Part shown: positions 1-64,000 of the stretch, in pieces
Layout: the number at the start of each line of letters is the position of its first letter
Numbering within the stretch: the first letter of the stretch is position 1
Assembly: GCF_014773395.1 (NCBI RefSeq)
Contig: NZ_JACXAF010000001.1
Span: forward strand, 62,001 to 126,000
Direction of reading: 5' to 3'
Origin: Neiella litorisoli
GTDB taxonomy: Bacteria > Pseudomonadota > Gammaproteobacteria > Enterobacterales > Neiellaceae
DNA: 64,000 nt
The notes under the pieces: generated by a model
The model's input: only the letters and a program-made list of their open reading frames with translations
Told to the model about the DNA's origin: nothing
Database searches by the model: none
Position numbers and translations under genes: made by a program

Positions 1-36
1 GTTGAATTCGACGAACCACTCATCATCATCGAATAA
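1..36 (+). CDS. accB: AccB (biotin carboxyl carrier protein), C-terminal end only
   Basis: The first 36 bases read in frame as [11 protein letters not shown] followed by a stop. This is the characteristic last beta strand of the biotinyl domain of AccB, the acetyl-CoA carboxylase subunit that carries biotin. The gene is cut by the window start, so the biotinylated lysine is outside. It ends 11 bases before the accC ATG, the usual accBC operon layout. Confidence 0.9.
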
Positions 37-47
37 GCGAGTCCGTC

Positions 48-1391
48 ATGCTAGATAAAGTAGTGATTGCAAACCGAGGCGAAATTGCTCTGCGCGTATT
101 GCGTGCTTGCAAAGAACTCGGCATCAAGACGGTTGCAGTGCATTCGACTGCCGATCGCGATTTAAAACATGTATTGCTGGCTGATGAATCAGTTTGCATT
201 GGCCAACCGCCAGCGACTGCCAGCTATCTCAACATCCCGCGCATTATTGCCGCCGCTGAGGTGACTGGCGCGGTGGCAATTCACCCAGGTTACGGTTTCT
301 TATCGGAAAATGCTGACTTTGCTGAGCAAGTGGAGCAAAGCGGCTTCATCTTCATCGGCCCGAAAGCCGACACCATTCGCGTGATGGGTGACAAGGTTGA
401 AGCCATTAAAGCGATGAAAAAAGCCGGCGTTCCTTGTGTGCCGGGCTCCGATGGCCCATTGGGTGACGACGAAGCGAAAAACATCGCCATTGCCAAGCGC
501 ATTGGCTACCCAGTGATCATTAAGGCATCTGGTGGTGGTGGTGGTCGCGGCATGCGGGTGGTGCGCGCAGAAGAAGATCTGCTGCAATCCATTCAAATGA
601 CCCGAGCTGAAGCCGGCGCAGCCTTTAACAACGATCAGGTGTACATGGAGAAGTATCTTGAAAACCCTCGCCACATTGAGGTTCAAGTACTTGCCGATGG
701 TCAGGGCGGTGCGATTCACTTAGGCGAGCGCGACTGTTCAATGCAGCGCCGCCACCAAAAAGTGATTGAAGAAGCGCCGGCACCGGGGATCACTGAAGAA
801 ATGCGCAAATTCATCGGTGAACGTTGCTGCCGCGCTTGTTTAGAAATTGAATATCGCGGTGCCGGTACCTTCGAATTCTTGTATGAAAACGGCGAGTTCT
901 ACTTTATTGAGATGAACACCCGTATTCAGGTTGAGCACCCAGTTACTGAAATGGTCACTGGCGTTGACTTGATTAAAGAACAGCTGAGAATTGCCGCTGG
1001 TCAACCATTGTCATTCAGCCAAGACGACATCAAGCTCCGTGGCCATGCCATGGAATGTCGGATTAATGCCGAAGATCCAGACAGCTTTATCCCGTCGCCG
1101 GGCACCATTGAGCGCTTCCACCCGCCGGGTGGTTTGGGCATTCGTTGGGACTCTCATATTTACTCAGGTTACAAGGTGCCGCCAAATTACGATTCGATGA
1201 TCGGTAAATTGATTACCTACGGCGAGAATCGCGATGTGGCCATTGCTCGTATGCGCAATGCCTTGGGCGAACTAGTGGTTGATGGCATTAAGACCAACCC
1301 GCCGTTACACCTAAAAATCCTCGCTGATGAGAATTTCCAGCACGGTGGTACCAACATCCACTATCTGGAGAAAAAGCTGGGGATGCAGTAA
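48..1391 (+). CDS. accC: Biotin carboxylase, acetyl-CoA carboxylase subunit
   Basis: AccC carboxylates the biotin on AccB using ATP and bicarbonate, the first half-reaction of malonyl-CoA synthesis for fatty acids, in the cytosol. The 447 residues match the family norm (E. coli 449). The N-terminal fold opens with [13 protein letters not shown]. The ATP-grasp glycine loop [13 protein letters not shown] lies near residue 160, and the active-site stretch [14 protein letters not shown] lies near residues 285-300. The ATG is 11 bases after the accB stop, so the two are co-transcribed and probably translationally coupled. A strong terminator starts 22 bases after the stop. In many gammaproteobacteria prmA-dusB-fis follow at once; here they lie 10.9 kb further on. 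Confidence 0.98.
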
Positions 1392-1412
1392 CCCACAGCA
1401 AGTAAAAACAGC

Positions 1413-1440
1413 AAACGCAGCCACATTGGCTGCGTTTTTT
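1413..1440 (+). terminator. Intrinsic terminator of accBC
   Basis: A perfect 11-bp stem (AAACGCAGCCA pairing with TGGCTGCGTTT) around a 3-base loop runs into a U-run. It ends the accBC transcript and separates it from the block inserted before prmA. Confidence 0.9.
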
Positions 1441-1539
1441 GTTTAGCGGCTAAGCGACTGTTCTCTTCGGCCTAGCGATCGCAGACCAGCGGTCGACGAT
1501 GCACAACTGCTCTGACCTTAAATTATTTCTTGTATAAAA

Positions 1540-1858
1540 TTAAATTATGATAAGCCAATCACAAAGTGAGCGTGGAACCGGTCCCACAGATAATGTATTC
1601 TTCATTTCACGGTTATAGCTCCAATTGCCCGCAGTTGAGGATTGCCATAACGCATGTTTCGGGTCCTAGCCTACCTAAACAGCAGCGCCAATAGTCAACC
1701 TGCGATTAGCCGCAATGGTGAGCCATACCGCCTTCTTATAAGTGTGTTGCGCGCACGTTCTAGCCTTTCGTCGCTCGCATCAGCTTCCATGCTGGCACTA
1801 CTTATCAGATGTTACCTAGCCTTTTTTGTTACCCAGACCCATGGTCTGGGTTTTTTTT
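1540..1858 (+). ncRNA. Candidate non-coding transcript in the accC-ROK gap
   Basis: The 667-base gap between accC and the ROK gene holds no convincing ORF. It does contain a second, independent intrinsic terminator at 1831-1858, about 390 bases after the accBC terminator. An AT-rich stretch near 1520-1550 (TATAAA and TATGAT hexamers) could supply a promoter. The 7-mer CTAGCCT occurs three times (1666-1672, 1760-1766, 1816-1822), the last just before the terminator. No hallmark of 6S RNA, tmRNA, RNase P RNA or Spot 42 is present. The 5' end given is a guess. The remaining bases up to 2058 hold only the upstream region of the ROK gene. Confidence 0.3.
1831..1858 (+). terminator. Orphan intrinsic terminator
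   Basis: A 9-bp stem (ACCCAGACC with GGTCTGGGT), loop CAT, is followed by eight T. It works only for plus-strand transcription, and no coding gene lies between it and the accBC terminator. Confidence 0.85.
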
Positions 1859-2058
1859 GCTCAATTGGTCACAAAACTCTATTTGCAGTGAACCTCTATT
1901 CAAGTTACAACAAAGTTAGGACTGCAAAATAATACTCAAAATAAATACACGGCAGATATTCAGCGCGAGATAATTGCTTTGCACAACATAAAAATACTCA
2001 GCGTTGACCAAGCAGCAGTCTGCTCCAAACACGACTTTAGGCCATTACAAGAACTACC

Positions 2059-3246
2059 ATGAAAAAAATCACAGATACCGAACAAATCCGAGCGTCCAAT
2101 CGCAAGCAAATCGTTGCTGCATTGCGTGCTCATGGACCATTGGCACGGGTAGAACTTTGTGAGATCACAAGCTTGAGCCCCGCCACCGTCACGGCAATCA
2201 CATCTGATCTATTTAGTATTGGTTTTCTCAAAGAAAGCAGTACTACTCCCGAAGGACATCAGGGTCGAGGTCGCCCCAAGGTCAATATTGACCTCAACTC
2301 AGAAGCAGCTTTTGTCATCGGTATTCTGCCCTCGGTCAACCAGCTTGAATTTGTCCTTGGTGACTTAAAAGGCAACCTGCGTGAAACGCACAAGGTGGCC
2401 ATTCAGCTCGATCGCCTCGATGAAGAGCAATTCATTACCTTGGTGATTGACGGCATCAATGACTTTCTGGCCTTTACCGGCATCGATCGCAATCGCCTCA
2501 GCGCCATCGGCATTGCGATGCAAGGCCCCGTAGACAGCGACGCGGGCGTGATCACCTGGAGTCCTGCGCTATCGATTACCAACGTCCAGATCTGCCAGCC
2601 GCTCGAAGAACGGTTTAACGTGCCGGTTGGCATTGCCAATGACTCAGATATCGTGGCATTGGCCTTGCGCCATTTAAATAACTACTCCCATGACATCAAC
2701 CTGCTGAGCATTGTGCTCGGCCAAGGTGTGGGTATGGGTGCTTTAATCAATGGCCAACTTTACTCTGGCTCTCGCGGCGCCGCCGGCGAGTTTGGTCATG
2801 TCAAGTTCAACCTCGAAGGGCCGCAGTGCCGCTGTGGTGCGCGCGGCTGTATTGAAGCCTATTGCAGCGACTACGCACTATATCGCGACGCTGCCACCAT
2901 CATGCATTTGCCGAGCTCAGATAACCATCGGCCAACCGCCGCTCAAATGCAGGCGATCCTTGATGAACTCGACAATGGCAACGAGGCGCTGCAGCGCATT
3001 TTTGATCAAGCCGGACGAGTGTTAGGACTCGGCATTGCCAACTTAGTCACTGTGCTTGATCCTGAGCGCGTCATTATTACCGGCGCCGGTGTTCATGGCT
3101 TCCCTTATATGGAACAAAGTTTGAAGCGAGCAATGAGCGAGTCGCTCCTGCCAAACCATTCAACCGACATTGTTGAGAGTTACAGCTGGCAAGAAGACTT
3201 AAAAGCAACTGGGGTGATTCAGCTGAGTCTAGAGCGAGGCGATTAA
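2059..3246 (+). CDS. ROK-family transcriptional repressor (NagC/Mlc-like)
   Basis: The protein has 395 residues. An N-terminal winged helix-turn-helix (about residues 10-60, with ARVELCEITSLSPATVTAI) is followed by a ROK domain. The ROK zinc-site signature is intact: GHV, then CRCGARGCIEAYC around residues 255-275. The kinase ATP motif DxGGT near the start of the ROK domain is missing (the stretch reads VIGILPSVNQLEF), so I infer a DNA-binding repressor without sugar kinase activity. The effector is unknown; NagC and Mlc respond to amino-sugar or glucose transport. The gene stands alone, divergent from the phhB and tal-tkt genes beyond it, so control of sugar or pentose-phosphate genes is possible but unproven. 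No strong ribosome site precedes the ATG. Confidence 0.85.
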   Translation: MKKITDTEQIRASNRKQIVAALRAHGPLARVELCEITSLSPATVTAITSDLFSIGFLKESSTTPEGHQGRGRPKVNIDLNSEAAFVIGILPSVNQLEFVLGDLKGNLRETHKVAIQLDRLDEEQFITLVIDGINDFLAFTGIDRNRLSAIGIAMQGPVDSDAGVITWSPALSITNVQICQPLEERFNVPVGIANDSDIVALALRHLNNYSHDINLLSIVLGQGVGMGALINGQLYSGSRGAAGEFGHVKFNLEGPQCRCGARGCIEAYCSDYALYRDAATIMHLPSSDNHRPTAAQMQAILDELDNGNEALQRIFDQAGRVLGLGIANLVTVLDPERVIITGAGVHGFPYMEQSLKRAMSESLLPNHSTDIVESYSWQEDLKATGVIQLSLERGD

Positions 3247-3301
3247 TTCACTGTCCAGTTTTGTTGCCACTGTGGTGTGAATAAAAAACAAACAGAAAAA
3301 G

Positions 3302-3330
3302 TGTGATCTAAATCACCTTTCTACTATAAT
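3302..3330 (+). promoter_or_regulatory. CRP/FNR-like palindrome and -10 box of the small gene
   Basis: TGTGATCTAAATCACC at 3302-3317 fits the CRP pattern TGTGA-N6-TCACA with one mismatch and contains the perfect palindrome GTGAT-N4-ATCAC. A consensus -10 TATAAT lies at 3325-3330, with no recognisable -35 other than the palindrome. The palindrome centre would be about 27 bases upstream of the start of transcription, a position more often repressive than activating for CRP. An FNR-type regulator is an alternative. Confidence 0.55.
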
Positions 3331-3374
3331 CAGCCCGAGCAATCCGCTCGAACTGATTTTAAGAGGAGAGAAAG

Positions 3375-3464
3375 GTGAACAGTCGACTCAAGAAGACCCT
3401 TGAGGACACCCCGTACAGCTTGTGGCTAACGCCGCAGCGGTACATACCAGAAGCGCGGGGTTAA
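3375..3464 (+). CDS. Candidate 29-residue small protein
   Basis: A GTG-initiated ORF of 29 codons sits 7 bases after a strong ribosome site (AGGAG at 3363-3367). It begins MNSRLKKTLEDTPYSLWLT and ends in a proline- and arginine-containing tail, PEARG. It has its own apparent promoter with a CRP-like palindrome upstream, and an intrinsic terminator 23 bases after the stop. The whole unit is therefore a compact transcript of about 180 bases between the ROK gene and phhB. There is no membrane segment or signal peptide. I do not recognise the family. It could be a small protein, a leader peptide, or the coding part of a dual-function RNA. The support is the full set of expression signals around a very short frame. 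Confidence 0.55.
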   Translation: MNSRLKKTLEDTPYSLWLTPQRYIPEARG

Positions 3465-3487
3465 TCATGACAGTCGAAAATTGACAA

Positions 3488-3516
3488 GGCCAGCGATTCA
3501 ACCAGCTGGCCTTTTT
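3488..3516 (+). terminator. Intrinsic terminator after the small gene
   Basis: GGCCAGC (3488-3494) pairs with GCTGGCC (3505-3511) around a 10-base loop, followed by five T. The minus strand has no comparable U-run, so it serves the plus-strand small transcript and not phhB. Confidence 0.75.
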
Positions 3517-3556
3517 CTTGGCTAAATTTGAATTGATAGCCATCCACCTTGAAGCG

Positions 3557-3892
3557 TCATGAAAGCGCATCGGTTTTCGCGGCCATGACAAAATCGTTTT
3601 TGTGTAACCCTTTGATTTTATGAGTCCACCAAGTCACCGTCACCTTGCCCCACTCGGTTAAAATGGCCGGATGATGACCATGCTGTTCAGCCAACTCCCC
3701 AACTTGGTTGGAAAATGCTAACGCCTCGACAAAGTTAGTGAAACGAAACTGCCGCACTAACTTCAATATGCCCAGATCATCAAAGACCTGCCATTGGGGT
3801 ACTTCTGCAGCTAGCGCCGGCATTTGTTCATCGGTTACCCGAGGCGCATCAGCACGGCACGCATCGCAAGTTTGTTGGGCCAGCTCTGTCAT
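3557..3892 (-). CDS. phhB: Pterin-4a-carbinolamine dehydratase
   Basis: PhhB dehydrates 4a-hydroxytetrahydrobiopterin, which regenerates the pterin cofactor used by phenylalanine hydroxylase, and can act as a dimerisation cofactor. It has 111 residues, the normal size. The family signature is clear: [18 protein letters not shown] followed by [14 protein letters not shown] around residues 68-105, with the active-site histidines in GHHP and the H of THKIKGLH. No phenylalanine hydroxylase gene (phhA) is adjacent, though the two are often neighbours in pseudomonads, so its substrate in this genome is open. It is transcribed alone, on the strand opposite to the ROK gene and upstream of no obvious partner. 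Confidence 0.93.
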
Positions 3893-3960
3893 GGTTATGT
3901 CCTTTAATCGTCGTTTTAGGTGTCACTGTTTAACGTCTCACTAAGACTAGTCGATCAGGC

Positions 3961-3992
3961 AAACAAAAAGGGCTACCCGAAGGCAGCCCTTT
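3961..3992 (-). terminator. Intrinsic terminator of tal-tkt
   Basis: On the minus strand AAAGGGCT pairs with AGCCCTTT, with a further GCC/GGT end and a UUCG tetraloop, then a U-rich tail (complement of 3961-3969). It lies 18 bases after the tkt stop. Confidence 0.85.
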
Positions 3993-4010
3993 AACATAGT
4001 TGGGTTTGGC

Positions 4011-6002
4011 TTACAGGCTGTTGGCTGCTTCAACAACTGCCTCAGCAGTAATGTTGAAGTGCTTGAACAAATCGCCGGCAGGCGCTGACTCACCATAAGT
4101 GGTCATGCCAATAACTTTGCCGCCTAAACCAACATACTTCCACCAGAAGTCAACATGCAGCGCTTCAACTGCGACGCGCTTAGTAACCGCTGCTGGCAAC
4201 ACAGATTCTTTGTACGCGGCGTCTTGCGCATCAAATACCGTGGTACATGGCATCGAAACCACACGAACCGCTTTGCCTTGTTCGGTCAAGGTTGCTGCTG
4301 CGCTAACCGCGAGTTCAACTTCAGAGCCGGTGGCAATCAGAATGATTTCTGGGGTCGCGTCAGAGTCAACCAACACATAACCACCTTTGGCAACGTCTGC
4401 TTGTTGCTCGGCCGAGCGAGCCATCGGCGCCAAGCCTTGACGAGATAGAACCAGAGCAGTCGGGCCGTCAGTTTTCTCAACACCTGACTTCCAAGCAACA
4501 CCTGTTTCAAACTCATCACATGGCCGCCACGTGTCCAAGTTAGGCGTGTTACGCATGTTCGCCACTTGCTCAACTGGCTGGTGCGTTGGACCGTCTTCAC
4601 CCAGGCCGATTGAGTCGTGGGTATAAACGTGTACCAAACGCTTCTTCATCAACGCCGCCATCCGCAATGCGTTACGGGCGTATTCCATGAACACCAAGAA
4701 AGTTGCGCCGTAAGGGATGAAACCACCATGCAACGCCAAGCCATTCATGATGGCACTCATACCAAATTCACGAACACCATAGTGCAGGTAGTTACCTTCA
4801 GCATCGTCGCCAGTGATCGACTTCGACGATTTATGGAAGGTCAGGTTTGATGGAGCCAAATCAGCCGAGCCACCGAGTAATTCAGGCAGTTCTGCACCGA
4901 TCACATCCAATACGTTTTGTGACGCTTTACGCGATGCAACTTTGTTTGGCTCTGCGGCAAACTTAGCCAGCATCTCAGTGGACACTTGCTCCCAGTTTGC
5001 AGGCAGCTCGCCCGTTGCCCGACGCTTCAGCTCTGCAGCTTCTGCTGGGTATTCTGCCGCGTAGGCTTCGAATAGTGCATTCCACGCAGTTTCTTTTTCA
5101 GCACCGGCATCAAGCGCATTCCAGCCTGAGTATATGTCGGCAGGCACTTCAAAATCACCGTATTGCCAACCCAAGGCTTCTTTCGATGCTTTGATTTCGT
5201 CGGCACCGAGTGGCGCACCGTGACAGTCGTGGCTGCCGGCTTTGTTTGGTGAGCCAAAACCAATCACGGTTTTGCAGCAAATCAGCGTTGGTTTTTCACT
5301 GTCGCCTTGTGCCAGCTTAATTGCCGCAGCAACAGCTTCAGGATCGTGACCATCAACATTTTCGATCACTTGCCAGCCATAAGCGCGAAAGCGAGCTGGG
5401 GTGTCATCGGTAAACCAGCCTTCTACTTCGCCGTCAATGGAGATGCCATTGTCGTCATAGAACGCCACCAGTTTGCCCAGTTTCAAGGTGCCGGCCAGCG
5501 AACATACTTCGTGAGAAATACCTTCCATCATGCAGCCATCGCCCAAGAAGCAATAGGTGTAGTGGTCAACAACATCAAAGTTTGGTTTGTTGAAGTTTGC
5601 CGCCAGAATTTTTTCTGCTGCAGCAAAACCTACGGCATTGGCAATACCTTGGCCAAGCGGGCCAGTGGTGGTCTCAATGCCCGGCGCATAGCCGTATTCA
5701 GGGTGACCGGCAGTGCGAGAATGCAACTGACGGAATTGCTTGAGATCGTCGAGGCTCAAGTCGTAGCCGCTCAAGTGCAGCAAGCTATAAATCAGCATGG
5801 AGCCGTGGCCGTTGGACAGGACAAAACGGTCGCGGTTGAACCAGTCTGGATTGCTTGGGTTGTGGTTAAGAAAATCATTCCACAACACTTCAGCAATATC
5901 AGCCATACCCATAGGCGCACCTGGGTGACCAGAGTTGGCTTTTTGTACCCCATCCATACTCAGGGCGCGGATGGCGTTCGCTAAATCTTTACGGGATTGC
6001 AT
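4011..6002 (-). CDS. tkt: Transketolase
   Basis: Transketolase is a thiamine-diphosphate enzyme that moves two-carbon units between ketose and aldose phosphates in the non-oxidative pentose phosphate pathway (cytosol). Its 663 residues equal E. coli TktA. The sequence opens with [20 protein letters not shown], and GHPGAPMG supplies the cofactor and substrate histidine region. The ThDP motif [13 protein letters not shown] is at about residues 154-166 and the pyrimidine domain is near [12 protein letters not shown]. It follows tal by 9 bases on the same strand, so the two steps of the pathway share a transcript that ends at a strong terminator. Confidence 0.98.
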
Positions 6003-6011
6003 GAGAACCTC

Positions 6012-6977
6012 TTATCTGACTGCTTGAATACCGGCCAGCAGTTTGTCTTCCATTATGCCTTGATCCACTGTGAAGCCGCGGATGCCTTCAGCCAACTTTT
6101 CAGTTGCCATGGCATCTTCGTTGTGGCCCCAGCGGAACTCAGCTTCTGTCATTAATGCAGGCTTCTCTTGACTGGCCGCAACCGGTTTGAGCGCAGTTTC
6201 GAGCGTGCCTTCCATGCCTTCCAGCTCTTCCAACAGCGCAGGGCTGATGGTTAAGCGGTCACAGCCAGCCAACGCAATGATTTCGCCAGAATTACGGAAG
6301 CTGGCGCCCATCACAATGGTGTCGTAACCATGTTCTTTATAATATTGGTAAATCTTCGAAACACCGATCACGCCAGGCTCTTCAGCCGCGGCATACTCCG
6401 TGCCCGGATTTGCTTTTTTGTACCAGTCTAAGATTCGGCCAACAAATGGCGAAATCAGGTACGCGCCAGCTTCGGCACAGGCGCGCGCCTGAGCAAAGCT
6501 GAATAACAGCGTCAGGTTACACTTGATGCCTTCTTTTTCAAGTTGTTCTGCCGCGCGGATGCCTTCCCACGTTGAAGCCAGCTTAATCAGTACTCGCTCT
6601 CGGCTCGTACCGGCTTCTTCATACATGGCAATTAGCTTACGAGCTTTGGCAACGCTCGCTTCGGTGTCGAATGATAACCGCGCATCGACTTCAGTGGAAA
6701 CCTTGCCGGGCACTTGTTTGAGGATTTCTTGTCCCATGGCAACAATTAGCTTGTCTGCAGCCAGTGCAACCGCTTGTTGATCGTCCTCAGTTTGCTCAGC
6801 GGCCCACTTGAGAATGTCATTCAATAGCGGCTGATAGGTATCCAAAGCCATTGCTTTGAGGATCAAAGACGGGTTAGTCGTCGCATCTTCCGGTTTAAAG
6901 CGAGCAATTGCATCAACATCGCCGGTATCTGCAACCACAGTCGTCACCTGCTTAAGTTGCTCAAGGATATTTGCCAT
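6012..6977 (-). CDS. tal: Transaldolase
   Basis: Transaldolase transfers dihydroxyacetone units between sugar phosphates through a lysine Schiff base, partnering transketolase in the non-oxidative pentose phosphate pathway. It has 321 residues, a class I (TalB-like) protein (E. coli 317). The catalytic lysine is in [17 protein letters not shown], near residue 132. Other family blocks include [12 protein letters not shown] and the phosphate-binding region [12 protein letters not shown]. It is the first gene of a two-gene operon with tkt, 9 bases apart. A likely sigma-70 promoter lies just upstream, and the ribosome site is a weak GGA before the ATG. Confidence 0.98.
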
Positions 6978-7007
6978 GTGGTCGTCCTACTAATGTATTT
7001 ACTGTTT

Positions 7008-7036
7008 CTTTTATGAGAGTTTTTGCGCAGTGACAA
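7008..7036 (-). promoter_or_regulatory. Likely sigma-70 promoter of tal-tkt
   Basis: On the minus strand TTGTCA (complement of 7031-7036) is separated by 17 bases from TAAAAG (complement of 7008-7013), about 30 bases upstream of the tal ATG. The -35 is near consensus and the -10 is moderate. Confidence 0.45.
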
Positions 7037-7466
7037 CACTGCTCCAGCGACCCTCGCCAATGTGAGAAATGGGTAGTCCAAGCTAGTGACTACCAGAGTG
7101 CTCACTCGATATTGAGAGCAACCGAGTCACACCAAATTCATTCATCGTTGAACGAGAGTATGAGGATGTCGGCGACTTGCGACATCAAAAGGCGCCTGAT
7201 CCAACCAGTAAAGCGGATCGAAACGGACGCTCATTGTACAGCCTTGATGCCGGATTTCGACTATTTATGCGAATAATTGCAATAATTATTTAGCCAAAGA
7301 GTCCCAGAACTCGTTCATGGCTAAGGTATGAGATTGGACTAAGGAATTGAATTACTAATTTTGGTTTTGTAATAACCAATTTCGGCGTTTGCCAGTGACG
7401 CTCACAACAACGGCTTACTACGGTGAATTTGCCAAGTTGCCGCATGATAATGCGGCGTATTGGGCA
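7037..7466. other. Gene-free stretch between tal and the small conserved gene
   Basis: About 430 bases without a credible ORF. It contains AT-rich tracts around 7260-7390 with a direct repeat of AATAATT, and a short inverted repeat TTGCCGCA-N6-TGCGGCG at 7436-7457 close to the end of the minus-strand small gene, without a clear U-run. I see no recognisable RNA or operator. Confidence 0.4.
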
Positions 7467-7700
7467 TTATTCGAAATCAACTTCAGTGACGATTTCGGCC
7501 GAAGAGAGCGGCAGCACTCGGTCGCCAATGCGATTCAGTAAGTGACACTCGCCGGCTAATACGGCAATGATTTGCTTACCTTCTTTGTATTCCAGCGGAA
7601 TAATGGCACGACCACCATCACCCACCTGCAACTCGAGGATCTCATCCCGAAGACGGAGATCTGATTCGCTGAAAAACAATACTGTTACTTTTAGGTTCAT
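7467..7700 (-). CDS. Small conserved protein, TIGR02922-like
   Basis: The protein has 77 residues starting MNLKVTVLFF. This ATG is chosen because AGGTGGG (complement of 7708-7714) sits 7 bases upstream. A longer frame to 7727 exists but has no ribosome site. The sequence alternates short beta-like strands (VTVLFF, RAIIPLEY, KQIIAVL, HLLNRIG) with the acidic end EVDFE. I think it resembles the uncharacterised TIGR02922 family of Alteromonadales, from memory only. Its size and strand pattern recall CsrA, but CsrA signature residues are absent. Function unknown. It lies alone upstream of glnK-amtB on the same strand but after the amtB terminator, so it is a separate transcript. Confidence 0.7.
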   Translation of the reverse strand: MNLKVTVLFFSESDLRLRDEILELQVGDGGRAIIPLEYKEGKQIIAVLAGECHLLNRIGDRVLPLSSAEIVTEVDFE

Positions 7701-7855
7701 GATGCGTCCCACCTGCTTCACGGTCAAATCGACTGACCCAACCTACTACTGACAAAATATTTCCAATTGGGTCGGCTTTAGACTATCGCGCTTTTCAACC
7801 CGAAAGGCAATTATCGACACCACATTCACAACACTCAGCATGACTGCCAAGTTAG

Positions 7856-7880
7856 CAAAAAGCCGGGCGAACCCGGCTTT
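7856..7880 (-). terminator. Intrinsic terminator of glnK-amtB
   Basis: On the minus strand AGCCGGG-UUCG-CCCGGCU is followed by a U-run (complement of the A-run before 7861). It sits 15 bases after the amtB stop. Confidence 0.9.
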
Positions 7881-7895
7881 TCATGACGTTGCTGA

Positions 7896-9185
7896 TTACA
7901 GATCGTAACCACGCTCGTCGTGGAGCACTAAGTCGAGGCCCTGTGTTTCTTCATCTGCAGTCACTCGCAGATCAACAAACACGCTGACCAGCTTCAACAG
8001 AATCCAGGTGACCACTGCGGTATAGACAAATGTTGCCACCACACCGGTTGCCTGAACGACAAACTGAGAGCCAATGGTCATGCCATCGGCCAGCCCCTGA
8101 CCGCTGAAGATACCCAGTTCAGCAGAAGCAAATACCGCTGCCAACAAGGTACCTAGAATGCCGCCAACACCGTGGACTGGGAAAACATCCAATGAGTCGT
8201 CGATTTTTAATTTACGTTTAATTAGCTGAGTGGCGTAATAACACACCACACCGGCACTCAGACCAATCACTAAGGCGCCCATTGGGCCAACAAAACCCGA
8301 AGCTGGGGTAATGGTACCCAAACCAGCAACCATACCGGTGACGATACCCAGCACCGACGGTTTACCGTATTTGATCCATTCCATCGCCATCCAAGCCAAG
8401 GAACCGGCTGCCGCAGAAATATGAGTCACGGTCATTGCCATGGCCGCATCACCATTAGCCGCTAACGCCGAACCACCATTAAAGCCAAACCAGCCCACCC
8501 ACAGCATACCGGCACCACAGACGGTCATGGTCAGGTTATGCGGCGGCATTGGTTGGGTTGGGAAACCTTTACGTGGTCCCAACACCAGCGCAGCAACCAG
8601 CGCAGCAACACCAGCAGTGATATGCACCACGGTACCACCGGCGAAGTCCAGCAAGCCCATTTCACCGAGCCAGCCGCCACCCCAAACCCAGTGAGTGACC
8701 GGCGCATAAACGGCCAGCAACCACAGCGCAGAGAAAATCACAACGGCCGAAAAACGCATCCGCTCAGCAAAACCACCGATGATCAGTGCTGGTGTAATGA
8801 TGGCAAAGGTCATCTGGAATAAAGCAAACAAAGAGGCTGGAATATCGCCATTGAGCGCTTGCTCGGTTAAACCGGCAAAGAATATATGGTCGAACGAGCC
8901 AACCAAACCATTGCTGGCTTCACCAAAGGCCATGGTGTACCCCACCAGCAGCCAGAGCACCGAAGCGATACAGGCAATGGCAAAACACTGCATCAGTACC
9001 GACAGAATATTCTTCGCTCGGACCAAGCCGCCGTAAAACAGCGCCAAGCCTGGCAGCGTCATGAACAGCACGAGCGCTGTTGAAGTTAAAATCCAAGCCG
9101 TGTTGCCGCCGTTGAGCGCCTCTTCTGCGCGGGCAACACCAGAGATACTCATGAGCGCGCAGGCCCATAAAGCAAATTTAAACAT
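7896..9185 (-). CDS. amtB: Ammonium transporter AmtB
   Basis: AmtB is an inner-membrane ammonium channel of the Amt/Rh family, active under nitrogen limitation and blocked by binding of the P-II protein GlnK. The 429 residues include a cleavable-looking signal peptide (MFKFALWACALMSISGVARA) and about eleven membrane segments. The twin conduction histidines are visible in PVTHWVWGGGW and in DVFPVHGVGGILGTLL, and the entry region carries GLALFYGGLVRAKN. The gene follows glnK by 32 bases in the classic glnK-amtB operon and ends at a strong terminator, so transport and its regulator are made together. Confidence 0.97.
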   Translation of the reverse strand: MFKFALWACALMSISGVARAEEALNGGNTAWILTSTALVLFMTLPGLALFYGGLVRAKNILSVLMQCFAIACIASVLWLLVGYTMAFGEASNGLVGSFDHIFFAGLTEQALNGDIPASLFALFQMTFAIITPALIIGGFAERMRFSAVVIFSALWLLAVYAPVTHWVWGGGWLGEMGLLDFAGGTVVHITAGVAALVAALVLGPRKGFPTQPMPPHNLTMTVCGAGMLWVGWFGFNGGSALAANGDAAMAMTVTHISAAAGSLAWMAMEWIKYGKPSVLGIVTGMVAGLGTITPASGFVGPMGALVIGLSAGVVCYYATQLIKRKLKIDDSLDVFPVHGVGGILGTLLAAVFASAELGIFSGQGLADGMTIGSQFVVQATGVVATFVYTAVVTWILLKLVSVFVDLRVTADEETQGLDLVLHDERGYDL

Positions 9186-9217
9186 GATTAGGTTCCTATT
9201 TATTATTCGATGCGCTG

Positions 9218-9934
<717 letters not shown>

Positions 9935-12241
9935 ATGTCGATAAGGTACAAACCACCCTTTGTGAGTTTGCGTTGGCAGGTCGCCATCGTGCTCATTGCA
10001 TCTAGCGCGATTGCCGTGCTGGCCTTAATGCTGTGGGCGGCTTCCGAAAGTAAACAAGAACTCAATCGACGGATTCTACTCGAACAACAACACCTGATCG
10101 CAGAGCTTCGCAACACCTCCAAGCAAGGCTTTCATATTCTGCAAGAGCGGGCCCAGCAGCTCGAAGCCGTGCTGCCACTGATCACTGACGAGCAATCCCT
10201 GCAGCGCTTAGCAAGCAGTTTCGACGCCACTATTATTGATGGCTCCGGCAAGTTGCTCGCGGGCAATAACCCGCCAACCGATGCCAAAGCACAACAATGG
10301 CAACAAGCGTTGTTGGCAAACGGCGGCGAATATCGGCGCTGGCATTGCCATCAACGATGCGAATTACAGTATTTTTCGGTGCATGATTCAGAAGCCGCCA
10401 AACTCACCATTCAGCGTATTGTCATTGATGATTTGATGGAAAAGCTGGACATCGCCCACTCGGCAAATTTGTGGCTCGTGGCACCGGCAGCCGACTCGCT
10501 CACCCTGTTTTATCAAACCGCCCCACTGCCAACACCATTCTCTAGTAGTGCCACCAGCCCGCCGCTTCCGCCTGATTTTGTCTTGATTGGTAATCATCGG
10601 CCCCAAGCAATGTGGCGCTGGCCGTTACAAAATGATGGCATCGCCGCTGAATTATGGGTGGCAATGCCAACTCAGCAATCCATTGCCGCAGTCGAGCAGG
10701 TCTGGCTCAAGACCACCACCTATATCGTGGTAACACTTACCATTTGCTGTGCCATGGCCATTGGCTTGATTTGGCGGCCACTACTGCGTTTGAGTCGTCA
10801 AGCTCGCCAGTTGCCGCTGCTCGCCACATCCAACCAATCGATCCGCACGCCTCAGCATCGATTAGTGCGCGATGAATCGCACTTATTTGCTGCTGCCAGC
10901 CAGGAGCTGGCTGATAAATTAAAAGCTCAGCGCCACCGACTGCTACAACAAACCCACGAATTAAAGCGCTTGGTACAACATGATCAACTGACCGGCCTCA
11001 ACAACCGCTCGATGTTCGAGCAATCGCTGCAACAAACGCTCGGCCAGCTCGGTCGGCACCTGCAATCACTCGCCCTGATGTTTATGGATTTGAACAAATT
11101 CAAAGAGATCAACGACACCATGGGGCATGATCAGGGTGATCAGTTATTGCAGCAGGTCGCCATGCGGTTAGCCGCAACCATCCGTAAAAGTGATGTGCTG
11201 GCCCGATTTGGTGGCGATGAATTTGTCATCCTACTGCCAGAGCCCGGCGGCCAACATCAATTACAGCTCCTTGCCGATAAATTGATTGATAGCGTGATTG
11301 AGCCGATCCAACTTAGCAACACCACAGTACAAGTCGGCTTATCAATCGGGATTACCACCTGCAACGATCCCCAGTGCAGCATCAGTCAGCTGCTGCGCGA
11401 GGCCGATACCGCCATGTATGCCGCTAAACATTCCGGCTCGAGTTGCGCTCGTTTTTATCATTCGTCGCTCGGCAAAGAAGACCGGCAAGCACAAGCACTC
11501 GATAGCGCCTTGGCCGAGGCCTTGAATAACAACCAACTGCAGCTGCAGTATCAGCCGATGGTCAATCTGAGCAATGACGACATCGAGCATTATCAAGCGC
11601 TGATCACTTGGCCTGCGGCACCAGAAGCAATACGCCAGGGCGCCGAAGTCATTCAGCAACTGAGCAACCCGAAACTGCAACAGCAAACGTCGGAGTGGTT
11701 GTTAAGGCAAGTGCTCGACACCTTAGATCGGGTCACCGTCAATCAAATGCCTTGCCGCCTTTATATTCGTGCGGCCGACTGCCATCCTGAGTTGCTCCGT
11801 CAATTGGTGCTGTGTTGCCGCCGCGACAACACCGCCGCGCGCCGGCTCGGTTTGCTCATTGATGAACAAGACTACCTTGATCAGTTTGCTCAAATCCAAA
11901 TGGAGCTGAATCTGCTGTATCAGGCCGGAGTTGCAATTGCCCTTGATGGTTTCGGCAACAGTCTTGGCGCCCTCAATCAACTATCACAAATGCCACCGGC
12001 GATGGTGCGCCTCGATGCTAAATTCTGCAGTGGCGTATCGCTACAAAATGGCTTTACCCAATCGCTGATCTTAATGCTCCACAAACTTAATATTAAAGTC
12101 GTCGCATCCGGTGTCAGTGATGCCGATGATCGCCGTAAATTACAGCAACTAAACTGCGACTTGGCGCAAGGGCCCTTGGTTGCTGCGGTGCTGTCAGAAC
12201 ACAAACTGATCAGCCAGTACACCGCCAGCTCGCACCTTTGA
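9935..12241 (+). CDS. Membrane diguanylate cyclase with degenerate EAL domain
   Basis: The protein has 768 residues from ATG 9935, which has AAGG 9 bases upstream; an in-frame TTG at 9890 would add 15 residues. Domains in order: membrane segment at about 14-36, a periplasmic domain of about 220 residues, a second membrane segment at about 262-285, a linker, a GGDEF domain and an EAL-like domain. The GGDEF motif is intact (GGDEF at 426-430), with an inhibitory-site RKSD five residues before it, so c-di-GMP synthesis with product inhibition is expected. The EAL half is eroded: the EAL triplet reads QAL (Q554), the DDFGTGYS loop reads LDGFGNSLGAL, and the catalytic glutamates are missing. It is probably a sensor or a non-catalytic c-di-GMP-binding module. 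Confidence 0.88.
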   Translation: MSIRYKPPFVSLRWQVAIVLIASSAIAVLALMLWAASESKQELNRRILLEQQHLIAELRNTSKQGFHILQERAQQLEAVLPLITDEQSLQRLASSFDATIIDGSGKLLAGNNPPTDAKAQQWQQALLANGGEYRRWHCHQRCELQYFSVHDSEAAKLTIQRIVIDDLMEKLDIAHSANLWLVAPAADSLTLFYQTAPLPTPFSSSATSPPLPPDFVLIGNHRPQAMWRWPLQNDGIAAELWVAMPTQQSIAAVEQVWLKTTTYIVVTLTICCAMAIGLIWRPLLRLSRQARQLPLLATSNQSIRTPQHRLVRDESHLFAAASQELADKLKAQRHRLLQQTHELKRLVQHDQLTGLNNRSMFEQSLQQTLGQLGRHLQSLALMFMDLNKFKEINDTMGHDQGDQLLQQVAMRLAATIRKSDVLARFGGDEFVILLPEPGGQHQLQLLADKLIDSVIEPIQLSNTTVQVGLSIGITTCNDPQCSISQLLREADTAMYAAKHSGSSCARFYHSSLGKEDRQAQALDSALAEALNNNQLQLQYQPMVNLSNDDIEHYQALITWPAAPEAIRQGAEVIQQLSNPKLQQQTSEWLLRQVLDTLDRVTVNQMPCRLYIRAADCHPELLRQLVLCCRRDNTAARRLGLLIDEQDYLDQFAQIQMELNLLYQAGVAIALDGFGNSLGALNQLSQMPPAMVRLDAKFCSGVSLQNGFTQSLILMLHKLNIKVVASGVSDADDRRKLQQLNCDLAQGPLVAAVLSEHKLISQYTASSHL

Positions 12242-12310
12242 ATTTGCTTTACGGCCGAGCGCCGTTAAAATGCCGACCGCGACTCCTTCCACATCTAACA
12301 GAGGCAATTC

Positions 12311-13186
12311 ATGGCCTGGCTTCAACTTCGAGTAAATGCAACAGCAGCTTCAGCCGAATCCATTGGCGATGCAATGAGTGAATGTGGCGCCCTATCGGTG
12401 ACATTCCTCGACTCCAAAGACACGCCTATTTTTGAGCCACTGCCGGGTGAAACCCGATTGTGGGGCGAAACCGACGTCATGGGTTTGTGGCAGGCCAACG
12501 CCGATATGGACGTAGCGCTGCATCTGTTGCAACAACAATTTGGCGAATTGACCTACAAAATGGAAGCGCTGGAAGATAAGGACTGGGAGCGCGCTTGGAT
12601 GGATAATTTCAAGCCCATGCAGTTCGGTAACCGCTTGTGGGTTTGTCCGAGCTGGTGCGATGTACCACAGCCAGAGGCAGTGAACGTCATGCTTGACCCA
12701 GGATTGGCATTTGGCACCGGCACCCACCCAACAACGGCACTGTGCCTCGCTTGGCTCGATGGTCTCGATCTGCAAGGCAAAACCGTCATCGATTATGGCT
12801 GCGGCTCGGGCATTCTTGCCGTTGCTGCGCTGAAACTTGGCGCCGCCCGAGTGATCGGCATTGATATTGATCCACAAGCGATTCAGGCTTCACAAGCCAA
12901 TGCTGAGCGTAATCAGGTGGCCGACAAGCTAGAGTTGCACCTTGCCGGAGAAGTCGAGTTACCGGCCGCCGATGTGTTAGTTGCCAACATTCTTGCTGGG
13001 CCATTGCAGCAATTGGCGCCAACCATCGCTGAACTTGTCAAACCCGACGGTGTTTTAGCCTTGTCAGGGTTATTGGTTGAGCAAGAAGAAAGTGTAAAGC
13101 AAGCTTACCAAGATCAGTTCAATTCGCTGCAAGTTGTCGAACAAGAGCAGTGGATGCGCATTAGCGGCATCAAGAAAAAAAGCTAG
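12311..13186 (+). CDS. prmA: Ribosomal protein L11 methyltransferase
   Basis: PrmA trimethylates several amino groups of ribosomal protein L11 using S-adenosylmethionine. It has 291 residues against 293 in E. coli. The N-terminal substrate-recognition domain (MAWLQLRV to about residue 60) precedes a class I methyltransferase fold. The SAM motif [20 protein letters not shown] is near residues 160-180, with [17 protein letters not shown] following and the catalytic-site block [14 protein letters not shown] in the leader provides a ribosome site. It begins the prmA-dusB-fis group and is separated from dusB by 147 bases that may contain the dusB-fis promoter. Confidence 0.97.
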
Positions 13187-13333
13187 AACGGCTATTTTAG
13201 CGACAAGTTCACCTCAATTTGCGTCAGCGCAAAGCACATTCTTTGAACTAGCAATTGGTACACTATTTAACCTTTTCAGCTGCACAAAAAGGGCGTAATA
13301 TAGCCGCCCCTTGGCAGTGATTGGTGATTTTTC

Positions 13334-14302
13334 GTGCAGATCGGTGATTTCAAATTAGAGCATCCTGTGATCTGCGCGCCCATGGCTGGCGTCACCGACC
13401 GCCCCTTTCGGCAAATGGCAAGAAAGTGGGGAGCGAGCTTAGCCGTCTCTGAAATGCTCTCTGCTAACCCCAGAGTTTGGGACACCGATAAATCGCAGCA
13501 GCGCATGGACCACAGTGGTGAGAGTGGCATTCGTGCCGTTCAAATCGCCGGTTCAGAGCCGGAGTTGATGGCCAGCGCCGCGCGCCATAACGTCGCTAAC
13601 GGCGCACAATTGGTCGACATCAACCTCGGTTGCCCTGCGAAAAAGGTCAACAAAAAACTGGCTGGCTCGGCGTTAATGAAAGAGCCCGAGCTGGTCGAAC
13701 AAATCGCCGCAGCGGTTGTTGCTGCTGTCGATGTACCGGTCACGCTGAAAATGCGAACCGGTTGGGATCAAGACAACAAAAACGCGGTCGACATTGCCAA
13801 ACGTGTCGCTCGTGTCGGCATCCAAGCCTTGACGGTTCATGGTCGCACTCGCGCCTGTGGCTATCGAGGTGAGGCCGAGTACGACACGATTCGCGCGGTA
13901 AAACAAGCCGTCGATATTCCGGTGATTGCCAACGGCGACATCGACTCACCGCAAAAAGCCAAGCAGGTGATGGCTTACACCGCAGCCGACGGTGTAATGA
14001 TTGGCAGAGGTGCTCAAGGGCGCCCCTGGTTGTTTCAACAGGTCGCTCATTATCTAGCGACCGGTGAAGAGCTTGCAGCCCCTCCGCTGATGGAGCAACT
14101 GCAAGTGTTACAAAGCCACGTGCATGCACTGCATGAATTTTACGGCCCTGTTAAGGGTATGCGAATTGCGCGAAAGCACGTGGGTTGGTTCGTTGAACCG
14201 TATGATCAGCAACGACAGTTCCGTGCCGCCTTCAATCAGGTCGAAGGTGAAGCAGAACAATTGGATATGCTGGTTAAATTTTATCACTCGATTAATCAAT
14301 AA
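13334..14302 (+). CDS. dusB: tRNA-dihydrouridine synthase B
   Basis: DusB is a flavoenzyme that reduces a specific uridine of tRNA to dihydrouridine using NADPH. It has 322 residues (E. coli 321). A GTG start is chosen because [19 protein letters not shown] then aligns with the family N-terminus. FMN and catalytic blocks: [23 protein letters not shown] with the catalytic cysteine, LKMRTGWD, and [15 protein letters not shown]. It is co-transcribed with fis, 28 bases downstream, as in enterics, where the dusB-fis promoter is under growth-rate control. In the 13187-13333 gap TTTGAA-N16-TATTTA is a possible promoter. Confidence 0.96.
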
Positions 14303-14330
14303 AGCCGCTGTAACAAAGAGCTTAAAACTT

Positions 14331-14621
14331 ATGTTCGAAAACAACTTTAAAACTGAGACAGTCTCTACTGAAACTCCTTCTACACAAGTATCTCAACCAA
14401 CTCTGCGCGAGTCGGTTAAGCAATCGGTCAGCAACTACCTTGCAACCCTCAACGGTCAGGATATCAACGACTTGTATGAGTTAGTTTTGTCAGAAGTAGA
14501 AGCCCCTTTGCTTGAAGAGATCATGACTCACACTCGTGGTAACCAAACTCGTGCGTCCATCATGTTGGGCCTGAACCGCGGCACCTTGCGCAAAAAATTG
14601 AAAAAATATGGCATGAACTAA
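14331..14621 (+). CDS. fis: DNA-binding protein Fis
   Basis: Fis is a homodimeric nucleoid protein that bends DNA and activates rRNA and other growth-related promoters. It has 96 residues (E. coli 98). The ATG at 14331 is used because [16 protein letters not shown] is the Fis-like N-terminus; the open frame extends upstream into dusB but that part is not coding. The C-terminal helix-turn-helix is [20 protein letters not shown] followed by KKLKKYGMN, almost identical to the enteric protein. It is the second gene of the dusB-fis operon. Confidence 0.98.
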
Positions 14622-14674
14622 TTATTGCCTCAGGCAATAATTGTCATGACTTTTGGCTGGCTCCCGAGCCAGCC
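14620..14674 (+). repeat. Tandem hairpins after fis
   Basis: Two strong hairpins follow the fis stop. The first is AATTATTGCC-TCA-GGCAATAATT (14620-14642), a perfect 10-bp stem overlapping the stop codon. The second is GGCTGGCT-CCCG-AGCCAGCC (14655-14674). Neither has a proper U-run, so they may stabilise the fis mRNA 3' end or act as weak terminators before purH. Confidence 0.6.
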
Positions 14675-14723
14675 TCCTTCCCGCTAAACTAGCATTCAAG
14701 TTCACAGTAGATAGGTACAACTC

Positions 14724-16316
14724 ATGGAAGCTCCACGACCGGTTAGGCGTGCTCTGCTCAGTGTTTCTGACAAAACTGGTATTGTTGAATTTGCCCGGGC
14801 ACTTGCTGCTCGCGGTGTCGAATTACTCTCAACCGGCGGCACTGCGCGCCTGTTGGCTGATGAAGGTCTGACCGTCACTGAAGTGTCCGATTACACCGGG
14901 CATCCAGAAATTATGGACGGCCGAGTCAAAACCCTTCATCCAAAAGTTCACGGTGGCATTCTTGGCCGTCGCGGTACTGACGAAAACGTCATGACCGAAA
15001 ACAATATCCAGCCTATTGATATGGTCGTGGTCAATCTGTACCCATTTGCACAAACCGTGGCAAAACCAGATTGTTCGCTGGAAGATGCGGTGGAAAACAT
15101 CGACATCGGTGGCCCAACCATGGTTCGCGCTGCCGCTAAGAACCACAAAGATGTGGCTATCGTGGTTAACGCCAGCGACTATGACCGGGTCATTGCAGAG
15201 TTGGATGCCAACGACGGTTCGTTAGTTCACGCCACACGCTTTGATCTGGCCATTGCCGCCTTTGAACATACCGCCGCTTACGACGGGATGATCGCCAACT
15301 ATTTCGGTACCATGGTGCCAAGCCATGCCGCCAACAAAGAAGGCGACGACGAATCTAAATTCCCGCGCACCTTCAATAGCCAGTTCATCAAAAAGCAAGA
15401 CATGCGCTACGGCGAAAACAGCCACCAAGCGGCTGCTTTCTATGTCGAAGCCGAGATTGATGAAGCTTCTGTTGCCACCGCCACTCAGCTGCAAGGTAAA
15501 GCGTTGTCGTACAACAACATCGCTGATACCGATGCGGCCCTTGAGTGCGTTAAAGAATTCAAACAGCCAGCTTGTGTCATCGTTAAGCACGCCAATCCAT
15601 GTGGTGTTGCAACTGACGACAACATCCTAGCGGCGTACGACAGCGCTTTTAAAACAGACCCAACCTCAGCATTTGGTGGCATTATCGCGTTTAACCGCGA
15701 GCTGGATGCCGAAACCGCCGAAGCAATCGTTTCTCGTCAGTTTGTTGAAGTGATCATTGCGCCTGTGGTTAGTGAAGCAGCTGCCCAAATCGTCGCAGCA
15801 AAACCAAATGTCCGCTTGCTCGAGTGTGGTCAATGGCAGAGCCAAACCAAAGGTTACGATCTGAAGCGCGTCAATGGCGGTTTACTGGTCCAAGATCGCG
15901 ACCAAGGTATGGTAAGCCAAGAGCAGCTGACTGTTGTTAGTAAGCGCCAACCTACAGAGCAAGAAATGAAAGACCTGATGTTCTGCTGGAAGGTTGCCAA
16001 GTTCGTCAAATCCAACGCCATCGTTTACGCCAAAAACGAAACCACTATTGGCGTCGGTGCTGGCCAGATGAGCCGCGTCTACAGTGCCAAAATTGCTGGT
16101 ATTAAAGCCGCCGATGAAAGCCTAGAAGTAGCAGGCTCGGTGATGGCATCGGATGCCTTCTTCCCGTTCCGTGATGGCATTGATGCAGCCGCTGCTGCAG
16201 GGATTACCGCGGTGATTCAGCCAGGTGGTTCGATTCGTGATGACGAAGTCATTGCTGCGGCCGACGAAGCCGGCATGGCGATGGTCTTCACCGGCATGCG
16301 CCACTTCCGTCACTAA
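14724..16316 (+). CDS. purH: Bifunctional AICAR transformylase / IMP cyclohydrolase
   Basis: PurH performs the last two steps of IMP synthesis: formylation of AICAR with 10-formyl-tetrahydrofolate, then ring closure to IMP. It has 530 residues (E. coli 529). The N-terminal MGS-like cyclohydrolase domain starts [20 protein letters not shown] and includes STGGTARLL and [15 protein letters not shown]. The transformylase domain includes [13 protein letters not shown], the [13 protein letters not shown] block with catalytic lysine and histidine, and [13 protein letters not shown]. It is 109 bases upstream of purD on the same strand, the standard purHD operon. No PurR box is apparent upstream. Confidence 0.98.
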
Positions 16317-16324
16317 GTACCCTC

Positions 16325-16347
16325 AAGGGCAGCCAATGGCTGCCCTT
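16325..16347 (+). repeat. purH-purD intercistronic hairpin
   Basis: AAGGGCAGCC-AAT-GGCTGCCCTT forms a perfect 10-bp stem 9 bases after the purH stop. There is no U-run. It is likely an mRNA-stabilising or partial-termination element within the purHD transcript. Confidence 0.65.
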
Positions 16348-16425
16348 GCTCGATCAGAGCAACCCAATTGAACACTCTGCTTAGCAAAATGCTGAGCAAA
16401 CACAACAGCAAAAAAGGATTCAAAC

Positions 16426-17718
16426 ATGAATGTTTTGGTAATTGGCGGCGGTGGCCGCGAACATGCCCTGGCTTGGAAAGCGGCGCAATCTCCGCAAGTC
16501 GATACCGTTTATGTTGCTCCCGGAAATGCCGGCACCGAGCTGGAAGCCAAATTAGAAAATGTCGCCATTGATGGCTGCGATATCCCAGCCTTGGTTGCGT
16601 TCGCCAAAACGAACAATGTTGGTTTGACCATTGTTGGCCCGGAAGCCCCGCTTGTGATCGGCGTGGTTGATGCATTTCAGGCCGAAGGCTTGGCCATCTT
16701 TGGTCCCACTGAAGCCGCTGCGCAATTGGAAGGTTCGAAAGCCTTCACCAAAGATTTTCTCGCTCGCCACCAAATTCCAACGGCCGATTACGGCAACTTT
16801 ACCGACACCGATGAAGCTCTGGCTTATGTCCGTAAAGTGGGCGCACCAATTGTCATTAAAGCCGATGGCCTAGCTGCCGGTAAAGGTGTGATTGTTGCCA
16901 TGGACTTGGCAACCGCCGAAGAAGCCATTAAAGACATGTTATCGGGCAACGCCTTTGGTGAAGCCGGTAGCCGCGTGGTGATCGAAGAGTTCCTCGACGG
17001 TGAAGAAGCCTCTTTTATTGTCATGGTTGACGGTAAAAATGTGCTGCCAATGGCGACCTCTCAGGATCACAAGCGTGCTGGCGATGGCGACACCGGTTTG
17101 AACACTGGCGGCATGGGCGCTTACTCGCCGGCTCCGGTTGTCACTCAGGACATTCATGATCGGATCATGGCTGAAGTCATTATGCCAACGGTTGAAGGCA
17201 TGGCTGCAGAAGGTCACCCATACACTGGTTTCCTCTACGCCGGCCTAATGATCATGGCTGACGGTACGCCAAAAGTGATCGAGTACAACTGCCGCTTCGG
17301 CGATCCTGAAACTCAGCCAATCATGATGCGGATGCAATCCGATTTGGTTGAGCTTTGCTTGGCCGCCATTGACGGTAAACTTGATAGCAAAACGGCCGAG
17401 TACGATCCTCGTGCAGCTGTCGGCTTGGTATTGGCTGCCGACGGTTATCCGGGCAGCTATCCCAAAGGTGATGTGATCGCCGCGTTGCCAGAGCCAGCGC
17501 AAGACGATGCCAAAGTCTTCCACGCTGGCACCGCCATGAAAGACGGCCAAGTGGTTACCTCGGGTGGTCGCGTGCTATGTGCCACAGCTCTCGGTACCAA
17601 CGTGACTGAAGCACAAGCGAAAGCTTACCAGTTGCTGCACCAAGTGAAATGGCCGACCGCCTATTTCCGTAACGACATCGGTTATCGTGCTATTGCCCGC
17701 GAACAAGCCGACAAGTAA
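16426..17718 (+). CDS. purD: Phosphoribosylamine-glycine ligase
   Basis: PurD ligates glycine to 5-phosphoribosylamine with ATP, the second step of purine synthesis. It has 430 residues (E. coli 429). The N-terminus MNVLVIGGGGREHALAWKAA, the ATP-grasp loop KADGLAAGKGVIVA near residues 145-158, and YNCRFGDPETQP near residue 290 are diagnostic. A ribosome site (AAAGGA) precedes the ATG. It ends at an intrinsic terminator. Confidence 0.98.
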   Translation: MNVLVIGGGGREHALAWKAAQSPQVDTVYVAPGNAGTELEAKLENVAIDGCDIPALVAFAKTNNVGLTIVGPEAPLVIGVVDAFQAEGLAIFGPTEAAAQLEGSKAFTKDFLARHQIPTADYGNFTDTDEALAYVRKVGAPIVIKADGLAAGKGVIVAMDLATAEEAIKDMLSGNAFGEAGSRVVIEEFLDGEEASFIVMVDGKNVLPMATSQDHKRAGDGDTGLNTGGMGAYSPAPVVTQDIHDRIMAEVIMPTVEGMAAEGHPYTGFLYAGLMIMADGTPKVIEYNCRFGDPETQPIMMRMQSDLVELCLAAIDGKLDSKTAEYDPRAAVGLVLAADGYPGSYPKGDVIAALPEPAQDDAKVFHAGTAMKDGQVVTSGGRVLCATALGTNVTEAQAKAYQLLHQVKWPTAYFRNDIGYRAIAREQADK

Positions 17719-17740
17719 CGCGAAAACTGGTCAAAATGAG

Positions 17741-17767
17741 AGCCTGTCCTAGCAGACGGGCTTTTTT
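17741..17767 (+). terminator. Intrinsic terminator of purHD
   Basis: AGCCTGTC (17741-17748) pairs with GACGGGCT (17755-17762), with one G-U pair and a 6-base loop, and is followed by a U-run. Confidence 0.85.
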
Positions 17768-17839
17768 GTGATATGTTGAAAACACGCAGGGTAAATTTTA
17801 GTTCTCATTGATACCAACTCGACTAGGGAATGGTTGCGC

Positions 17840-19777
17840 GTGATCCCACTCAACAAGCTGATTACCGGGCATTTTAGAAAGCTGTTTCTGATTCCAGTAC
17901 TGACTCTGGAGTTAGCACTACTGGCGATGTATTTTCTCGTCAACCAGCTGATCACCGATGAATCGCGACAAGACTTGCTGTTTGAGCGCTCGCAAAATGT
18001 CTACGAGCATCTCGCCATGCGAGCGCAGGATCTCAACCACCGCTTTTACGAAGTTCGGCGGATGCTGGAGTTAATTCAAGATCAACAGCAGCGCAGTTTT
18101 GCCAACCCCAGCAGTCAACAATACTTGCCCCATGGCCCTGCCGAATTTGCTTTAGCCGACAATGGCGTATGGCGCAAAAGCGTCGATAACGGCGGCGCCA
18201 GCGTGTTCGTCTCTCGCCAGTTTGCCAGTAACCCAGAAACCCAGCAAAAAGCCAAAGCGACCGAAAATTTCGATCCGCTGTTTATTGCCGCAGTTGAACA
18301 AATTGAACTGGTGGACGCGGCTTATTTTAATAGCTTCGACAATATCAATCGTTACTACCCATTTATTGAGGATGTTCATCTTCAGTTTCCCGCTGATATG
18401 CACATTCCCAATTACAATTTTTATTATCTAGCCGACTATCAGCATAACCCCGAGCGCCAAATGGTCTGGACGCCCGCCTATCTTGACCCTGCCGGACAGG
18501 GCTGGATGGTATCGGCCATTGCCCCAATCTATCATCAAGACCGACTCGAAGGTGTCAGCGGCCTAGATATCACCTTGGATTCGATGATCAGCGAAATTGA
18601 GCAGTTGGTTCTGCCATTTGCTGGCGAATCATTTTTAGTTGATGAAGGCGGTCGCATTATCGCCATGTCATCCGGCATTCAGCAGCTGTTAAATCTACGC
18701 GAGCTGACCCACCACGACTATGCCAATGTGGTCACTCAAACCCACGAAAAACCCGACGAATATCTAATTGAGCAGCTGCCCTACTCAGCATTTCGGCAAA
18801 GCATTAGTGGCATGTTTAAGCACAATGAACACACCCGCTACGTTGAACACAATGAAGAAATATTTCTAATCGCCAGCCAGCAAATCGCCGAGACCAGCTG
18901 GCGCTTATACAGCATCACCAATGCCGACCAAGTGGTATTGCGAATTAATGAGCTGGATCAGCTAGCCATTGAGTTAGGGATTGTTGCGATTGCCCTAATG
19001 ATCTTGTTTTACGTGCTGTTTTATATCTTAGTGAAACACCAATCGGGCAAACTGTCGCAGCGCATCTCAGCCCCCATCAAAGAACTTCAGCAAAGCAGCC
19101 GCCAAGCCAGCAAGGGCAATCCGTTTATTGCTCCTAATGAATCGGGCATTGATGAGTTGGATGAATTGGGCGATAGCATTGGCTCGATGGTCAACATTCT
19201 GAACGAACAGGCTCGTAATCTGATCCGCGGACAACAGAAGCTATCATCGGAGCAAAGTCACCGCGCCCGCTTGGAACAACAGGTCAGCACCGATGAGTTA
19301 ACCCACTTGCTCAACCGGCGTGGCCTACTGAGTCAAGGCGAGAAAGCGCTGCAATACGCCAAAGAACAGCAACAACCATTATCGGTGATCCAATTTGAAA
19401 TCGGCCAATACCCGCAGCTAATCGAGCGCCATGGCATTCAAAAAGCCGAGCAATTAATTCTGCAATGTGCCAACTGCTGCCAGGCCTTGATGCCCGATAA
19501 CGCAGTACTGTCTTACCCGGCAACCGCTCAGTTTATTTTATTGATGCCCAATGCCGATATTGAACACGCCATTAATCACGCCCGCCGGCTGCGCAGCGAG
19601 CTGTATTTGAGTATTGAGATTGATGGCAGCAGCGCCTCGGTGCTGACTCACTTTGCGGTGACGGCTGCCAGTCTGGAAAGTCACGAAAGTCTGCTGTCGA
19701 TATTAACCAAAGCCCAGCAGTTGCTGGAGCAAAGCCGCCATCGACCGCAAACCTCCATTCATACCGAGCGACCTTAA
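17840..19777 (+). CDS. Membrane sensor with Cache-like domain, HAMP and degenerate GGDEF
   Basis: The protein has about 645 residues from GTG 17840; a TTG two codons earlier is also possible. Order: membrane segment near residues 15-35, a large periplasmic region resembling a double-Cache sensor (about 40-370, with SAIAPIYHQDRLEGVSGLDI), a second membrane segment near 378-400, a HAMP-like linker (APIKELQQSSRQASKGNP), a short coiled coil, and a GGDEF-fold domain starting DELTHLLNRRGLL. The catalytic GGDEF motif is absent: the position reads YPATAQFILL around residues 559-568, and the metal-binding acidic residue after LSVIQFEIG is also missing. I infer a non-catalytic signalling protein. It is convergent with the symporter gene, overlapping it by 4 bases. 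Confidence 0.82.
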   Translation: MIPLNKLITGHFRKLFLIPVLTLELALLAMYFLVNQLITDESRQDLLFERSQNVYEHLAMRAQDLNHRFYEVRRMLELIQDQQQRSFANPSSQQYLPHGPAEFALADNGVWRKSVDNGGASVFVSRQFASNPETQQKAKATENFDPLFIAAVEQIELVDAAYFNSFDNINRYYPFIEDVHLQFPADMHIPNYNFYYLADYQHNPERQMVWTPAYLDPAGQGWMVSAIAPIYHQDRLEGVSGLDITLDSMISEIEQLVLPFAGESFLVDEGGRIIAMSSGIQQLLNLRELTHHDYANVVTQTHEKPDEYLIEQLPYSAFRQSISGMFKHNEHTRYVEHNEEIFLIASQQIAETSWRLYSITNADQVVLRINELDQLAIELGIVAIALMILFYVLFYILVKHQSGKLSQRISAPIKELQQSSRQASKGNPFIAPNESGIDELDELGDSIGSMVNILNEQARNLIRGQQKLSSEQSHRARLEQQVSTDELTHLLNRRGLLSQGEKALQYAKEQQQPLSVIQFEIGQYPQLIERHGIQKAEQLILQCANCCQALMPDNAVLSYPATAQFILLMPNADIEHAINHARRLRSELYLSIEIDGSSASVLTHFAVTAASLESHESLLSILTKAQQLLEQSRHRPQTSIHTERP

Positions 19778-21963
19778 TCGTCGCTTGGCGGCTGCTCTGC
19801 CGGATCGTCGTCCCACTGCAAGACATTTCGCCAAATCGACCAGCGAGGCGTGTCAGGCTCAGCGCCTTCGCCGAGGATCCAGAAGCGGTATTGCTGATCA
19901 AAGTAACCGTTCACTTTTTGAATTTGCACCCAACTCGTTAAGTACTGGTGTAAATCTTCGTTTTGCCGAGCAACGGCAAAGCCCACTGGATACTGGCGCG
20001 GCGTCGTTTTCGAGACCACCACATTGTAGCTAGGGAAAAACAAGGTCCAGGCGTACCCTTCTTCGGCACTGATCACCAGTCCATCGGCATCAATCTTACC
20101 GGTGAAAAAATCACGCTCATGCTCAATTTCGATGAAATTGACATGGGGAAACTCATCGCGCAGCAGCCTGACCAATCGCTTATGCTGAGCAATCGCCAAG
20201 GTGACTTGTCTGACTCGGGCCTCTTTTGCCAACCTATCGTAAGCATGGCGATCATGATCTTTCACCACCAAGCCTAAATTGAGCGTCAGAATCGGCGGGC
20301 TAAAGCGCATTTGCTCAATGGTCTCGGCATCCATTTCAATGCCCGATACGGCAATATCGAAATAGCCCTGGGCGAGCGGCACTTTCAAGCTATCGCCATG
20401 ATAGGGAATAAATTCCACTTCAACCCCCAGATCGTAAGCAAGCTGGCTGGCAATATTGATATCAATGCCAACCAATTCGCCACTGCGGTTGAAGTAGGAA
20501 AACGGCACTTTACCAGGTAGATAACCGATACGAAGTACGCCACGGCGCTTGATTTGTTCGACATTGGTCAGCGAGTACTGACCACCGTCGTACGTTTTTG
20601 GCAGGTCGGCATAGACTTGCTCGGGCACGCGGCCCACCCGCTTCATTTCAATCAGGGGGTTGGTGACCTGATCAACATTCAACAGCCAAGTCGACAATCC
20701 TCGCATCGATAAGATAAACGCCGCCGCACCGAGCACAAAAATAATCGCAAAGCGCAACGCGCCGCCGCCAACCGGCTTCCATTGGCGTTGGATCAAGCAC
20801 AGCGATAGCAACACAAACGCCACCAAATGGACCACCGCCACAATCGACATCATGCGCGATGTCACCACGGTACCAACCAAGAATAATTGATACATGTCGG
20901 CCGGTAAGCGCATTAAGTCGAGCAAAAACGGCACTGCGACATTGACCGCGCCAAACAGGCTGAGTAGACCAGTCACGCCGAGTTGCGGCATGTCCAGCGC
21001 ATCGATGGGGGAGCCAACAAACCAACCTGAAAACACCACGAACAGAATCACCATTAACTTGCCTGCGTTCGGGAAGCTAAAGGCAATCGGGATCAGTACA
21101 TCAACCATCTGATCGGTCTGCTGATTTTCCAATTGGTGTTTGCGGTAAAGATCTTTACAGCCTTGTTCAATCACCGGCAGTACAATCAACACGTTGGCGG
21201 TAACAAATGCCGTGACCAGCGCATCGCGGCTCACTTGCTCCACTTCACGCCAGGTAAACGGCGTAAAGCAGGCGATCAATGCCGGTAAGATGATGTACGC
21301 CAGCAGCAGGCCGACCGCGATAAAGCTCAGTAAGAACACCTGCAAATTATTCAGCTCTGCCACCGTCATGGTGCCAGCAGCAGAAGCGGTAATAGCAAAA
21401 ATGCCCACCGGCATGGTTTTTAAGGCATAGCTGGTGACGATGTTGAGCCCCTTGCCGGTGACCTTACACAGGTTCAATACGTCGGTTTTATCTTCGGTGC
21501 GAATAAATGCCACGCCAAGGGCAATGGCAAATACCACCACAGCCGGAATAGAGCCATCGGCTAATGACTTGAACGGGTTGGCGGGAATATAAATATTGAG
21601 CAGATCAGGTGGCGGCGATGAGGTGATCACCGAGGTCGAGAAAAATGACGCTTTGGCGATTGCCGGAAATGCCATCGACATGGCAAAAATAGTCAGCAGC
21701 GCGGTGCCCCATAGCAACAACAGCACCATGCCGGCTTTGTTGGCGAGGAGCTTTGCGTGCTCTTTAGTCAGCGAGCCAAAGCCACCGATGAGTGACACCA
21801 GAATGTAGGGAATAATGGTCATCTGCATTAGCATAATGACCGCTTCACCCACCACGTTCATCCAGCCGACTTTCTCACCAAAAAATAAACCGACACCAAG
21901 CCCAGCGATCAGGCCGATAAGAATCCACTGAGACGACGACAAATGAAAGATTCGAGAACGCAT
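19774..21963 (-). CDS. Dicarboxylate/amino-acid:cation symporter fused to a solute-binding domain
   Basis: The protein has 729 residues, much longer than DctA/GltP-type symporters (about 420-440). Residues 1 to about 400 form the SDF symporter: multiple membrane segments, GDGSIPAVVVFAIALG-like re-entrant regions and the conserved stretch AFSFPNAGKLMVILFVVF. After an extra membrane segment (about 420-445) the C-terminal 270 residues are a family 3 periplasmic solute-binding domain: RRGVLRIGYLPGKVPFSYFN, GELVGIDINIASQLAYDLG, and a second lobe with DADGLVISAEEGYAW. The binding domain is predicted to be tethered on the periplasmic side and to deliver an amino acid or dicarboxylate to the carrier. 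The gene is monocistronic, divergent from tpiA. The substrate is not predictable. Confidence 0.88.
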   Translation of the reverse strand: MRSRIFHLSSSQWILIGLIAGLGVGLFFGEKVGWMNVVGEAVIMLMQMTIIPYILVSLIGGFGSLTKEHAKLLANKAGMVLLLLWGTALLTIFAMSMAFPAIAKASFFSTSVITSSPPPDLLNIYIPANPFKSLADGSIPAVVVFAIALGVAFIRTEDKTDVLNLCKVTGKGLNIVTSYALKTMPVGIFAITASAAGTMTVAELNNLQVFLLSFIAVGLLLAYIILPALIACFTPFTWREVEQVSRDALVTAFVTANVLIVLPVIEQGCKDLYRKHQLENQQTDQMVDVLIPIAFSFPNAGKLMVILFVVFSGWFVGSPIDALDMPQLGVTGLLSLFGAVNVAVPFLLDLMRLPADMYQLFLVGTVVTSRMMSIVAVVHLVAFVLLSLCLIQRQWKPVGGGALRFAIIFVLGAAAFILSMRGLSTWLLNVDQVTNPLIEMKRVGRVPEQVYADLPKTYDGGQYSLTNVEQIKRRGVLRIGYLPGKVPFSYFNRSGELVGIDINIASQLAYDLGVEVEFIPYHGDSLKVPLAQGYFDIAVSGIEMDAETIEQMRFSPPILTLNLGLVVKDHDRHAYDRLAKEARVRQVTLAIAQHKRLVRLLRDEFPHVNFIEIEHERDFFTGKIDADGLVISAEEGYAWTLFFPSYNVVVSKTTPRQYPVGFAVARQNEDLHQYLTSWVQIQKVNGYFDQQYRFWILGEGAEPDTPRWSIWRNVLQWDDDPAEQPPSDD

Positions 21964-22199
21964 GCCAAACTAAACAATTAATACAAACTGGCGTTAATAA
22001 TACAGCAATCACGCGCGCTATTTCTGTTGTTCACTGCTTTATTCACGGGATCGGCGCAAACGGGATTGATACATGTCAAACCAGCTCGGCTCTGCTAAGC
22101 TTTTGGGTTGCTCCGAGGCGGCACCACGTCTATCCTTTGTGCCACTTAAATTCAAACCCCAAGAAAAACCCACAAGAATCCAATTCAGGAGATTTGCTT

Positions 22200-22955
22200 A
22201 TGCCACGCCCTTTAGTGATGGGTAACTGGAAACTCAACGGTACCAAAGAATCAGTAGAAGCATTGCTGAGCGGTATTCTTCCAGCCGCAGAGTCCGTCAA
22301 AGACAGTGCTGATGTTGCTGTTTGTGCACCAGACATTTTCATTGACCAAGTAGCCCGCAAGCTGACCGATACAGCCATCGCTTGGGGCGCGGAAAACAAC
22401 GACGTTCACACCAGCGGTGCGTACACAGGTGAAACCTCACCGACCATGCTGAAAGAGTTTGGTTGTACTTACGTGTTGGTTGGCCACAGTGAGCGTCGTC
22501 AATACCACGGCGAAACTGACGCCAGCTGCGCGCAAAAATATGCCTTGTTGCAAGAGCATGACTTAATCCCAGTATTGTGCATTGGTGAGACTCTGGAAGA
22601 GCGTGAAAGCGGCCGTACCAATGACGTGATCCGCACTCAATTGACGCCTGTACTGGAAGATCTGGGTGTTGAAACCCTGAAAAAAGCAGTCATCGCCTAT
22701 GAGCCAGTTTGGGCCATCGGCACCGGCAAAGCTGCAACCAAAGAAATGGCGCAAGAAGTACACGCCTTCATTCGCCAGTTGATTGCTGAGAAATCTGCTG
22801 AAGTCGCCGCTGGCGTGCAAATCCTGTACGGTGGCAGCGTGAAAGCAGCCAACGCTGAAGAGCTGTTTGCTCAAGCCGACATCGACGGCGCCCTCGTTGG
22901 CGGTGCTGCGCTAATCGTTGAAGAATTCAGCGCAATCATCAAAGCTGCTGGCTAA
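22200..22955 (+). CDS. tpiA: Triosephosphate isomerase
   Basis: TpiA interconverts dihydroxyacetone phosphate and glyceraldehyde 3-phosphate in glycolysis. It has 251 residues (E. coli 255). The ATG at 22200 follows AGGAG and gives MPRPLVMGNWKLNG, the standard start; an upstream in-frame ATG is not used. Active-site residues: N and K in GNWKLNG, histidine in VLVGHSERRQYHGE, and glutamate in AYEPVWAIGTGKAAT. The phosphate loop is YGGSVKAAN. It ends with a strong hairpin shared with the convergent small gene. Confidence 0.98.
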   Translation: MPRPLVMGNWKLNGTKESVEALLSGILPAAESVKDSADVAVCAPDIFIDQVARKLTDTAIAWGAENNDVHTSGAYTGETSPTMLKEFGCTYVLVGHSERRQYHGETDASCAQKYALLQEHDLIPVLCIGETLEERESGRTNDVIRTQLTPVLEDLGVETLKKAVIAYEPVWAIGTGKAATKEMAQEVHAFIRQLIAEKSAEVAAGVQILYGGSVKAANAEELFAQADIDGALVGGAALIVEEFSAIIKAAG

Positions 22956-22977
22956 TTGCCATTGCAGCCCAAAAAAA

Positions 22978-23007
22978 AGCAGGCCTTGCAATGGCCTGCT
23001 TTTTTTA
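22978..23007 (+). terminator. Bidirectional terminator between tpiA and the small gene
   Basis: AGCAGGCC (22978-22985) pairs with GGCCTGCT (22993-23000). It is flanked by an A-run on the left and a T-run on the right, so it can end both tpiA and the minus-strand gene at 23029. Confidence 0.92.
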
Positions 23008-23028
23008 TCGCATTGTTTATTTAAGTTT

Positions 23029-23253
23029 TTAAGAACTTACCGCTTCCAACTCTAAGGCCAGATCATCACCCGATAATGCTCGCTCGATGGTGCCTAAGTT
23101 GATGAGGGTAAGGTGCTCCTTGCTCGTTCCAGAGGCATAAGATTCAATGGCCGAACTCAGGCACTGATCGCTCATGTCACTAAACTGAGGACGTGCTCTT
23201 AAGTAGTACAAAGCTTCTTCTGCGGTAAAACGAGTGCGAATGCTCCGCGTCAT
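23029..23253 (-). CDS. Small hypothetical protein, 74 residues
   Basis: It starts MTRSIRTRFTAEEALYYLRA with a good ribosome site (GGAGAGG 6-8 bases upstream on the minus strand) and ends inside a shared bidirectional terminator with tpiA, so it looks like a real gene. The N-terminus is basic and the remainder acidic (SGDDLALELEAVSS). It is predicted mostly helical, with no membrane segment or signal peptide. I do not recognise the family. The upstream region to purU is long enough to hold its own promoter. Confidence 0.65.
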   Translation of the reverse strand: MTRSIRTRFTAEEALYYLRARPQFSDMSDQCLSSAIESYASGTSKEHLTLINLGTIERALSGDDLALELEAVSS

Positions 23254-23577
23254 CAGATCCTCTCCTTTCTTTCATCCCACTAAGTATTGAGTTTAGTTGA
23301 CTCATCAGCAGTTGTTGGTGGTCAATCAGCAGATAGTTGGTAATTGCCTGAAATCAGATACGATCTTTTTTTGCTTACCGACCACTGATTTTGCCCCTTT
23401 GACGCTAACCCATTGATTTGTGATTTTACCCAGCGGTCATTGTTTAGGCAGTGAACCAATCGATGCAAAATTGCCTTAATGGAGGGCGAAACAGGCCCTA
23501 GCAGTTGCTTAATAGTTGATCCCAACTTTCGTGTGGTTAATACTGAGCGCCCTATTCAACACTGAGATTTGAGTCAC
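23254..23577. other. Divergent intergenic region before purU
   Basis: It holds the upstream regions of the minus-strand small gene and of purU. TCAGCAG is repeated at 23306-23332, and a small hairpin AGGGC-GAAACAG-GCCCT lies near 23483-23499. A 67-codon minus-strand frame here lacks a ribosome site. No RNA is recognised. Confidence 0.4.
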
Positions 23578-24456
23578 ATGGCAGTACAAGGAGCAGCGCC
23601 AGTATCAGCAATCTTGCTGATTTCTTGCCCCGATCAAAAAGGATTGGTGAACACCGTCACCCAGTTTATCTACACCAATGGTGGCAACGTGGTCGATTTG
23701 GAGCAGCATGTCGATCGAACCGAAGGGCGCTTTTTCATGCGTGTGGCATGGGATCTCACTGATTTTGTCATTCCCCGCGAGTCGCTGGCCGATGCCTTTA
23801 ACAAGGCGCTAGCAATCCCCCATCAAATGGAGTGGCAGCTTTACTTCTCAGATTGTAAACCGCGCATGGCGGTGTTCGTTTCCAAGCACGAGCATTGTCT
23901 GTTCGATATTCTTGCCCGTTACCAGTCTCACGAGTGGGATATTGAAATACCACTGGTGATCAGCAACCACCCAGACTTAGAGCAAGCGGTGACCAGCCTA
24001 GGCATTGATTACGTCCATATTCCGGTCACGAAAGACAACAAGGTCGAAGCGGAACAACAGCAACAGCAATTGCTTGAGCAATACCAAATTGATTTTGTGG
24101 TGCTGGCCCGATACATGCAGATTTTGTCTGATGAGTTCATCAAGTCTTACCCGAATCGCATCATTAACATTCACCACAGCTTCTTACCGGCATTCCCCGG
24201 TGCTCGGCCTTACCATTCGGCCTATGAGCGCGGCGTCAAAATCATCGGCGCAACCAGCCACTATGTCACCGCAGAACTCGATGCTGGGCCCATTATCGAA
24301 CAGGACGTCGAGCATGTTCGCCATACCGATGAAGTCGAAGATCTGGTGCGCAAAGGCCGCGATGTCGAAAAGGTTGTGCTATCGCGGGCGATTTGGCGCC
24401 ACTTCAACCACCAGGTGCTGGTTTATGGCAACCGAACCGTGGTCTTTGGCAGCTAA
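23578..24456 (+). CDS. purU: Formyltetrahydrofolate deformylase
   Basis: PurU hydrolyses 10-formyl-tetrahydrofolate to tetrahydrofolate and formate, balancing one-carbon pools and feeding formate to PurT. It has 292 residues from ATG 23578 (E. coli 280); a TTG three codons earlier is less likely. An N-terminal ACT domain (ILLISCPDQKGLVNTVTQFI) is followed by the formyltransferase-like catalytic domain, with the invariant NIHHSFLPAFPGARPYHSAY (Asn-His of the active site) and GATSHYVTAELDAGPIIEQD carrying the catalytic aspartate. It is monocistronic. A weak hairpin (GGGCAC-N7-GTGCCC) about 40 bases after the stop may terminate it. Confidence 0.96.
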   Translation: MAVQGAAPVSAILLISCPDQKGLVNTVTQFIYTNGGNVVDLEQHVDRTEGRFFMRVAWDLTDFVIPRESLADAFNKALAIPHQMEWQLYFSDCKPRMAVFVSKHEHCLFDILARYQSHEWDIEIPLVISNHPDLEQAVTSLGIDYVHIPVTKDNKVEAEQQQQQLLEQYQIDFVVLARYMQILSDEFIKSYPNRIINIHHSFLPAFPGARPYHSAYERGVKIIGATSHYVTAELDAGPIIEQDVEHVRHTDEVEDLVRKGRDVEKVVLSRAIWRHFNHQVLVYGNRTVVFGS

Positions 24457-25084
24457 AACCGTGTTGCAGTAGGGCGAGTCGGGCTTTCCAAAAAGGGCAC
24501 AAAATTCGTGCCCAACTTTTAATCAGAACGGACATTTAATAGCCAATTTGGAGCAAGCGCACGTTTTTGATCTTCGCTGAAAATAGCCCATGTAAAAAAC
24601 TTGTTGCTCTGTTATATTTCCCAACCAGCATTTTGAGACTAAGCAAGAGCAGCACGGAAGCAGTCGTTCGTTCCCCGCATCACTCTACAAAGTTGTACAC
24701 AGCCTCGATGTTTATTTGAGTATCATTATCAGCACTCAAATAGACAACAAAAATGCATTTATTCAATCAGTTACAATCTCTTTGGCAAAATGCCTCAGGG
24801 ATCTCAATGCGTGCCCGAAATTTCTCAACAGAGTTATCCACAGACGACCGCAGATACCCACACGCTAAAAATCAACTTTTTGCAAGCCTTTTTTTCGTTT
24901 GAAATAATTACTCTAATCGAATCAAAACCATCACCAAATCATGGTCAATGAAGGAATCTTTGCGAGTGCGAATGATTGAATATTATTGCACCACTGAAGA
25001 GCGCAACTCAGCCGCAGCAATGTTGGCGTTGGTAAATCAATTTGTGGCATCCTAATGCCCCCTATTCTGAACAACTAAAAGACT
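24457..25084. other. Long intergenic region purU-polA
   Basis: About 630 AT-rich bases. Present: the hairpin GGGCAC/GTGCCC near 24496-24514 as a possible purU terminator; a perfect 9-bp inverted repeat TATTTGAGT-N12-ACTCAAATA at 24713-24742, whose loop contains ATCATTATC, half of a Fur-type motif; and one perfect DnaA box TTATCCACA at 24834-24842. A candidate very short ORF at 24966-25055 precedes polA. A single DnaA box without others, or dnaA/dnaN, does not indicate an origin. Confidence 0.45.
24966..25055 (+). CDS. Possible 29-codon ORF upstream of polA
   Basis: A GTG-started frame with AAGGA about 10 bases upstream reads MRMIEYYCTTEERNSAAAML and ends AS, 29 bases before the polA ATG. An in-frame ATG at 24948 would make it 35 residues but lacks a ribosome site. 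It is alanine-rich at the C-terminal half and unlike any family I recognise. It could be a leader peptide translated ahead of polA or a chance frame. Confidence 0.22.
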   Translation: MRMIEYYCTTEERNSAAAMLALVNQFVAS

Positions 25085-27832
25085 ATGACTAATGTCCCGC
25101 AGCAACCGCTGATCTTGGTTGATGGCTCCTCATATCTCTACCGTGCCTACCACGCGCCACCGCATCTAACCAATTCCAAAGGCGAAGCGACCGGCGCCGT
25201 TTATGGCGTAGTCAACATGCTGCGCAGTCTGATTAATCAATATCAGCCAACTCATATGGCCGTGGTCTTTGATGCCAAGGGGCCAACCTTCCGCGATGAA
25301 ATGTATCCCGAATACAAAGCGCAGCGGCCGCCGATGCCCGATGATTTGCGCAGTCAAGTAGAGCCCTTGTATGACGTCATTCGCGCCATGGGGTTGCCAC
25401 TGATTGCGATTCCTGGGGTCGAGGCGGACGATGTCATCGGTACGCTGGCGGTTCAGGCAAAAGCGGCTGGATTACATACGTTGATCAGCACCGGCGATAA
25501 AGATTTAGCCCAGTTGGTCAATGATGACGTGACGCTCATCAATACCATGAACAACACCATTACCGGCCCTGAGGAAGTGGTAGAGAAGTTTGGTGTTGGC
25601 GCCGAACTAATTATCGATTACTTAGCCTTGATGGGCGACCAAGTGGACAACATTCCCGGCGTTTCCGGCTGTGGCCCGAAGACGGCGGTGAAATGGCTAA
25701 ACCTTTATGGCTCGATGCAGGGCGTGATCGACAATGCCGATGCGGTGAAAGGCAAAATCGGCGAGAAACTGCGGGCAGCAATTGACCACCTGCCGCTGTC
25801 CTACCAGCTCGCCACCATCAAATTAGATGTTGAACTAGAGCCACAACACGCACCGGCAGAGCTGCAAGTGCAACCTGCCGATAACGATAAGTTGGCCGAT
25901 TTATATGGTCAGTTGGAGTTTCGCCGCTGGTTAAAAGAAGTGCTATCCGCTTCAGAGTCGGCAAACAGCGCCTCGAGCAGTGACCAAGACGCAGCCGAAG
26001 TGACGCCACAAGGCATTGATACCAGCCAATACAAAGTCATTCTGAACGAGTCCGAATGGCAAAAATACCTTGCCAAGCTGGAAGCTTCGTCAGCATTTGC
26101 AATTGATACTGAAACCACCTCGGTCGACTACATGGCTGCCGAATTGGTGGGGATCTCACTGGCAATCGAGCCCGGCCAAGCTGTGTATGTGCCATTGGCT
26201 CACGACTACATGGACGCCCCCGAGCAACTCGACCGCGATCGAGTGTTGGCCGATCTGCAGCCTCTTTTGAGCAGCGACAAGCACAGCAAAATCGGCCAGA
26301 ATCTCAAATATGACATCAGTGTATTGGCGAAATACGGCGTGACCTTTAGAGGCCCGCTGCACGACACCATGCTGCAATCCTATGCCTACAGCTCGGTTGG
26401 CTCACGCCACGACATGGACAGTTTGGCGTTAAAATATTTGGGTCACAATGCCATTAGCTTTGAAGATGTTGCCGGCAAGGGCGCCAAACAACTGACCTTT
26501 AATCAGATCCATCTGGATCAGGCTGGCCCTTACGCCGCCGAAGATGCCGACATCACGCTGCAACTGCATCAGACACTGAGCGACAAACTTCAAGCAGAGC
26601 AATCGCTACACTCGGTTTATCAAGATATAGAGTTGCCATTAGTGCCGGTATTATCGGCGATTGAGCGCAACGGTGTATTAATCGATGACATGTTACTCAG
26701 CCAGCAAAGCACCGAATTAGCAATGCGCCTTGAGCAGTTGCAAAGTGAAGCGTATGAACTGGCCGGTAGCGAGTTTAACTTGTCGTCACCAAAGCAGCTG
26801 CAAGCAATTTTGTTTGATCAGATGAAGCTGCCAATCTTGAAGAAGACCCCGAAAGGCGCACCGTCAACGGCCGAAGAAGTGCTGCAAGAGCTAGCGTTGG
26901 ATTATCCATTACCTAAGCTGATCCTCGAACACCGTGGTTTAAGCAAGCTCAAGAGCACCTATACCGATAAGCTGCCGCGGATGATTAATGCCACCACAGG
27001 GCGAGTGCATACGTCCTACCACCAGGCCGTCACCGCTACGGGTCGGTTGTCATCTTCCGATCCAAATTTACAAAACATTCCGATTCGTACCGCCGAAGGT
27101 CAGCGCGTGCGTCAGGCCTTTATTGCGCCACAGGGCACCAAACTGGTTGCCGCGGATTACTCGCAAATCGAATTGCGCATCATGGCCCACTTATCGGGCG
27201 ACAAAGGCTTACTCAACGCTTTTGCGAAAGGCCTCGACGTACACCGAGCCACCGCAGCGGAAGTATTCGGTGTCGATGTTGACGCGGTAACAGATGATCA
27301 GCGCCGCAGCGCCAAGGCAATTAACTTTGGTCTGATTTACGGCATGTCGGCATTTGGCTTATCCCGCCAACTAAACATCGGTCGCCCGCAAGCTCAACAA
27401 TACATGGATACTTATTTTGAGCGCTATCCCGGTGTGCTGGACTACATGGAGCGGACTCGGGCGCAAGCCAGCGAAGATGGCTATGTCGAAACCTTATTTG
27501 GTCGCCGCCTACATTTGCCCGACATCAAAGCCCGCAACGCCGCGCGTAAAAAGGCAGCCGAGCGTGCCGCGATTAATGCGCCAATGCAAGGCACTGCAGC
27601 AGATATCATCAAACTGGCCATGCTCAAGGTTTATCAATGGTTACAACAGCCTGAAAACCAAGACATCAAGATGATCATGCAAGTCCACGATGAATTGGTC
27701 TTTGAGGTGCCAGAAGGAAAATTAGCGGAAACTCAAGCGCAGTTGTGCCAACTCATGGAGTCGGCCGCGTCACTCGATGTGCCATTGCTGGTTGAAGCTG
27801 GCGCCGGAGACAACTGGCAACAGGCTCATTAA
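25085..27832 (+). CDS. polA: DNA polymerase I
   Basis: PolA fills gaps and removes RNA primers during Okazaki fragment maturation and repair. The 915 residues (E. coli 928) carry all three domains: the 5' nuclease (about 1-290, starting [18 protein letters not shown], with [12 protein letters not shown] and [11 protein letters not shown]); the 3'-5' exonuclease (about 320-510, with the active-site [12 protein letters not shown] and [10 protein letters not shown]-like blocks); and the family A polymerase (about 515-915, with [14 protein letters not shown], the O-helix region [20 protein letters not shown] and [10 protein letters not shown]). Exonuclease residues are intact, so proofreading is expected. 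It is followed by a terminator and then by spf, as in E. coli. Confidence 0.99.
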
Positions 27833-27972
27833 ATATAACAAAAACAGCGAGTTAAAAATTTTATTTAGAGAAATGAATTTTTCTCGGAACTTTTGCCGAA
27901 ACACCTGTCTAATCTTGTGTGAACGCTGCATACAACAGTTAGTGGTTGTGTTTCGCAAAGTGTGTTTTTTCT

Positions 27973-28000
27973 AGCCGATCATGAAGATCGGCTTTTTTTT
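27973..28000 (+). terminator. Intrinsic terminator downstream of polA
   Basis: AGCCGATC (27973-27980) pairs with GATCGGCT (27986-27993), loop ATGAA, followed by eight T. It lies 140 bases after the polA stop. The intervening bases hold no ORF and may be a polA 3' UTR. Confidence 0.9.
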
Positions 28001-28086
28001 GTCCAACATTCTTGTTCAAGGTCAAGTCACCTTCAGTTTTGGTAACTTTATTACGAAAGCTGCTTTCACCGGCCAGAACGAGTGTG

Positions 28087-28099
28087 TATAGTCAATCGC
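28087..28099 (+). promoter_or_regulatory. -10 region of the Spot 42 promoter
   Basis: TATAGT at 28087-28092 lies 7 bases upstream of the conserved first base of Spot 42 (28100). TTTCAC at 28064-28069 is a poor -35 at about the right distance. In E. coli this promoter is repressed by CRP; I see the loose inverted repeat AAGGT-N6-ACCTT at 28018-28033 but no consensus CRP site. Confidence 0.55.
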
Positions 28100-28206
28100 G
28101 TAGGGTACAGAGGTAAGATGTTCTATCTTTCAGACCTTTTAGTTCACGTAATTGAATAGGCTTATATATGCCGCCTCAGCTGTTCGCAGCTGAGGCGTTT
28201 TTTTTG
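28100..28206 (+). ncRNA. spf: Spot 42 regulatory RNA
   Basis: From 28100 the sequence is nearly identical to E. coli Spot 42 over its first 53 bases (GUAGGGUACAGAGGUAAGAU, then UUCUAUCUUUCAGACC and CACGUAAU). It then diverges and ends in a strong terminator: CGCCUCAGCUG (28172-28182), a UUCG tetraloop, CAGCUGAGGCG (28187-28197) and a U-run. Spot 42 is an Hfq-dependent sRNA that represses genes of secondary carbon metabolism when glucose is present. Its location between polA and engB is the same as in enterics and vibrios. The conserved unstructured target-pairing regions are retained; the segment before the terminator is shorter and different. Confidence 0.97.
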
Positions 28207-28443
28207 CACGTCCCGTAGTAAATATCAAACTCAGCTCCAATCGCTCAACTCCTTTCAAGAAAACGGTTACTTTTCGACGTTACCGTAACTTTATAACGCC
28301 GATTCGGTAAGTTACCCCGCTCGAACATTCAGTCCATGCGATCGGTAAAAAATATTTCTGAACTTTATTTGAACTTTTAATTCGGCGGCGGGTCTGAACT
28401 TATGCAAGCAAAAAGTGCTTTGTCCAATCCCCCCTTATTGGAA
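28207..28443. other. Gene-free stretch after spf, possible second sRNA unit
   Basis: About 240 bases with no ORF. An imperfect inverted pair (GTTACCGTAACTTT and GGTAAGTTACC) lies at 28280-28316, and GAACTT occurs three times around 28360-28400. A plus-strand intrinsic terminator follows at 28444. Because spf has its own terminator, this one implies either readthrough or a separate small transcript. Confidence 0.4.
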
Positions 28444-28473
28444 CCCTGCGTCTAGCCAACGCGGGGTTTTTTT
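28444..28473 (+). terminator. Intrinsic terminator facing the yaeR end
   Basis: CCCTGCGT (28444-28451) pairs with ACGCGGGG (28459-28466) with one G-U pair, loop CTAGCCA, then seven T. It functions for plus-strand transcription only and its U-run overlaps the yaeR stop codon. Confidence 0.85.
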
Positions 28474-28861
28474 ATGGCTGAATTTCGTATAGCTCCAACG
28501 GCAAGCCATCCGGATCGGCAAAGAAAGTAAAGCGCTTGTTGGTGAATGGATCGACACGGACTGGCTCAACAGCAATGTCAGCATGATGCAAATGAGCAAT
28601 CGCATCATCCAAATCGTCGACCCTAAACGCCAGATGGCGCAATCCACAAGCTTCTGGTCGACTCGGTCTTGCAGGCGGCTCTGGGAAAGAAAACAATTCA
28701 ATCTGACAGCCATCCGGCAATGCCAGATCCAACTTCCAACTATCACGCTCTGCGCGGTAATTCTCCGCCACCACCTTCAGGCCCAATAGCTCGACGTAGA
28801 ATGCCCGCGACCGTTGGTAATCACTACAAATGATGGCGGTATGATGAATGCCTTGAAGCAA
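28472..28861 (-). CDS. yaeR: VOC-family metalloprotein YaeR
   Basis: The 129 residues are glyoxalase/VOC superfamily, very close to E. coli YaeR in motif content: IHHTAIICSDYQRSRAFYVE, RDSWKLDLALPDG, the family hallmark PSRPEACGLRHLAFRVDDLD, and FTFFADPDGLPLELYE. Two beta-alpha-beta-beta-beta modules pair to form one metal site, with His and Glu ligands in HHTA, ELFSF, RHLAF and PLELYE. The substrate is unknown; a lyase or isomerase reaction on a small thiol or keto compound is inferred for the family. It lies 2 bases after the engB stop on the same strand, so the pair is an operon. Confidence 0.92.
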   Translation of the reverse strand: MLQGIHHTAIICSDYQRSRAFYVELLGLKVVAENYRAERDSWKLDLALPDGCQIELFSFPEPPARPSRPEACGLRHLAFRVDDLDDAIAHLHHADIAVEPVRVDPFTNKRFTFFADPDGLPLELYEIQP

Positions 28862-28863
28862 GG

Positions 28864-29505
28864 TTATTGCGCCTCTTCGCTGTCGTCATAGTCCTCGGTT
28901 TGCTCTAGGCACCAGCGATTAACCGTCGCTTCCATTTGCTCCAAACCGAATTTTCGCAATGCCGAGAAGGTAATCACTTCGACCTGATCACCGTAGAATA
29001 AACAAGCTTCACGGACCTTTTTCAGCATTTTGCTGCGCTCTGACTGGCTCAGCTTATCGGCTTTGGTAAGCGTGACCAGCACTTGCAAGCCACTATCGAC
29101 TGCCCACCCCACCATTTGCTGGTCTAAATCTTTTAGCGGATGTCGAATATCCATCAATACCACCAAGCCTTTCAGGCACTGGCGTTTTTGCAAATATTCG
29201 CCAAGCGCGCGCTGCCATTTATTACGCACCGCAATCGGTACTTTGGCAAAACCGTAGCCGGGCAAATCAATCAATCGGACCTCTTCGGTCACGTTAAACA
29301 CATTGATCAATTGCGTTCTGCCGGGAGTTGAACTGGTTTTTGCTAAGCGCTTTTGTCGAGTTAGGGCATTCAGCGCACTCGATTTGCCCGCATTGGAGCG
29401 ACCAGCAAAAGCAATTTCAATTCCTTCATCCGCTGGCATGTGGCGAATATCTGGCGCGCTGGTGGTAAAGCGGGTGTTTTGGAACAAAAGCTGTTGATCT
29501 GACAC
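28864..29505 (-). CDS. engB: Ribosome-biogenesis GTPase EngB/YihA
   Basis: EngB is an essential GTPase needed for large ribosomal subunit assembly. G1 is [14 protein letters not shown], the G2 region is [13 protein letters not shown]3 is DLPGYGFA, G4 is TLTKADK and G5 is near TFSALRKFG. It has 213 residues from GTG 29505, which lies 6 bases after GGAGG; an ATG two codons upstream is also possible but overlaps the ribosome site. It is divergent from cytochrome c4, an arrangement shared with other gammaproteobacteria, and upstream of yaeR in an operon. Confidence 0.96.
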
Positions 29506-29650
29506 GATCATCCTCCGGCCATTGGGTTACTTTTTGATAATTTGGTGTACAATATCGCGCGAGTCAGCGCTGTGTGGTAGCAATTGTATCACGTCCCTTT
29601 AACGGGCGGCGTTTGCGTCAGACGAAACAAACTATAACAACAGGTAATAA

Positions 29651-30265
29651 ATGAAAAATGTCATCTTAGCTTGCGTTATGGGTTTACTCGCCTCCACCTC
29701 TGTACAGGCAGTAGATCAAGCAGCGCTGGAGCAAACAGCCCTCACATGTAGCGCTTGCCACGGCCAGAATGGCCACGCAACCATGGATATTTATCCAAAC
29801 CTTGCTGGTCAGAACAGTAAATACTTGGCCAAGCAATTACGTGAATTCAAAGCGGCCATGACTGGCGGTACCGGTCGTGTTGACCCAGTAATGGGTGGCA
29901 TGGCAATGGGCCTCAGTGAAGAAATGATTGTCGCGCTTTCGGATCACTACGAAGCAATGCCAGCGAAAACGGGCACGACACCAGAAAGTGTTATTGAAGT
30001 AGCCAAACCGCTATACATTGGTGGCGACATCGAGCGTAAAATCGCTGCTTGTGTAGCTTGCCACGGTCCTCGCGGCAACGGTCAGGAGCTATCAGGCTTT
30101 CCAAAGATTTCAGGCCAGAATGCTGATTACATCAAAAAGCAATTGGAAATGTTCCGAGACGGCTCTCGTAACAACGACCTCAATGGCATGATGCAAGATG
30201 TTGCGGCCAAACTAACCGATGCCGAAATTGACGCATTGGCGAAATACTTAGGTGGCTTACATTAA
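29651..30265 (+). CDS. Di-haem cytochrome c4
   Basis: A periplasmic electron carrier that passes electrons toward terminal oxidases. It has 204 residues with a signal peptide ending at ASTSVQA (about residue 22) and two CXXCH haem sites: TCSACHGQNGH and ACVACHGPRGNG, one in each half of the duplicated fold. The sixth-ligand methionines are probably in MAMGLSEEM and MMQDVAAKL. The gene overlaps the start of the dsbA-like gene by 14 bases. Cytochrome maturation needs reduced CXXCH thiols, so the DsbA-like neighbour is functionally sensible. Confidence 0.95.
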   Translation: MKNVILACVMGLLASTSVQAVDQAALEQTALTCSACHGQNGHATMDIYPNLAGQNSKYLAKQLREFKAAMTGGTGRVDPVMGGMAMGLSEEMIVALSDHYEAMPAKTGTTPESVIEVAKPLYIGGDIERKIAACVACHGPRGNGQELSGFPKISGQNADYIKKQLEMFRDGSRNNDLNGMMQDVAAKLTDAEIDALAKYLGGLH

Positions 30266-30965
30266 TCGCTTGATATCAAAAGGCGGCATTTGGTCGCCTT
30301 TGGTTATTGTATTGTGCTTGCTGGTTGGCACGCCGACTGTGTCGGCAGAGTCTTACCAAGCGGGCACCCATTACCGCCAAATCGGTAATGGCCAAGTTGG
30401 TCAAGGCGCCACCATAGCGATTGATTATTGGTTTTGGTTTGGTTGTGCCAGCTGCCAGCTGTTTGAGCAACGCCTTACTCAACTGCAAAGTGCTGATACC
30501 GAATGGCGCCACATCCCGGCCCAGTTGCGTCCCCACTGGTATTTTCATGCCAAGGCATTTTACCTCGCCGAACAACAACCGCAGGCCGACCAACTGATCA
30601 GCCAACTGCGCCAACAGCTTATCGATGATCCGCAAGGGTTAAGTGATATCGACAGCCTCATCGCTTGGTTTGTTGAACGCGGCGTTGATGTCAATGTTGC
30701 TGAGCAGCAACTAATGTCACCGCTACTCAATCAACAAATCGACGCCAACTTGACCAAGCAGCAACACTTGCAGATCCGTGGCGTACCTACCGTGGTGATC
30801 GGCAATCAATACTTGGTTGATGCCGGTATGGTGCAATCGGTTGAGGAATTTATCGGCGTCACCCAATACTTACTGGCGGTGCTTCGCCAGCATCGTGAAG
30901 AAGCCGGCTTCGAATGGACTGATGAAGATCTGCTCGCGCAACCTGAACCCGTCTCGGCTCAATAG
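30252..30965 (+). CDS. dsbA: DsbA-like thiol:disulfide oxidoreductase with CASC active site
   Basis: The protein has 237 residues starting at a GTG inside the end of the cytochrome c4 gene (14-base overlap). A signal peptide ends around PTVSA (residue 32). The thioredoxin fold with helical insert fits DsbA: YWFWFGCASCQLFEQRL carries the redox pair and the cis-proline loop is IRGVPTVVIG. The active site reads CASC, whereas DsbA proteins usually have CPHC; the dipeptide sets redox potential, so this enzyme may be a weaker oxidant. The C-terminus has an additional acidic tail. Its location after cytochrome c4 suggests shared expression. An alternative start further downstream would truncate the signal peptide. 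Confidence 0.85.
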   Translation: MAYINRLISKGGIWSPLVIVLCLLVGTPTVSAESYQAGTHYRQIGNGQVGQGATIAIDYWFWFGCASCQLFEQRLTQLQSADTEWRHIPAQLRPHWYFHAKAFYLAEQQPQADQLISQLRQQLIDDPQGLSDIDSLIAWFVERGVDVNVAEQQLMSPLLNQQIDANLTKQQHLQIRGVPTVVIGNQYLVDAGMVQSVEEFIGVTQYLLAVLRQHREEAGFEWTDEDLLAQPEPVSAQ

Positions 30966-31012
30966 CTCATTCGTCACTGCGAACCGCACTTTAACGTCAG
31001 TACCTCTTTACC

Positions 31013-31669
31013 ATGTCTTGCTCCGATAACCATATCTGCCCGTTGTGCCTAAATCAGGCCATTGACCATTATCATCAAGATAAGGCGCGCGACTATTTTC
31101 AATGCCGACGCTGCCAGTTAGTGTTTGTTGACCGTGCGAGCTTGCCGCCACTCAGCGCCGAAAAAGCAGTGTACGATTGTCACCAAAACGATGTTGATGA
31201 CCCCGGCTACCGGCGCTTTTTAAATCGCACCGCTGAGCCGCTATTGGAGCAGATTAACGCTCAGTCAAATGGGCTGGATTTTGGCTGTGGACCGGGCCCC
31301 GCATTGGCAGCCATGTTTACCGAGCAGGGTCACTCGATGGCGACTTACGATCCGATTTTTGCACCGGATCAGACGCCACTGAGCAGGCAATATGACTTTG
31401 TGACCTGTACCGAAGCCATTGAGCATTTTCACTACCCCCATCAAGAATGGCAAACCTTGCTGAAGCTGGTGCGCCCGGGTGGTTACCTAGCCATCATGAC
31501 CAAATTAGTGGTCAATCAGCAACGCTTTAGTCAGTGGCATTACAAGCTGGATCCAACTCATGTCAGCTTTTTCAGCCGCGCCACTTTTGAATACCTCGCA
31601 CAGCGAGACCATTTGACACTGGAATTTATCGATTCAGATGTCATGCTTTTTCAAACACCGAAAGATTAA
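31013..31669 (+). CDS. SAM-dependent methyltransferase with N-terminal zinc-ribbon
   Basis: The 218 residues start with a four-cysteine ribbon (CPLCLNQ and FQCRRCQLVF, about residues 9-38) and continue into a class I methyltransferase domain. Motif I reads LDFGCGPGPALAAMF, followed by the post-I strand MATYDPIF and the catalytic-region CTEAIEHFHYP. It is not one of the well-known rRNA or ubiquinone methyltransferases. The zinc ribbon suggests binding of nucleic acid or protein. It follows the dsbA-like gene by 47 bases on the same strand and precedes yihI, so it may belong to the same transcript. Substrate unknown. Confidence 0.8.
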   Translation: MSCSDNHICPLCLNQAIDHYHQDKARDYFQCRRCQLVFVDRASLPPLSAEKAVYDCHQNDVDDPGYRRFLNRTAEPLLEQINAQSNGLDFGCGPGPALAAMFTEQGHSMATYDPIFAPDQTPLSRQYDFVTCTEAIEHFHYPHQEWQTLLKLVRPGGYLAIMTKLVVNQQRFSQWHYKLDPTHVSFFSRATFEYLAQRDHLTLEFIDSDVMLFQTPKD

Positions 31670-31708
31670 TGACCAATCGATCGATAACTGCAATCGTCAG
31701 GATCTGAA

Positions 31709-32218
31709 ATGACCCGTAAAAAGAAAATCCGCACCGGCGGCCCATTAGCCGCAGCCAAGAAACAACGCCAAGGCGAGTCGGTCAACCCCAGTAGCAGCAA
31801 GAAGGCAGGTAAGGGCAAGGCGTCCGGCTCGCGCCACTCAGGCCCAGCACAACAAGGAACAGCAGCGCAAGCCGAAGCACGTGATAAACGTACCGGCAGC
31901 AAAAAGCCGATTTCGCTGACTCCTGTTGCTAAGCCAGCAACGGCGAACAAAAAAACCACAGCGGCGCCACAGTGGCCGCCGACATCTGAAAAAGCCATGT
32001 TGGCAGCACTGCAAGCTTTTGAGCAAGATGCCAGCTTTATGGCGCAGCTCGATACTCTAGAGCAAGGCGGTGTGCTGCCGACCGAACAGCAAGATGACTT
32101 TAACCAGAAGCTAGAGCGTTACGACTGGTTGCTCGAGCAACTCGATCCAGATGGCGATGATGATGATTGGGATGATCTGTCTGAGCAAGGTAAGTCGTTA
32201 AAAGACGAGTGGTCATAG
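31709..32218 (+). CDS. yihI: Der GTPase-activating protein YihI
   Basis: YihI stimulates GTP hydrolysis by Der (EngA), an essential ribosome-assembly GTPase, and acts as a brake on 50S subunit maturation. It has 169 residues, the same as E. coli. The N-terminal half is strongly basic and low-complexity (MTRKKKIRTGGPLAAAKKQR). The C-terminal half is acidic, with ALEQDASF-like helix blocks and LLEQLDPDGDDDDWDDL. The order yihI - DUF2489 gene - hemN agrees with the enteric/vibrio neighbourhood. Confidence 0.93.
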   Translation: MTRKKKIRTGGPLAAAKKQRQGESVNPSSSKKAGKGKASGSRHSGPAQQGTAAQAEARDKRTGSKKPISLTPVAKPATANKKTTAAPQWPPTSEKAMLAALQAFEQDASFMAQLDTLEQGGVLPTEQQDDFNQKLERYDWLLEQLDPDGDDDDWDDLSEQGKSLKDEWS

Positions 32219-32236
32219 GGTAAAGGAAAGTTATTG

Positions 32237-32716
32237 ATGTCGTTGAAGTTAGCTTTACTGGTAGGTGCCGGTGTCATTATTGCTGGGTTGGCGTTTTATG
32301 CAGGTCGCCTGTTATGGATGGTAAAAGCCCAACGCGAGGCACAACAGCAACTCGCGGCGCAAAAGCGCCAACGCTTAATCGACCAAAACCAGAAAATCTG
32401 GCTTAGCATTGACACCATATGTCGTGCGACCCAACAAGGTCAGTGCTGCAGCTCGGAAGCGGCCATTCGCCTGTGTGTGTTATTAGATAATCTGGCGTTC
32501 AGCCAACGCCCCGATTTAGCAAACGAGTTCCCGGGGCTTCACGGACTGTCGCAAGCAATCAAGCATCATCCCACCCATGACGCTCGCAAAAGTTACTCGA
32601 AAAAAGAGATCCGCCAACTCGACCGCGAGCGCGAACAATTGGAACAAGAGTTCGATTCGCAGATACAACTAGATCTGAATCAACTCCTTAAGAAACAATT
32701 ACCACTGATCGCTTGA
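32237..32716 (+). CDS. DUF2489-type membrane-anchored protein
   Basis: About 159 residues. ATG 32237 is preferred because AAGGAA precedes it, rather than the TTG one codon earlier. A single N-terminal membrane helix (LALLVGAGVIIAGLAFYAGR) is followed by a charged helical cytoplasmic domain rich in Gln, Arg and Glu, ending LNQLLKKQLPLIA. This fits DUF2489, a gammaproteobacterial family of unknown function consistently found between yihI and hemN. The spacing to yihI (18 bases) indicates co-transcription. Confidence 0.82.
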   Translation: MSLKLALLVGAGVIIAGLAFYAGRLLWMVKAQREAQQQLAAQKRQRLIDQNQKIWLSIDTICRATQQGQCCSSEAAIRLCVLLDNLAFSQRPDLANEFPGLHGLSQAIKHHPTHDARKSYSKKEIRQLDREREQLEQEFDSQIQLDLNQLLKKQLPLIA

Positions 32717-32729
32717 TCCTGGCGGCAAG

Positions 32730-32759
32730 GGCTAGGATCATGGCGCTTTGATCCTAGCC
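32730..32759 (+). repeat. Strong hairpin upstream of hemN
   Basis: GGCTAGGATCA (32730-32740) pairs perfectly with TGATCCTAGCC (32749-32759) around an 8-base loop, ending 19 bases before the hemN ATG. There is no U-run, so it is a candidate mRNA processing or translational control element, or an operator. Confidence 0.6.
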
Positions 32760-32778
32760 AGCCAGCAGCGGAGCGCTC

Positions 32779-34167
32779 ATGCAAACAGGCCAACCTCAGC
32801 AATCAGACAGCGATGTAATTTGGGATCCTGCTTTGCTGGAAAAGTACAATACCAGTGGCCCGCGTTACACCTCTTACCCCACGGCTCTTTCATTTCATGA
32901 TCAGGTAACACGCGCTGATATTATCAGCAGCTGGCAGCAAAGTGACCGCAATGAATTGTCGCTTTACGTCCATTTGCCGTTTTGTCACACACTTTGCTAT
33001 TACTGCGGCTGTAATAAGGTCATTACCCGTCATCCAGAAAAAGTCGACCGCTACCTCGATGCGCTGGAGGCTGAGATAGCCGGATTACCGGCAGAATTCA
33101 AAACCAAACCGGTCAGCCAAATTCACTGGGGCGGCGGCACGCCAACCTTCCTAGACAGTGAGCAAAGTGAACGTTTAATGACGATGCTGCGTACTGCCTT
33201 TGCGGTACAAGATAGCGCCCAGATCAGCATTGAAGTTGACCCTCGGGAATTTCCTTTGGAGCGGTTAGACACCCTCAAACGCATTGGCTTTAACCGCTTA
33301 AGCATCGGCGTACAGGACTTCTCTGAAACGGTGCAATTGGCTGTCAATCGCATTCAATCCGAACAGTTAGTGGCTCATTTGATGGCACACGCCCGCTCAC
33401 TCGGTTTTGATTCCATCAATCTAGATTTGATCTACGGCTTGCCCCATCAAACCATCAAAAGCTTTGCCGCAACTTTAGAGCAGGTTTTGGCGCTCGATCC
33501 GGAACGGCTGTCGATTTTTAACTATGCTCACCTGCCTGACCGATTCGCCGCGCAGCGTAAAATCAAAGATGAGCACTTACCGCCTGCAGAGCAAAAACTC
33601 GCCATCCTGCGCCACACCATCGACACCCTCACCAGTGCCGGTTATCAGTTCATTGGCATGGACCATTTTGCCAAACCTGACGACGAGCTCGCGGTGGCGC
33701 AACGGCAAGGTGTATTGCACCGCAACTTCCAAGGCTATACCACCCATCAGAACTGCGATTTATTGGGGCTTGGGGTCTCGTCAATTAGCCAAATAGGGCG
33801 CTCATTTAGCCAGAATCACCGTGAACTCAAACACTACTATCAGGCGATTGAAAGCCACCAGCATGCTCACACCAAAGGCTATGTGTTGAGTCAGGATGAC
33901 GTTATTCGGCAACGCGTCATTCGCGATTTAATCTGCAATATGCAACTGACCGTCGGTGATATCGAAAAGCAGTTTGCGATCGATTTTAATGACTACTTTG
34001 CCGATGCCGTGCAGCAACTGCCCGAGCTTGCTGACGATGGCTTGATTGTTTGGGATGGCAACACCATCACTGTGGAGCCAGCAGGCAAGTTGCTGATCCG
34101 AAATATTTGCATGTTGTTTGATGCTTACTTGAAACAATCACAGCAACGTTTTTCCAAAGTTATTTGA
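32779..34167 (+). CDS. hemN: Oxygen-independent coproporphyrinogen III dehydrogenase
   Basis: HemN is a radical-SAM enzyme that oxidatively decarboxylates two propionates of coproporphyrinogen III in anaerobic haem synthesis. It has 462 residues (E. coli 457). The iron-sulfur motif CHTLCYYCGCNK (CX3CX2CXC) is near residues 69-80, GGGTPTFL is the glycine-rich SAM motif, and the N-terminal trip-wire region contains YNTSGPRYTSYPTA, seen in true HemN and absent from HemW. A GGAG ribosome site precedes the ATG. The stop codon overlaps a palindrome that probably regulates the next gene. Confidence 0.97.
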   Translation: MQTGQPQQSDSDVIWDPALLEKYNTSGPRYTSYPTALSFHDQVTRADIISSWQQSDRNELSLYVHLPFCHTLCYYCGCNKVITRHPEKVDRYLDALEAEIAGLPAEFKTKPVSQIHWGGGTPTFLDSEQSERLMTMLRTAFAVQDSAQISIEVDPREFPLERLDTLKRIGFNRLSIGVQDFSETVQLAVNRIQSEQLVAHLMAHARSLGFDSINLDLIYGLPHQTIKSFAATLEQVLALDPERLSIFNYAHLPDRFAAQRKIKDEHLPPAEQKLAILRHTIDTLTSAGYQFIGMDHFAKPDDELAVAQRQGVLHRNFQGYTTHQNCDLLGLGVSSISQIGRSFSQNHRELKHYYQAIESHQHAHTKGYVLSQDDVIRQRVIRDLICNMQLTVGDIEKQFAIDFNDYFADAVQQLPELADDGLIVWDGNTITVEPAGKLLIRNICMLFDAYLKQSQQRFSKVI

Positions 34168-34180
34168 GAATAATTCTCAA
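34164..34180. promoter_or_regulatory. Fur-like palindromic operator
   Basis: TTGAGAAT-A-ATTCTCAA is a perfect 8-1-8 inverted repeat. Its core TGAGAATAATTCTCA differs from the 7-1-7 Fur consensus (TGATAATNATTATCA) by one base per arm. It overlaps the hemN stop and lies just upstream of the -35 of the transporter promoter. Confidence 0.55.
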
Positions 34181-34188
34181 CTAAACGC

Positions 34189-34217
34189 TTGCTCGAATCA
34201 GCCGCCGCCGCTATAGT
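34189..34217 (+). promoter_or_regulatory. Sigma-70 promoter of the ZIP-permease gene
   Basis: TTGCTC (34189-34194), a spacer of 17 and TATAGT (34212-34217). The start of transcription would be near 34224, about 40 bases before the ATG, with the Fur-like palindrome ending 9 bases upstream of the -35. Confidence 0.6.
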
Positions 34218-34263
34218 GCGGCTGCTATTCAATTAATCAACACAAGTGCTCAACTGACTGCAC

Positions 34264-36177
34264 ATGATGCTTCTAACTCTCTCTATTTCGGCTCTTTTTC
34301 TCGGTCCTTTGCTGTATCGATTGATTGCCCGCAACAGCAACTTAATGAGTGCGTTAGATGCGTTTATCTTCGTCGTCATTGGCGGCGTCGTGTTGTTTCA
34401 TATGCTGCCAGATATCTTGCAGGTTGGCGGCATCTGGTCACTGGCATTTCTGGCGTTAGGTCTAGCTGTACCCACCATACTTGAGCACACCTTCCACGCC
34501 ATTGCTCGCCACGCCCATGCTGGCGCCCTGCTATTTGCCGCATTGGGCCTTGGGTTTCACGGTATGACTGACGGTGCCGCATTGGCCGAGGCAACCACCA
34601 GCGATCACCAATCACTGCTGGCTGCGGGAGTGATCCTTCATCGCTTGCCCGTAGGCTTAACGATTTGGTGGCTGCTGCGACCACACTTTGGCGCAGTCGT
34701 CGCCTTACTGGTATTGGCAGGGATCTCGGTTGCCACTGTTTTTGGTCATCAACTCGCAGAGCCACTGCTTCATGAGCTGCATGGTCCCGGCATCGCTTGG
34801 TTTGAAGCCTTGGTGGTTGGCACCATTTTGCATGTGGTGTTCCATCGTCCTTACCATGAAGACCACAATCATCAAGGTCTGAGCCATGAAGGTCATAGCC
34901 ACCAAGGCCATCAGCACGCTCATCATCATGACCACCGGCAATCCGTCCAACAAGAGCCAACAACTGACTGGTTGCAAGGCGTTGGTAGCCTGCTCGGTGT
35001 CGTGGTTTTGCTGGCGATAATGGTGCCCTATTGGCTCGGCACCATTGAACATCAACATGGTCACCACGATGATCACGGCCACCATCATGCCGAGGTGATG
35101 ACACCACCACTGGCCGATCATTCCAGTGCAGAAGTGCTGCACCGCTTGTTGGACTTGAGCTTAGCGGTCGCTCCCTGGTTGCTGCTCGCTTACCTGCTTG
35201 CTGCCACCATCAATTTTCTGCTTCCCACACCATTTGCGACGCCGCGCAAGCAAGATGACGGCGACAGCCCGGTGATGCAGTCCATTCGCGGCGCGATTGC
35301 TGGCTTACCGCTGCCTATATGCGTACCCAACGCCAGCCGGCTGTACAACTTGCTGTTACAAAATGGCGCCGGACAAACCTATGCGTTAGCGTTTTTAATT
35401 GCCTCGCCATTACTGGGGATTGATGCCCTATTGCTGACATGGGGGCTACTCGGCGCTGAATGGACTTTATGGCGGTTAGTGGTGACGTTTGTCTTTAGCA
35501 TGGTGATGGCGTTAGCCATTGGCTACTGGTTACGCCAATCGTCGTCGGCAACAGAGGTGTCACAACACACAGATCATCCGAGTTCAGCAACGGACAAACC
35601 TGCGATTCACTGGCGTACCCGCATGCAACAAGCCGTGCGTCATGGCTACGCTCACCTCATCGACCACACTGCGCCTTGGGTGATCACCGGCCTGATCGTG
35701 GCGGCGCTGTTGCCTTCGGTCACCGGCCTCAATGAACTGCCGATTCTGCCAACTTTATTGGTGCTGGCGATGCTCAGCTTGCCACTACATATTTGTGCCA
35801 CGGGTATGACACCTTTGCTGGCCGTGCTACTGATGGCAGGCTTAGCGCCAGAAGTTGCGTTAATTCTGTTGTTGCTGGGGCCTGTAACCAACCTGACCCA
35901 AATGAAACTGCTATCGCGTTTACACGGCAAGCGCAGCGCCCAAGTGCTGACCTTAAGCATGGTATTGTGCGCCTTAGCGATGACTCAGTTGATGCCCTAT
36001 TGGCCGAGCGAGACCCTGACCTTTGAGCACAACCAGCATGCCGATCATTGGTGGCAATACGTAGCGCTAGTTGCCATTACACTGCTCTATACGGTGTCAT
36101 TGCTTCGTCGCGGCGCTCGCGCCTTTGTTGCCGAGTTGCTGCCAACCAACAATGGCCATCACCACAAACATCACTAA
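34264..36177 (+). CDS. Histidine-rich metal transporter: ZIP-like half fused to an ArsP/SO_0444-type permease
   Basis: The 637 residues form two transporter-like halves. Residues 1 to about 200 resemble ZIP metal transporters: VLFHMLPDIL and LHRLPVGLTIWW, where the ZIP helix IV motif HNxPEG is altered to HRLPVG. Two histidine-rich loops follow (about 200-225 and 258-275, for example EDHNHQGLSHEGHSHQGH). Residues about 295-620 match the permease family that includes SO_0444-type Cu/Zn efflux proteins: a first motif GLPLPICVPNASRL lacking the usual CSC cysteines, and an intact second motif LPLHICATGMTPLL with LLLGPVTNLTQM. The C-terminus ends in another His cluster (GHHHKHH). Zinc or copper export is inferred. 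It has its own promoter with a Fur-like palindrome. Confidence 0.78.
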   Translation: MMLLTLSISALFLGPLLYRLIARNSNLMSALDAFIFVVIGGVVLFHMLPDILQVGGIWSLAFLALGLAVPTILEHTFHAIARHAHAGALLFAALGLGFHGMTDGAALAEATTSDHQSLLAAGVILHRLPVGLTIWWLLRPHFGAVVALLVLAGISVATVFGHQLAEPLLHELHGPGIAWFEALVVGTILHVVFHRPYHEDHNHQGLSHEGHSHQGHQHAHHHDHRQSVQQEPTTDWLQGVGSLLGVVVLLAIMVPYWLGTIEHQHGHHDDHGHHHAEVMTPPLADHSSAEVLHRLLDLSLAVAPWLLLAYLLAATINFLLPTPFATPRKQDDGDSPVMQSIRGAIAGLPLPICVPNASRLYNLLLQNGAGQTYALAFLIASPLLGIDALLLTWGLLGAEWTLWRLVVTFVFSMVMALAIGYWLRQSSSATEVSQHTDHPSSATDKPAIHWRTRMQQAVRHGYAHLIDHTAPWVITGLIVAALLPSVTGLNELPILPTLLVLAMLSLPLHICATGMTPLLAVLLMAGLAPEVALILLLLGPVTNLTQMKLLSRLHGKRSAQVLTLSMVLCALAMTQLMPYWPSETLTFEHNQHADHWWQYVALVAITLLYTVSLLRRGARAFVAELLPTNNGHHHKHH

Positions 36178-36192
36178 TTCAGTGAGCCAATA

Positions 36193-36221
36193 TTGGCCCA
36201 CTGAGCCCGCCGCTCTATAGT
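36193..36221 (+). promoter_or_regulatory. Sigma-70 promoter of the aldehyde dehydrogenase gene
   Basis: TTGGCC (36193-36198), a spacer of 17 and TATAGT (36216-36221), followed by the ATG at 36261. The -35 lies inside an imperfect inverted repeat (TCAGTG-A-GCCAA with TTGGC-C-CACTGA, 36179-36204) that may also terminate the upstream gene. Confidence 0.5.
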
Positions 36222-36260
36222 GACGTAAACACGCTATTATCAGCCGCCGCGAGAGCCTCC

Positions 36261-37664
36261 ATGCAAGCAGCCGAACTTGATCAGCAACTGAGTGAACTAC
36301 AACAACAGTACCGGCAGCAGCCAGTGCCAACGTTGAACGAGCGTCAAGCATGGCTAAAAGCGTTACAACAAGCTCTAAAAGCCAACCACCAGCAACTGGC
36401 CGAAGCACTCAACCAAGACTATGGCCAGCGCCCCATTCAAGAAACCCAATTAGCCGACGTGGTGCCAGTGCTTCAACAGCTGCGCTACACCCGCAAGCGG
36501 CTGAAGCGTTGGATGGCGCCCAGTAAACGTCACCTCGATATGGCCTTATGGCCGGCTCGCGCTGAAGTGCAATATCAACCCAAAGGGGTGGTTGGCATCA
36601 TCGTGCCATGGAATTTTCCGCTGATGTTATCGGTCGGGCCGCTAATCAATGCGCTGGCGGCGGGGAATCGGGTAATGATGAAGTTATCGGAATACACGCC
36701 GGTGTTTAACCAACAGCTGGCGTCCCTGTTGCACTCGACTCTGGGAGAGGAGGTCATTCGAGTCATTCAAGGCGATGCCTCCGTCGCTCAGGCATTCTCC
36801 AACCTGCCTTTTGACCACTTGCTGTTCACCGGCTCCACGGCTATTGGCCGCCATGTAATGGCAGCTGCGGCAAACAACCTGACCCCAGTGACGTTAGAGC
36901 TGGGAGGTAAATCACCGGTGTTAATTGCCGATGACTGTCCTATTGCGCTGGCTGTCGCGCGAATAGCTGCTGGCAAGTGTCTCAACAGCGGCCAAATTTG
37001 TGTCGCTCCAGATTACGTGCTTTGCCCCGAAGGCAAAGTCGCCGAATTCGTCAACGCCTTTCAGGCGCTTTATCGCAAGCAATATCCGCAAGGCGTGCAG
37101 AGCCCCGATCTGGCCAGCATCATCAACGATGCTCAGTTTCAGCGATTACAGCAATTACTCGCCGATGCCGAACAACAAGGCGCGCGTATTGTCGCTATGG
37201 CTAAACCCGCTTGCGAACCCCAGCAGCGCCGTTTAGTGACGCATCTGGTCACTGGCGTCAATGACAACATGCGGCTGATGTCAGAAGAAATTTTCGGGCC
37301 GGTATTGCCCATTGTCGGTTATCAGAAAGTTGAGCAAGCGATTGATTACATCAACGCAGGCGCTCGGCCACTGGCGTTATATGTGATGAGTTTCGATCGC
37401 CAGTTACAGCAACGCATTGGTGAAAGAACGATTTCTGGCGGCATGGCAATCAACGATACCTTGTATCAAGTGGCCATTGACGATGCACCATTTGGCGGCA
37501 TTGGCCCTTCGGGCATGGGACACTATCATGGCCCCGAGGGTTTTCTCACTTTTAGTCACGCCAAAACCGTGCTGCGCCGCGGCAAATTTAGCCCCGGCGC
37601 TTTACTACAAGCACCTTATGGGCGCTGGTGGCAGCGCTTAATTCTACGCTTTTTGCTGCGTTAA
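36261..37664 (+). CDS. Aldehyde dehydrogenase (coniferyl aldehyde dehydrogenase-like)
   Basis: An NAD(P)-dependent oxidation of aldehydes to acids. It has 467 residues, the short ALDH3-like form rather than the 490-residue ALDH2 type. Key blocks: GIIVPWNFPLMLSVGPLINA, FTGSTAIGRHVM (cofactor glycines), LELGGKSPVLIADDC with the general-base Glu, CLNSGQICVAPDYVL with the catalytic cysteine, and EEIFGPVLPIV. The basic-hydrophobic C-terminus (GRWWQRLILRFLLR) may bind membrane, as in fatty-aldehyde dehydrogenases. It overlaps the convergent ybdG gene by 21 bases at the 3' ends. The true substrate is unknown; aromatic or long-chain aldehydes are likely. Confidence 0.9.
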   Translation: MQAAELDQQLSELQQQYRQQPVPTLNERQAWLKALQQALKANHQQLAEALNQDYGQRPIQETQLADVVPVLQQLRYTRKRLKRWMAPSKRHLDMALWPARAEVQYQPKGVVGIIVPWNFPLMLSVGPLINALAAGNRVMMKLSEYTPVFNQQLASLLHSTLGEEVIRVIQGDASVAQAFSNLPFDHLLFTGSTAIGRHVMAAAANNLTPVTLELGGKSPVLIADDCPIALAVARIAAGKCLNSGQICVAPDYVLCPEGKVAEFVNAFQALYRKQYPQGVQSPDLASIINDAQFQRLQQLLADAEQQGARIVAMAKPACEPQQRRLVTHLVTGVNDNMRLMSEEIFGPVLPIVGYQKVEQAIDYINAGARPLALYVMSFDRQLQQRIGERTISGGMAINDTLYQVAIDDAPFGGIGPSGMGHYHGPEGFLTFSHAKTVLRRGKFSPGALLQAPYGRWWQRLILRFLLR

Positions 37665-38891
37665 GCGGCCGACATCAGCGCCGCTTGGCGCTTGAAACGC
37701 GCGCAACTCAAAGTTAGTCAAAATGGCAAACACATGGTCGAAAATATCGGCCTGTATCGCCTCATAATCGGCCCATTGCAACTCGGCACTAAAACAATAG
37801 ATCTCAATCGGTAAACCTTTGTCTGTTGGCGCCAGCTGTCGCACTAACAAGGTCATGCCTTCATGAACATGTTGATTGGCTTTTAAGTAAGCTTGCAAGT
37901 AGGCCCGAAACACACCGATGTTGGTCAGCCGGCGGCCATTGACGGGACTTGAATTCAACGAGGACTCTGGTTGCTGAGCCAATTCTTGCGAAATACTTTC
38001 AAGGTAGCCCGCGAGCAATTCAATGCCGCGTAGCTGCGCCATTAACGCGTCATCCAAAAAGCGAATGCTGCTGACATCAATATGCAATGAACGCTTAATC
38101 CGGCGGCCACCCGATTCCTGCATGCCACGCCAGTTTTTGAATGAGTCAGTGATCAAGGCATAGGTTGGAATGGTGGTAATGGTTTTATCCCAGTTGCGCA
38201 CTTTAACCGTGGTTAAACCAACATCGATGACATCACCATCGGCGCCATATTTAGACATTTCAATCCAATCACCACGCCGCACCATGTCGTTCACCGATAA
38301 TTGCACGCCAGCAACCAGACCGAGCAAGGTATCGCGAAAAACCAGCAATAAGATGGCGGTGAAGGCACCCAAACCACTGAGCAAATAAGCCGGATTTTGA
38401 TCAATCACCACACTCAACACAGTAACCGCTACAGCGATCACAATCAGCAACTTGAGTAGCTGTTGTAAACTGCGCAGCGGAAGTTTGTTAGCACTGTCGC
38501 GCAAATCAGCTAAAGCGGTCGCCGCATTGATGAGAGACATGACGCTGAGCGAACCCATGACCACCAAATACAAGACCGCCGCTTTCGATAAAATGGCCTG
38601 CAAATTGGGGAAGTCGGAAAAAATAACTTCGGCCCCCCAATAGAAAACCACCCCAGGTAGGAGGTGAGCGGCGCGCTGAAATACCTTGTGACGCCACAAC
38701 ACATCATCCCACTGCATTCGGCTATCAATGACTTTTTGTTGCACCCACAGCAACACCACGCGGCGAGCCAACCAGTCCACCACCACACCTAACAAAACCA
38801 CCACCCCGAGTAACACGAACATCGCCATTATCGACGGCACGCCGTGGCTGCTGAGCATGACTTGTAGGTCTCGAAATAACTGTTCAATCAT
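37644..38891 (-). CDS. ybdG: YbdG-type mechanosensitive channel
   Basis: A miniconductance channel of the MscS superfamily that opens on osmotic down-shock. It has 415 residues, exactly the E. coli YbdG length. There are about five membrane helices before the pore region VFRDTLLGLVAGVQLSVNDM, then the hallmark beta domain GDWIEMSKYGADGDVIDVGL, TTVKVRNWDKTITTIPTYAL, the DSFKNWRGM insertion and SGGRRIKRSLHIDV. All these match the YbdG subgroup. It is convergent with the aldehyde dehydrogenase, whose last 21 bases it shares. Confidence 0.95.
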   Translation of the reverse strand: MIEQLFRDLQVMLSSHGVPSIMAMFVLLGVVVLLGVVVDWLARRVVLLWVQQKVIDSRMQWDDVLWRHKVFQRAAHLLPGVVFYWGAEVIFSDFPNLQAILSKAAVLYLVVMGSLSVMSLINAATALADLRDSANKLPLRSLQQLLKLLIVIAVAVTVLSVVIDQNPAYLLSGLGAFTAILLLVFRDTLLGLVAGVQLSVNDMVRRGDWIEMSKYGADGDVIDVGLTTVKVRNWDKTITTIPTYALITDSFKNWRGMQESGGRRIKRSLHIDVSSIRFLDDALMAQLRGIELLAGYLESISQELAQQPESSLNSSPVNGRRLTNIGVFRAYLQAYLKANQHVHEGMTLLVRQLAPTDKGLPIEIYCFSAELQWADYEAIQADIFDHVFAILTNFELRAFQAPSGADVGRLTQQKA

Positions 38892-38966
38892 ATGGATAAT
38901 GCGGCTTTATGGTGATTAATAGGGCCAGTGTGACTGCCATCGACAGCGGTTTCAAGCCCACTTACT

Positions 38967-39033
38967 AGAGCCTGTTGAACTTTGGTGTATGAATTTTGAC
39001 GAACCCGTCGGGCAGCAAAGATCAACTGGCTCT
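38967..39033. repeat. 67-bp inverted-repeat element (two 18-bp arms)
   Basis: The 18-mer AGAGCCTGTTGAACTTTG (38967-38984) and its inverted counterpart at 39016-39033 match at 16 of 18 positions, with a 31-base centre. The same 18-mer, extended to 23 bases, recurs after the glutathione peroxidase gene at 57557. The right arm overlaps the TAG stop of the START gene. It looks like a small extragenic palindromic repeat of this genome. Confidence 0.6.
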
Positions 39034-39766
39034 AATCTTTGCCAAAGGCAGGAAAATGGTCGATCACTTGCCGTAAGCGCTGGCAATAGCCCGGCTCCAA
39101 TGGCGCTGAAAAATCCCATGTTGGCGCGGGTGCTGGCTCGTAGCGTTGAATGATATTGATGAGATTATCGAGAGTGGTATTCAACACCGCGGCCTGCGCT
39201 GGATTAACAATAAAATTGGGCACGGAGCCAGGATCATCAATGTAGCCCAAGTAACTTAAACGGCTTTGTTGTGGCCCCATTCGCTGGGCAAACCAACATG
39301 TTTGCATTTGCCTGACTCGCAAATAGCCCTTGCTCTGACCTCGCAATTGCGGCGTTGCCTCGGCTTGCAACCAAATTCCATTGTCCTGATGCCAATGCCG
39401 CGACTTGGTCACCAAATCACGATTACTGACCGGCCAGGGCGGCGAGTACCGGCTGTACACTAAAAACTGATTGCCGCTGAGTTGTTGCAACACAATGGCG
39501 TCGGTTGCGTGGTGAGCCCAGGATGGCACTGCCGCCGTGTCAAGCAGCAATGCCAGCATTGCTTCGGCTGGCACCGCCAACTGCAGCTGAGCAAAATATT
39601 CGCGCTGGCCGCTCGAAATCAGCGGCCTGCTGGCAAACACCGCGTCATGACGTTGCCAATGGATACGCCACGACTCAGCAACCGGCCCAGTGTCATCCGC
39701 TGCTGGTGCTGTTTGCACGCCGTTCAGCAGGGCCAAAACCAGCGCCACCAGGGGTTTCCAGCTCAA
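39032..39766 (-). CDS. START-domain lipid-binding protein, secreted
   Basis: About 244 residues from a TTG start that lies 6 bases after AGGAG on the minus strand. An upstream ATG at 39799 (MPLRFGFNKEI) is an alternative. A signal peptide is evident (SWKPLVALVLALLNGVQTAPA). The body fits the START/SRPBCC fold: WRIHWQRHDAVFASRPL, AVPSWAHHATDAIVLQQL, DLVTKSRHWHQ, YLRVRQMQTCWFAQ, and the C-terminal helix NTTLDNLINIIQRYE. Such proteins bind a hydrophobic ligand; no specific ligand is indicated. Its start and ribosome site lie inside the last 74 bases of the 5-oxoprolinase gene, so the two are translationally coupled. Confidence 0.8.
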   Translation of the reverse strand: MSWKPLVALVLALLNGVQTAPAADDTGPVAESWRIHWQRHDAVFASRPLISSGQREYFAQLQLAVPAEAMLALLLDTAAVPSWAHHATDAIVLQQLSGNQFLVYSRYSPPWPVSNRDLVTKSRHWHQDNGIWLQAEATPQLRGQSKGYLRVRQMQTCWFAQRMGPQQSRLSYLGYIDDPGSVPNFIVNPAQAAVLNTTLDNLINIIQRYEPAPAPTWDFSAPLEPGYCQRLRQVIDHFPAFGKD

Positions 39767-42700
39767 TGCAATCTCCTTGTTGAAGCCGAACCTGAGCGGC
39801 ATAAGGCAACAGCTCGACGCTGCCATCCGCACGAATCACTCGATTAATACCGGCAAGCGCATCATCACCACCCGCAATGCCCGGCGGCCCTGACGTGCGA
39901 TGGTTACTGAGAATCGATACATCCATTGGCTGTTTAAATTGCAGCCGTCGAATAACCCCATCGCCACCTGAATAACGGCCCGAGCCACCGCTGCCTCGGC
40001 GGATTTGGAATGACTCCAATATCACCGGAAAACGATGTTCTAGCACTTCGACGTCAGTGAGCCGAGAATTCGTCATGTGGCAATGAATCGCGTCGGTGCC
40101 GGCGCCATGCAAACCAGCCCCAGTGCCACCACAAATGGTTTCGTAATACTGATGGTTGGCATCGCCGAAGATCAAATTGTTCATGGTGCCCTGACCGGCA
40201 GCCATGACGCCCATGGCTGCAAACAAGGCATTCACCACACACTGAGACGTTTCAACATTGCCAGCGACGACCGCCGCCGGTGCCTGCGGTGACAACACCG
40301 AACGCTCTGGAATAATAATAGTCAGCGGTTTCAAACAACCGGCATTAAGTGGAATATCATCATCCACCAAACACCTGAATACATACAGAATAGCAGCCAT
40401 GGTCACCGCTTTCGGGGCATTATAGTTGTCAGCGGATTGCGCCGAGGTGCCACTAAAGTCGATGGTTGCCGACTGCGCCTCAGCGTCAACCCGAATGGCC
40501 ACTTGGATCTGGCTTCCATTATCCATTGGGTAGCAATACTCACCATCACTGAGCTTGCCGATGGCCTGCCGAACACAACTCTCGGCATAGTCCTGTACAT
40601 GTTGCATATAAGCTTCAACGGTCGCCTGACCAAAATAGTCCAATACCTTGCGCAACTCGCTCACGCCTTTTTGGTTGGCCGCCAACTGAGCCTTCAGATC
40701 CGCAACATTTTGCGTCGGATTTCGCGCAGGATAAGGGCCAGAAGCCAGCGCACTGATGAGCTGCTGATGCTGAAATTGGCCTTGTTTCACCAATTCAAAA
40801 CATTCAAAGCAAATCCCTTCGTGCTCCAGTTGTGTCGAATGGGCTGGCATTGAGCCCGGCGTGATACCACCGATATCAGCGTGATGACCTCGACTGGCGA
40901 CCACAAAAAGTAACTCGCCGCGATCATCAAACACCGGTGTCACCACGGTTAAATCAGGTAAATGCGTGCCACCATGATAAGGACTATTGACCAAATAACT
41001 GGAGCCCTGTTGCGGCACTAAACGTTGTAATACAGCTTGTACCGTTTCTCCCATCGAGCCGAGATGAACTGGCATATGAGGAGCATTGGCAACCAGTTGC
41101 CCGTGCTGGTCAAACACCGCACAACTAAAATCGAGACGTTCTTTGATATTGACCGAAGAGGCGGTCTGCTGCAGCACATGGCCCATGTGGGTGGCGATGT
41201 GCATAAACAGGTTATTGAAAACTTCGAGCATGACCGGATCGACTTGCTGGCCAATTTGTTGCTGCGCCGTGCGCTCTAGGTACCGGCTTAGGATCAGGTT
41301 ATTGAGCGGATCGACCGTCGCCCGCCAGCCCGGCTCAATGACGATGGTTGTGGTGGTATCAAGAATAATCGCAGGGCCATCAATGGCTGAGCCAACAGAT
41401 AATTGCGAACGGCGCCAAAATGGTGTGTTGTGCCAGTCGTTGGCAAAATACACCGGCCGCTCCGCGATTGGCTCAATGCTATCGCGGGTTTGTTCCGGCG
41501 TCGCATGCGTTGTCATATCAGCCTGATTGGCAATCACTTCGACCGTGACACTGGCGATCACCAATTGAGCATCGGGCAAACAAAAACCAAATAGTTGCTG
41601 ATGGGCGGCAGTAAATGCCTGTTGCATCTCATCAGCCGTACTCCAAGGCACGTTTAGTGTGGTGTCAGCGCCTTGGTAACGGAGCGCTAATTGCGGTTTT
41701 ACGTCCAGCTCGGCTGGCGCGATAAGTTGTTCGCTCACCGACGCCGAAGCTTGTTCGGTAAGCCGAGTTAAGCATTGCGCCGCAGCAGCAAGACCGGTGG
41801 TGTTAAAATCCTGCTCGAGCGTCTGGCTTAGCAATTCACGAATGCTCGCCAAGCCCATACCATAAGCCGACAACACACCTGAAAGCGGATGAATTAATAT
41901 GGTATCAATACCCAGCTCATCGGCGACCAAGCAGGCATGCTGAGGCCCAGCGCCGCCGAAGCACGACATGACAAAATCACTAACCGGATAACCACGCTGC
42001 ACTGAAATAGTTTTGATCGCATTGGCCATGTGATTCACCGCAATCTGCAAAAAGCCACTGGCGATTTCGGCGCTACTTTTGGCGACTCCTGACTGCGCCA
42101 TTTGCTGCTGTAATTGCGCAAATGCGCTGCTCACCGCATCGCTATCCAGCGCTTCGTCACCATTATTACCAAACACACTCGGGAAGAAATCTGGCTGTAG
42201 CTTGCCCAGTAGAATGTTGATGTCGGTGACCGCTAACGGACCATTTTTGCGATAACCAGCAGGGCCCGGATCAGCGCCCGCTGAATCAGGACCAACCCGC
42301 ATCCGCTGGCCATCAAAAAATAACTTGGAGCCGCCGCCAGCAGCGACGGTGTGGATATTCATCATCGGCGCACGAATGCGAACCCCAGCCACTTCAGTTT
42401 CAAAGCGACGTTCATAATCACCGTGAAATAGCGAGACATCGGTGCTGGTGCCACCCATGTCGAAACCGATAATCTGCTCAAAGCCAGCTTGTCTGGCCGT
42501 TTCGACCATGCTCACCACGCCGCCAGCCGGGCCCGACAAAATGGCATCTTTACCGGCAAACTGGTCGGCGTCCGTCAGGCCGCCATGGCTTTGCATAAAC
42601 TGCAATCGAGCCCCTTTCAGGCCTTGTCGGACCCGTTCGACATAGCGGCTTAATACGGGTGACAAATAGGCATCAACGACACAGGTATCGGCACGTCCGA

Positions 42701-43295
42701 CTAACTTGATTAAAGCACTGGCCTGATGGCTCAGTGAAATCTGATCAAAGCCAATGTCGCGGGCAATTTGCCCCGCTAACAACTCATGCTGTGGGTACTT
42801 GTAACTGTGAATAAAGGCAATGGCACACGCGCGAATGCCCTGATCATAAACCTGCTGCAACTGCGATTTCAGCGTATCGATCGCCAGCGGCGTCAACACT
42901 TCGCCACTATCAGACATGCGCTCTTCAGCTTCAACGACCGCCTGATAAAGCCCTTCGGGCTTGCTCACCGCTCGCTCAAATAAGTTGCTCCGATGTTGAT
43001 AGCCAATGGCAAGGGCATCGGCAAATCCTTTAGTGATCACCAGTGCTAAGGCATCACCTTTGCGCTCAAGCAAAGCGTTGGTCGCAACCGTTGTGCCCAT
43101 TTTGACAACGTCAACTTGGGCATCAGCTTGACCCTGTTGACGGAGGATGTGCTGAACACCGTAAGTCACGGCATCTTGGTAGCGCTCGGGGTGCTCTGAT
43201 AGCAGTTTGTGGACATGCAATTGTCCATCTGGAGCCTGCCCCACTAAATCCGTAAATGTGCCGCCCCGATCAATCCAAAACTGCCAATTTGCCAT
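39693..43295 (-). CDS. 5-oxoprolinase (ATP-hydrolysing), HyuA-HyuB fusion
   Basis: The single 1200-residue chain joins the two halves that are separate HyuA and HyuB in many hydantoinase systems. This is the length of eukaryotic-type 5-oxoprolinase. It is expected to convert 5-oxoproline to glutamate with ATP in the gamma-glutamyl cycle. The N-terminal half begins FWIDRGGTFTDLVGQAPDG (actin-like nucleotide site) and includes VVKMGTTVATNALLERKG, LSGPAGGVVSMV, GFDMGGTSTDVSLFHG and FGGAGPQHACLVADELG. The C-terminal half includes LDFSCAVFDQHGQLVANAPH, MPVHLGSMGETV, NSPYHGGTHLPDLTVVTPVF and GGDGVIRRLQF. It overlaps the START gene by 74 bases. Confidence 0.93.
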   Translation of the reverse strand: MANWQFWIDRGGTFTDLVGQAPDGQLHVHKLLSEHPERYQDAVTYGVQHILRQQGQADAQVDVVKMGTTVATNALLERKGDALALVITKGFADALAIGYQHRSNLFERAVSKPEGLYQAVVEAEERMSDSGEVLTPLAIDTLKSQLQQVYDQGIRACAIAFIHSYKYPQHELLAGQIARDIGFDQISLSHQASALIKLVGRADTCVVDAYLSPVLSRYVERVRQGLKGARLQFMQSHGGLTDADQFAGKDAILSGPAGGVVSMVETARQAGFEQIIGFDMGGTSTDVSLFHGDYERRFETEVAGVRIRAPMMNIHTVAAGGGSKLFFDGQRMRVGPDSAGADPGPAGYRKNGPLAVTDINILLGKLQPDFFPSVFGNNGDEALDSDAVSSAFAQLQQQMAQSGVAKSSAEIASGFLQIAVNHMANAIKTISVQRGYPVSDFVMSCFGGAGPQHACLVADELGIDTILIHPLSGVLSAYGMGLASIRELLSQTLEQDFNTTGLAAAAQCLTRLTEQASASVSEQLIAPAELDVKPQLALRYQGADTTLNVPWSTADEMQQAFTAAHQQLFGFCLPDAQLVIASVTVEVIANQADMTTHATPEQTRDSIEPIAERPVYFANDWHNTPFWRRSQLSVGSAIDGPAIILDTTTTIVIEPGWRATVDPLNNLILSRYLERTAQQQIGQQVDPVMLEVFNNLFMHIATHMGHVLQQTASSVNIKERLDFSCAVFDQHGQLVANAPHMPVHLGSMGETVQAVLQRLVPQQGSSYLVNSPYHGGTHLPDLTVVTPVFDDRGELLFVVASRGHHADIGGITPGSMPAHSTQLEHEGICFECFELVKQGQFQHQQLISALASGPYPARNPTQNVADLKAQLAANQKGVSELRKVLDYFGQATVEAYMQHVQDYAESCVRQAIGKLSDGEYCYPMDNGSQIQVAIRVDAEAQSATIDFSGTSAQSADNYNAPKAVTMAAILYVFRCLVDDDIPLNAGCLKPLTIIIPERSVLSPQAPAAVVAGNVETSQCVVNALFAAMGVMAAGQGTMNNLIFGDANHQYYETICGGTGAGLHGAGTDAIHCHMTNSRLTDVEVLEHRFPVILESFQIRRGSGGSGRYSGGDGVIRRLQFKQPMDVSILSNHRTSGPPGIAGGDDALAGINRVIRADGSVELLPYAAQVRLQQGDCIELETPGGAGFGPAERRANSTSSG

Positions 43296-43405
43296 GCTTC
43301 CATCCTAGTGTTTATCTTTAGGCCGACAATGGTGGCAGGAACAGCCGCGCTAGAAAAGTGCCTGCGCTGACATCCGAGCAGCTTTGCGGCGGCTCGGACA
43401 CAGCA

Positions 43406-45583
43406 TTAGAGGGGACGAAAAGCGTTGAGGAATTTTGTCAGATCGCTAAACGGCATCGGTTTGGCAAAGAGGTAACCCTGACCACAGTGACAGCCCATGT
43501 CGGCCAGTTTTTGTTGCTGCTCTGGCGTTTCAATGCCTTCGGCGACCACCGTCAGGTTAAGGCGCTCTGCCAGCCCGATCACCATATCAATGATGGAGGC
43601 AACTTCTACTTTGTCGATATCCATCACGAAGGCGCGATCAATTTTAATGGTATTTAAAGGTAACTGTTTGATATAGCTGAGACTTGAATAACCGGTGCCA
43701 AAGTCATCAATGGCCACTTTGACACCCAAGGTGCGAACTTTTTCAAGCAGACCAATAACCACGGTTGGATCTTCCATCACCACACTTTCGGTGATTTCCA
43801 GCTCTAGGTTTTCAGGGCTGATCTGATGTTGGGCCAAAGTGCCTGTGACTTGCTCGAGGAAGTTATCCTGACGGAATTGCTGCATCGAAATATTCACCGC
43901 AACCCGAACCGCAATATCTCGCTGGGTCAGCTCGCTCAAATCAGAACAAGCTTGCCGCATCACCCACTCGCCGATTTCGGTGATCATGCCAGAGTATTCA
44001 GCCAACGGAATAAATACAGCGGGCGAGATAAAGCTATTGCCATCACGCCAACGCAGTAGTGCTTCAACCCCTAAAGTGCGCCCAGAGGCTAAATCAATCT
44101 GAGGCTGATACCAGACTTCTAATTGTTGTTGAGTCACCGCCTGACGCAGTTTGCGGATAATATCCAAACGCTCTTGCGTACGAACTTCGTAGTCCGATTC
44201 AAAATAGTTATAGCGAGCAGCGGAGCTACGCTTGGCCTGACTAAGCGCAATGCTGCACTGGTGCAAAACAGTCAAGCCATCATTATGCATTTCAGAGAGT
44301 CGGCACAGGCCAATTCGCGTGCGCAGCGGCAATTGGTGGGCCCCAACAGCGAGCGGCTGTTCAAACACAGCCATGAGATTATCTGGCGTAACCACCTGGT
44401 TAGGGCCAACAATACCAAACACATCAGCGTTGAGACGGGCACATTTGACGCCATCGGATTCAAACCGACGGGTCAGCGCTTGGGCGATCGCGTTCAGGGT
44501 TTCATCACCAAAATCCTGACCCAAGCTGTCGTTAATATCGGCAAAGTGGCTGATATCAAGTAACGCTGCGGTTGTATTGAAGTCCCGCGCTGCCACCATG
44601 GCATCGAGCGAGCCGATAAAGCTAGCGCGATTAGGCAGTTTGGTCACGTCATCAACAAAGGCGGTCACTTGTAGCTTGCGCATTAAGGCGAGATTGACAA
44701 AAGCAACGCGAACGTGAGCCAGATAAGACTCGATGACTTGCTGATCGATGCGCCGCAAGCGGCTTGGCGTCCGTATGACCACCACCGCGGGTAAATCACT
44801 GCAATTGACATTCATGACCAAGGCATTGCGCTTGGCAACGGTACGCTCAGCAAGCATAACCTCATTGACTAACGGCTCTAAGTCGTCCGCTAGCGGCAAT
44901 TGCTGGAATTCGCCAACGCCAGCAACCAAGGTCGGATTGCTACCTTGACAGAAAAATGCGCCATCGATGTCAGCTCCGACCAAATCGTGCAACTGGCCCA
45001 GCACACAATGGGCAAATTCGGTTAACACATCTGAATCGGCGTCATTACGCGCCCGCCGCACGGTCAGCTCTAAACCGCTTAAACTGGTGTTGAGCATGTT
45101 GATTTGGCGGTAGGAGCGAATAGCGGTGGTCACCAGAGTCAGTAAGCGACGCTGGGTCAGCTCTGTCTTGGTGGCGTAATCATTGATGTCGTAGTCTTGA
45201 ATGACTTGATGTTCTGGCGCGTAGCCGGGCTGACCGGTACGCAAAATAATGCGCGGCGCATTCATCGACAAGTGCTCGCGGATGTAGGCCACCAGCTCGA
45301 GACCTGCGTTGTCGGTTTCCATCACCACATCAAGCAGAATGACCGCAAAGTCGTTATGCTCACGCAGCACTTGGCGCGCTTCCTTGGCACTGTAGGCATG
45401 TTCGAATTCCAAGGTGCGCTCAAGTACGAGCTCACTGCCCAAGGCTAAGCGAGTAACTTTGTGTACTTCTTCGTCGTCGTCAATGACCAACACTCGCCAG
45501 CTGGCACGGTCAACGGACGAGGAAGCTTGCTGTTCCGGTTCATCTGCAAAGACAAATGGAGCATCATCAGAGCTTACTGCCAT
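43406..45583 (-). CDS. Response regulator with degenerate GGDEF and intact EAL (c-di-GMP phosphodiesterase)
   Basis: About 725 residues from ATG 45583 (a GTG three codons earlier is possible). The N-terminal receiver has the acidic pocket VLVIDDDEEVHKV, phospho-acceptor Asp near residue 85 (VILLDVVMETDN) and a conserved Lys in YATKTEL. A DUF3369-like sensor region (about 170-310) follows. The GGDEF domain (DDVTKLPNRASFIG) has lost its motif: the site reads LNADVFGIVGPN. The EAL domain is complete: GVEALLRWRDG, LELEITESVVMED, VAIDDFGTGYSSLSYIKQ, VVAEGIETPEQQ. It should degrade c-di-GMP under control of phosphorylation. No histidine kinase is adjacent. It is transcribed alone. Confidence 0.9.
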   Translation of the reverse strand: MAVSSDDAPFVFADEPEQQASSSVDRASWRVLVIDDDEEVHKVTRLALGSELVLERTLEFEHAYSAKEARQVLREHNDFAVILLDVVMETDNAGLELVAYIREHLSMNAPRIILRTGQPGYAPEHQVIQDYDINDYATKTELTQRRLLTLVTTAIRSYRQINMLNTSLSGLELTVRRARNDADSDVLTEFAHCVLGQLHDLVGADIDGAFFCQGSNPTLVAGVGEFQQLPLADDLEPLVNEVMLAERTVAKRNALVMNVNCSDLPAVVVIRTPSRLRRIDQQVIESYLAHVRVAFVNLALMRKLQVTAFVDDVTKLPNRASFIGSLDAMVAARDFNTTAALLDISHFADINDSLGQDFGDETLNAIAQALTRRFESDGVKCARLNADVFGIVGPNQVVTPDNLMAVFEQPLAVGAHQLPLRTRIGLCRLSEMHNDGLTVLHQCSIALSQAKRSSAARYNYFESDYEVRTQERLDIIRKLRQAVTQQQLEVWYQPQIDLASGRTLGVEALLRWRDGNSFISPAVFIPLAEYSGMITEIGEWVMRQACSDLSELTQRDIAVRVAVNISMQQFRQDNFLEQVTGTLAQHQISPENLELEITESVVMEDPTVVIGLLEKVRTLGVKVAIDDFGTGYSSLSYIKQLPLNTIKIDRAFVMDIDKVEVASIIDMVIGLAERLNLTVVAEGIETPEQQQKLADMGCHCGQGYLFAKPMPFSDLTKFLNAFRPL

Positions 45584-45705
45584 TCCCAACACTTTCCTTT
45601 CTTGCGCTAAATACGAGCGAATGAAACTAACTATACGTCAGATTATTCTACTTGCATCTTATACAACGCAATTTTGCGAGTTAGCTCGTTGCTTAACCAA
45701 CAAAT

Positions 45706-45756
45706 AAAAAAGCCGCTTACTCCTGTCCCTGGCCCTGATGCGATGGAGTAAGCGGC
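45706..45756 (-). terminator. Intrinsic terminator downstream of rraA
   Basis: A perfect 12-bp stem (45712-45723 with 45745-45756) and a minus-strand U-run at 45711-45706. The plus strand lacks a U-run. Confidence 0.85.
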
Positions 45757-45870
45757 AACAAAAAACGAAACCCAGCGAGTACCAGAGTTTCTACAGGATG
45801 AAGAGCAAAACGAATGCCAATCTGCTCAACATCACATTTTTTTGTTGCTGAGGAGTACTAATGCTGGTTC
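45706..45870 (-). ncRNA. Candidate minus-strand sRNA ending at a strong terminator
   Basis: On the minus strand a promoter-like TTATCT-N17-TAAATA sits near 45885-45915. About 155 bases later GCCGCTTACTCC (complement of 45745-45756) pairs perfectly over 12 bp with GGAGTAAGCGGC around a 21-base loop, then six U. The transcript would contain U-rich single-stranded stretches (UUUCGUUUUUUGUUG) suited to Hfq. Alternatively this is simply a long 3' UTR of pfkB-rraA. The 5' end is a guess. Confidence 0.35.
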
Positions 45871-46081
45871 AAAATGATATTTAAACCAATAAAAACAATC
45901 AGATAAGTTAACATAAAGGATATCAGAGAGGAGCGTAAAGGTTTCTAAACCCAAACAAGCGAGGCCAAAGGTTGAGTGAGAACGAGTTGTAAAATGGTGC
46001 GCAGAGCGGTGATTTTTGGTGCGCAACCAAGCAGTTGCACACCAATTTAGGGAATTGACCGAGAATTAGTCAGGAGTAGGA

Positions 46082-46567
46082 TTATTCGATATCGAGCGGC
46101 TCGGAAGACAAGATCACTCCGGTATTATCGGCGTAGACATGATCTTCCGGTAAGAACGTCACGCCACCGAAGTTAACTGCTAAATCTTGCTCGCCGGCGC
46201 CCTCACTATCAGCACCCACTGGGATCGAGGTCAACGCCTGAATACCCAACTCCAATTCAGCCAAGGCGTCCACATCACGGACACAGCCATAACAAATAAT
46301 GCCTTCCCAATCATTCTCTAGGGCAGTTTCAGCAATAGTAACGTCGATCAGTGCGCGACGCAGTGACCCTCCGCCATCGACAAGCAAGACTTTACCGAGT
46401 CCAGATTGCTGCACCAGCTCCTGAATCAGGCCGTTATCCTCAAAACATTTAACGGTGATGATCTGGCCTCCAAAGGAAGACAAGCCGCCAAAATTAGTAA
46501 ACATGGGTTCAACCACATCGACCAAATCACCATAGGTATCGCACAGTTCAGAAGTATTGTATTCCAT
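46082..46567 (-). CDS. rraA: Regulator of RNase E activity RraA
   Basis: RraA binds RNase E and restrains mRNA decay. It has 161 residues from ATG 46567, the same length as E. coli; the open frame extends further upstream but [20 protein letters not shown] is the family start. Diagnostic blocks: [92 protein letters not shown], ending LSSEPLDIE. It is 93 bases downstream of a pfkB-type kinase on the same strand, so probably co-transcribed; in E. coli it lies near menA and hslUV instead. Confidence 0.97.
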
Positions 46568-46660
46568 CGCATTATTCACTCGGCAGAGGCCAGTTGCGAA
46601 ACAGTATAAACCAGCAAGTCGCGGAAACCCATTGATTCGATCAAACTCGGCCAAGTTCAA

Positions 46661-47569
46661 CTAACTTATTGGCGTAACAGAGAGAAATGCCGCAGTGACC
46701 TGCTCTGGCGTCAACTCGTCATCAACCAACTCATCGGAGCCAACGCAACAAGCGGCGACTTTACTGGCGATCTGCAAACACTGCTCCGCTTTAAATCCTT
46801 GGTGATAAGCAAACAAATAGCCGGAGAAAAATGCATCGCCAGCACCGTTGCAATCGTTCACTTCCACATCCGCTTCAGCCGCGACTTGATACCACTGATG
46901 GTCGGCCGTTAACGCTACTGCGCCATCCTTACCTTGGGTGCAAACCACCAATTGCTTACCTTGGTCAATGAGTTGCCACATCAGCGGTTTCGGATCGGGC
47001 AGCTTGTCATTGCTCATAAAGACATAGTCTGCGGCCTCGACGAAGTCTTGATGATAGGGATTAACGCCATCGTAATCGTGCAGATCGCACCAAATCGGCT
47101 TGCCCAGTTGCTTGGCAAACGGCAACAAACGGCGGCAATAATTGATAATGTTAATCACCACATGATCGGCGTGCAGCATGGCTTTGGATAAGTGATTGGG
47201 GTCGATGCCGGGCCACTCGCTAGCAGCATGGGTATAGATGCTGATCCGACGACCATCGGGGTCCATGATATTGGTATGGCGCTCGGTGCCTCGGGGATCG
47301 ATATCGGTAAGTAACTGCACCGACGTTCGGCGAAAACGTTGTTGAATTTTGTCGCCCCAGTCATCTTGCCCAAGCACTACATGAAGCAGCACATTGAAGC
47401 CCAAACGCTCTAGGTTCAATGCTTTACCAGCGCCAGTGCCGCCGACTGTTTCATGATAATGGCGGGCAAATAATGCAGCAGGCTGCGGTTTGGGTAAGTC
47501 ATCCAGATCGATAATGGCATCCCAAGACACCCCGCCAGCCACAAATATGGTGCTTTTCTTTTTCATCAC
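46661..47569 (-). CDS. PfkB-family carbohydrate kinase
   Basis: A ribokinase-fold kinase of 302 residues. The first PfkB signature region is VGGTGAGKALNLERLGFNVL and the second is NDCNGAGDAFFSGYLFAYH, with the catalytic Asp in GAGD and the anion hole formed by the two glycines. The N-terminus is FVAGGVSWDAIIDLDDLPKP. Substrate-determining residues cannot be read; ribose, fructose, adenosine or a modified nucleoside are all possible. It is the first gene of a pair with rraA. The C-terminus (ACCVGSDELVDDELTPEQV) is typical of the family length. Confidence 0.87.
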   Translation of the reverse strand: MMKKKSTIFVAGGVSWDAIIDLDDLPKPQPAALFARHYHETVGGTGAGKALNLERLGFNVLLHVVLGQDDWGDKIQQRFRRTSVQLLTDIDPRGTERHTNIMDPDGRRISIYTHAASEWPGIDPNHLSKAMLHADHVVINIINYCRRLLPFAKQLGKPIWCDLHDYDGVNPYHQDFVEAADYVFMSNDKLPDPKPLMWQLIDQGKQLVVCTQGKDGAVALTADHQWYQVAAEADVEVNDCNGAGDAFFSGYLFAYHQGFKAEQCLQIASKVAACCVGSDELVDDELTPEQVTAAFLSVTPIS

Positions 47570-47745
47570 GACGTCACTCCAGTACGACAGCTTTCGCTAC
47601 CACTTAAGGTTAGCTGATGATAAGACTCGTTATGCGCCAAATAGAGTTCGGGTAAAATTGATTAAAATGTCCACAATGTTTCACTGAACTGTCATATTGG
47701 CTGTCTAGGCTTGTCTGCGAAAGAGAACAGACAGGTTGAAACGCC

Positions 47746-48267
47746 ATGTTGCTAAGCACCATTCAGCGTGCAGATCACGCTTTGTATGCATCCATTACGG
47801 ACCGCAAACACGCCCGCCATGCCGCCGCCGTTGCGCGCTGGGTTTCAAAAACGGGCGATGGCCACCTGTACGTGGCATTAGGCGTCATTGCACTGATTTT
47901 CGATGGCAATCATGGCGTTAGCTTTTTTAGCGCGGCACTGACCGCATTCGCCTTTGAATTGCCGGTGTATTTTTTGATCAAAAACGCATTTAAGCGCAAT
48001 CGCCCCTGCGATGTCATGCGCTCTTTACCTGCGTTTGTAAAGCCATCGGATCAATTCAGTTTGCCTTCTGGCCATACCGCAGCTGCATTTGTCATGGCAG
48101 CTATTGCCAGCCACTTTTATCCGCAATTCGGCATTTGGATGTTTGCATGGGCAGGCTTGGTTGGCGCCTCTAGGGTGTTACTCCGCGTTCACTTCCCTAC
48201 CGACATTATTTGTGGTTTGGCACTGGGTGCTTGTGCTGCTTGGGGCAGCCTCATGATCTGGTCCTAA
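47746..48267 (+). CDS. PAP2-family membrane phosphatase
   Basis: The 173 residues include about four or five membrane helices. The three phosphatase motifs are complete: KNAFKRNRP (KX6RP), LPSGHTAAAF (PSGH) and ASRVLLRVHFPTD (SRX5HX3D). It should dephosphorylate a lipid phosphate such as undecaprenyl pyrophosphate or phosphatidic acid in the inner membrane. It precedes a glycosyltransferase by 37 bases on the same strand, and the pairing suggests a role in making or trimming a lipid-linked glycan or glycolipid. Confidence 0.9.
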   Translation: MLLSTIQRADHALYASITDRKHARHAAAVARWVSKTGDGHLYVALGVIALIFDGNHGVSFFSAALTAFAFELPVYFLIKNAFKRNRPCDVMRSLPAFVKPSDQFSLPSGHTAAAFVMAAIASHFYPQFGIWMFAWAGLVGASRVLLRVHFPTDIICGLALGACAAWGSLMIWS

Positions 48268-48304
48268 ACCGTCTGTTAAAGCAGTTAATGGAAGCTATCA
48301 ATTC

Positions 48305-49357
48305 ATGCGAATTTTGTATGGTGTACAGGCCACCGGCAATGGCCACATCACGCGTGCTCGCGCCATGGCACAAGCGCTCAATCAAACCGACATTGAAGTC
48401 GATTATTTGTTTACCGGCAGACCCGCCGAGCAGTTATTCAATATGGAATTGTTTGGCGATTATCGAGTTTTGCCGGGCTTAAGCTTTGCCACGCATCAAG
48501 GGCGAGTGGATTTATTAAAAACGTTCAAACAAGCTCGGATCAAGCAGCTTATCGACGATATTAAAAACCTGGATGTGAGCCAGTATGACTTGGTGCTCAA
48601 TGATTTTGAGCCGGTCTCAGCATGGGCGGCTAAACGAGCCAATAAACGTTGTATTGGGCTTTCCCATCAATCGGCTTTTAATTTCGATATTCCCAAAACA
48701 GGTCAGGATATCGGCTCGAAGCTGGTCATGCGTTACTTTGCCCCTTCATCAGAGCAGCTGGGCGTTCACTGGCACCATTTCGGCCAGCCAATTCTGCCAC
48801 CAATTATCGATGTCGGCATGAGCCAAACCCACACCACCGATGGCAAGGTAGTTGTCTATTTGCCATTTGAAGACTTAGCCACGATTAAACAACTATTGCA
48901 GCCATTTACTGACTACCACTTCTACATCTATCACCCTCAAGCGACAGATAGCGAGCAGGGCCACTTGTCGTTAAAAGCATTGAGCCGAGTGACCTTTGAA
49001 CAGGATCTACTTGAGGCACAGGGCGTTATCGCCAATGGCGGCTTTGAGCTACCCAGCGAAGCGCTGTTTCTTGGCAAAAAAACCCTAGTGAAACCTCTGA
49101 TGCGACAATTTGAACAAGAAAGCAATGTATTAACACTGGAGCAGTTGGGGTTGGCCAGCAGCATGGCAACGCTTGATCAAGACAAAGTCAGGCAATGGCT
49201 CAATGCCCCCGCAGCTCAACCGATTAATTACCCTGACGTTGCCGGCCGATTAAGCCTCTGGCTGGCCCAAGGCGCTCAGCAACCGCTTGCTGAACTGAGC
49301 CAAGAGCTGTGGCAAAAAGTGCAGTTTCCCAGCTACGCCACGCTCCCCGCTTCCTAG
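48305..49357 (+). CDS. MJ1255/VC2487-type glycosyltransferase
   Basis: The 350 residues have a GT-B-like shape. The N-terminus MRILYGVQATGNGHITRARA carries the glycine/histidine motif for a UDP-sugar acceptor fold (as in MurG), LVLNDFEPVSAWAAKRAN is a second conserved block, and the C-terminal half has VIANGGFELPSEALFLGKKT, the donor-binding region. This matches the uncharacterised MJ1255/VC2487 glycosyltransferase family (TIGR00661, from memory). The product is unknown. It is in an operon with the PAP2 phosphatase, which could release the lipid carrier or act on its product. Confidence 0.82.
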   Translation: MRILYGVQATGNGHITRARAMAQALNQTDIEVDYLFTGRPAEQLFNMELFGDYRVLPGLSFATHQGRVDLLKTFKQARIKQLIDDIKNLDVSQYDLVLNDFEPVSAWAAKRANKRCIGLSHQSAFNFDIPKTGQDIGSKLVMRYFAPSSEQLGVHWHHFGQPILPPIIDVGMSQTHTTDGKVVVYLPFEDLATIKQLLQPFTDYHFYIYHPQATDSEQGHLSLKALSRVTFEQDLLEAQGVIANGGFELPSEALFLGKKTLVKPLMRQFEQESNVLTLEQLGLASSMATLDQDKVRQWLNAPAAQPINYPDVAGRLSLWLAQGAQQPLAELSQELWQKVQFPSYATLPAS

Positions 49358-49624
49358 GGTCTGTGCCATTATCTGGCACCACATCACGGTTTTGCCGACC
49401 AATGGCCTTTGCAGCCCGTCAATTTTTTCGCTTTCACTGCCATTGAACTATTTTTAATGACAAGGACAGCAACTGCTTGACTTCCCTGAGACTTCTATTG
49501 GGTTTAACCCCTACAGATTGCTCAATGGCGGTCGATAAGCAGAACAGAGCTGACGCGTCACACCAGTTCAATGCCTTGAGCTGTGATGTGACCAACAGCG
49601 ACTTTTGACGGAGTACTTTGATTT

Positions 49625-51487
49625 ATGACTATTCGAAACCGCTTGTTAATTCAACTTGTGGTCGGCGCAGCATTGATGACCATGTTATTAGTCGTCGCCA
49701 TTGTTGTTGACCGTTCGTCCCAATACTACGCCCGTCTATCAGCCTCCGTGCTAACGGACATGTTTCAGGTTGAATCAATGGCTTATAACGTCAGTCAGTT
49801 CGAGCGGGTCAAAGACTTGCAGTACATCGAATCATTCAACCGCAATCATGGCCAAGTCGAGAGTACACTGTCGGCGCTGAGCAATGACATCAAATCCGAT
49901 GACATCACCAAGCAACTGCAAAGCACCCAAAAAGCGGTGGCGGATTATGTCACCACAGTCAATCGACTGGTGGAATTGCGGCAACAAATTGGCCTCACAC
50001 CAAAAACAGGGTTGTACGGTGAACTTCGCTCGGCGGTCCACGAAGTCGAAACCCTGCTCAATGCCCAAAACAGTTACCAACTGATCTCCCAGATGCTGCA
50101 GCTACGCAGAGCCGAAAAAGATTTCATGCTGCGTTACGACAAAAAATACCTCGGTAAATTTAACAAAGGTACTGAAACTTTAAACGCAGCCATTGGTAAC
50201 AGTGGCTTGCCTGCAGCGACCCAAAGTCAGCTGCGCAGCTTGCTAGCAACCTATGGCCAGCGTTTTACCACCTTAGTTGAAGCAGAAGAGCGCATCGGCC
50301 TGACACCCGATGACGCCCTCAGGGGACAACTCCAGCAAGCCCAGGAAAATGCTCTGCAACAAATTAGCCAATTGAACGAGCTCATTGCCGTCACCAGCAG
50401 CGAAGTGCGCAGCCAATATTTAACCGTAGCGACCATCGTTGTGGTGCTTCTGGCTATTGGCCTAACCATTCTGGCAGTGTGGACATCGCGTTCGATCACC
50501 ACAAAAGTCAACGCACTGCAGCGCTACATGCAGCAAGTCGTTGATACCAAAGACCTAACGTTACGAGCTGATGAAAGTGGTAAAGACGAGTTGGCCATGG
50601 TCAGTCGTGGCATCAATCAATTGCTCGCCTTGTTCCAACAACTCGCCGAGCAAGTATCCAAATCCAGTGCCATTTTGGACGATGCCGTCGGCCGCTTATC
50701 GACTCAAGCATCGAGCACCCATGACGGCGCCATTCGCCAGCTCGAGGAAACCGAACATGTCGCTACAGCGACCACCGAAATGGGCCAGACCCAAAGCGAA
50801 ATTGCCCGCAATACTGAATCGGCAGTGACTCATGTCGATTCAACCTATGCAGAGGCTGAACGCGGCACCCAAGAAGTTGATAACAGCATTAACCACATCA
50901 GCGCACTCTCGGAGAAACTAAATCAAACCACCACTCAAGTGCAGCAGCTCGCAGAACAAGGCAATACCATTGGCTCCATGCTTGATGTCATTCGAGGCAT
51001 CGCCGAGCAAACCAACTTGCTGGCGTTAAATGCGGCAATTGAAGCAGCGCGAGCTGGTGAATTGGGGCGCGGTTTTTCTGTCGTTGCTGACGAAGTGCGA
51101 AGCCTCGCCAATCGCACGCAGGAGTCCACCGAAGAAATTGCCGCCATTATTAAGAACCTGCAAGACAGTACCGGCACCATTGCTGAAATGATGGGCGAGT
51201 GTAAGCAATCAGGAGAGGTCAGCGCCGAGCTCGCCAGTGGCGTTGGCGATGCCCTGCATTCCATCTTGCAGTCAATGTCTGGCATTGTCGATATGAATAC
51301 CCAAATCGCCACAGCCACTGAGCAGCAAAGTCTGGTGTCAGCGGAAGTGACTCGCAATATTCAACGGATCCGCGATATTGCCGAATCCACCAGCACCGAG
51401 TCCGAACAAAGTGTTGCTGTCGCTCACGAAGTCAGTGAGCAATCGGAAAACTTACGTCAGCAGGTTAGTCAATTCAAAGTGAGTTAG
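49625..51487 (+). CDS. Methyl-accepting chemotaxis protein with HBM-like sensor
   Basis: The protein has 620 residues: a membrane segment at about 8-28, a helical periplasmic domain of about 235 residues with the HBM signature [20 protein letters not shown], a second membrane segment at about 267-289, a HAMP domain, and a C-terminal signalling domain whose tip is [20 protein letters not shown] followed by [23 protein letters not shown] domains in pseudomonads bind organic acids, amines or polyamines; the ligand here is unknown. No C-terminal CheR-binding pentapeptide is present (it ends VSQFKVS). The 267-base upstream gap holds no gene. It overlaps the convergent DUF971 gene by 4 bases. Confidence 0.94.
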
Positions 51488-51864
51488 GCGTTGTCGTCGA
51501 ATTTGACTTGAATCGGGATTTGCAGCGCTTGCTTGGTCGCACAGCGCTGCCGATAGTCGGCCCATAGCGCATCTTTGTCGCGACTCAGGCGGTACAACCA
51601 ATCCCACGAATAAATCCCTGAGTCATGGCCGTCATCAAAGATCAGGCGCACGGCATAATGACCCACCGCCTGAGCATCAAGAATTTTTACCTCGGATTTG
51701 CCTTCAACCAAGATGGGATTGCCGTGCTGCTGCACTTCCGCTGATGGCGAGTGGACACGGAGAAATTCAGCTTCGAGCGAAGCGGTCAAGCCATCGTTAA
51801 AGGTCAGAGCCAATAGTTGGCTCTGACGATGTAGTTTAATGGCTGTCGCTCTGATTTGACTCAT
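51484..51864 (-). CDS. DUF971-domain protein
   Basis: The 126 residues contain the DUF971 fold (also the N-terminal domain of gamma-butyrobetaine hydroxylase): [60 protein letters not shown]. In related bacteria such small proteins sit beside hslVU or iron-sulfur genes. A role in metal or Fe-S handling has been proposed, but function is unproven. It lies 15 bases after hslU on the same strand and is likely the last gene of the hslVU transcript. Confidence 0.88.
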
Positions 51865-51879
51865 GGCTCGCTCAAGTGA

Positions 51880-53211
51880 TTACAGAATGAAGCGGCTTAG
51901 ATCTTCGTCTTCAATCAGTTCATCGAGGTAGCGATTAACATAGTCAGCGTCAATGACGATGGTTTCACCGTTGTGATCGGACGCTTTATACGAAATCTCT
52001 TCCATCAATCGCTCCATCACCGTATGCAGTCGGCGTGCACCGATGTTTTCGGTGCGCTCATTGACTTGCCAAGCGGCTTCTGCGATGCGCTGGATCCCCG
52101 ATTGTTCAAACTGAATAGTAACCCCTTCGGTGGCCATCAGCGCTTGGTATTGCTCCGTCAATGACGCACTTGGCTCAGTCAGAATGCGAACAAAGTCGTC
52201 GGTGCTCAAGGCCGATAATTCCACCCGAATCGGCAAACGACCTTGCAGCTCAGGGATCAAATCCGACGGCTTGGCCATCTGGAATGCGCCAGATGCGACA
52301 AACAAAATGTGGTCAGTCTTGACCATGCCATGCTTAGTGCTGATGGTGCTGCCCTCAACCAGCGGCAACAAATCACGCTGCACACCTTCGCGGCTGACAT
52401 CTGGGCCAGAGGCGCTGTCGCTGCGCTTACAAATTTTGTCGATCTCATCGATAAACACTATGCCGTGTTGCTCAACGGCGTTAAGCGCCTTTTGTTTGAG
52501 ATCTTCTTGATTAACCAGCTTGGCCGCTTCTTCTTCGGTCAGCGCTTTGAAAGCATCTTTCACTTTCAATTTCTTCATCTGACTATGGGTGCCGGACATG
52601 TTTTGGAACAAGCCCTGCAGCTGATTGGTCATTTCTTCCATACCCGGTGGCGCCATGATTTCAACGCCGGCTTGGGGTTGCGACACTTCGATTTCGATCT
52701 CTTTATCATCTAAATCGCCTTCGCGCAGTTTTTTGCGGAAAATTTGCCGAGTGGAGGACGTATCCGGTTTGCCATCATCACCCCAACCTTCTTTGGGTGG
52801 TGGCAGCAAGGCATCAAGAATGCGGTCTTCGGCCGCTTCTTCGGCGCGAAACTTATTCTTGTTCATCTCTTGCTCTTTGACCATTTTGACGGCCATATCG
52901 GTCAAATCGCGAATGATCGAATCGACTTCCTTACCGACATAGCCCACTTCGGTAAATTTAGTCGCTTCCACTTTGATGAACGGCGCATTGGCGAGTTTCG
53001 CCAAACGACGAGCAATTTCAGTTTTACCGACACCCGTGGGGCCGATCATCAGAATATTTTTCGGAGTCACTTCCTGACGCAGCGCTTCTGGCAACTGCAT
53101 CCGGCGCCAGCGATTTCGCAAAGCAATGGCAACGGCTCGCTTGGCGTCTTGCTGACCAATAATGTGAGCGTCCAACTCGTGGACAATTTCGCGGGGAGTC
53201 ATCTCAGACAT
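51880..53211 (-). CDS. hslU: HslU, ATPase of the HslUV protease
   Basis: HslU is the hexameric AAA+ unfoldase that feeds proteins to HslV, induced by heat shock in E. coli. It has 443 residues, the same as E. coli. Walker A is [20 protein letters not shown], followed by [20 protein letters not shown], pore loop GYVG. Walker B is [14 protein letters not shown], the sensor region is [12 protein letters not shown], and the C-terminal docking tail is DLSRFIL. The intermediate I domain (about 110-240) is present. It is 32 bases downstream of hslV. Confidence 0.98.
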
Positions 53212-53243
53212 AACAGCTTCCTAGTAAAACCAGCGAGGCAGGA

Positions 53244-53768
53244 TCAGTAATCCAGCTGCTCGATGGTTTGGAATTGGTTGGTGTAAACACAGATATCGCC
53301 AGCAATTTTAAGGCTCTTCTGGACAATCTCGTCAGCGCCCAGCTCGGTGTTCTCTAACAAAGCGGTCGCGGCTGCTTGGGCAAACGAGCCACCCGAACCG
53401 ATGGCGATCAAATCGTGCTCCGGCTGCACCACATCACCATTGCCGGTGATGATCAATGACGCGGTATGATCGGCCACGGCGAGTAGTGCTTCGAGTTTGC
53501 GCAGCATGCGGTCGGTGCGCCAGTCCTTAGCGAGCTCGACCGCAGCACGAGTCAGGTGGCCCTGATGCATTTCCAGCTTGCTTTCGAAGCGCTCGAACAG
53601 GGTAAAAGCGTCGGCGGTGCCGCCGGCAAAACCGGCCAGAACTTTGTCGTTGTAAAGGCGGCGAACCTTCTTGGCATTGCCTTTCATTACGGTATTGCCC
53701 AGCGAAACCTGGCCATCACCGCCAATCACAACTTTGCCATTGCGACGAACAGAAACAATCGTGGTCAC
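53244..53768 (-). CDS. hslV: HslV, peptidase of the HslUV protease
   Basis: HslV is the proteasome-like peptidase core. It has 174 residues (E. coli 176). After removal of Met the nucleophile is Thr in [20 protein letters not shown]. Also conserved are [40 protein letters not shown] and the active-site region [19 protein letters not shown]. It is preceded by ftsN at 81 bases and followed by hslU, an order shared with E. coli. Confidence 0.98.
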
Positions 53769-53849
53769 AGGCGTTCTCCTAAATTATACGGTTAACTGCA
53801 AGATAGGGGCGCCTGAAGGATTTTCAAGGGATGATGGCCAGATCGACCA

Positions 53850-54431
53850 TCACCAATACCAGATTTTACAACCTCGCACGGACGCGCGTTGCAATGCATG
53901 GCGGTCTTTTTCTGCCAATCGTTTGGTCTTGTAAGGCCCGAGGATCACCTTGTACCAAACGCCATTAGAGCCTTCTGCGCGGCGCACTTCGGAACTCAAA
54001 CCTTGGAACGCAATTTTTGCTTTTAGTTCTTCCGCCTGACTTTGGAGGCGGAACGAACCACATTGCATCAAATAAGGACGGGTTTGCTCTGGCGCTTCTG
54101 GCACATCGACTTCGACTTCCTTCGTCTCCAGCTCTTCAATAAAGCTCCACCGTTCTTCTGGCTTTTCCGGAATCGCTTCGGCTGGCTTACTGGTGGTGCT
54201 GTGTTGCTCTTGAGCTGGCTGTTGCTCAACCCGTTCGGCGCTGCCTTTAATCTGGCTCAAGCCATAACCAAAGGCCGCAATAAGCGCCACAATGATGACG
54301 AGGCGAACCCAAGGCAACTGCACTTGAGCACCATTGCCGCGCGCCTGATTGGCTCGCGGGGTGTTTCTACTGTTGCTCCGCGCCGGTTTCTTTTTCGGCG
54401 CAGGCTTCCGCTTGGCGTAATCTCTTGGCAT
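53850..54431 (-). CDS. ftsN: Cell-division SPOR protein, FtsN-like
   Basis: A late divisome activator that binds denuded peptidoglycan at the septum. It has 193 residues, shorter than E. coli FtsN (319). The basic cytoplasmic start MPRDYAKRKPAPKKKPARS resembles the FtsN FtsA-contacting segment. One membrane helix (about 43-60, VRLVIIVALIAAFGYGL) is followed by a Gln/Glu-rich linker and a C-terminal SPOR domain (about 120-193, YLMQCGSFRLQSQAEELKAK, YKVILGPYKTKRLAEKDRHA). The position between argS and hslV supports FtsN. The linker is short, so the septal domain sits close to the membrane. Confidence 0.88.
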   Translation of the reverse strand: MPRDYAKRKPAPKKKPARSNSRNTPRANQARGNGAQVQLPWVRLVIIVALIAAFGYGLSQIKGSAERVEQQPAQEQHSTTSKPAEAIPEKPEERWSFIEELETKEVEVDVPEAPEQTRPYLMQCGSFRLQSQAEELKAKIAFQGLSSEVRRAEGSNGVWYKVILGPYKTKRLAEKDRHALQRASVRGCKIWYW

Positions 54432-54474
54432 AAAACAGCGACCAGTGAATCAAAGTTTCAATCGGAAACGGCAG

Positions 54475-56223
54475 TTACATCCGCGCCAACGTAGCAATGC
54501 CGAGCAAGCCCAAACCAAGCTTCAAGACTTTAGCGGTAGCGCCACAGAGCAACAAACGGCTGGCGCGAACATCGTCAGCAACGCCGTCTTTGTTCACAGG
54601 GCAAGCTTCATAGAAGCTCATGAACTGGCCTGCCAATTCGTATAGGTAGGTACATAGCAAATGTGGCGAGGTTTTCGCTGCAACATTGTTCACCACATCG
54701 CTGAATTGAGTCAGCTTCTGCGCCAATGCCTGCTCTGCGGCTTCATTAAGCTGCGGCGAACCGGTGAGGCTGTCACCATCAACGCCTGCTTTGCGGAAAA
54801 TCGATTGAATACGGGTATAAGCGTACTGTAAATAAGGCGCGGTATTGCCTTCAAACGACAACATGTTGTCCCAGTCGAAAATGTAATCCGTGGTGCGGTT
54901 CTTCGACAAATCAGCATACTTCACCGCGGCCATGGCAACCGCCGTGGCAATTTCCGCACGCTCATCATCGGCTAGATCCTGGTTCTTTTCAGCAATCAGG
55001 GCATTGGCACGCTCTTCTGCTTCATCCAGTAAATCAACCAACTTCACCGTGCCGCCGGAACGGGTTTTAAATGGCTTACCATCTTTGCCGAGCATCATGC
55101 CGAACGCACAGTGCTCCAGTGAGACTTGCTCTGGCACATAGCCCGCTTTGCGCGCAATGGTCCAAGCTTGCTGTAGGTGCATGGCTTGGCGCGAGTCAAT
55201 GAAATACAGCACACGGTCAGCACCGAGCTCAGCAACCCGATATTTGGCACAAGCGATATCCGTGGTGGTGTACAGATAACCGCCATCTTTCTTCCGAATA
55301 ATGACGCCCATGGCATCACCATCTTTACCTTTGTATTCGTCGAGGAACACCACCATGGCGCCAGCATCTTCAACCGCTAAACCTTGCGCCGCCAAATCAT
55401 CAACAATGGCAGGCAACATGTCGTTGTAGAGGCTTTCGCCCATCACGTCTTTGTCGCTCAGCGAAACATTGAGGCGATCATAATTGCGCTGGTTTTGCTC
55501 CATGGTGATATCAACCAGCTTGCGCCACATGGTTTGACAGTACTCATCACCGCCTTGCAATTTCACCACGTAATTGCGCGAGCGCTCGGCAAACGCTTCG
55601 TCTTCGTCATAGTGCTTCTTGGCTTCGCGGTAGAAGGCTTCCAGATCCGATAACTCCATATCTGACGCTTGTTCATTCTGCACTATTTCCAGATAAGCGA
55701 TCAGCATGCCGAACTGGGTACCCCAGTCGCCAATATGGTTGGCGCGGACGACTTTGTGGCCAAGGAATTCCAGTGTCCGTGTGACGGCATCACCAATCAC
55801 AGTGGAACGGATATGGTGAACCGCCATTTCCTTAGCGACATTCGGCGCCGAATAATCAACCACCACAGTCTGCGGAGTCGCAGCCAATTGCACGCTGGCG
55901 TGCTCATCGGCCAGTAATTGGCTGATTTGATCGGCCAGATGGTCTGGGTTAATGAAGAAGTTGATAAAGCCCGGACCCGCGATCTCGATCTTGCTGATTG
56001 CAGCATGTTCTGGCATCAGCTCAATAATCTGTTGTGCCAACTGACGCGGATTGGACTTGGCAGGCTTTGCCAGCATCATCGCCAAATTAGTAGCGAAGTC
56101 GCCGTGACTCTTGTCTTTGGTGCGATCAATCTGTAGTCGAGGCTCCAAATCAGCAGGCAGAGTTCCTGCTTGTTTCATTTGCGAGACAGTTTCGAGCAAC
56201 AGGGTTTCAATAATCGCTTTCAT
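54475..56223 (-). CDS. argS: Arginyl-tRNA synthetase
   Basis: ArgS charges tRNA-Arg. It has 582 residues (E. coli 577). The N-terminal additional domain covers about 1-110. The class I HIGH site appears as [20 protein letters not shown], and the KMSKS-equivalent region is [15 protein letters not shown], as usual for ArgRS, which generally lacks the canonical lysine motif. The anticodon-binding DALR-type C-terminus ends [13 protein letters not shown]. Upstream on the opposite strand is the LON-domain gene, with divergent promoters between. It probably starts the argS-ftsN-hslVU-DUF971 run. Confidence 0.98.
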
Positions 56224-56410
56224 AATAACAATAAGTCCGGAATGGTTAATGACGCATCAGGGTGCAAGCGGCAAATTGTAAACCGCTCAGCGGGTATATT
56301 TCTACCTGCACTTGGATATTCCTCAGGCAAGTTGATCTCTGGCTTCAACAACTCGTAGTAAAAACCAGAGTTATGGCAATTCCTATGGTGTTTACAAGGT
56401 CAAGCAGAGC

Positions 56411-57004
56411 ATGAAGCAAGAACAAGAATTCGCACTTTTTCCACTCACTGCCCACGTCTTACCGGGCGGCAAACTGCCGTTGCGAATTTTCGAGCCCAGA
56501 TATGTCCGAATGGTTCGCGATGCGGCGGCGGGCGGGCGACCGTTTTGCATGTGCATGCTCGATGTCAAAGCCAAGCCGCAAACCATGATGAACATGTACC
56601 CGCTCGCCACCGAGGTGGCCATTGTTGACTTTGACCAACTGCCCGATGGCATGCTCGGGATTACTGTGCAAGGTCTCAGGAAGCGCCGTTTAGATCGAGT
56701 TTGGGTTGAACAAGATGGTTTAAAAGTGGCAGAGACCAGCATTGTTCCCGAATGGCCAAAACAAGGGTTATCATTAACTCAGCATAAAATTGTCGAGCAG
56801 TTACATCGCCTCTACCAAGACAATGAAAGCTTACAAGGTCTGCAACTGGATTTTCACGATAACGACGCCAGCTGGCTGTGTCAGCGCTGGCTAGAGTTAT
56901 TGCCGATGGACCCCAACGACAAACAACTATTAATAGAACAACCCGATTGCACCGCCGCATTAGCGTTTTTGGAGCAAGCAATCAGGACCACAGGAGAGTC
57001 ATAG
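56411..57004 (+). CDS. LON substrate-binding-domain protein
   Basis: The 197 residues correspond to the N-terminal domain of Lon protease (PUA-like LON domain) with no ATPase or peptidase part. It starts FALFPLTAHVLPGGKLPLRI followed by FEPRYVRMVRDAAAGG, the family signature, then TEVAIVDFDQLPDGMLGITV, and a helical C-terminal segment (LCQRWLELLPMDPNDKQLLI). Stand-alone LON proteins are common in gammaproteobacteria but their role is unclear. The stop codon overlaps the start of the glutathione peroxidase gene (TAGTG), so the two are translationally coupled. Confidence 0.9.
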   Translation: MKQEQEFALFPLTAHVLPGGKLPLRIFEPRYVRMVRDAAAGGRPFCMCMLDVKAKPQTMMNMYPLATEVAIVDFDQLPDGMLGITVQGLRKRRLDRVWVEQDGLKVAETSIVPEWPKQGLSLTQHKIVEQLHRLYQDNESLQGLQLDFHDNDASWLCQRWLELLPMDPNDKQLLIEQPDCTAALAFLEQAIRTTGES

Positions 57005-57558
57005 TGATCACTAAACCCGGCAATTTGCTGAAATCAATCGCCCTTATCGGCGCCATGGTCAGTTTCACTGCCAGCGCCGCTTCGTGCCCAGACACACTGA
57101 AGTTCGTCAAACGCAAACTAAACAGCTCGGAGACAGTCAACCTTTGTACCGAATACAGTGGCAAGACCCTGCTGATCGTCAATACCGCCAGCTACTGTGG
57201 CTTTACGCCCCAGTTCAAAGGTCTCGAGAAGCTCTATGCCGATTACAAAGATAAAGGCTTGGTGGTGTTGGGATTCCCCAGCCATGACTTTAATCAGGAA
57301 GATGATGACGAAGGCAAAACCGCGGAATTGTGCGAACTGACCTACGGCGTCAAATTCCCAATGTTCGAACCCATGCCGGTCAGAGGTGATGACGCTGACC
57401 CGCTCTATCGCAAATTAGCAGCGCAAGCGGGTGAGGCGCCAAAGTGGAACTTCCATAAATACGTAGTCAATCGTGAAGGCAAGGTTGTGGCGTCGTTTAG
57501 CGCCATGACCAAGCCCGACAGTGACGATATGATCGAAGCGATCGAATCGGCGATCTAG
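57004..57558 (+). CDS. Periplasmic glutathione-peroxidase-family protein
   Basis: It starts at GTG 57004, which overlaps the LON gene stop and follows AGGAG, giving 184 residues with a signal peptide (SIALIGAMVSFTASA, cleavage near residue 24). The GPx fold is clear: TLLIVNTASYCGFTPQFKGL with the peroxidatic cysteine, LVVLGFPSHDFNQED, and the Trp/Asn block KWNFHKYVVNREGK. The usual catalytic Gln in FPCNQF is replaced (FPSHDF), so activity may rely on the Cys, Trp and Asn and probably on thioredoxin rather than glutathione. The stop TAG is the first base set of an extragenic repeat, followed by a terminator. Confidence 0.9.
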   Translation: MITKPGNLLKSIALIGAMVSFTASAASCPDTLKFVKRKLNSSETVNLCTEYSGKTLLIVNTASYCGFTPQFKGLEKLYADYKDKGLVVLGFPSHDFNQEDDDEGKTAELCELTYGVKFPMFEPMPVRGDDADPLYRKLAAQAGEAPKWNFHKYVVNREGKVVASFSAMTKPDSDDMIEAIESAI

Positions 57559-57579
57559 AGCCTGTTGATCTTTGCTGCC
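57557..57579. repeat. Third copy of the extragenic repeat arm
   Basis: AGAGCCTGTTGATCTTTG plus CTGCC. It differs by one base in 18 from the arm at 38967 and by one base in 23 from the inverted arm at 39011-39033. Its first AG completes the TAG stop codon of the peroxidase gene. Confidence 0.6.
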
Positions 57580-57582
57580 GCA

Positions 57583-57614
57583 ACTGCCGCTTCGATAGCG
57601 GCAGTTTTGTTTTT
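57583..57614 (+). terminator. Intrinsic terminator after the peroxidase gene
   Basis: ACTGCCGCT (57583-57591) pairs with AGCGGCAGT (57597-57605), loop TCGAT, followed by TTTTGTTTTT. Confidence 0.9.
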
Positions 57615-57802
57615 AACGACCGAAGATATGCATTCGGAGCAAATTATCAATAGGATCACTTTCGCCGCAACTTTTCTTCATTTTGCGATCAATTCCTAAA
57701 TTTTATCGACGTGTTCACTAATTATCTTGCCTAGCCGTGATCGTCATCCTGAGCCCCACCGTTAATCAACTTGCACCCAGACGATAACAAGGACTCACCA
57801 CC

Positions 57803-59218
57803 ATGAAAGTCACCAAATCACTCTTAGCTGTTGCCGTAACCTCTTTACTCGCCGCTTCGCTTTCCGGTTGCGGAGGTAGCAGTAATGGCTCGACCGTCAG
57901 CTCAATCAACGAACCAGAATACGCTTACCTACGTGTCTTCCACGCTGCGCCTGACGCGCCAGCGGTCAACGTATGGCTCAACGGCGCGCCAGCATTAGAA
58001 GGCGTTGATTACCAAGTAAGCTCTGGCGCAATTCAAGTGCCAGCCGGGACCCACACCGTGCAAGTCGACGCGATTTTAGCTGATGGCTCAACCCTCACGG
58101 TTATCCCAGCCACAGAGTTAATGCTTGATGCCGATACCGAGTACAACGTGGTTGCCACCGGTAAGGCCGCACTCATTGGTAGTGGCGATGCAATGGCATT
58201 TGGCCCGCAAATCATTGCGCGTCCCGCGTTGATGCCGGAAGGAGCTCGTGTGCAAGTGATGCATGCTTCGCCGGATGCGCCCATGGTTGATGTCTTCATC
58301 ACCGCGCCAGGCGATGACCTCAGCACCGCCATGCCATTCGCCGACAATGTCAGCTTCCCAATGGCGACCGATGCCATTGAAGTGCCGGCGGGCAGTTATC
58401 AAGTCCGGATCACCTTGCCTGACGATCCATCTGTTGTGGTGTTTGATTCAGGCACCGTCGATGTCCCTGCCGGCTCTGACTGGTTCGTGGCAGCAGTGAC
58501 TAACACCGATGCCGGTAGCTCGCCGGTCAATTTGCTCGTCGATGCGGCCAGCGCTTCACTGGTAGTGCGCGATGCGGCGATGGAAGCAGATATTCGTGTC
58601 GCCCATACTATCAGCGATGCGCCAGCGGTTGATGTGTGGATCAATGGCGGCGCCCCAGCAATGGATAGTCCACTGTACAACGTCGCGTTCAAAGACTTTA
58701 CCGATTACCTGATGGTACCAGCTGGTGACTACCGCTTCGATGTCGGCGTCAATGGCACCGATCCTGTGGTCGTGGTGGATGCGCTTGGTCTCGACGCCAG
58801 TCTGATGCCAGCCTACAAATACACGGCGCTGGCGATCGGTAATCTCGCTGATGGCATGGCCAACGATGAACTGTTCGTGGTGATGGATGAAAACACGCGT
58901 CGAGTCGCGACCGAAGCAAAACTCCGCGCCATTCACGCCTCAACCCTAGCTGGCGATGTTGATATTTATGTCAGCGCAGATGCAACCCCATCAAGTGACG
59001 ATGTCATTTTGACCGGCGTGCCTTATAAAGGCGACAGCACCGTATTGTCGGTCACGCCAGGCATGGCTTATGTCATGGTGACGCCAGCTGGCGATCCGGG
59101 CACGATCGCTATTGGGCCAGCAGAACTGCCGCTTGAAGGTGGCACTTTGACAACTTTAGTGGCCATTGATGATCCAATGTCGGCAACTGGCGTATCAGTC
59201 ATTAGTTTGGATGATTAG
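57803..59218 (+). CDS. DUF4397 four-repeat lipoprotein
   Basis: The protein has 471 residues. The lipobox LAASLSGCGGSS near residues 17-26 predicts a lipid-anchored envelope protein. The rest is four beta-rich DUF4397-type repeats, each opening with a similar phrase: YLRVFHAAPDAPAVNVWLNG, RVQVMHASPDAPMVDVFI, DIRVAHTISDAPAVDVWING and LRAIHASTLAGDVDIYVS. The repeats also share the VPAGxYxVxV strand. The composition is acidic and low in cysteine, and function is unknown. It is directly upstream of the ECF sigma/ChrR pair, separated by 50 bases that hold a hairpin, which suggests it is a target or partner of that system. Confidence 0.88.
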   Translation: MKVTKSLLAVAVTSLLAASLSGCGGSSNGSTVSSINEPEYAYLRVFHAAPDAPAVNVWLNGAPALEGVDYQVSSGAIQVPAGTHTVQVDAILADGSTLTVIPATELMLDADTEYNVVATGKAALIGSGDAMAFGPQIIARPALMPEGARVQVMHASPDAPMVDVFITAPGDDLSTAMPFADNVSFPMATDAIEVPAGSYQVRITLPDDPSVVVFDSGTVDVPAGSDWFVAAVTNTDAGSSPVNLLVDAASASLVVRDAAMEADIRVAHTISDAPAVDVWINGGAPAMDSPLYNVAFKDFTDYLMVPAGDYRFDVGVNGTDPVVVVDALGLDASLMPAYKYTALAIGNLADGMANDELFVVMDENTRRVATEAKLRAIHASTLAGDVDIYVSADATPSSDDVILTGVPYKGDSTVLSVTPGMAYVMVTPAGDPGTIAIGPAELPLEGGTLTTLVAIDDPMSATGVSVISLDD

Positions 59219-59228
59219 TTGTTGATAG

Positions 59229-59248
59229 CCGAGCCCTTCGGGGCTCGG
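59229..59248 (+). promoter_or_regulatory. Hairpin between the DUF4397 gene and the sigma gene
   Basis: CCGAGCCC-UUCG-GGGCTCGG is a perfect 8-bp stem with a stable tetraloop but no U-run. It lies 10 bases after the lipoprotein stop and 20 before the sigma-factor ATG, and could dampen readthrough so that the lipoprotein is made in excess over the regulators. Confidence 0.55.
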
Positions 59249-59268
59249 TCAACACCATAGGAGTCAGG

Positions 59269-59940
59269 ATGTCATCAGCACCGAGTAGCGTTTGTGGTTA
59301 TACTGCCAACACTTCTCCTTTAGTGTCGGGCCAGATGAAACCGCAACCAGAAGCAAAATCGAAGTCGCCAGAAAATGATGGTCAGCGTTGGAAGGATGCG
59401 CTGGTTCAAATCGCCGAAAACAAGTGCCGCAAACATTACGCCGCCTTGTTCAATCATTTCGCGCCACGGTTGAAAATGTTTGCCATTCGCTTATGCGACG
59501 GCAATGAAGCAGTCGCTCTGGAGCTGGTGCAGGACACCATGATGACGGTTTGGCAAAAAGCCCATTTGTACAACGCCGGAAAAGGCGCTGCGTCAACTTG
59601 GATTTATACCATCGCTCGTAACCTACGATACGACCAGTTGCGCAAAGCCAGCAGTAAAGCTGACGTGATTAGCGCTGAAGACCTATGGCCGGTATTAGAA
59701 GCAGAAGCCGACGAAGGCCGCAGTCAACCGGATCATTTGGTGTTGCAACTACAACTGGAAAAGTACTACGACGCGTTATCGCCAGCTCAAATGGAGGTGA
59801 TCCGCAAAGTGTATTTAGAAGATAAGCCGCAGCAACAAGTGGCCGATGAGTTAAACATCCCGTTAGGCACAGTGAAATCTCGTATACGGTTAGCAGTGCA
59901 GAAGCTACAAGAAAAAATTGAGGCTAACGATTATGATTAA
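59269..59940 (+). CDS. rpoE: ECF RNA polymerase sigma factor (ChrR-controlled type)
   Basis: The 223 residues include an N-terminal extension of about 40. The region 2 core is LFNHFAPRLKMFAIRLCDGN followed by LELVQDTMMTVWQKA, and region 4 is ALSPAQMEVIRKVYLEDKPQ with QVADELNIPLGTVKSRIRLA. It is paired with a downstream ChrR-like cupin anti-sigma (overlap of 8 bases). This is the arrangement of the Rhodobacter RpoE-ChrR system that responds to singlet oxygen, so I infer an oxidative or photo-oxidative stress sigma. The start is supported by AGGAG upstream. Confidence 0.92.
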   Translation: MSSAPSSVCGYTANTSPLVSGQMKPQPEAKSKSPENDGQRWKDALVQIAENKCRKHYAALFNHFAPRLKMFAIRLCDGNEAVALELVQDTMMTVWQKAHLYNAGKGAASTWIYTIARNLRYDQLRKASSKADVISAEDLWPVLEAEADEGRSQPDHLVLQLQLEKYYDALSPAQMEVIRKVYLEDKPQQQVADELNIPLGTVKSRIRLAVQKLQEKIEANDYD

Positions 59941-60637
59941 AAGCCACCCAAGCAGCGATTTATTGCGCGCCTTTGTCGGCGGAGAGCTACCGCCCGCGCT
60001 AGCGCTTTGCGTTTCTGCCCATGTCGATATGTGTCGCTTGTGCCAACAACAAGTAAAAGCAATTGAACTGGAATTAGCAGCAGAGATTGAGCAACAGCCA
60101 GAGCCAACCGCAGACGTCGAGTTATCCGCTGATTTGTCAGCCATGATGGCAGCGATTCTCGACAGCGATCCGGCGCCAGTCGAAACCGCCAGCCTTGCCC
60201 GTGAACACAGCAAGCCCAAGCACATTCGCTGGCAGCAAAGTAAGTTCTTGTTACCCCGAGCACTGCAGCGTCAAATGTGCGATCAGCCCGAGTTAGTGGC
60301 GGGTGATAATTGGCGTCAGTTGGGCAAGCTGTGGCGAGGCCGACTCGCAGAACATGACGCCTGGCGGACTAGTTTCTATTACATTGAGCAGGGTGGTGAG
60401 ATCCCAGAGCACACCCACAAAGGCCGCGAAATCACCTTGGTGCTGTCGGGCAGTTTTGTCGACGGTGATGAGGTTTACCAAGAAGGTGACTTTATCTATC
60501 GCGATGGCGACCACACCCACAAACCAGGTGCCAGCTCGACTGAGGACTGCTTGTGTTTCACCGCAGTCGAAGCGCCATTGCACTTCACCAGTGGAGCCAC
60601 CCGCTTGCTCAACCCGTTAGGCAAGTTGTTGTACTAA
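59933..60637 (+). CDS. chrR: ChrR-type anti-sigma factor with cupin domain
   Basis: The 234 residues are counted from ATG 59933, which overlaps the sigma stop. An N-terminal zinc-binding anti-sigma domain carries the HX3CX2C motif AHVDMCRLCQQQ (about residues 28-40). The C-terminal cupin domain (about 115-225) carries the metal-binding histidines PEHTHKGREITLVLSGSF and YRDGDHTHKPGASS, then EDCLCFTAVE. In Rhodobacter ChrR both domains bind zinc and the protein is degraded on singlet oxygen exposure, releasing the sigma factor; the same scheme is inferred here. It is the last gene of the unit, convergent with priA and 5 bases from its end. Confidence 0.93.
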   Translation: MIKSHPSSDLLRAFVGGELPPALALCVSAHVDMCRLCQQQVKAIELELAAEIEQQPEPTADVELSADLSAMMAAILDSDPAPVETASLAREHSKPKHIRWQQSKFLLPRALQRQMCDQPELVAGDNWRQLGKLWRGRLAEHDAWRTSFYYIEQGGEIPEHTHKGREITLVLSGSFVDGDEVYQEGDFIYRDGDHTHKPGASSTEDCLCFTAVEAPLHFTSGATRLLNPLGKLLY

Positions 60638-60642
60638 TTGCC

Positions 60643-62844
60643 TTAAACGGTGTCGTGGGGATCGACATCAACATGCCACCGCACCACTTGGGCGAGCTTA
60701 GAGCCTTCTATCTCGCCCAGTGTTTGGTTGAGCAGCTGCTGAATCGCTGATTTTTGTGGTGCCAGCAAAGCCAGTTGCCAACGATAACGCCCTGCTTTGC
60801 GCACCATGGCGCACGGTCCCGGCGCCATTACGATGACGCCACCCTTGTCGTTTACGCCTCTGGCGGCTTCCGATAGTACAGACTCCGCCGACGCCAGAAA
60901 CTCAGCCACCTTGGTTTCATCATTCGCTTCAGCTCGAATGATGGCGATGGCCGCATAGGGCGGTAATTGCGCTTGTTTACGCTCTGCGAGCAACGCTTGC
61001 GCGACTTGCTGATAACCTTCGGTTTGAAGTTGTTGTACCCAAGGATGATCGGGGTAGTGGGTTTGCAGCAAAACCTGCGCCTGCTGACCCGCTCTGCCGG
61101 CGCGGCCAGAAACCTGAGTGAGAAGCTGACACATTCGCTCTCCGGCGCGAAAATCACTGCTAAACAGCGCGCCATCAACATCGGCAATGATCACTAAGGT
61201 GACATCGGCAAAATCATGGCCTTTGGCCAGCATTTGAGTCCCTACCAAAATTCGATAGTGACCCCGCTGAACATCGGCGACTAGGTTTTCAAAGGCATCT
61301 TTACGGCGTGTTGAGTCGCGATCGATGCGCACCACGGGATATTGCGGAAACTGCGCCTGCAAGGCCTCTTCGAGTTGCTCGGTACCCTGACCAACCGGCA
61401 CCAATTGAGTGCTACCACATGAATCACATTGATGTGGCACTGGGCGCTCAACTTGGCAATGGTGACACACCAGTCGGCGAAATCCTTTATGCCATGTGAA
61501 TGGCCGATTGCAGCGCTGACACTCGGCAAACCAACCACACTCATGACACAGCAAGACAGGTGAAAAGCCACGACGATTCAAAAACACCAGCACTTGGTTG
61601 TTGTCTTGCAGATGCTGTTCCATGGCGTTGATGATGGGCGCAGACAAAGGACCGCTCATGACTTGCTGACGCATATCGATGGCCGCAATTTGGGGAAGCT
61701 GGCCGCCCGCTGCGCGCTCGGTCAGAGTCAAGTGTTGATAGCGACCGGCTTCAACGTTGGCCAATGATTCAAAGCTCGGCGTGGCGGAACCTAATAACAG
61801 CGGCACTTGCTCATTTCTGGCCCGCATCACCGCCAAATCACGCGCCTGATAACGAAAGCCATCTTGCTGCTTATAGCTGCCATCATGCTCTTCATCGACC
61901 ACAATTAAGCCCAAATTCGCCATCGGCGTAAAAATAGCCGAGCGAGTACCAAGTAATACCGGTAGCTCTCCGGTTCGCGCTGCTTGCCAAGCAGCCAGTC
62001 GCTCACTGTCGTTCAGCCCAGAATGAACCAGACCAATCCGAACCCCGAGATGATTGCGAAAACGGCTCAAGGTTTGCGGCGTCAGACCAATTTCAGGCAC
62101 CAGCACCAAGACTTGCTTGCCCTTGGCAATCACTTGCGCCATGACATCAAGGTAAACCCGAGTTTTGCCTGAGCCGGTAATGCCCTCAAGCAAGCTGACC
62201 GAAAATCCCTGCAAGCGCGAACATAAGGCGGTAATAGCAATACTTTGCTCGGTAGTTGCCGGCGGTTGAGTCGGCTGACAACACGCGGATTCATTCAAGG
62301 CGCTCAGCGGCGCGGGTTCAATCCAGCCCTTTTTCGCCACCGCTTGAATGGTGGCGCCAGTCACGCCTTGAGCACTCAGCGTTGCCCGTTCCTGAGCTCC
62401 GGCTTTCAGCAACTCCAATAACTGCCATTGCTTGGGCGCTCGCTTGGTCGACTGACTATCTTGCGCCGCTCCGGCCTCAGTGAGCTGCCAAACTTCAATA
62501 TCAGCACTGTTGGGTTGCTCACCCAAACGCAACTTCTTCGGCAAAGCGTGACTGAGCACTTCGCCAATCGGATGTTGATAATAGCGCCCTGCCCATTTAA
62601 ATAAGTCGAGCAAGGATGGCGGCCAAATCGGCGTCTGATCAAACACCTCATCAATCGCCTTTAATTGCTCAACGGGCCATTCGCTGTGATCGCTTTCGCC
62701 CACCACAATACCGATCATCATGCGGCGACCAAAGGGCACTCTAACCCGACCACCAACAACGATTTGTTGCTCGGGATGAGGTAAATAATCAAAGATTCGC
62801 CGCATCGGTACCGGCAAAGCAACATGAATAAAGCGAAGGTCTGA
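60643..62844 (-). CDS. priA: Primosomal protein N' (replication restart helicase PriA)
   Basis: PriA restarts stalled replication forks by recognising D-loops and loading the primosome. It has 733 residues from GTG 62844 (E. coli 732). Longer frames from other GTG codons exist, but this one places VSDLRFIHVALPVPMRRIFD at the family N-terminus. Present: the 3'-DNA-binding domain, Walker A LLEGITGSGKTRVYLD, DEEH box VVDEEHDGSYKQQDG, the zinc cluster CHECGWFAECQRCNRPF with CHHCQVERPVPHQCDSCGS, and a C-terminal helicase domain with QVSGRAGRAG. A perfect hairpin (CGCTATT-N4-AATAGCG) lies just upstream of the chosen start. It is divergent from rpmE. Confidence 0.96.
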   Translation of the reverse strand, partial: SDLRFIHVALPVPMRRIFDYLPHPEQQIVVGGRVRVPFGRRMMIGIVVGESDHSEWPVEQLKAIDEVFDQTPIWPPSLLDLFKWAGRYYQHPIGEVLSHALPKKLRLGEQPNSADIEVWQLTEAGAAQDSQSTKRAPKQWQLLELLKAGAQERATLSAQGVTGATIQAVAKKGWIEPAPLSALNESACCQPTQPPATTEQSIAITALCSRLQGFSVSLLEGITGSGKTRVYLDVMAQVIAKGKQVLVLVPEIGLTPQTLSRFRNHLGVRIGLVHSGLNDSERLAAWQAARTGELPVLLGTRSAIFTPMANLGLIVVDEEHDGSYKQQDGFRYQARDLAVMRARNEQVPLLLGSATPSFESLANVEAGRYQHLTLTERAAGGQLPQIAAIDMRQQVMSGPLSAPIINAMEQHLQDNNQVLVFLNRRGFSPVLLCHECGWFAECQRCNRPFTWHKGFRRLVCHHCQVERPVPHQCDSCGSTQLVPVGQGTEQLEEALQAQFPQYPVVRIDRDSTRRKDAFENLVADVQRGHYRILVGTQMLAKGHDFADVTLVIIADVDGALFSSDFRAGERMCQLLTQVSGRAGRAGQQAQVLLQTHYPDHPWVQQLQTEGYQQVAQALLAERKQAQLPPYAAIAIIRAEANDETKVAEFLASAESVLSEAARGVNDKGGVIVMAPGPCAMVRKAGRYRWQLALLAPQKSAIQQLLNQTLGEIEGSKLAQVVRWHVDVDPHDTV

Positions 62845-63070
62845 CACGAACAAAATCACGCTATTTTGGAATAGCGCAAGCTTACCATGGTTCACCCAGC
62901 GCAGTGGAACCGAGCCAAGCCAAACTAAAATTGGTTAAAAAGTTAGCAATTGGGCTTGATCCCGCACCACAACTGCTTTACCATTCGCGCCCCAAACAGA
63001 AGTAACTAAACCACGTGTGGTGTCTGACTCCGGGTTGGATAGCGACACGGCCTGATAATTGAGGTTTTCC

Positions 63071-63283
63071 ATGCAACAAGGTATTCACCCTGAATACGCT
63101 GAAGTAACAGCAACTTGCTCTTGTGGTAACACAATCAAGACTCGCTCTACTTTAGGTAAAGATTTCCACATCGACGTATGTAGCTCTTGCCACCCGTTCT
63201 ACACTGGTAAGCAGAAAGTTCTGGATTCTGGCGGACGCGTTGATCGCTTCAAAAAGCGTTTCGGCGCTTTGGGCAAGAAGTAA
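63071..63283 (+). CDS. rpmE: Ribosomal protein L31
   Basis: L31 bridges the 50S and 30S subunits. It has 70 residues, identical in length to E. coli, from ATG 63071 (GAGG upstream); the frame extends four codons further but those are not used. The zinc-binding form is indicated by cysteines in CSCGN and [15 protein letters not shown]. The end [17 protein letters not shown] is typical. The arrangement next to priA is that of E. coli. A terminator follows. Confidence 0.97.
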
Positions 63284-63300
63284 TATTCTTGCACCAGCAG

Positions 63301-63327
63301 AAAAAGGCGCCGGATGGCGCCTTTTTT
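63301..63327 (+). terminator. Intrinsic terminator of rpmE
   Basis: GGCGCC (63306-63311) pairs with GGCGCC (63316-63321), loop GGAT, with a flanking A-run and T-run extending the stem. Confidence 0.9.
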
Positions 63328-63384
63328 GTTTGTCCGCCCCGTACTGAAATCCTTACCCACTGAGCGTCGTCGGAACAAAACATC

Positions 63385-64000
63385 ATGAGTCTATCGCGTG
63401 TTATTCTTTTTGCTGGTTTGGTGCTTTCCTATCATGCCTTTGGCCAGATGCTCGACTGCCTGCCACAAGGCGCCGCGCAGCAAGTCACCATGGCGCAACT
63501 CCACGATGGCGATACCATTACCCTAACCGACGGCCGCCGCATCCGCTTTACCGGCATCGACACCCCAGAGCTTGACCACAAGCAGCCTTCGCGCAACGAA
63601 CCCTATGCCTTACAAGCGCGCAACCGCCTCGACCAGCTGATTGACGATAAACCTCTGAGCATGGTTGTCGATCGTCGCCCGCGCGATCGTCACGGCCGCA
63701 CCCTTGCCCACTTAGTCAATCATCAAGGTAAAAACATCAACCAGCAGTTACTACTTGGCGGTTATGCCAAGCTGATGGTGATTGGTGATAACGACTTGTG
63801 GCGCTGCTACAACATGGCCGAGTGGATTGCCCGTCGCGATAAGCGAGGCTTGTGGCAACTTGCAGCGAATCAGCCATTGGCGGTCAGCCAAATCAACCGG
63901 CCTTCAAAGCGATGGCGCGAATACCGCGGCACCGTGACCAAATTTCAACGCAACCAAAATCACAGCTGGTGGCTACTTGATAACAAACTGTGGGTCGGCG
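63385..64000 (+). CDS. Thermonuclease-family (SNase-like) secreted protein, 3' end beyond window
   Basis: An open frame from ATG 63385 runs to the window end without a stop (205 codons). It begins MSLSRVILFAGLVLSYHAFG, a signal peptide. The staphylococcal nuclease fold follows: MAQLHDGDTITL, IRFTGIDTPELDHKQ with the calcium-site Asp and catalytic Arg region, DRHGRTLAHLVN, and RGLWQ. The last 30 residues (REYRGTVTKFQRNQNHSWWL) begin a second, separate domain that is truncated here. Function: an extracytoplasmic Ca-dependent nuclease, inferred from motifs. Confidence 0.88.
   Translation, partial: MSLSRVILFAGLVLSYHAFGQMLDCLPQGAAQQVTMAQLHDGDTITLTDGRRIRFTGIDTPELDHKQPSRNEPYALQARNRLDQLIDDKPLSMVVDRRPRDRHGRTLAHLVNHQGKNINQQLLLGGYAKLMVIGDNDLWRCYNMAEWIARRDKRGLWQLAANQPLAVSQINRPSKRWREYRGTVTKFQRNQNHSWWLLDNKLWVG

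Follow-up and report, generated by a model that had tools for sequence, protein, structure and literature searches.

Positions 3302–3519 of the window (the whole 64,000-nucleotide stretch of Neiella litorisoli DNA that was analysed) hold a compact unit which, with a confidence that we put at about even, is a CRP-repressed small-protein gene carried on an RNA with a function of its own, resembling VcdRP of Vibrio cholerae in its working and having a separate origin. This reading is built on the anatomy of the unit, its presence in three species, an excess of nucleotide conservation and a predicted fold. Worded accordingly as a mechanism, a gene standing on its own and some 183 nt long would be transcribed at low cAMP-CRP, i.e. 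with a preferred sugar present, and CRP bound on the -35 region would repress transcription. The transcript would begin with a terminal hairpin and end at an intrinsic terminator, its strong ribosome site would lead to translation of a 29-residue protein with a putative partner, and the RNA would fold tightly across the frame. Since the RNA sequence itself appears to be under selection, a second job of the transcript is most likely, for example pairing with carbon-metabolism mRNAs as putative targets.

A first-pass annotation, made from the letters of the DNA, had proposed a carbon-state-responsive small protein or a dual-function RNA. The place of the operator, the frame in all three Neiella genomes and the constraint on the RNA partly support this proposal, while the activities of protein and RNA stay at the level of prediction. 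If the gene is real, Neiella has independently reached the Vibrio solution, a CRP-switched gene giving a 29-residue protein plus a regulatory RNA, which would suggest that such genes arise readily and escape annotation. The unit would then also provide a very short protein whose expression can be clearly predicted, on when sugar is present and off when cAMP is.

Anatomy and occurrence of the unit

Direct reading places a CRP-type operator, a TATAAT, a ribosome site, a GTG-started frame of 29 codons and an intrinsic terminator all within 3302–3519, and every element named in the first-pass annotation is thus present. The unit sits between the gene of a ROK-family regulator upstream (2059–3246, + strand; Pfam ROK) and phhB (3557–3892, - strand; NCBIfam), which is convergent relative to it. 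The features are:

3299–3320, unstranded: CRP-type operator, core TGTGATCTAAATCACC at 3302–3317, over the -35 position; in 3/3 Neiella species, one with a weaker right half
3325–3330, + strand: TATAAT, -10 element, by direct reading; in 3/3 Neiella species
3336–3350, + strand: hairpin CGAGC/GCTCG, predicted fold, at or close to the presumed 5' end of the transcript; GAGC-AATNN-GCTC in 3/3 species
3363–3368, + strand: ribosome-binding site GAGGAG, by direct reading; GAGGA in 3/3 species
3369–3435, + strand: 67 nt shared letter for letter with N. marina; the 64 kb contain 23 identical runs of at least 60 nt, this one included
3375–3464, + strand: 29-codon frame MNSRLKKTLEDTPYSLWLTPQRYIPEARG, GTG start, TAA stop; open and of equal length in 3/3 Neiella species, joint P 0.013
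3405–3413, + strand: GACACCCCG with CCCC at 3409–3412, codons 11–13; invariant in the three species
3408–3461, + strand: hairpin, arm 3408–3414 (ACCCCGT) with arm 3455–3461 (GCGGGGT); predicted in the folds of all three species
3486–3519, + strand: intrinsic terminator, stem 3486–3494/3505–3513, T-rich tail TTTTTCTT (3512–3519), by direct reading

The spacing between GAGGAG and the GTG (3375) is 6 nt. Judged from the -10 element, transcription would start near 3336–3338, which gives the transcript its length of about 183 nt and places the first hairpin right at the 5' end. The automatic promoter scan listed no sigma-70 promoter at the unit and a good -35 hexamer is not visible there; the -35 position is covered by the operator. 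Likewise, the automatic terminator scan did not list the 3486–3519 stem, because its loop comprises 10 nt and the limit of the scan is 8. In N. holothuriorum this terminator is kept despite changed stem letters. A leader peptide or attenuator reading of the 29-codon frame was rejected, since phhB, which follows, runs convergently and the terminator lies between. Elsewhere in the neighbourhood, a 65-nt run identical to N. marina (1796–1860) falls within a stretch shortly before the ROK gene that looks like a strong terminator.

The frame occurs in all three Neiella genomes, namely the window genome (G000), N. holothuriorum (G001) and N. marina (G002), at one common locus that is flanked upstream by the ROK gene and downstream by phhB. 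All three keep the operator, the ribosome site, the stop and the terminator as well as a frame of exactly 29 codons, and the protein of the window is 86% and 54% identical to the two other copies. The statement of the first-pass annotation that the arrangement is unlikely by chance has gained weight, as the whole of it recurs in the three genomes, in one of them with 29/90 frame bases changed. We therefore regard a chance arrangement without any gene as extremely improbable: short motifs are individually common, and the core TGTGAN6TCAC by itself is unremarkable (1 found vs 0.65 expected per window), but the elements recur together in 3/3 species, the cross-species alignment disfavours chance, and identity between the window and N. 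marina amounts to 0.96 at 3361–3435 vs 0.73 in the flank 3247–3298.

Within the family, 4 of 7 genomes gave a match at E <=0.5, three of them being Neiella. The fourth (G005, E 0.028 and 0.26) was dismissed as chance, the matches lying inside a 328-residue frame or containing stops. G004 belongs to the family but to a different genus; it keeps both neighbours, the ROK gene (79% identity) and phhB, 63 bp apart, and the unit is absent between them. Consequently, either the Neiella lineage acquired the unit or G004 has lost it. This genome, with both neighbours and no unit, allows the states before and after the birth or loss of the gene to be compared.

A protein search of 40 relatives returned 14 at E <=10, and those below 0.01 were the three Neiella only. 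The protein profile matched 24/394 genomes of the order at E <=0.1, i.e. the three Neiella and 21 others with E >=0.008, and 11 of 12 Vibrio genomes at E <=10 (best 0.16). Reading of 22 non-Neiella loci (L019–L040) and 30 loci of the Vibrio search, in search of a CRP-like site followed by a short frame that carries an aromatic motif (a filter that could miss a divergent gene), gave a short aromatic-motif frame in 4 and a CRP-like site in none of those. With the RNA model, scored with stricter filters at the loss of weak matches, 32/394 genomes were hit at E <=5: the three Neiella, the next following at E 0.005. Of the 29 non-Neiella hits 27 were inspected; in two of them a short frame follows an 8/10 site, and both were rejected as unlike. 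Neither protein profile nor RNA model yielded a convincing relative outside Neiella in the 394 genomes of the order. Plasmids gave one hit only (E 4), viral contigs none, and the 29-residue protein has no match in Pfam and NCBIfam. As far as searched, the unit thus appears restricted to Neiella by sequence, and the wider conservation for which the first-pass annotation had proposed to look in Alteromonadales was not seen. In the open-licence literature nothing was found on this Neiella gene.

Coding potential and constraint on the RNA

Frameshifts or an unconserved frame at homologous loci, which had been named as the outcome speaking against the gene, did not occur: the frame is open and of the same length in 3/3, and none of the three species shows an indel in the frame or has lost the ribosome site, the GTG or the TAA. 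Compared with N. holothuriorum 29/90 frame bases differ, 14/29 of them at codon position 3, and pN/pS is 0.247/0.620. Random placement of the same changes gave P 0.047 for the third-position bias, 0.14 for an open frame, 0.052 for the protein identity, and a joint P of 0.013 for open frame and observed identity together. Compared with N. marina, pN/pS is 0.046/0.045 and a sign of protein-level selection is absent. On these alignments the frame is likely coding; the strength of the coding evidence is moderate and that of the RNA-level evidence is greater.

An alternative in which the RNA is the regulatory product and the frame incidental, its 29 codons yielding no functional protein, is in our view unlikely. 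It would suit the ratio near 1 towards N. marina alongside strong nucleotide conservation as well as the moderate coding test, and the invariant residues T12, P13, R28 and G29 coincide with the CCCCG/CGGGG hairpin. It is at odds with the survival of the exact 29-codon length, GTG, TAA and ribosome site through 29/90 base changes, and with the third-position bias and the joint P given above.

At the RNA level, 1/22 synonymous sites are changed in the 29-codon frame between the window and N. marina vs 184/278 in the ROK gene, which is near synonymous saturation; 20 codons of the small frame are identical. A naive binomial for these counts gives 2e-9, and the fairer, empirical figure is that 66/16,146 twenty-codon windows (0.4%) from long frames in the 64 kb agree completely with N. 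marina. The 22 other identical runs of at least 60 nt include ones on Spot 42, at the L31 leader and in coding genes such as putative tpiA. Codon preference is an unlikely cause of the identity, because the frame includes the uncommon codons CTT and CTA (each 8% of the leucine codons) as well as CTC and CGA (13%), although several further codons are the most frequent ones for their amino acid. Towards N. holothuriorum, synonymous change in the frame (0.620) is near the background of the ROK gene (0.764), so that the RNA constraint in that comparison is only local; GACACCCCGT and AGCTTGTGG are unchanged there.

The folds were compared with dinucleotide shuffles, the folded stretches starting a few bases before the inferred transcription start. 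For the window (z -4.44) and N. marina (z -4.88) 0/200 shuffles each were as good, and the N. holothuriorum fold is weaker (z -2.01, 10/200 as good). In the consensus structure, which was derived from the same three sequences that it describes, 93.1% of cells are paired and three pairs are changed on both sides, which lends the structure weak support. The predicted hairpin at 3408–3461 reaches from codon 12 to the final codon, with CCCCG paired to CGGGG, and stops immediately 5' of the stop codon, and the invariance of T12, P13, R28 and G29 may be due to this pairing. Taken together, the comparisons suggest that the RNA sequence itself is under selection.

A small mRNA only, i.e. a CRP-controlled 29-residue protein encoded by an RNA without trans role, is a possible, though not our favoured, reading; the conserved bases would then serve mRNA structure, translation or stability. 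The strong ribosome site and the kept frame are in line with it, as are the structured RNA (5' hairpin, hairpin up to the stop codon) and the outcome of the target search below. The 20 codons without synonymous change towards N. marina, many of them non-preferred, exceed plain mRNA needs.

Regulator and mRNA target search

The 22-mer at 3299–3320 agrees at 19/22 positions with the ideal CRP operator of E. coli. With up to 3 mismatches allowed, the 22-mer pattern has its sole match in 64 kb here and 0 in 100 shuffles. The operator centre lies ~27 bp upstream of the inferred transcription start, over the -35 position, and CRP over this position normally represses. In the N. holothuriorum operator TGTGATCTATATCAAC the left half is CRP-like and the right half resembles an FNR site, because of which FNR retains a small probability as regulator. 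Control by FNR (oxygen) in place of CRP (carbon), with the downstream parts of the mechanism unchanged, would also agree with GTGATCTAAATCAC, which is close to an FNR site too; the TGTGA half-site of the window operator and its 19/22 match to the ideal CRP operator make it very unlikely. On the operator sequences, CRP is likely the regulator rather than FNR. Repression by the catabolite or anaerobic regulator, as suggested by the first-pass annotation, fits the operator over -35, with CRP the likely one of the two.

PTS EIIC genes number 3 in the window genome, 1 in N. holothuriorum and 3 in N. marina. Eight start regions were searched for the putative pairing, comprising five PTS regions of the window genome (including an EIIC-EAL gene), two PTS regions of N. 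holothuriorum and gltA of the window genome. In none of the eight does the seed match at the ribosome site; the matches that do occur lie at -53, -48 and +23. Across the window the seed complement with up to 1 mismatch was found 8 times vs 10.4 expected. When 46 start regions of the window were compared, the best duplex, in raw energies without shuffled-target calibration, was formed with a PfkB-family carbohydrate kinase (46661–47569, - strand) at -34.6 kcal/mol, the next reaching -21.4; the conserved CCCC element finds its complement in codons 11–14 of the kinase. This candidate was set aside because the site is changed in both other Neiella species, and no conserved mRNA target was found in the regions examined. 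As a side observation on PTS genes, the locus L198:2766-11657 contains two adjacent pairs of a PTS EIIC-type gene and an 846–848-residue frame, and by eye these frames read as EIIA-HPr-EI fusions.

The place of the CCCC in codons 12–13, within the predicted hairpin that ends at the stop codon, also allows a more elaborate, coupled switch, in which translation would open or close base-pairing in a genus-born, CRP-repressed gene convergent with VcdRP. We consider this version unlikely.

Comparison with VcdRP and other carbon-state RNAs

VcdRP (Vcr082) of V. cholerae is described as a 306-nt CRP-repressed dual-function RNA with a 29-residue protein; the protein binds and activates citrate synthase and the CCCC element of VcdRP pairs with PTS mRNAs (PMC8672173). 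The earlier statement that the Neiella unit matches no small protein therefore holds for the sequence (Pfam, NCBIfam) and has to be qualified for the architecture, which resembles VcdRP. Orthology with VcdRP, the first guess, was rejected once the Vibrio genes had been located by synteny and the proteins were found to be unrelated.

For the comparison, a Vibrionaceae set of 33/394 genomes was defined by a citrate synthase 88–97% identical to the solved enzyme 4e6y, whose species we take to be V. vulnificus. The permease-gpt genes, presumably the neighbours of vcdRP in V. cholerae, were found in 27/27 Vibrionaceae genomes examined, and the stretch upstream of them was taken from 20 of the 27. 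A VcdP-like frame is present in 15/20 stretches; 12 of these 15 frames have an upstream site with at least 8/10 CRP core bases, and a CCCC lies <=40 nt downstream of the frame in 15/15 copies. In the remaining 5/20 stretches (L136–L140) a recognisable VcdP-like frame was not found at the vcdRP place under the search pattern, and VcdRP may be absent or diverged there. The permease-gpt place of G000, G001 and G005, the one place searched in these genomes, holds no VcdP-like frame.

The Neiella unit and VcdRP have in common a CRP operator at the promoter, a small Hfq-era type transcript (predicted for Neiella) with intrinsic terminator and a 29-residue frame (PMC8672173), as well as a CCCC element with CA before it in most copies. 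In contrast, the proteins are unalignable (hhalign probability 0.2%, E 0.35, for the 3 Neiella sequences vs 8 of 15 VcdP-like sequences), and the loci differ, with the Neiella unit lying between ROK and phhB and VcdRP upstream of permease-gpt. The Neiella CCCC (3409–3412) is inside the frame and predicted to be paired, whereas the Vibrio CCCC follows downstream of the frame. Furthermore, the inferred Neiella transcript of about 183 nt is set against 306 nt, and the Neiella operator overlaps -35, the Vibrio operator being upstream of -35 (both Vibrio values from PMC8672173). The Neiella unit is probably an independent counterpart of VcdRP rather than a VcdRP proper.

Among the E. coli systems, SgrS/SgrT is alike in that a small frame lies within a regulatory RNA of carbon metabolism. 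SgrT differs with its 43 residues, likeness to the Neiella protein not being visible by eye (no alignment), and SgrS/SgrT is controlled by SgrR, not CRP (PMC8672173). AzuCR (IsrB) has its origin in another lineage. Spot 42 (Rfam RF00021) is, like the proposed gene, a CRP-repressed carbon-state small RNA in E. coli (PMC8672173); here it is a separate intact gene at 28090–28204, the only RF00021 match in the window, and 3302–3519 has no Rfam match. The 200 bases upstream of the Spot 42 gene of the window contain no visible CRP-like operator (best 6/10 core bases), and the CRP input may have moved from Spot 42 to other genes here. The Spot 42 gene of the window is identical to that of N. marina over 28085–28207.
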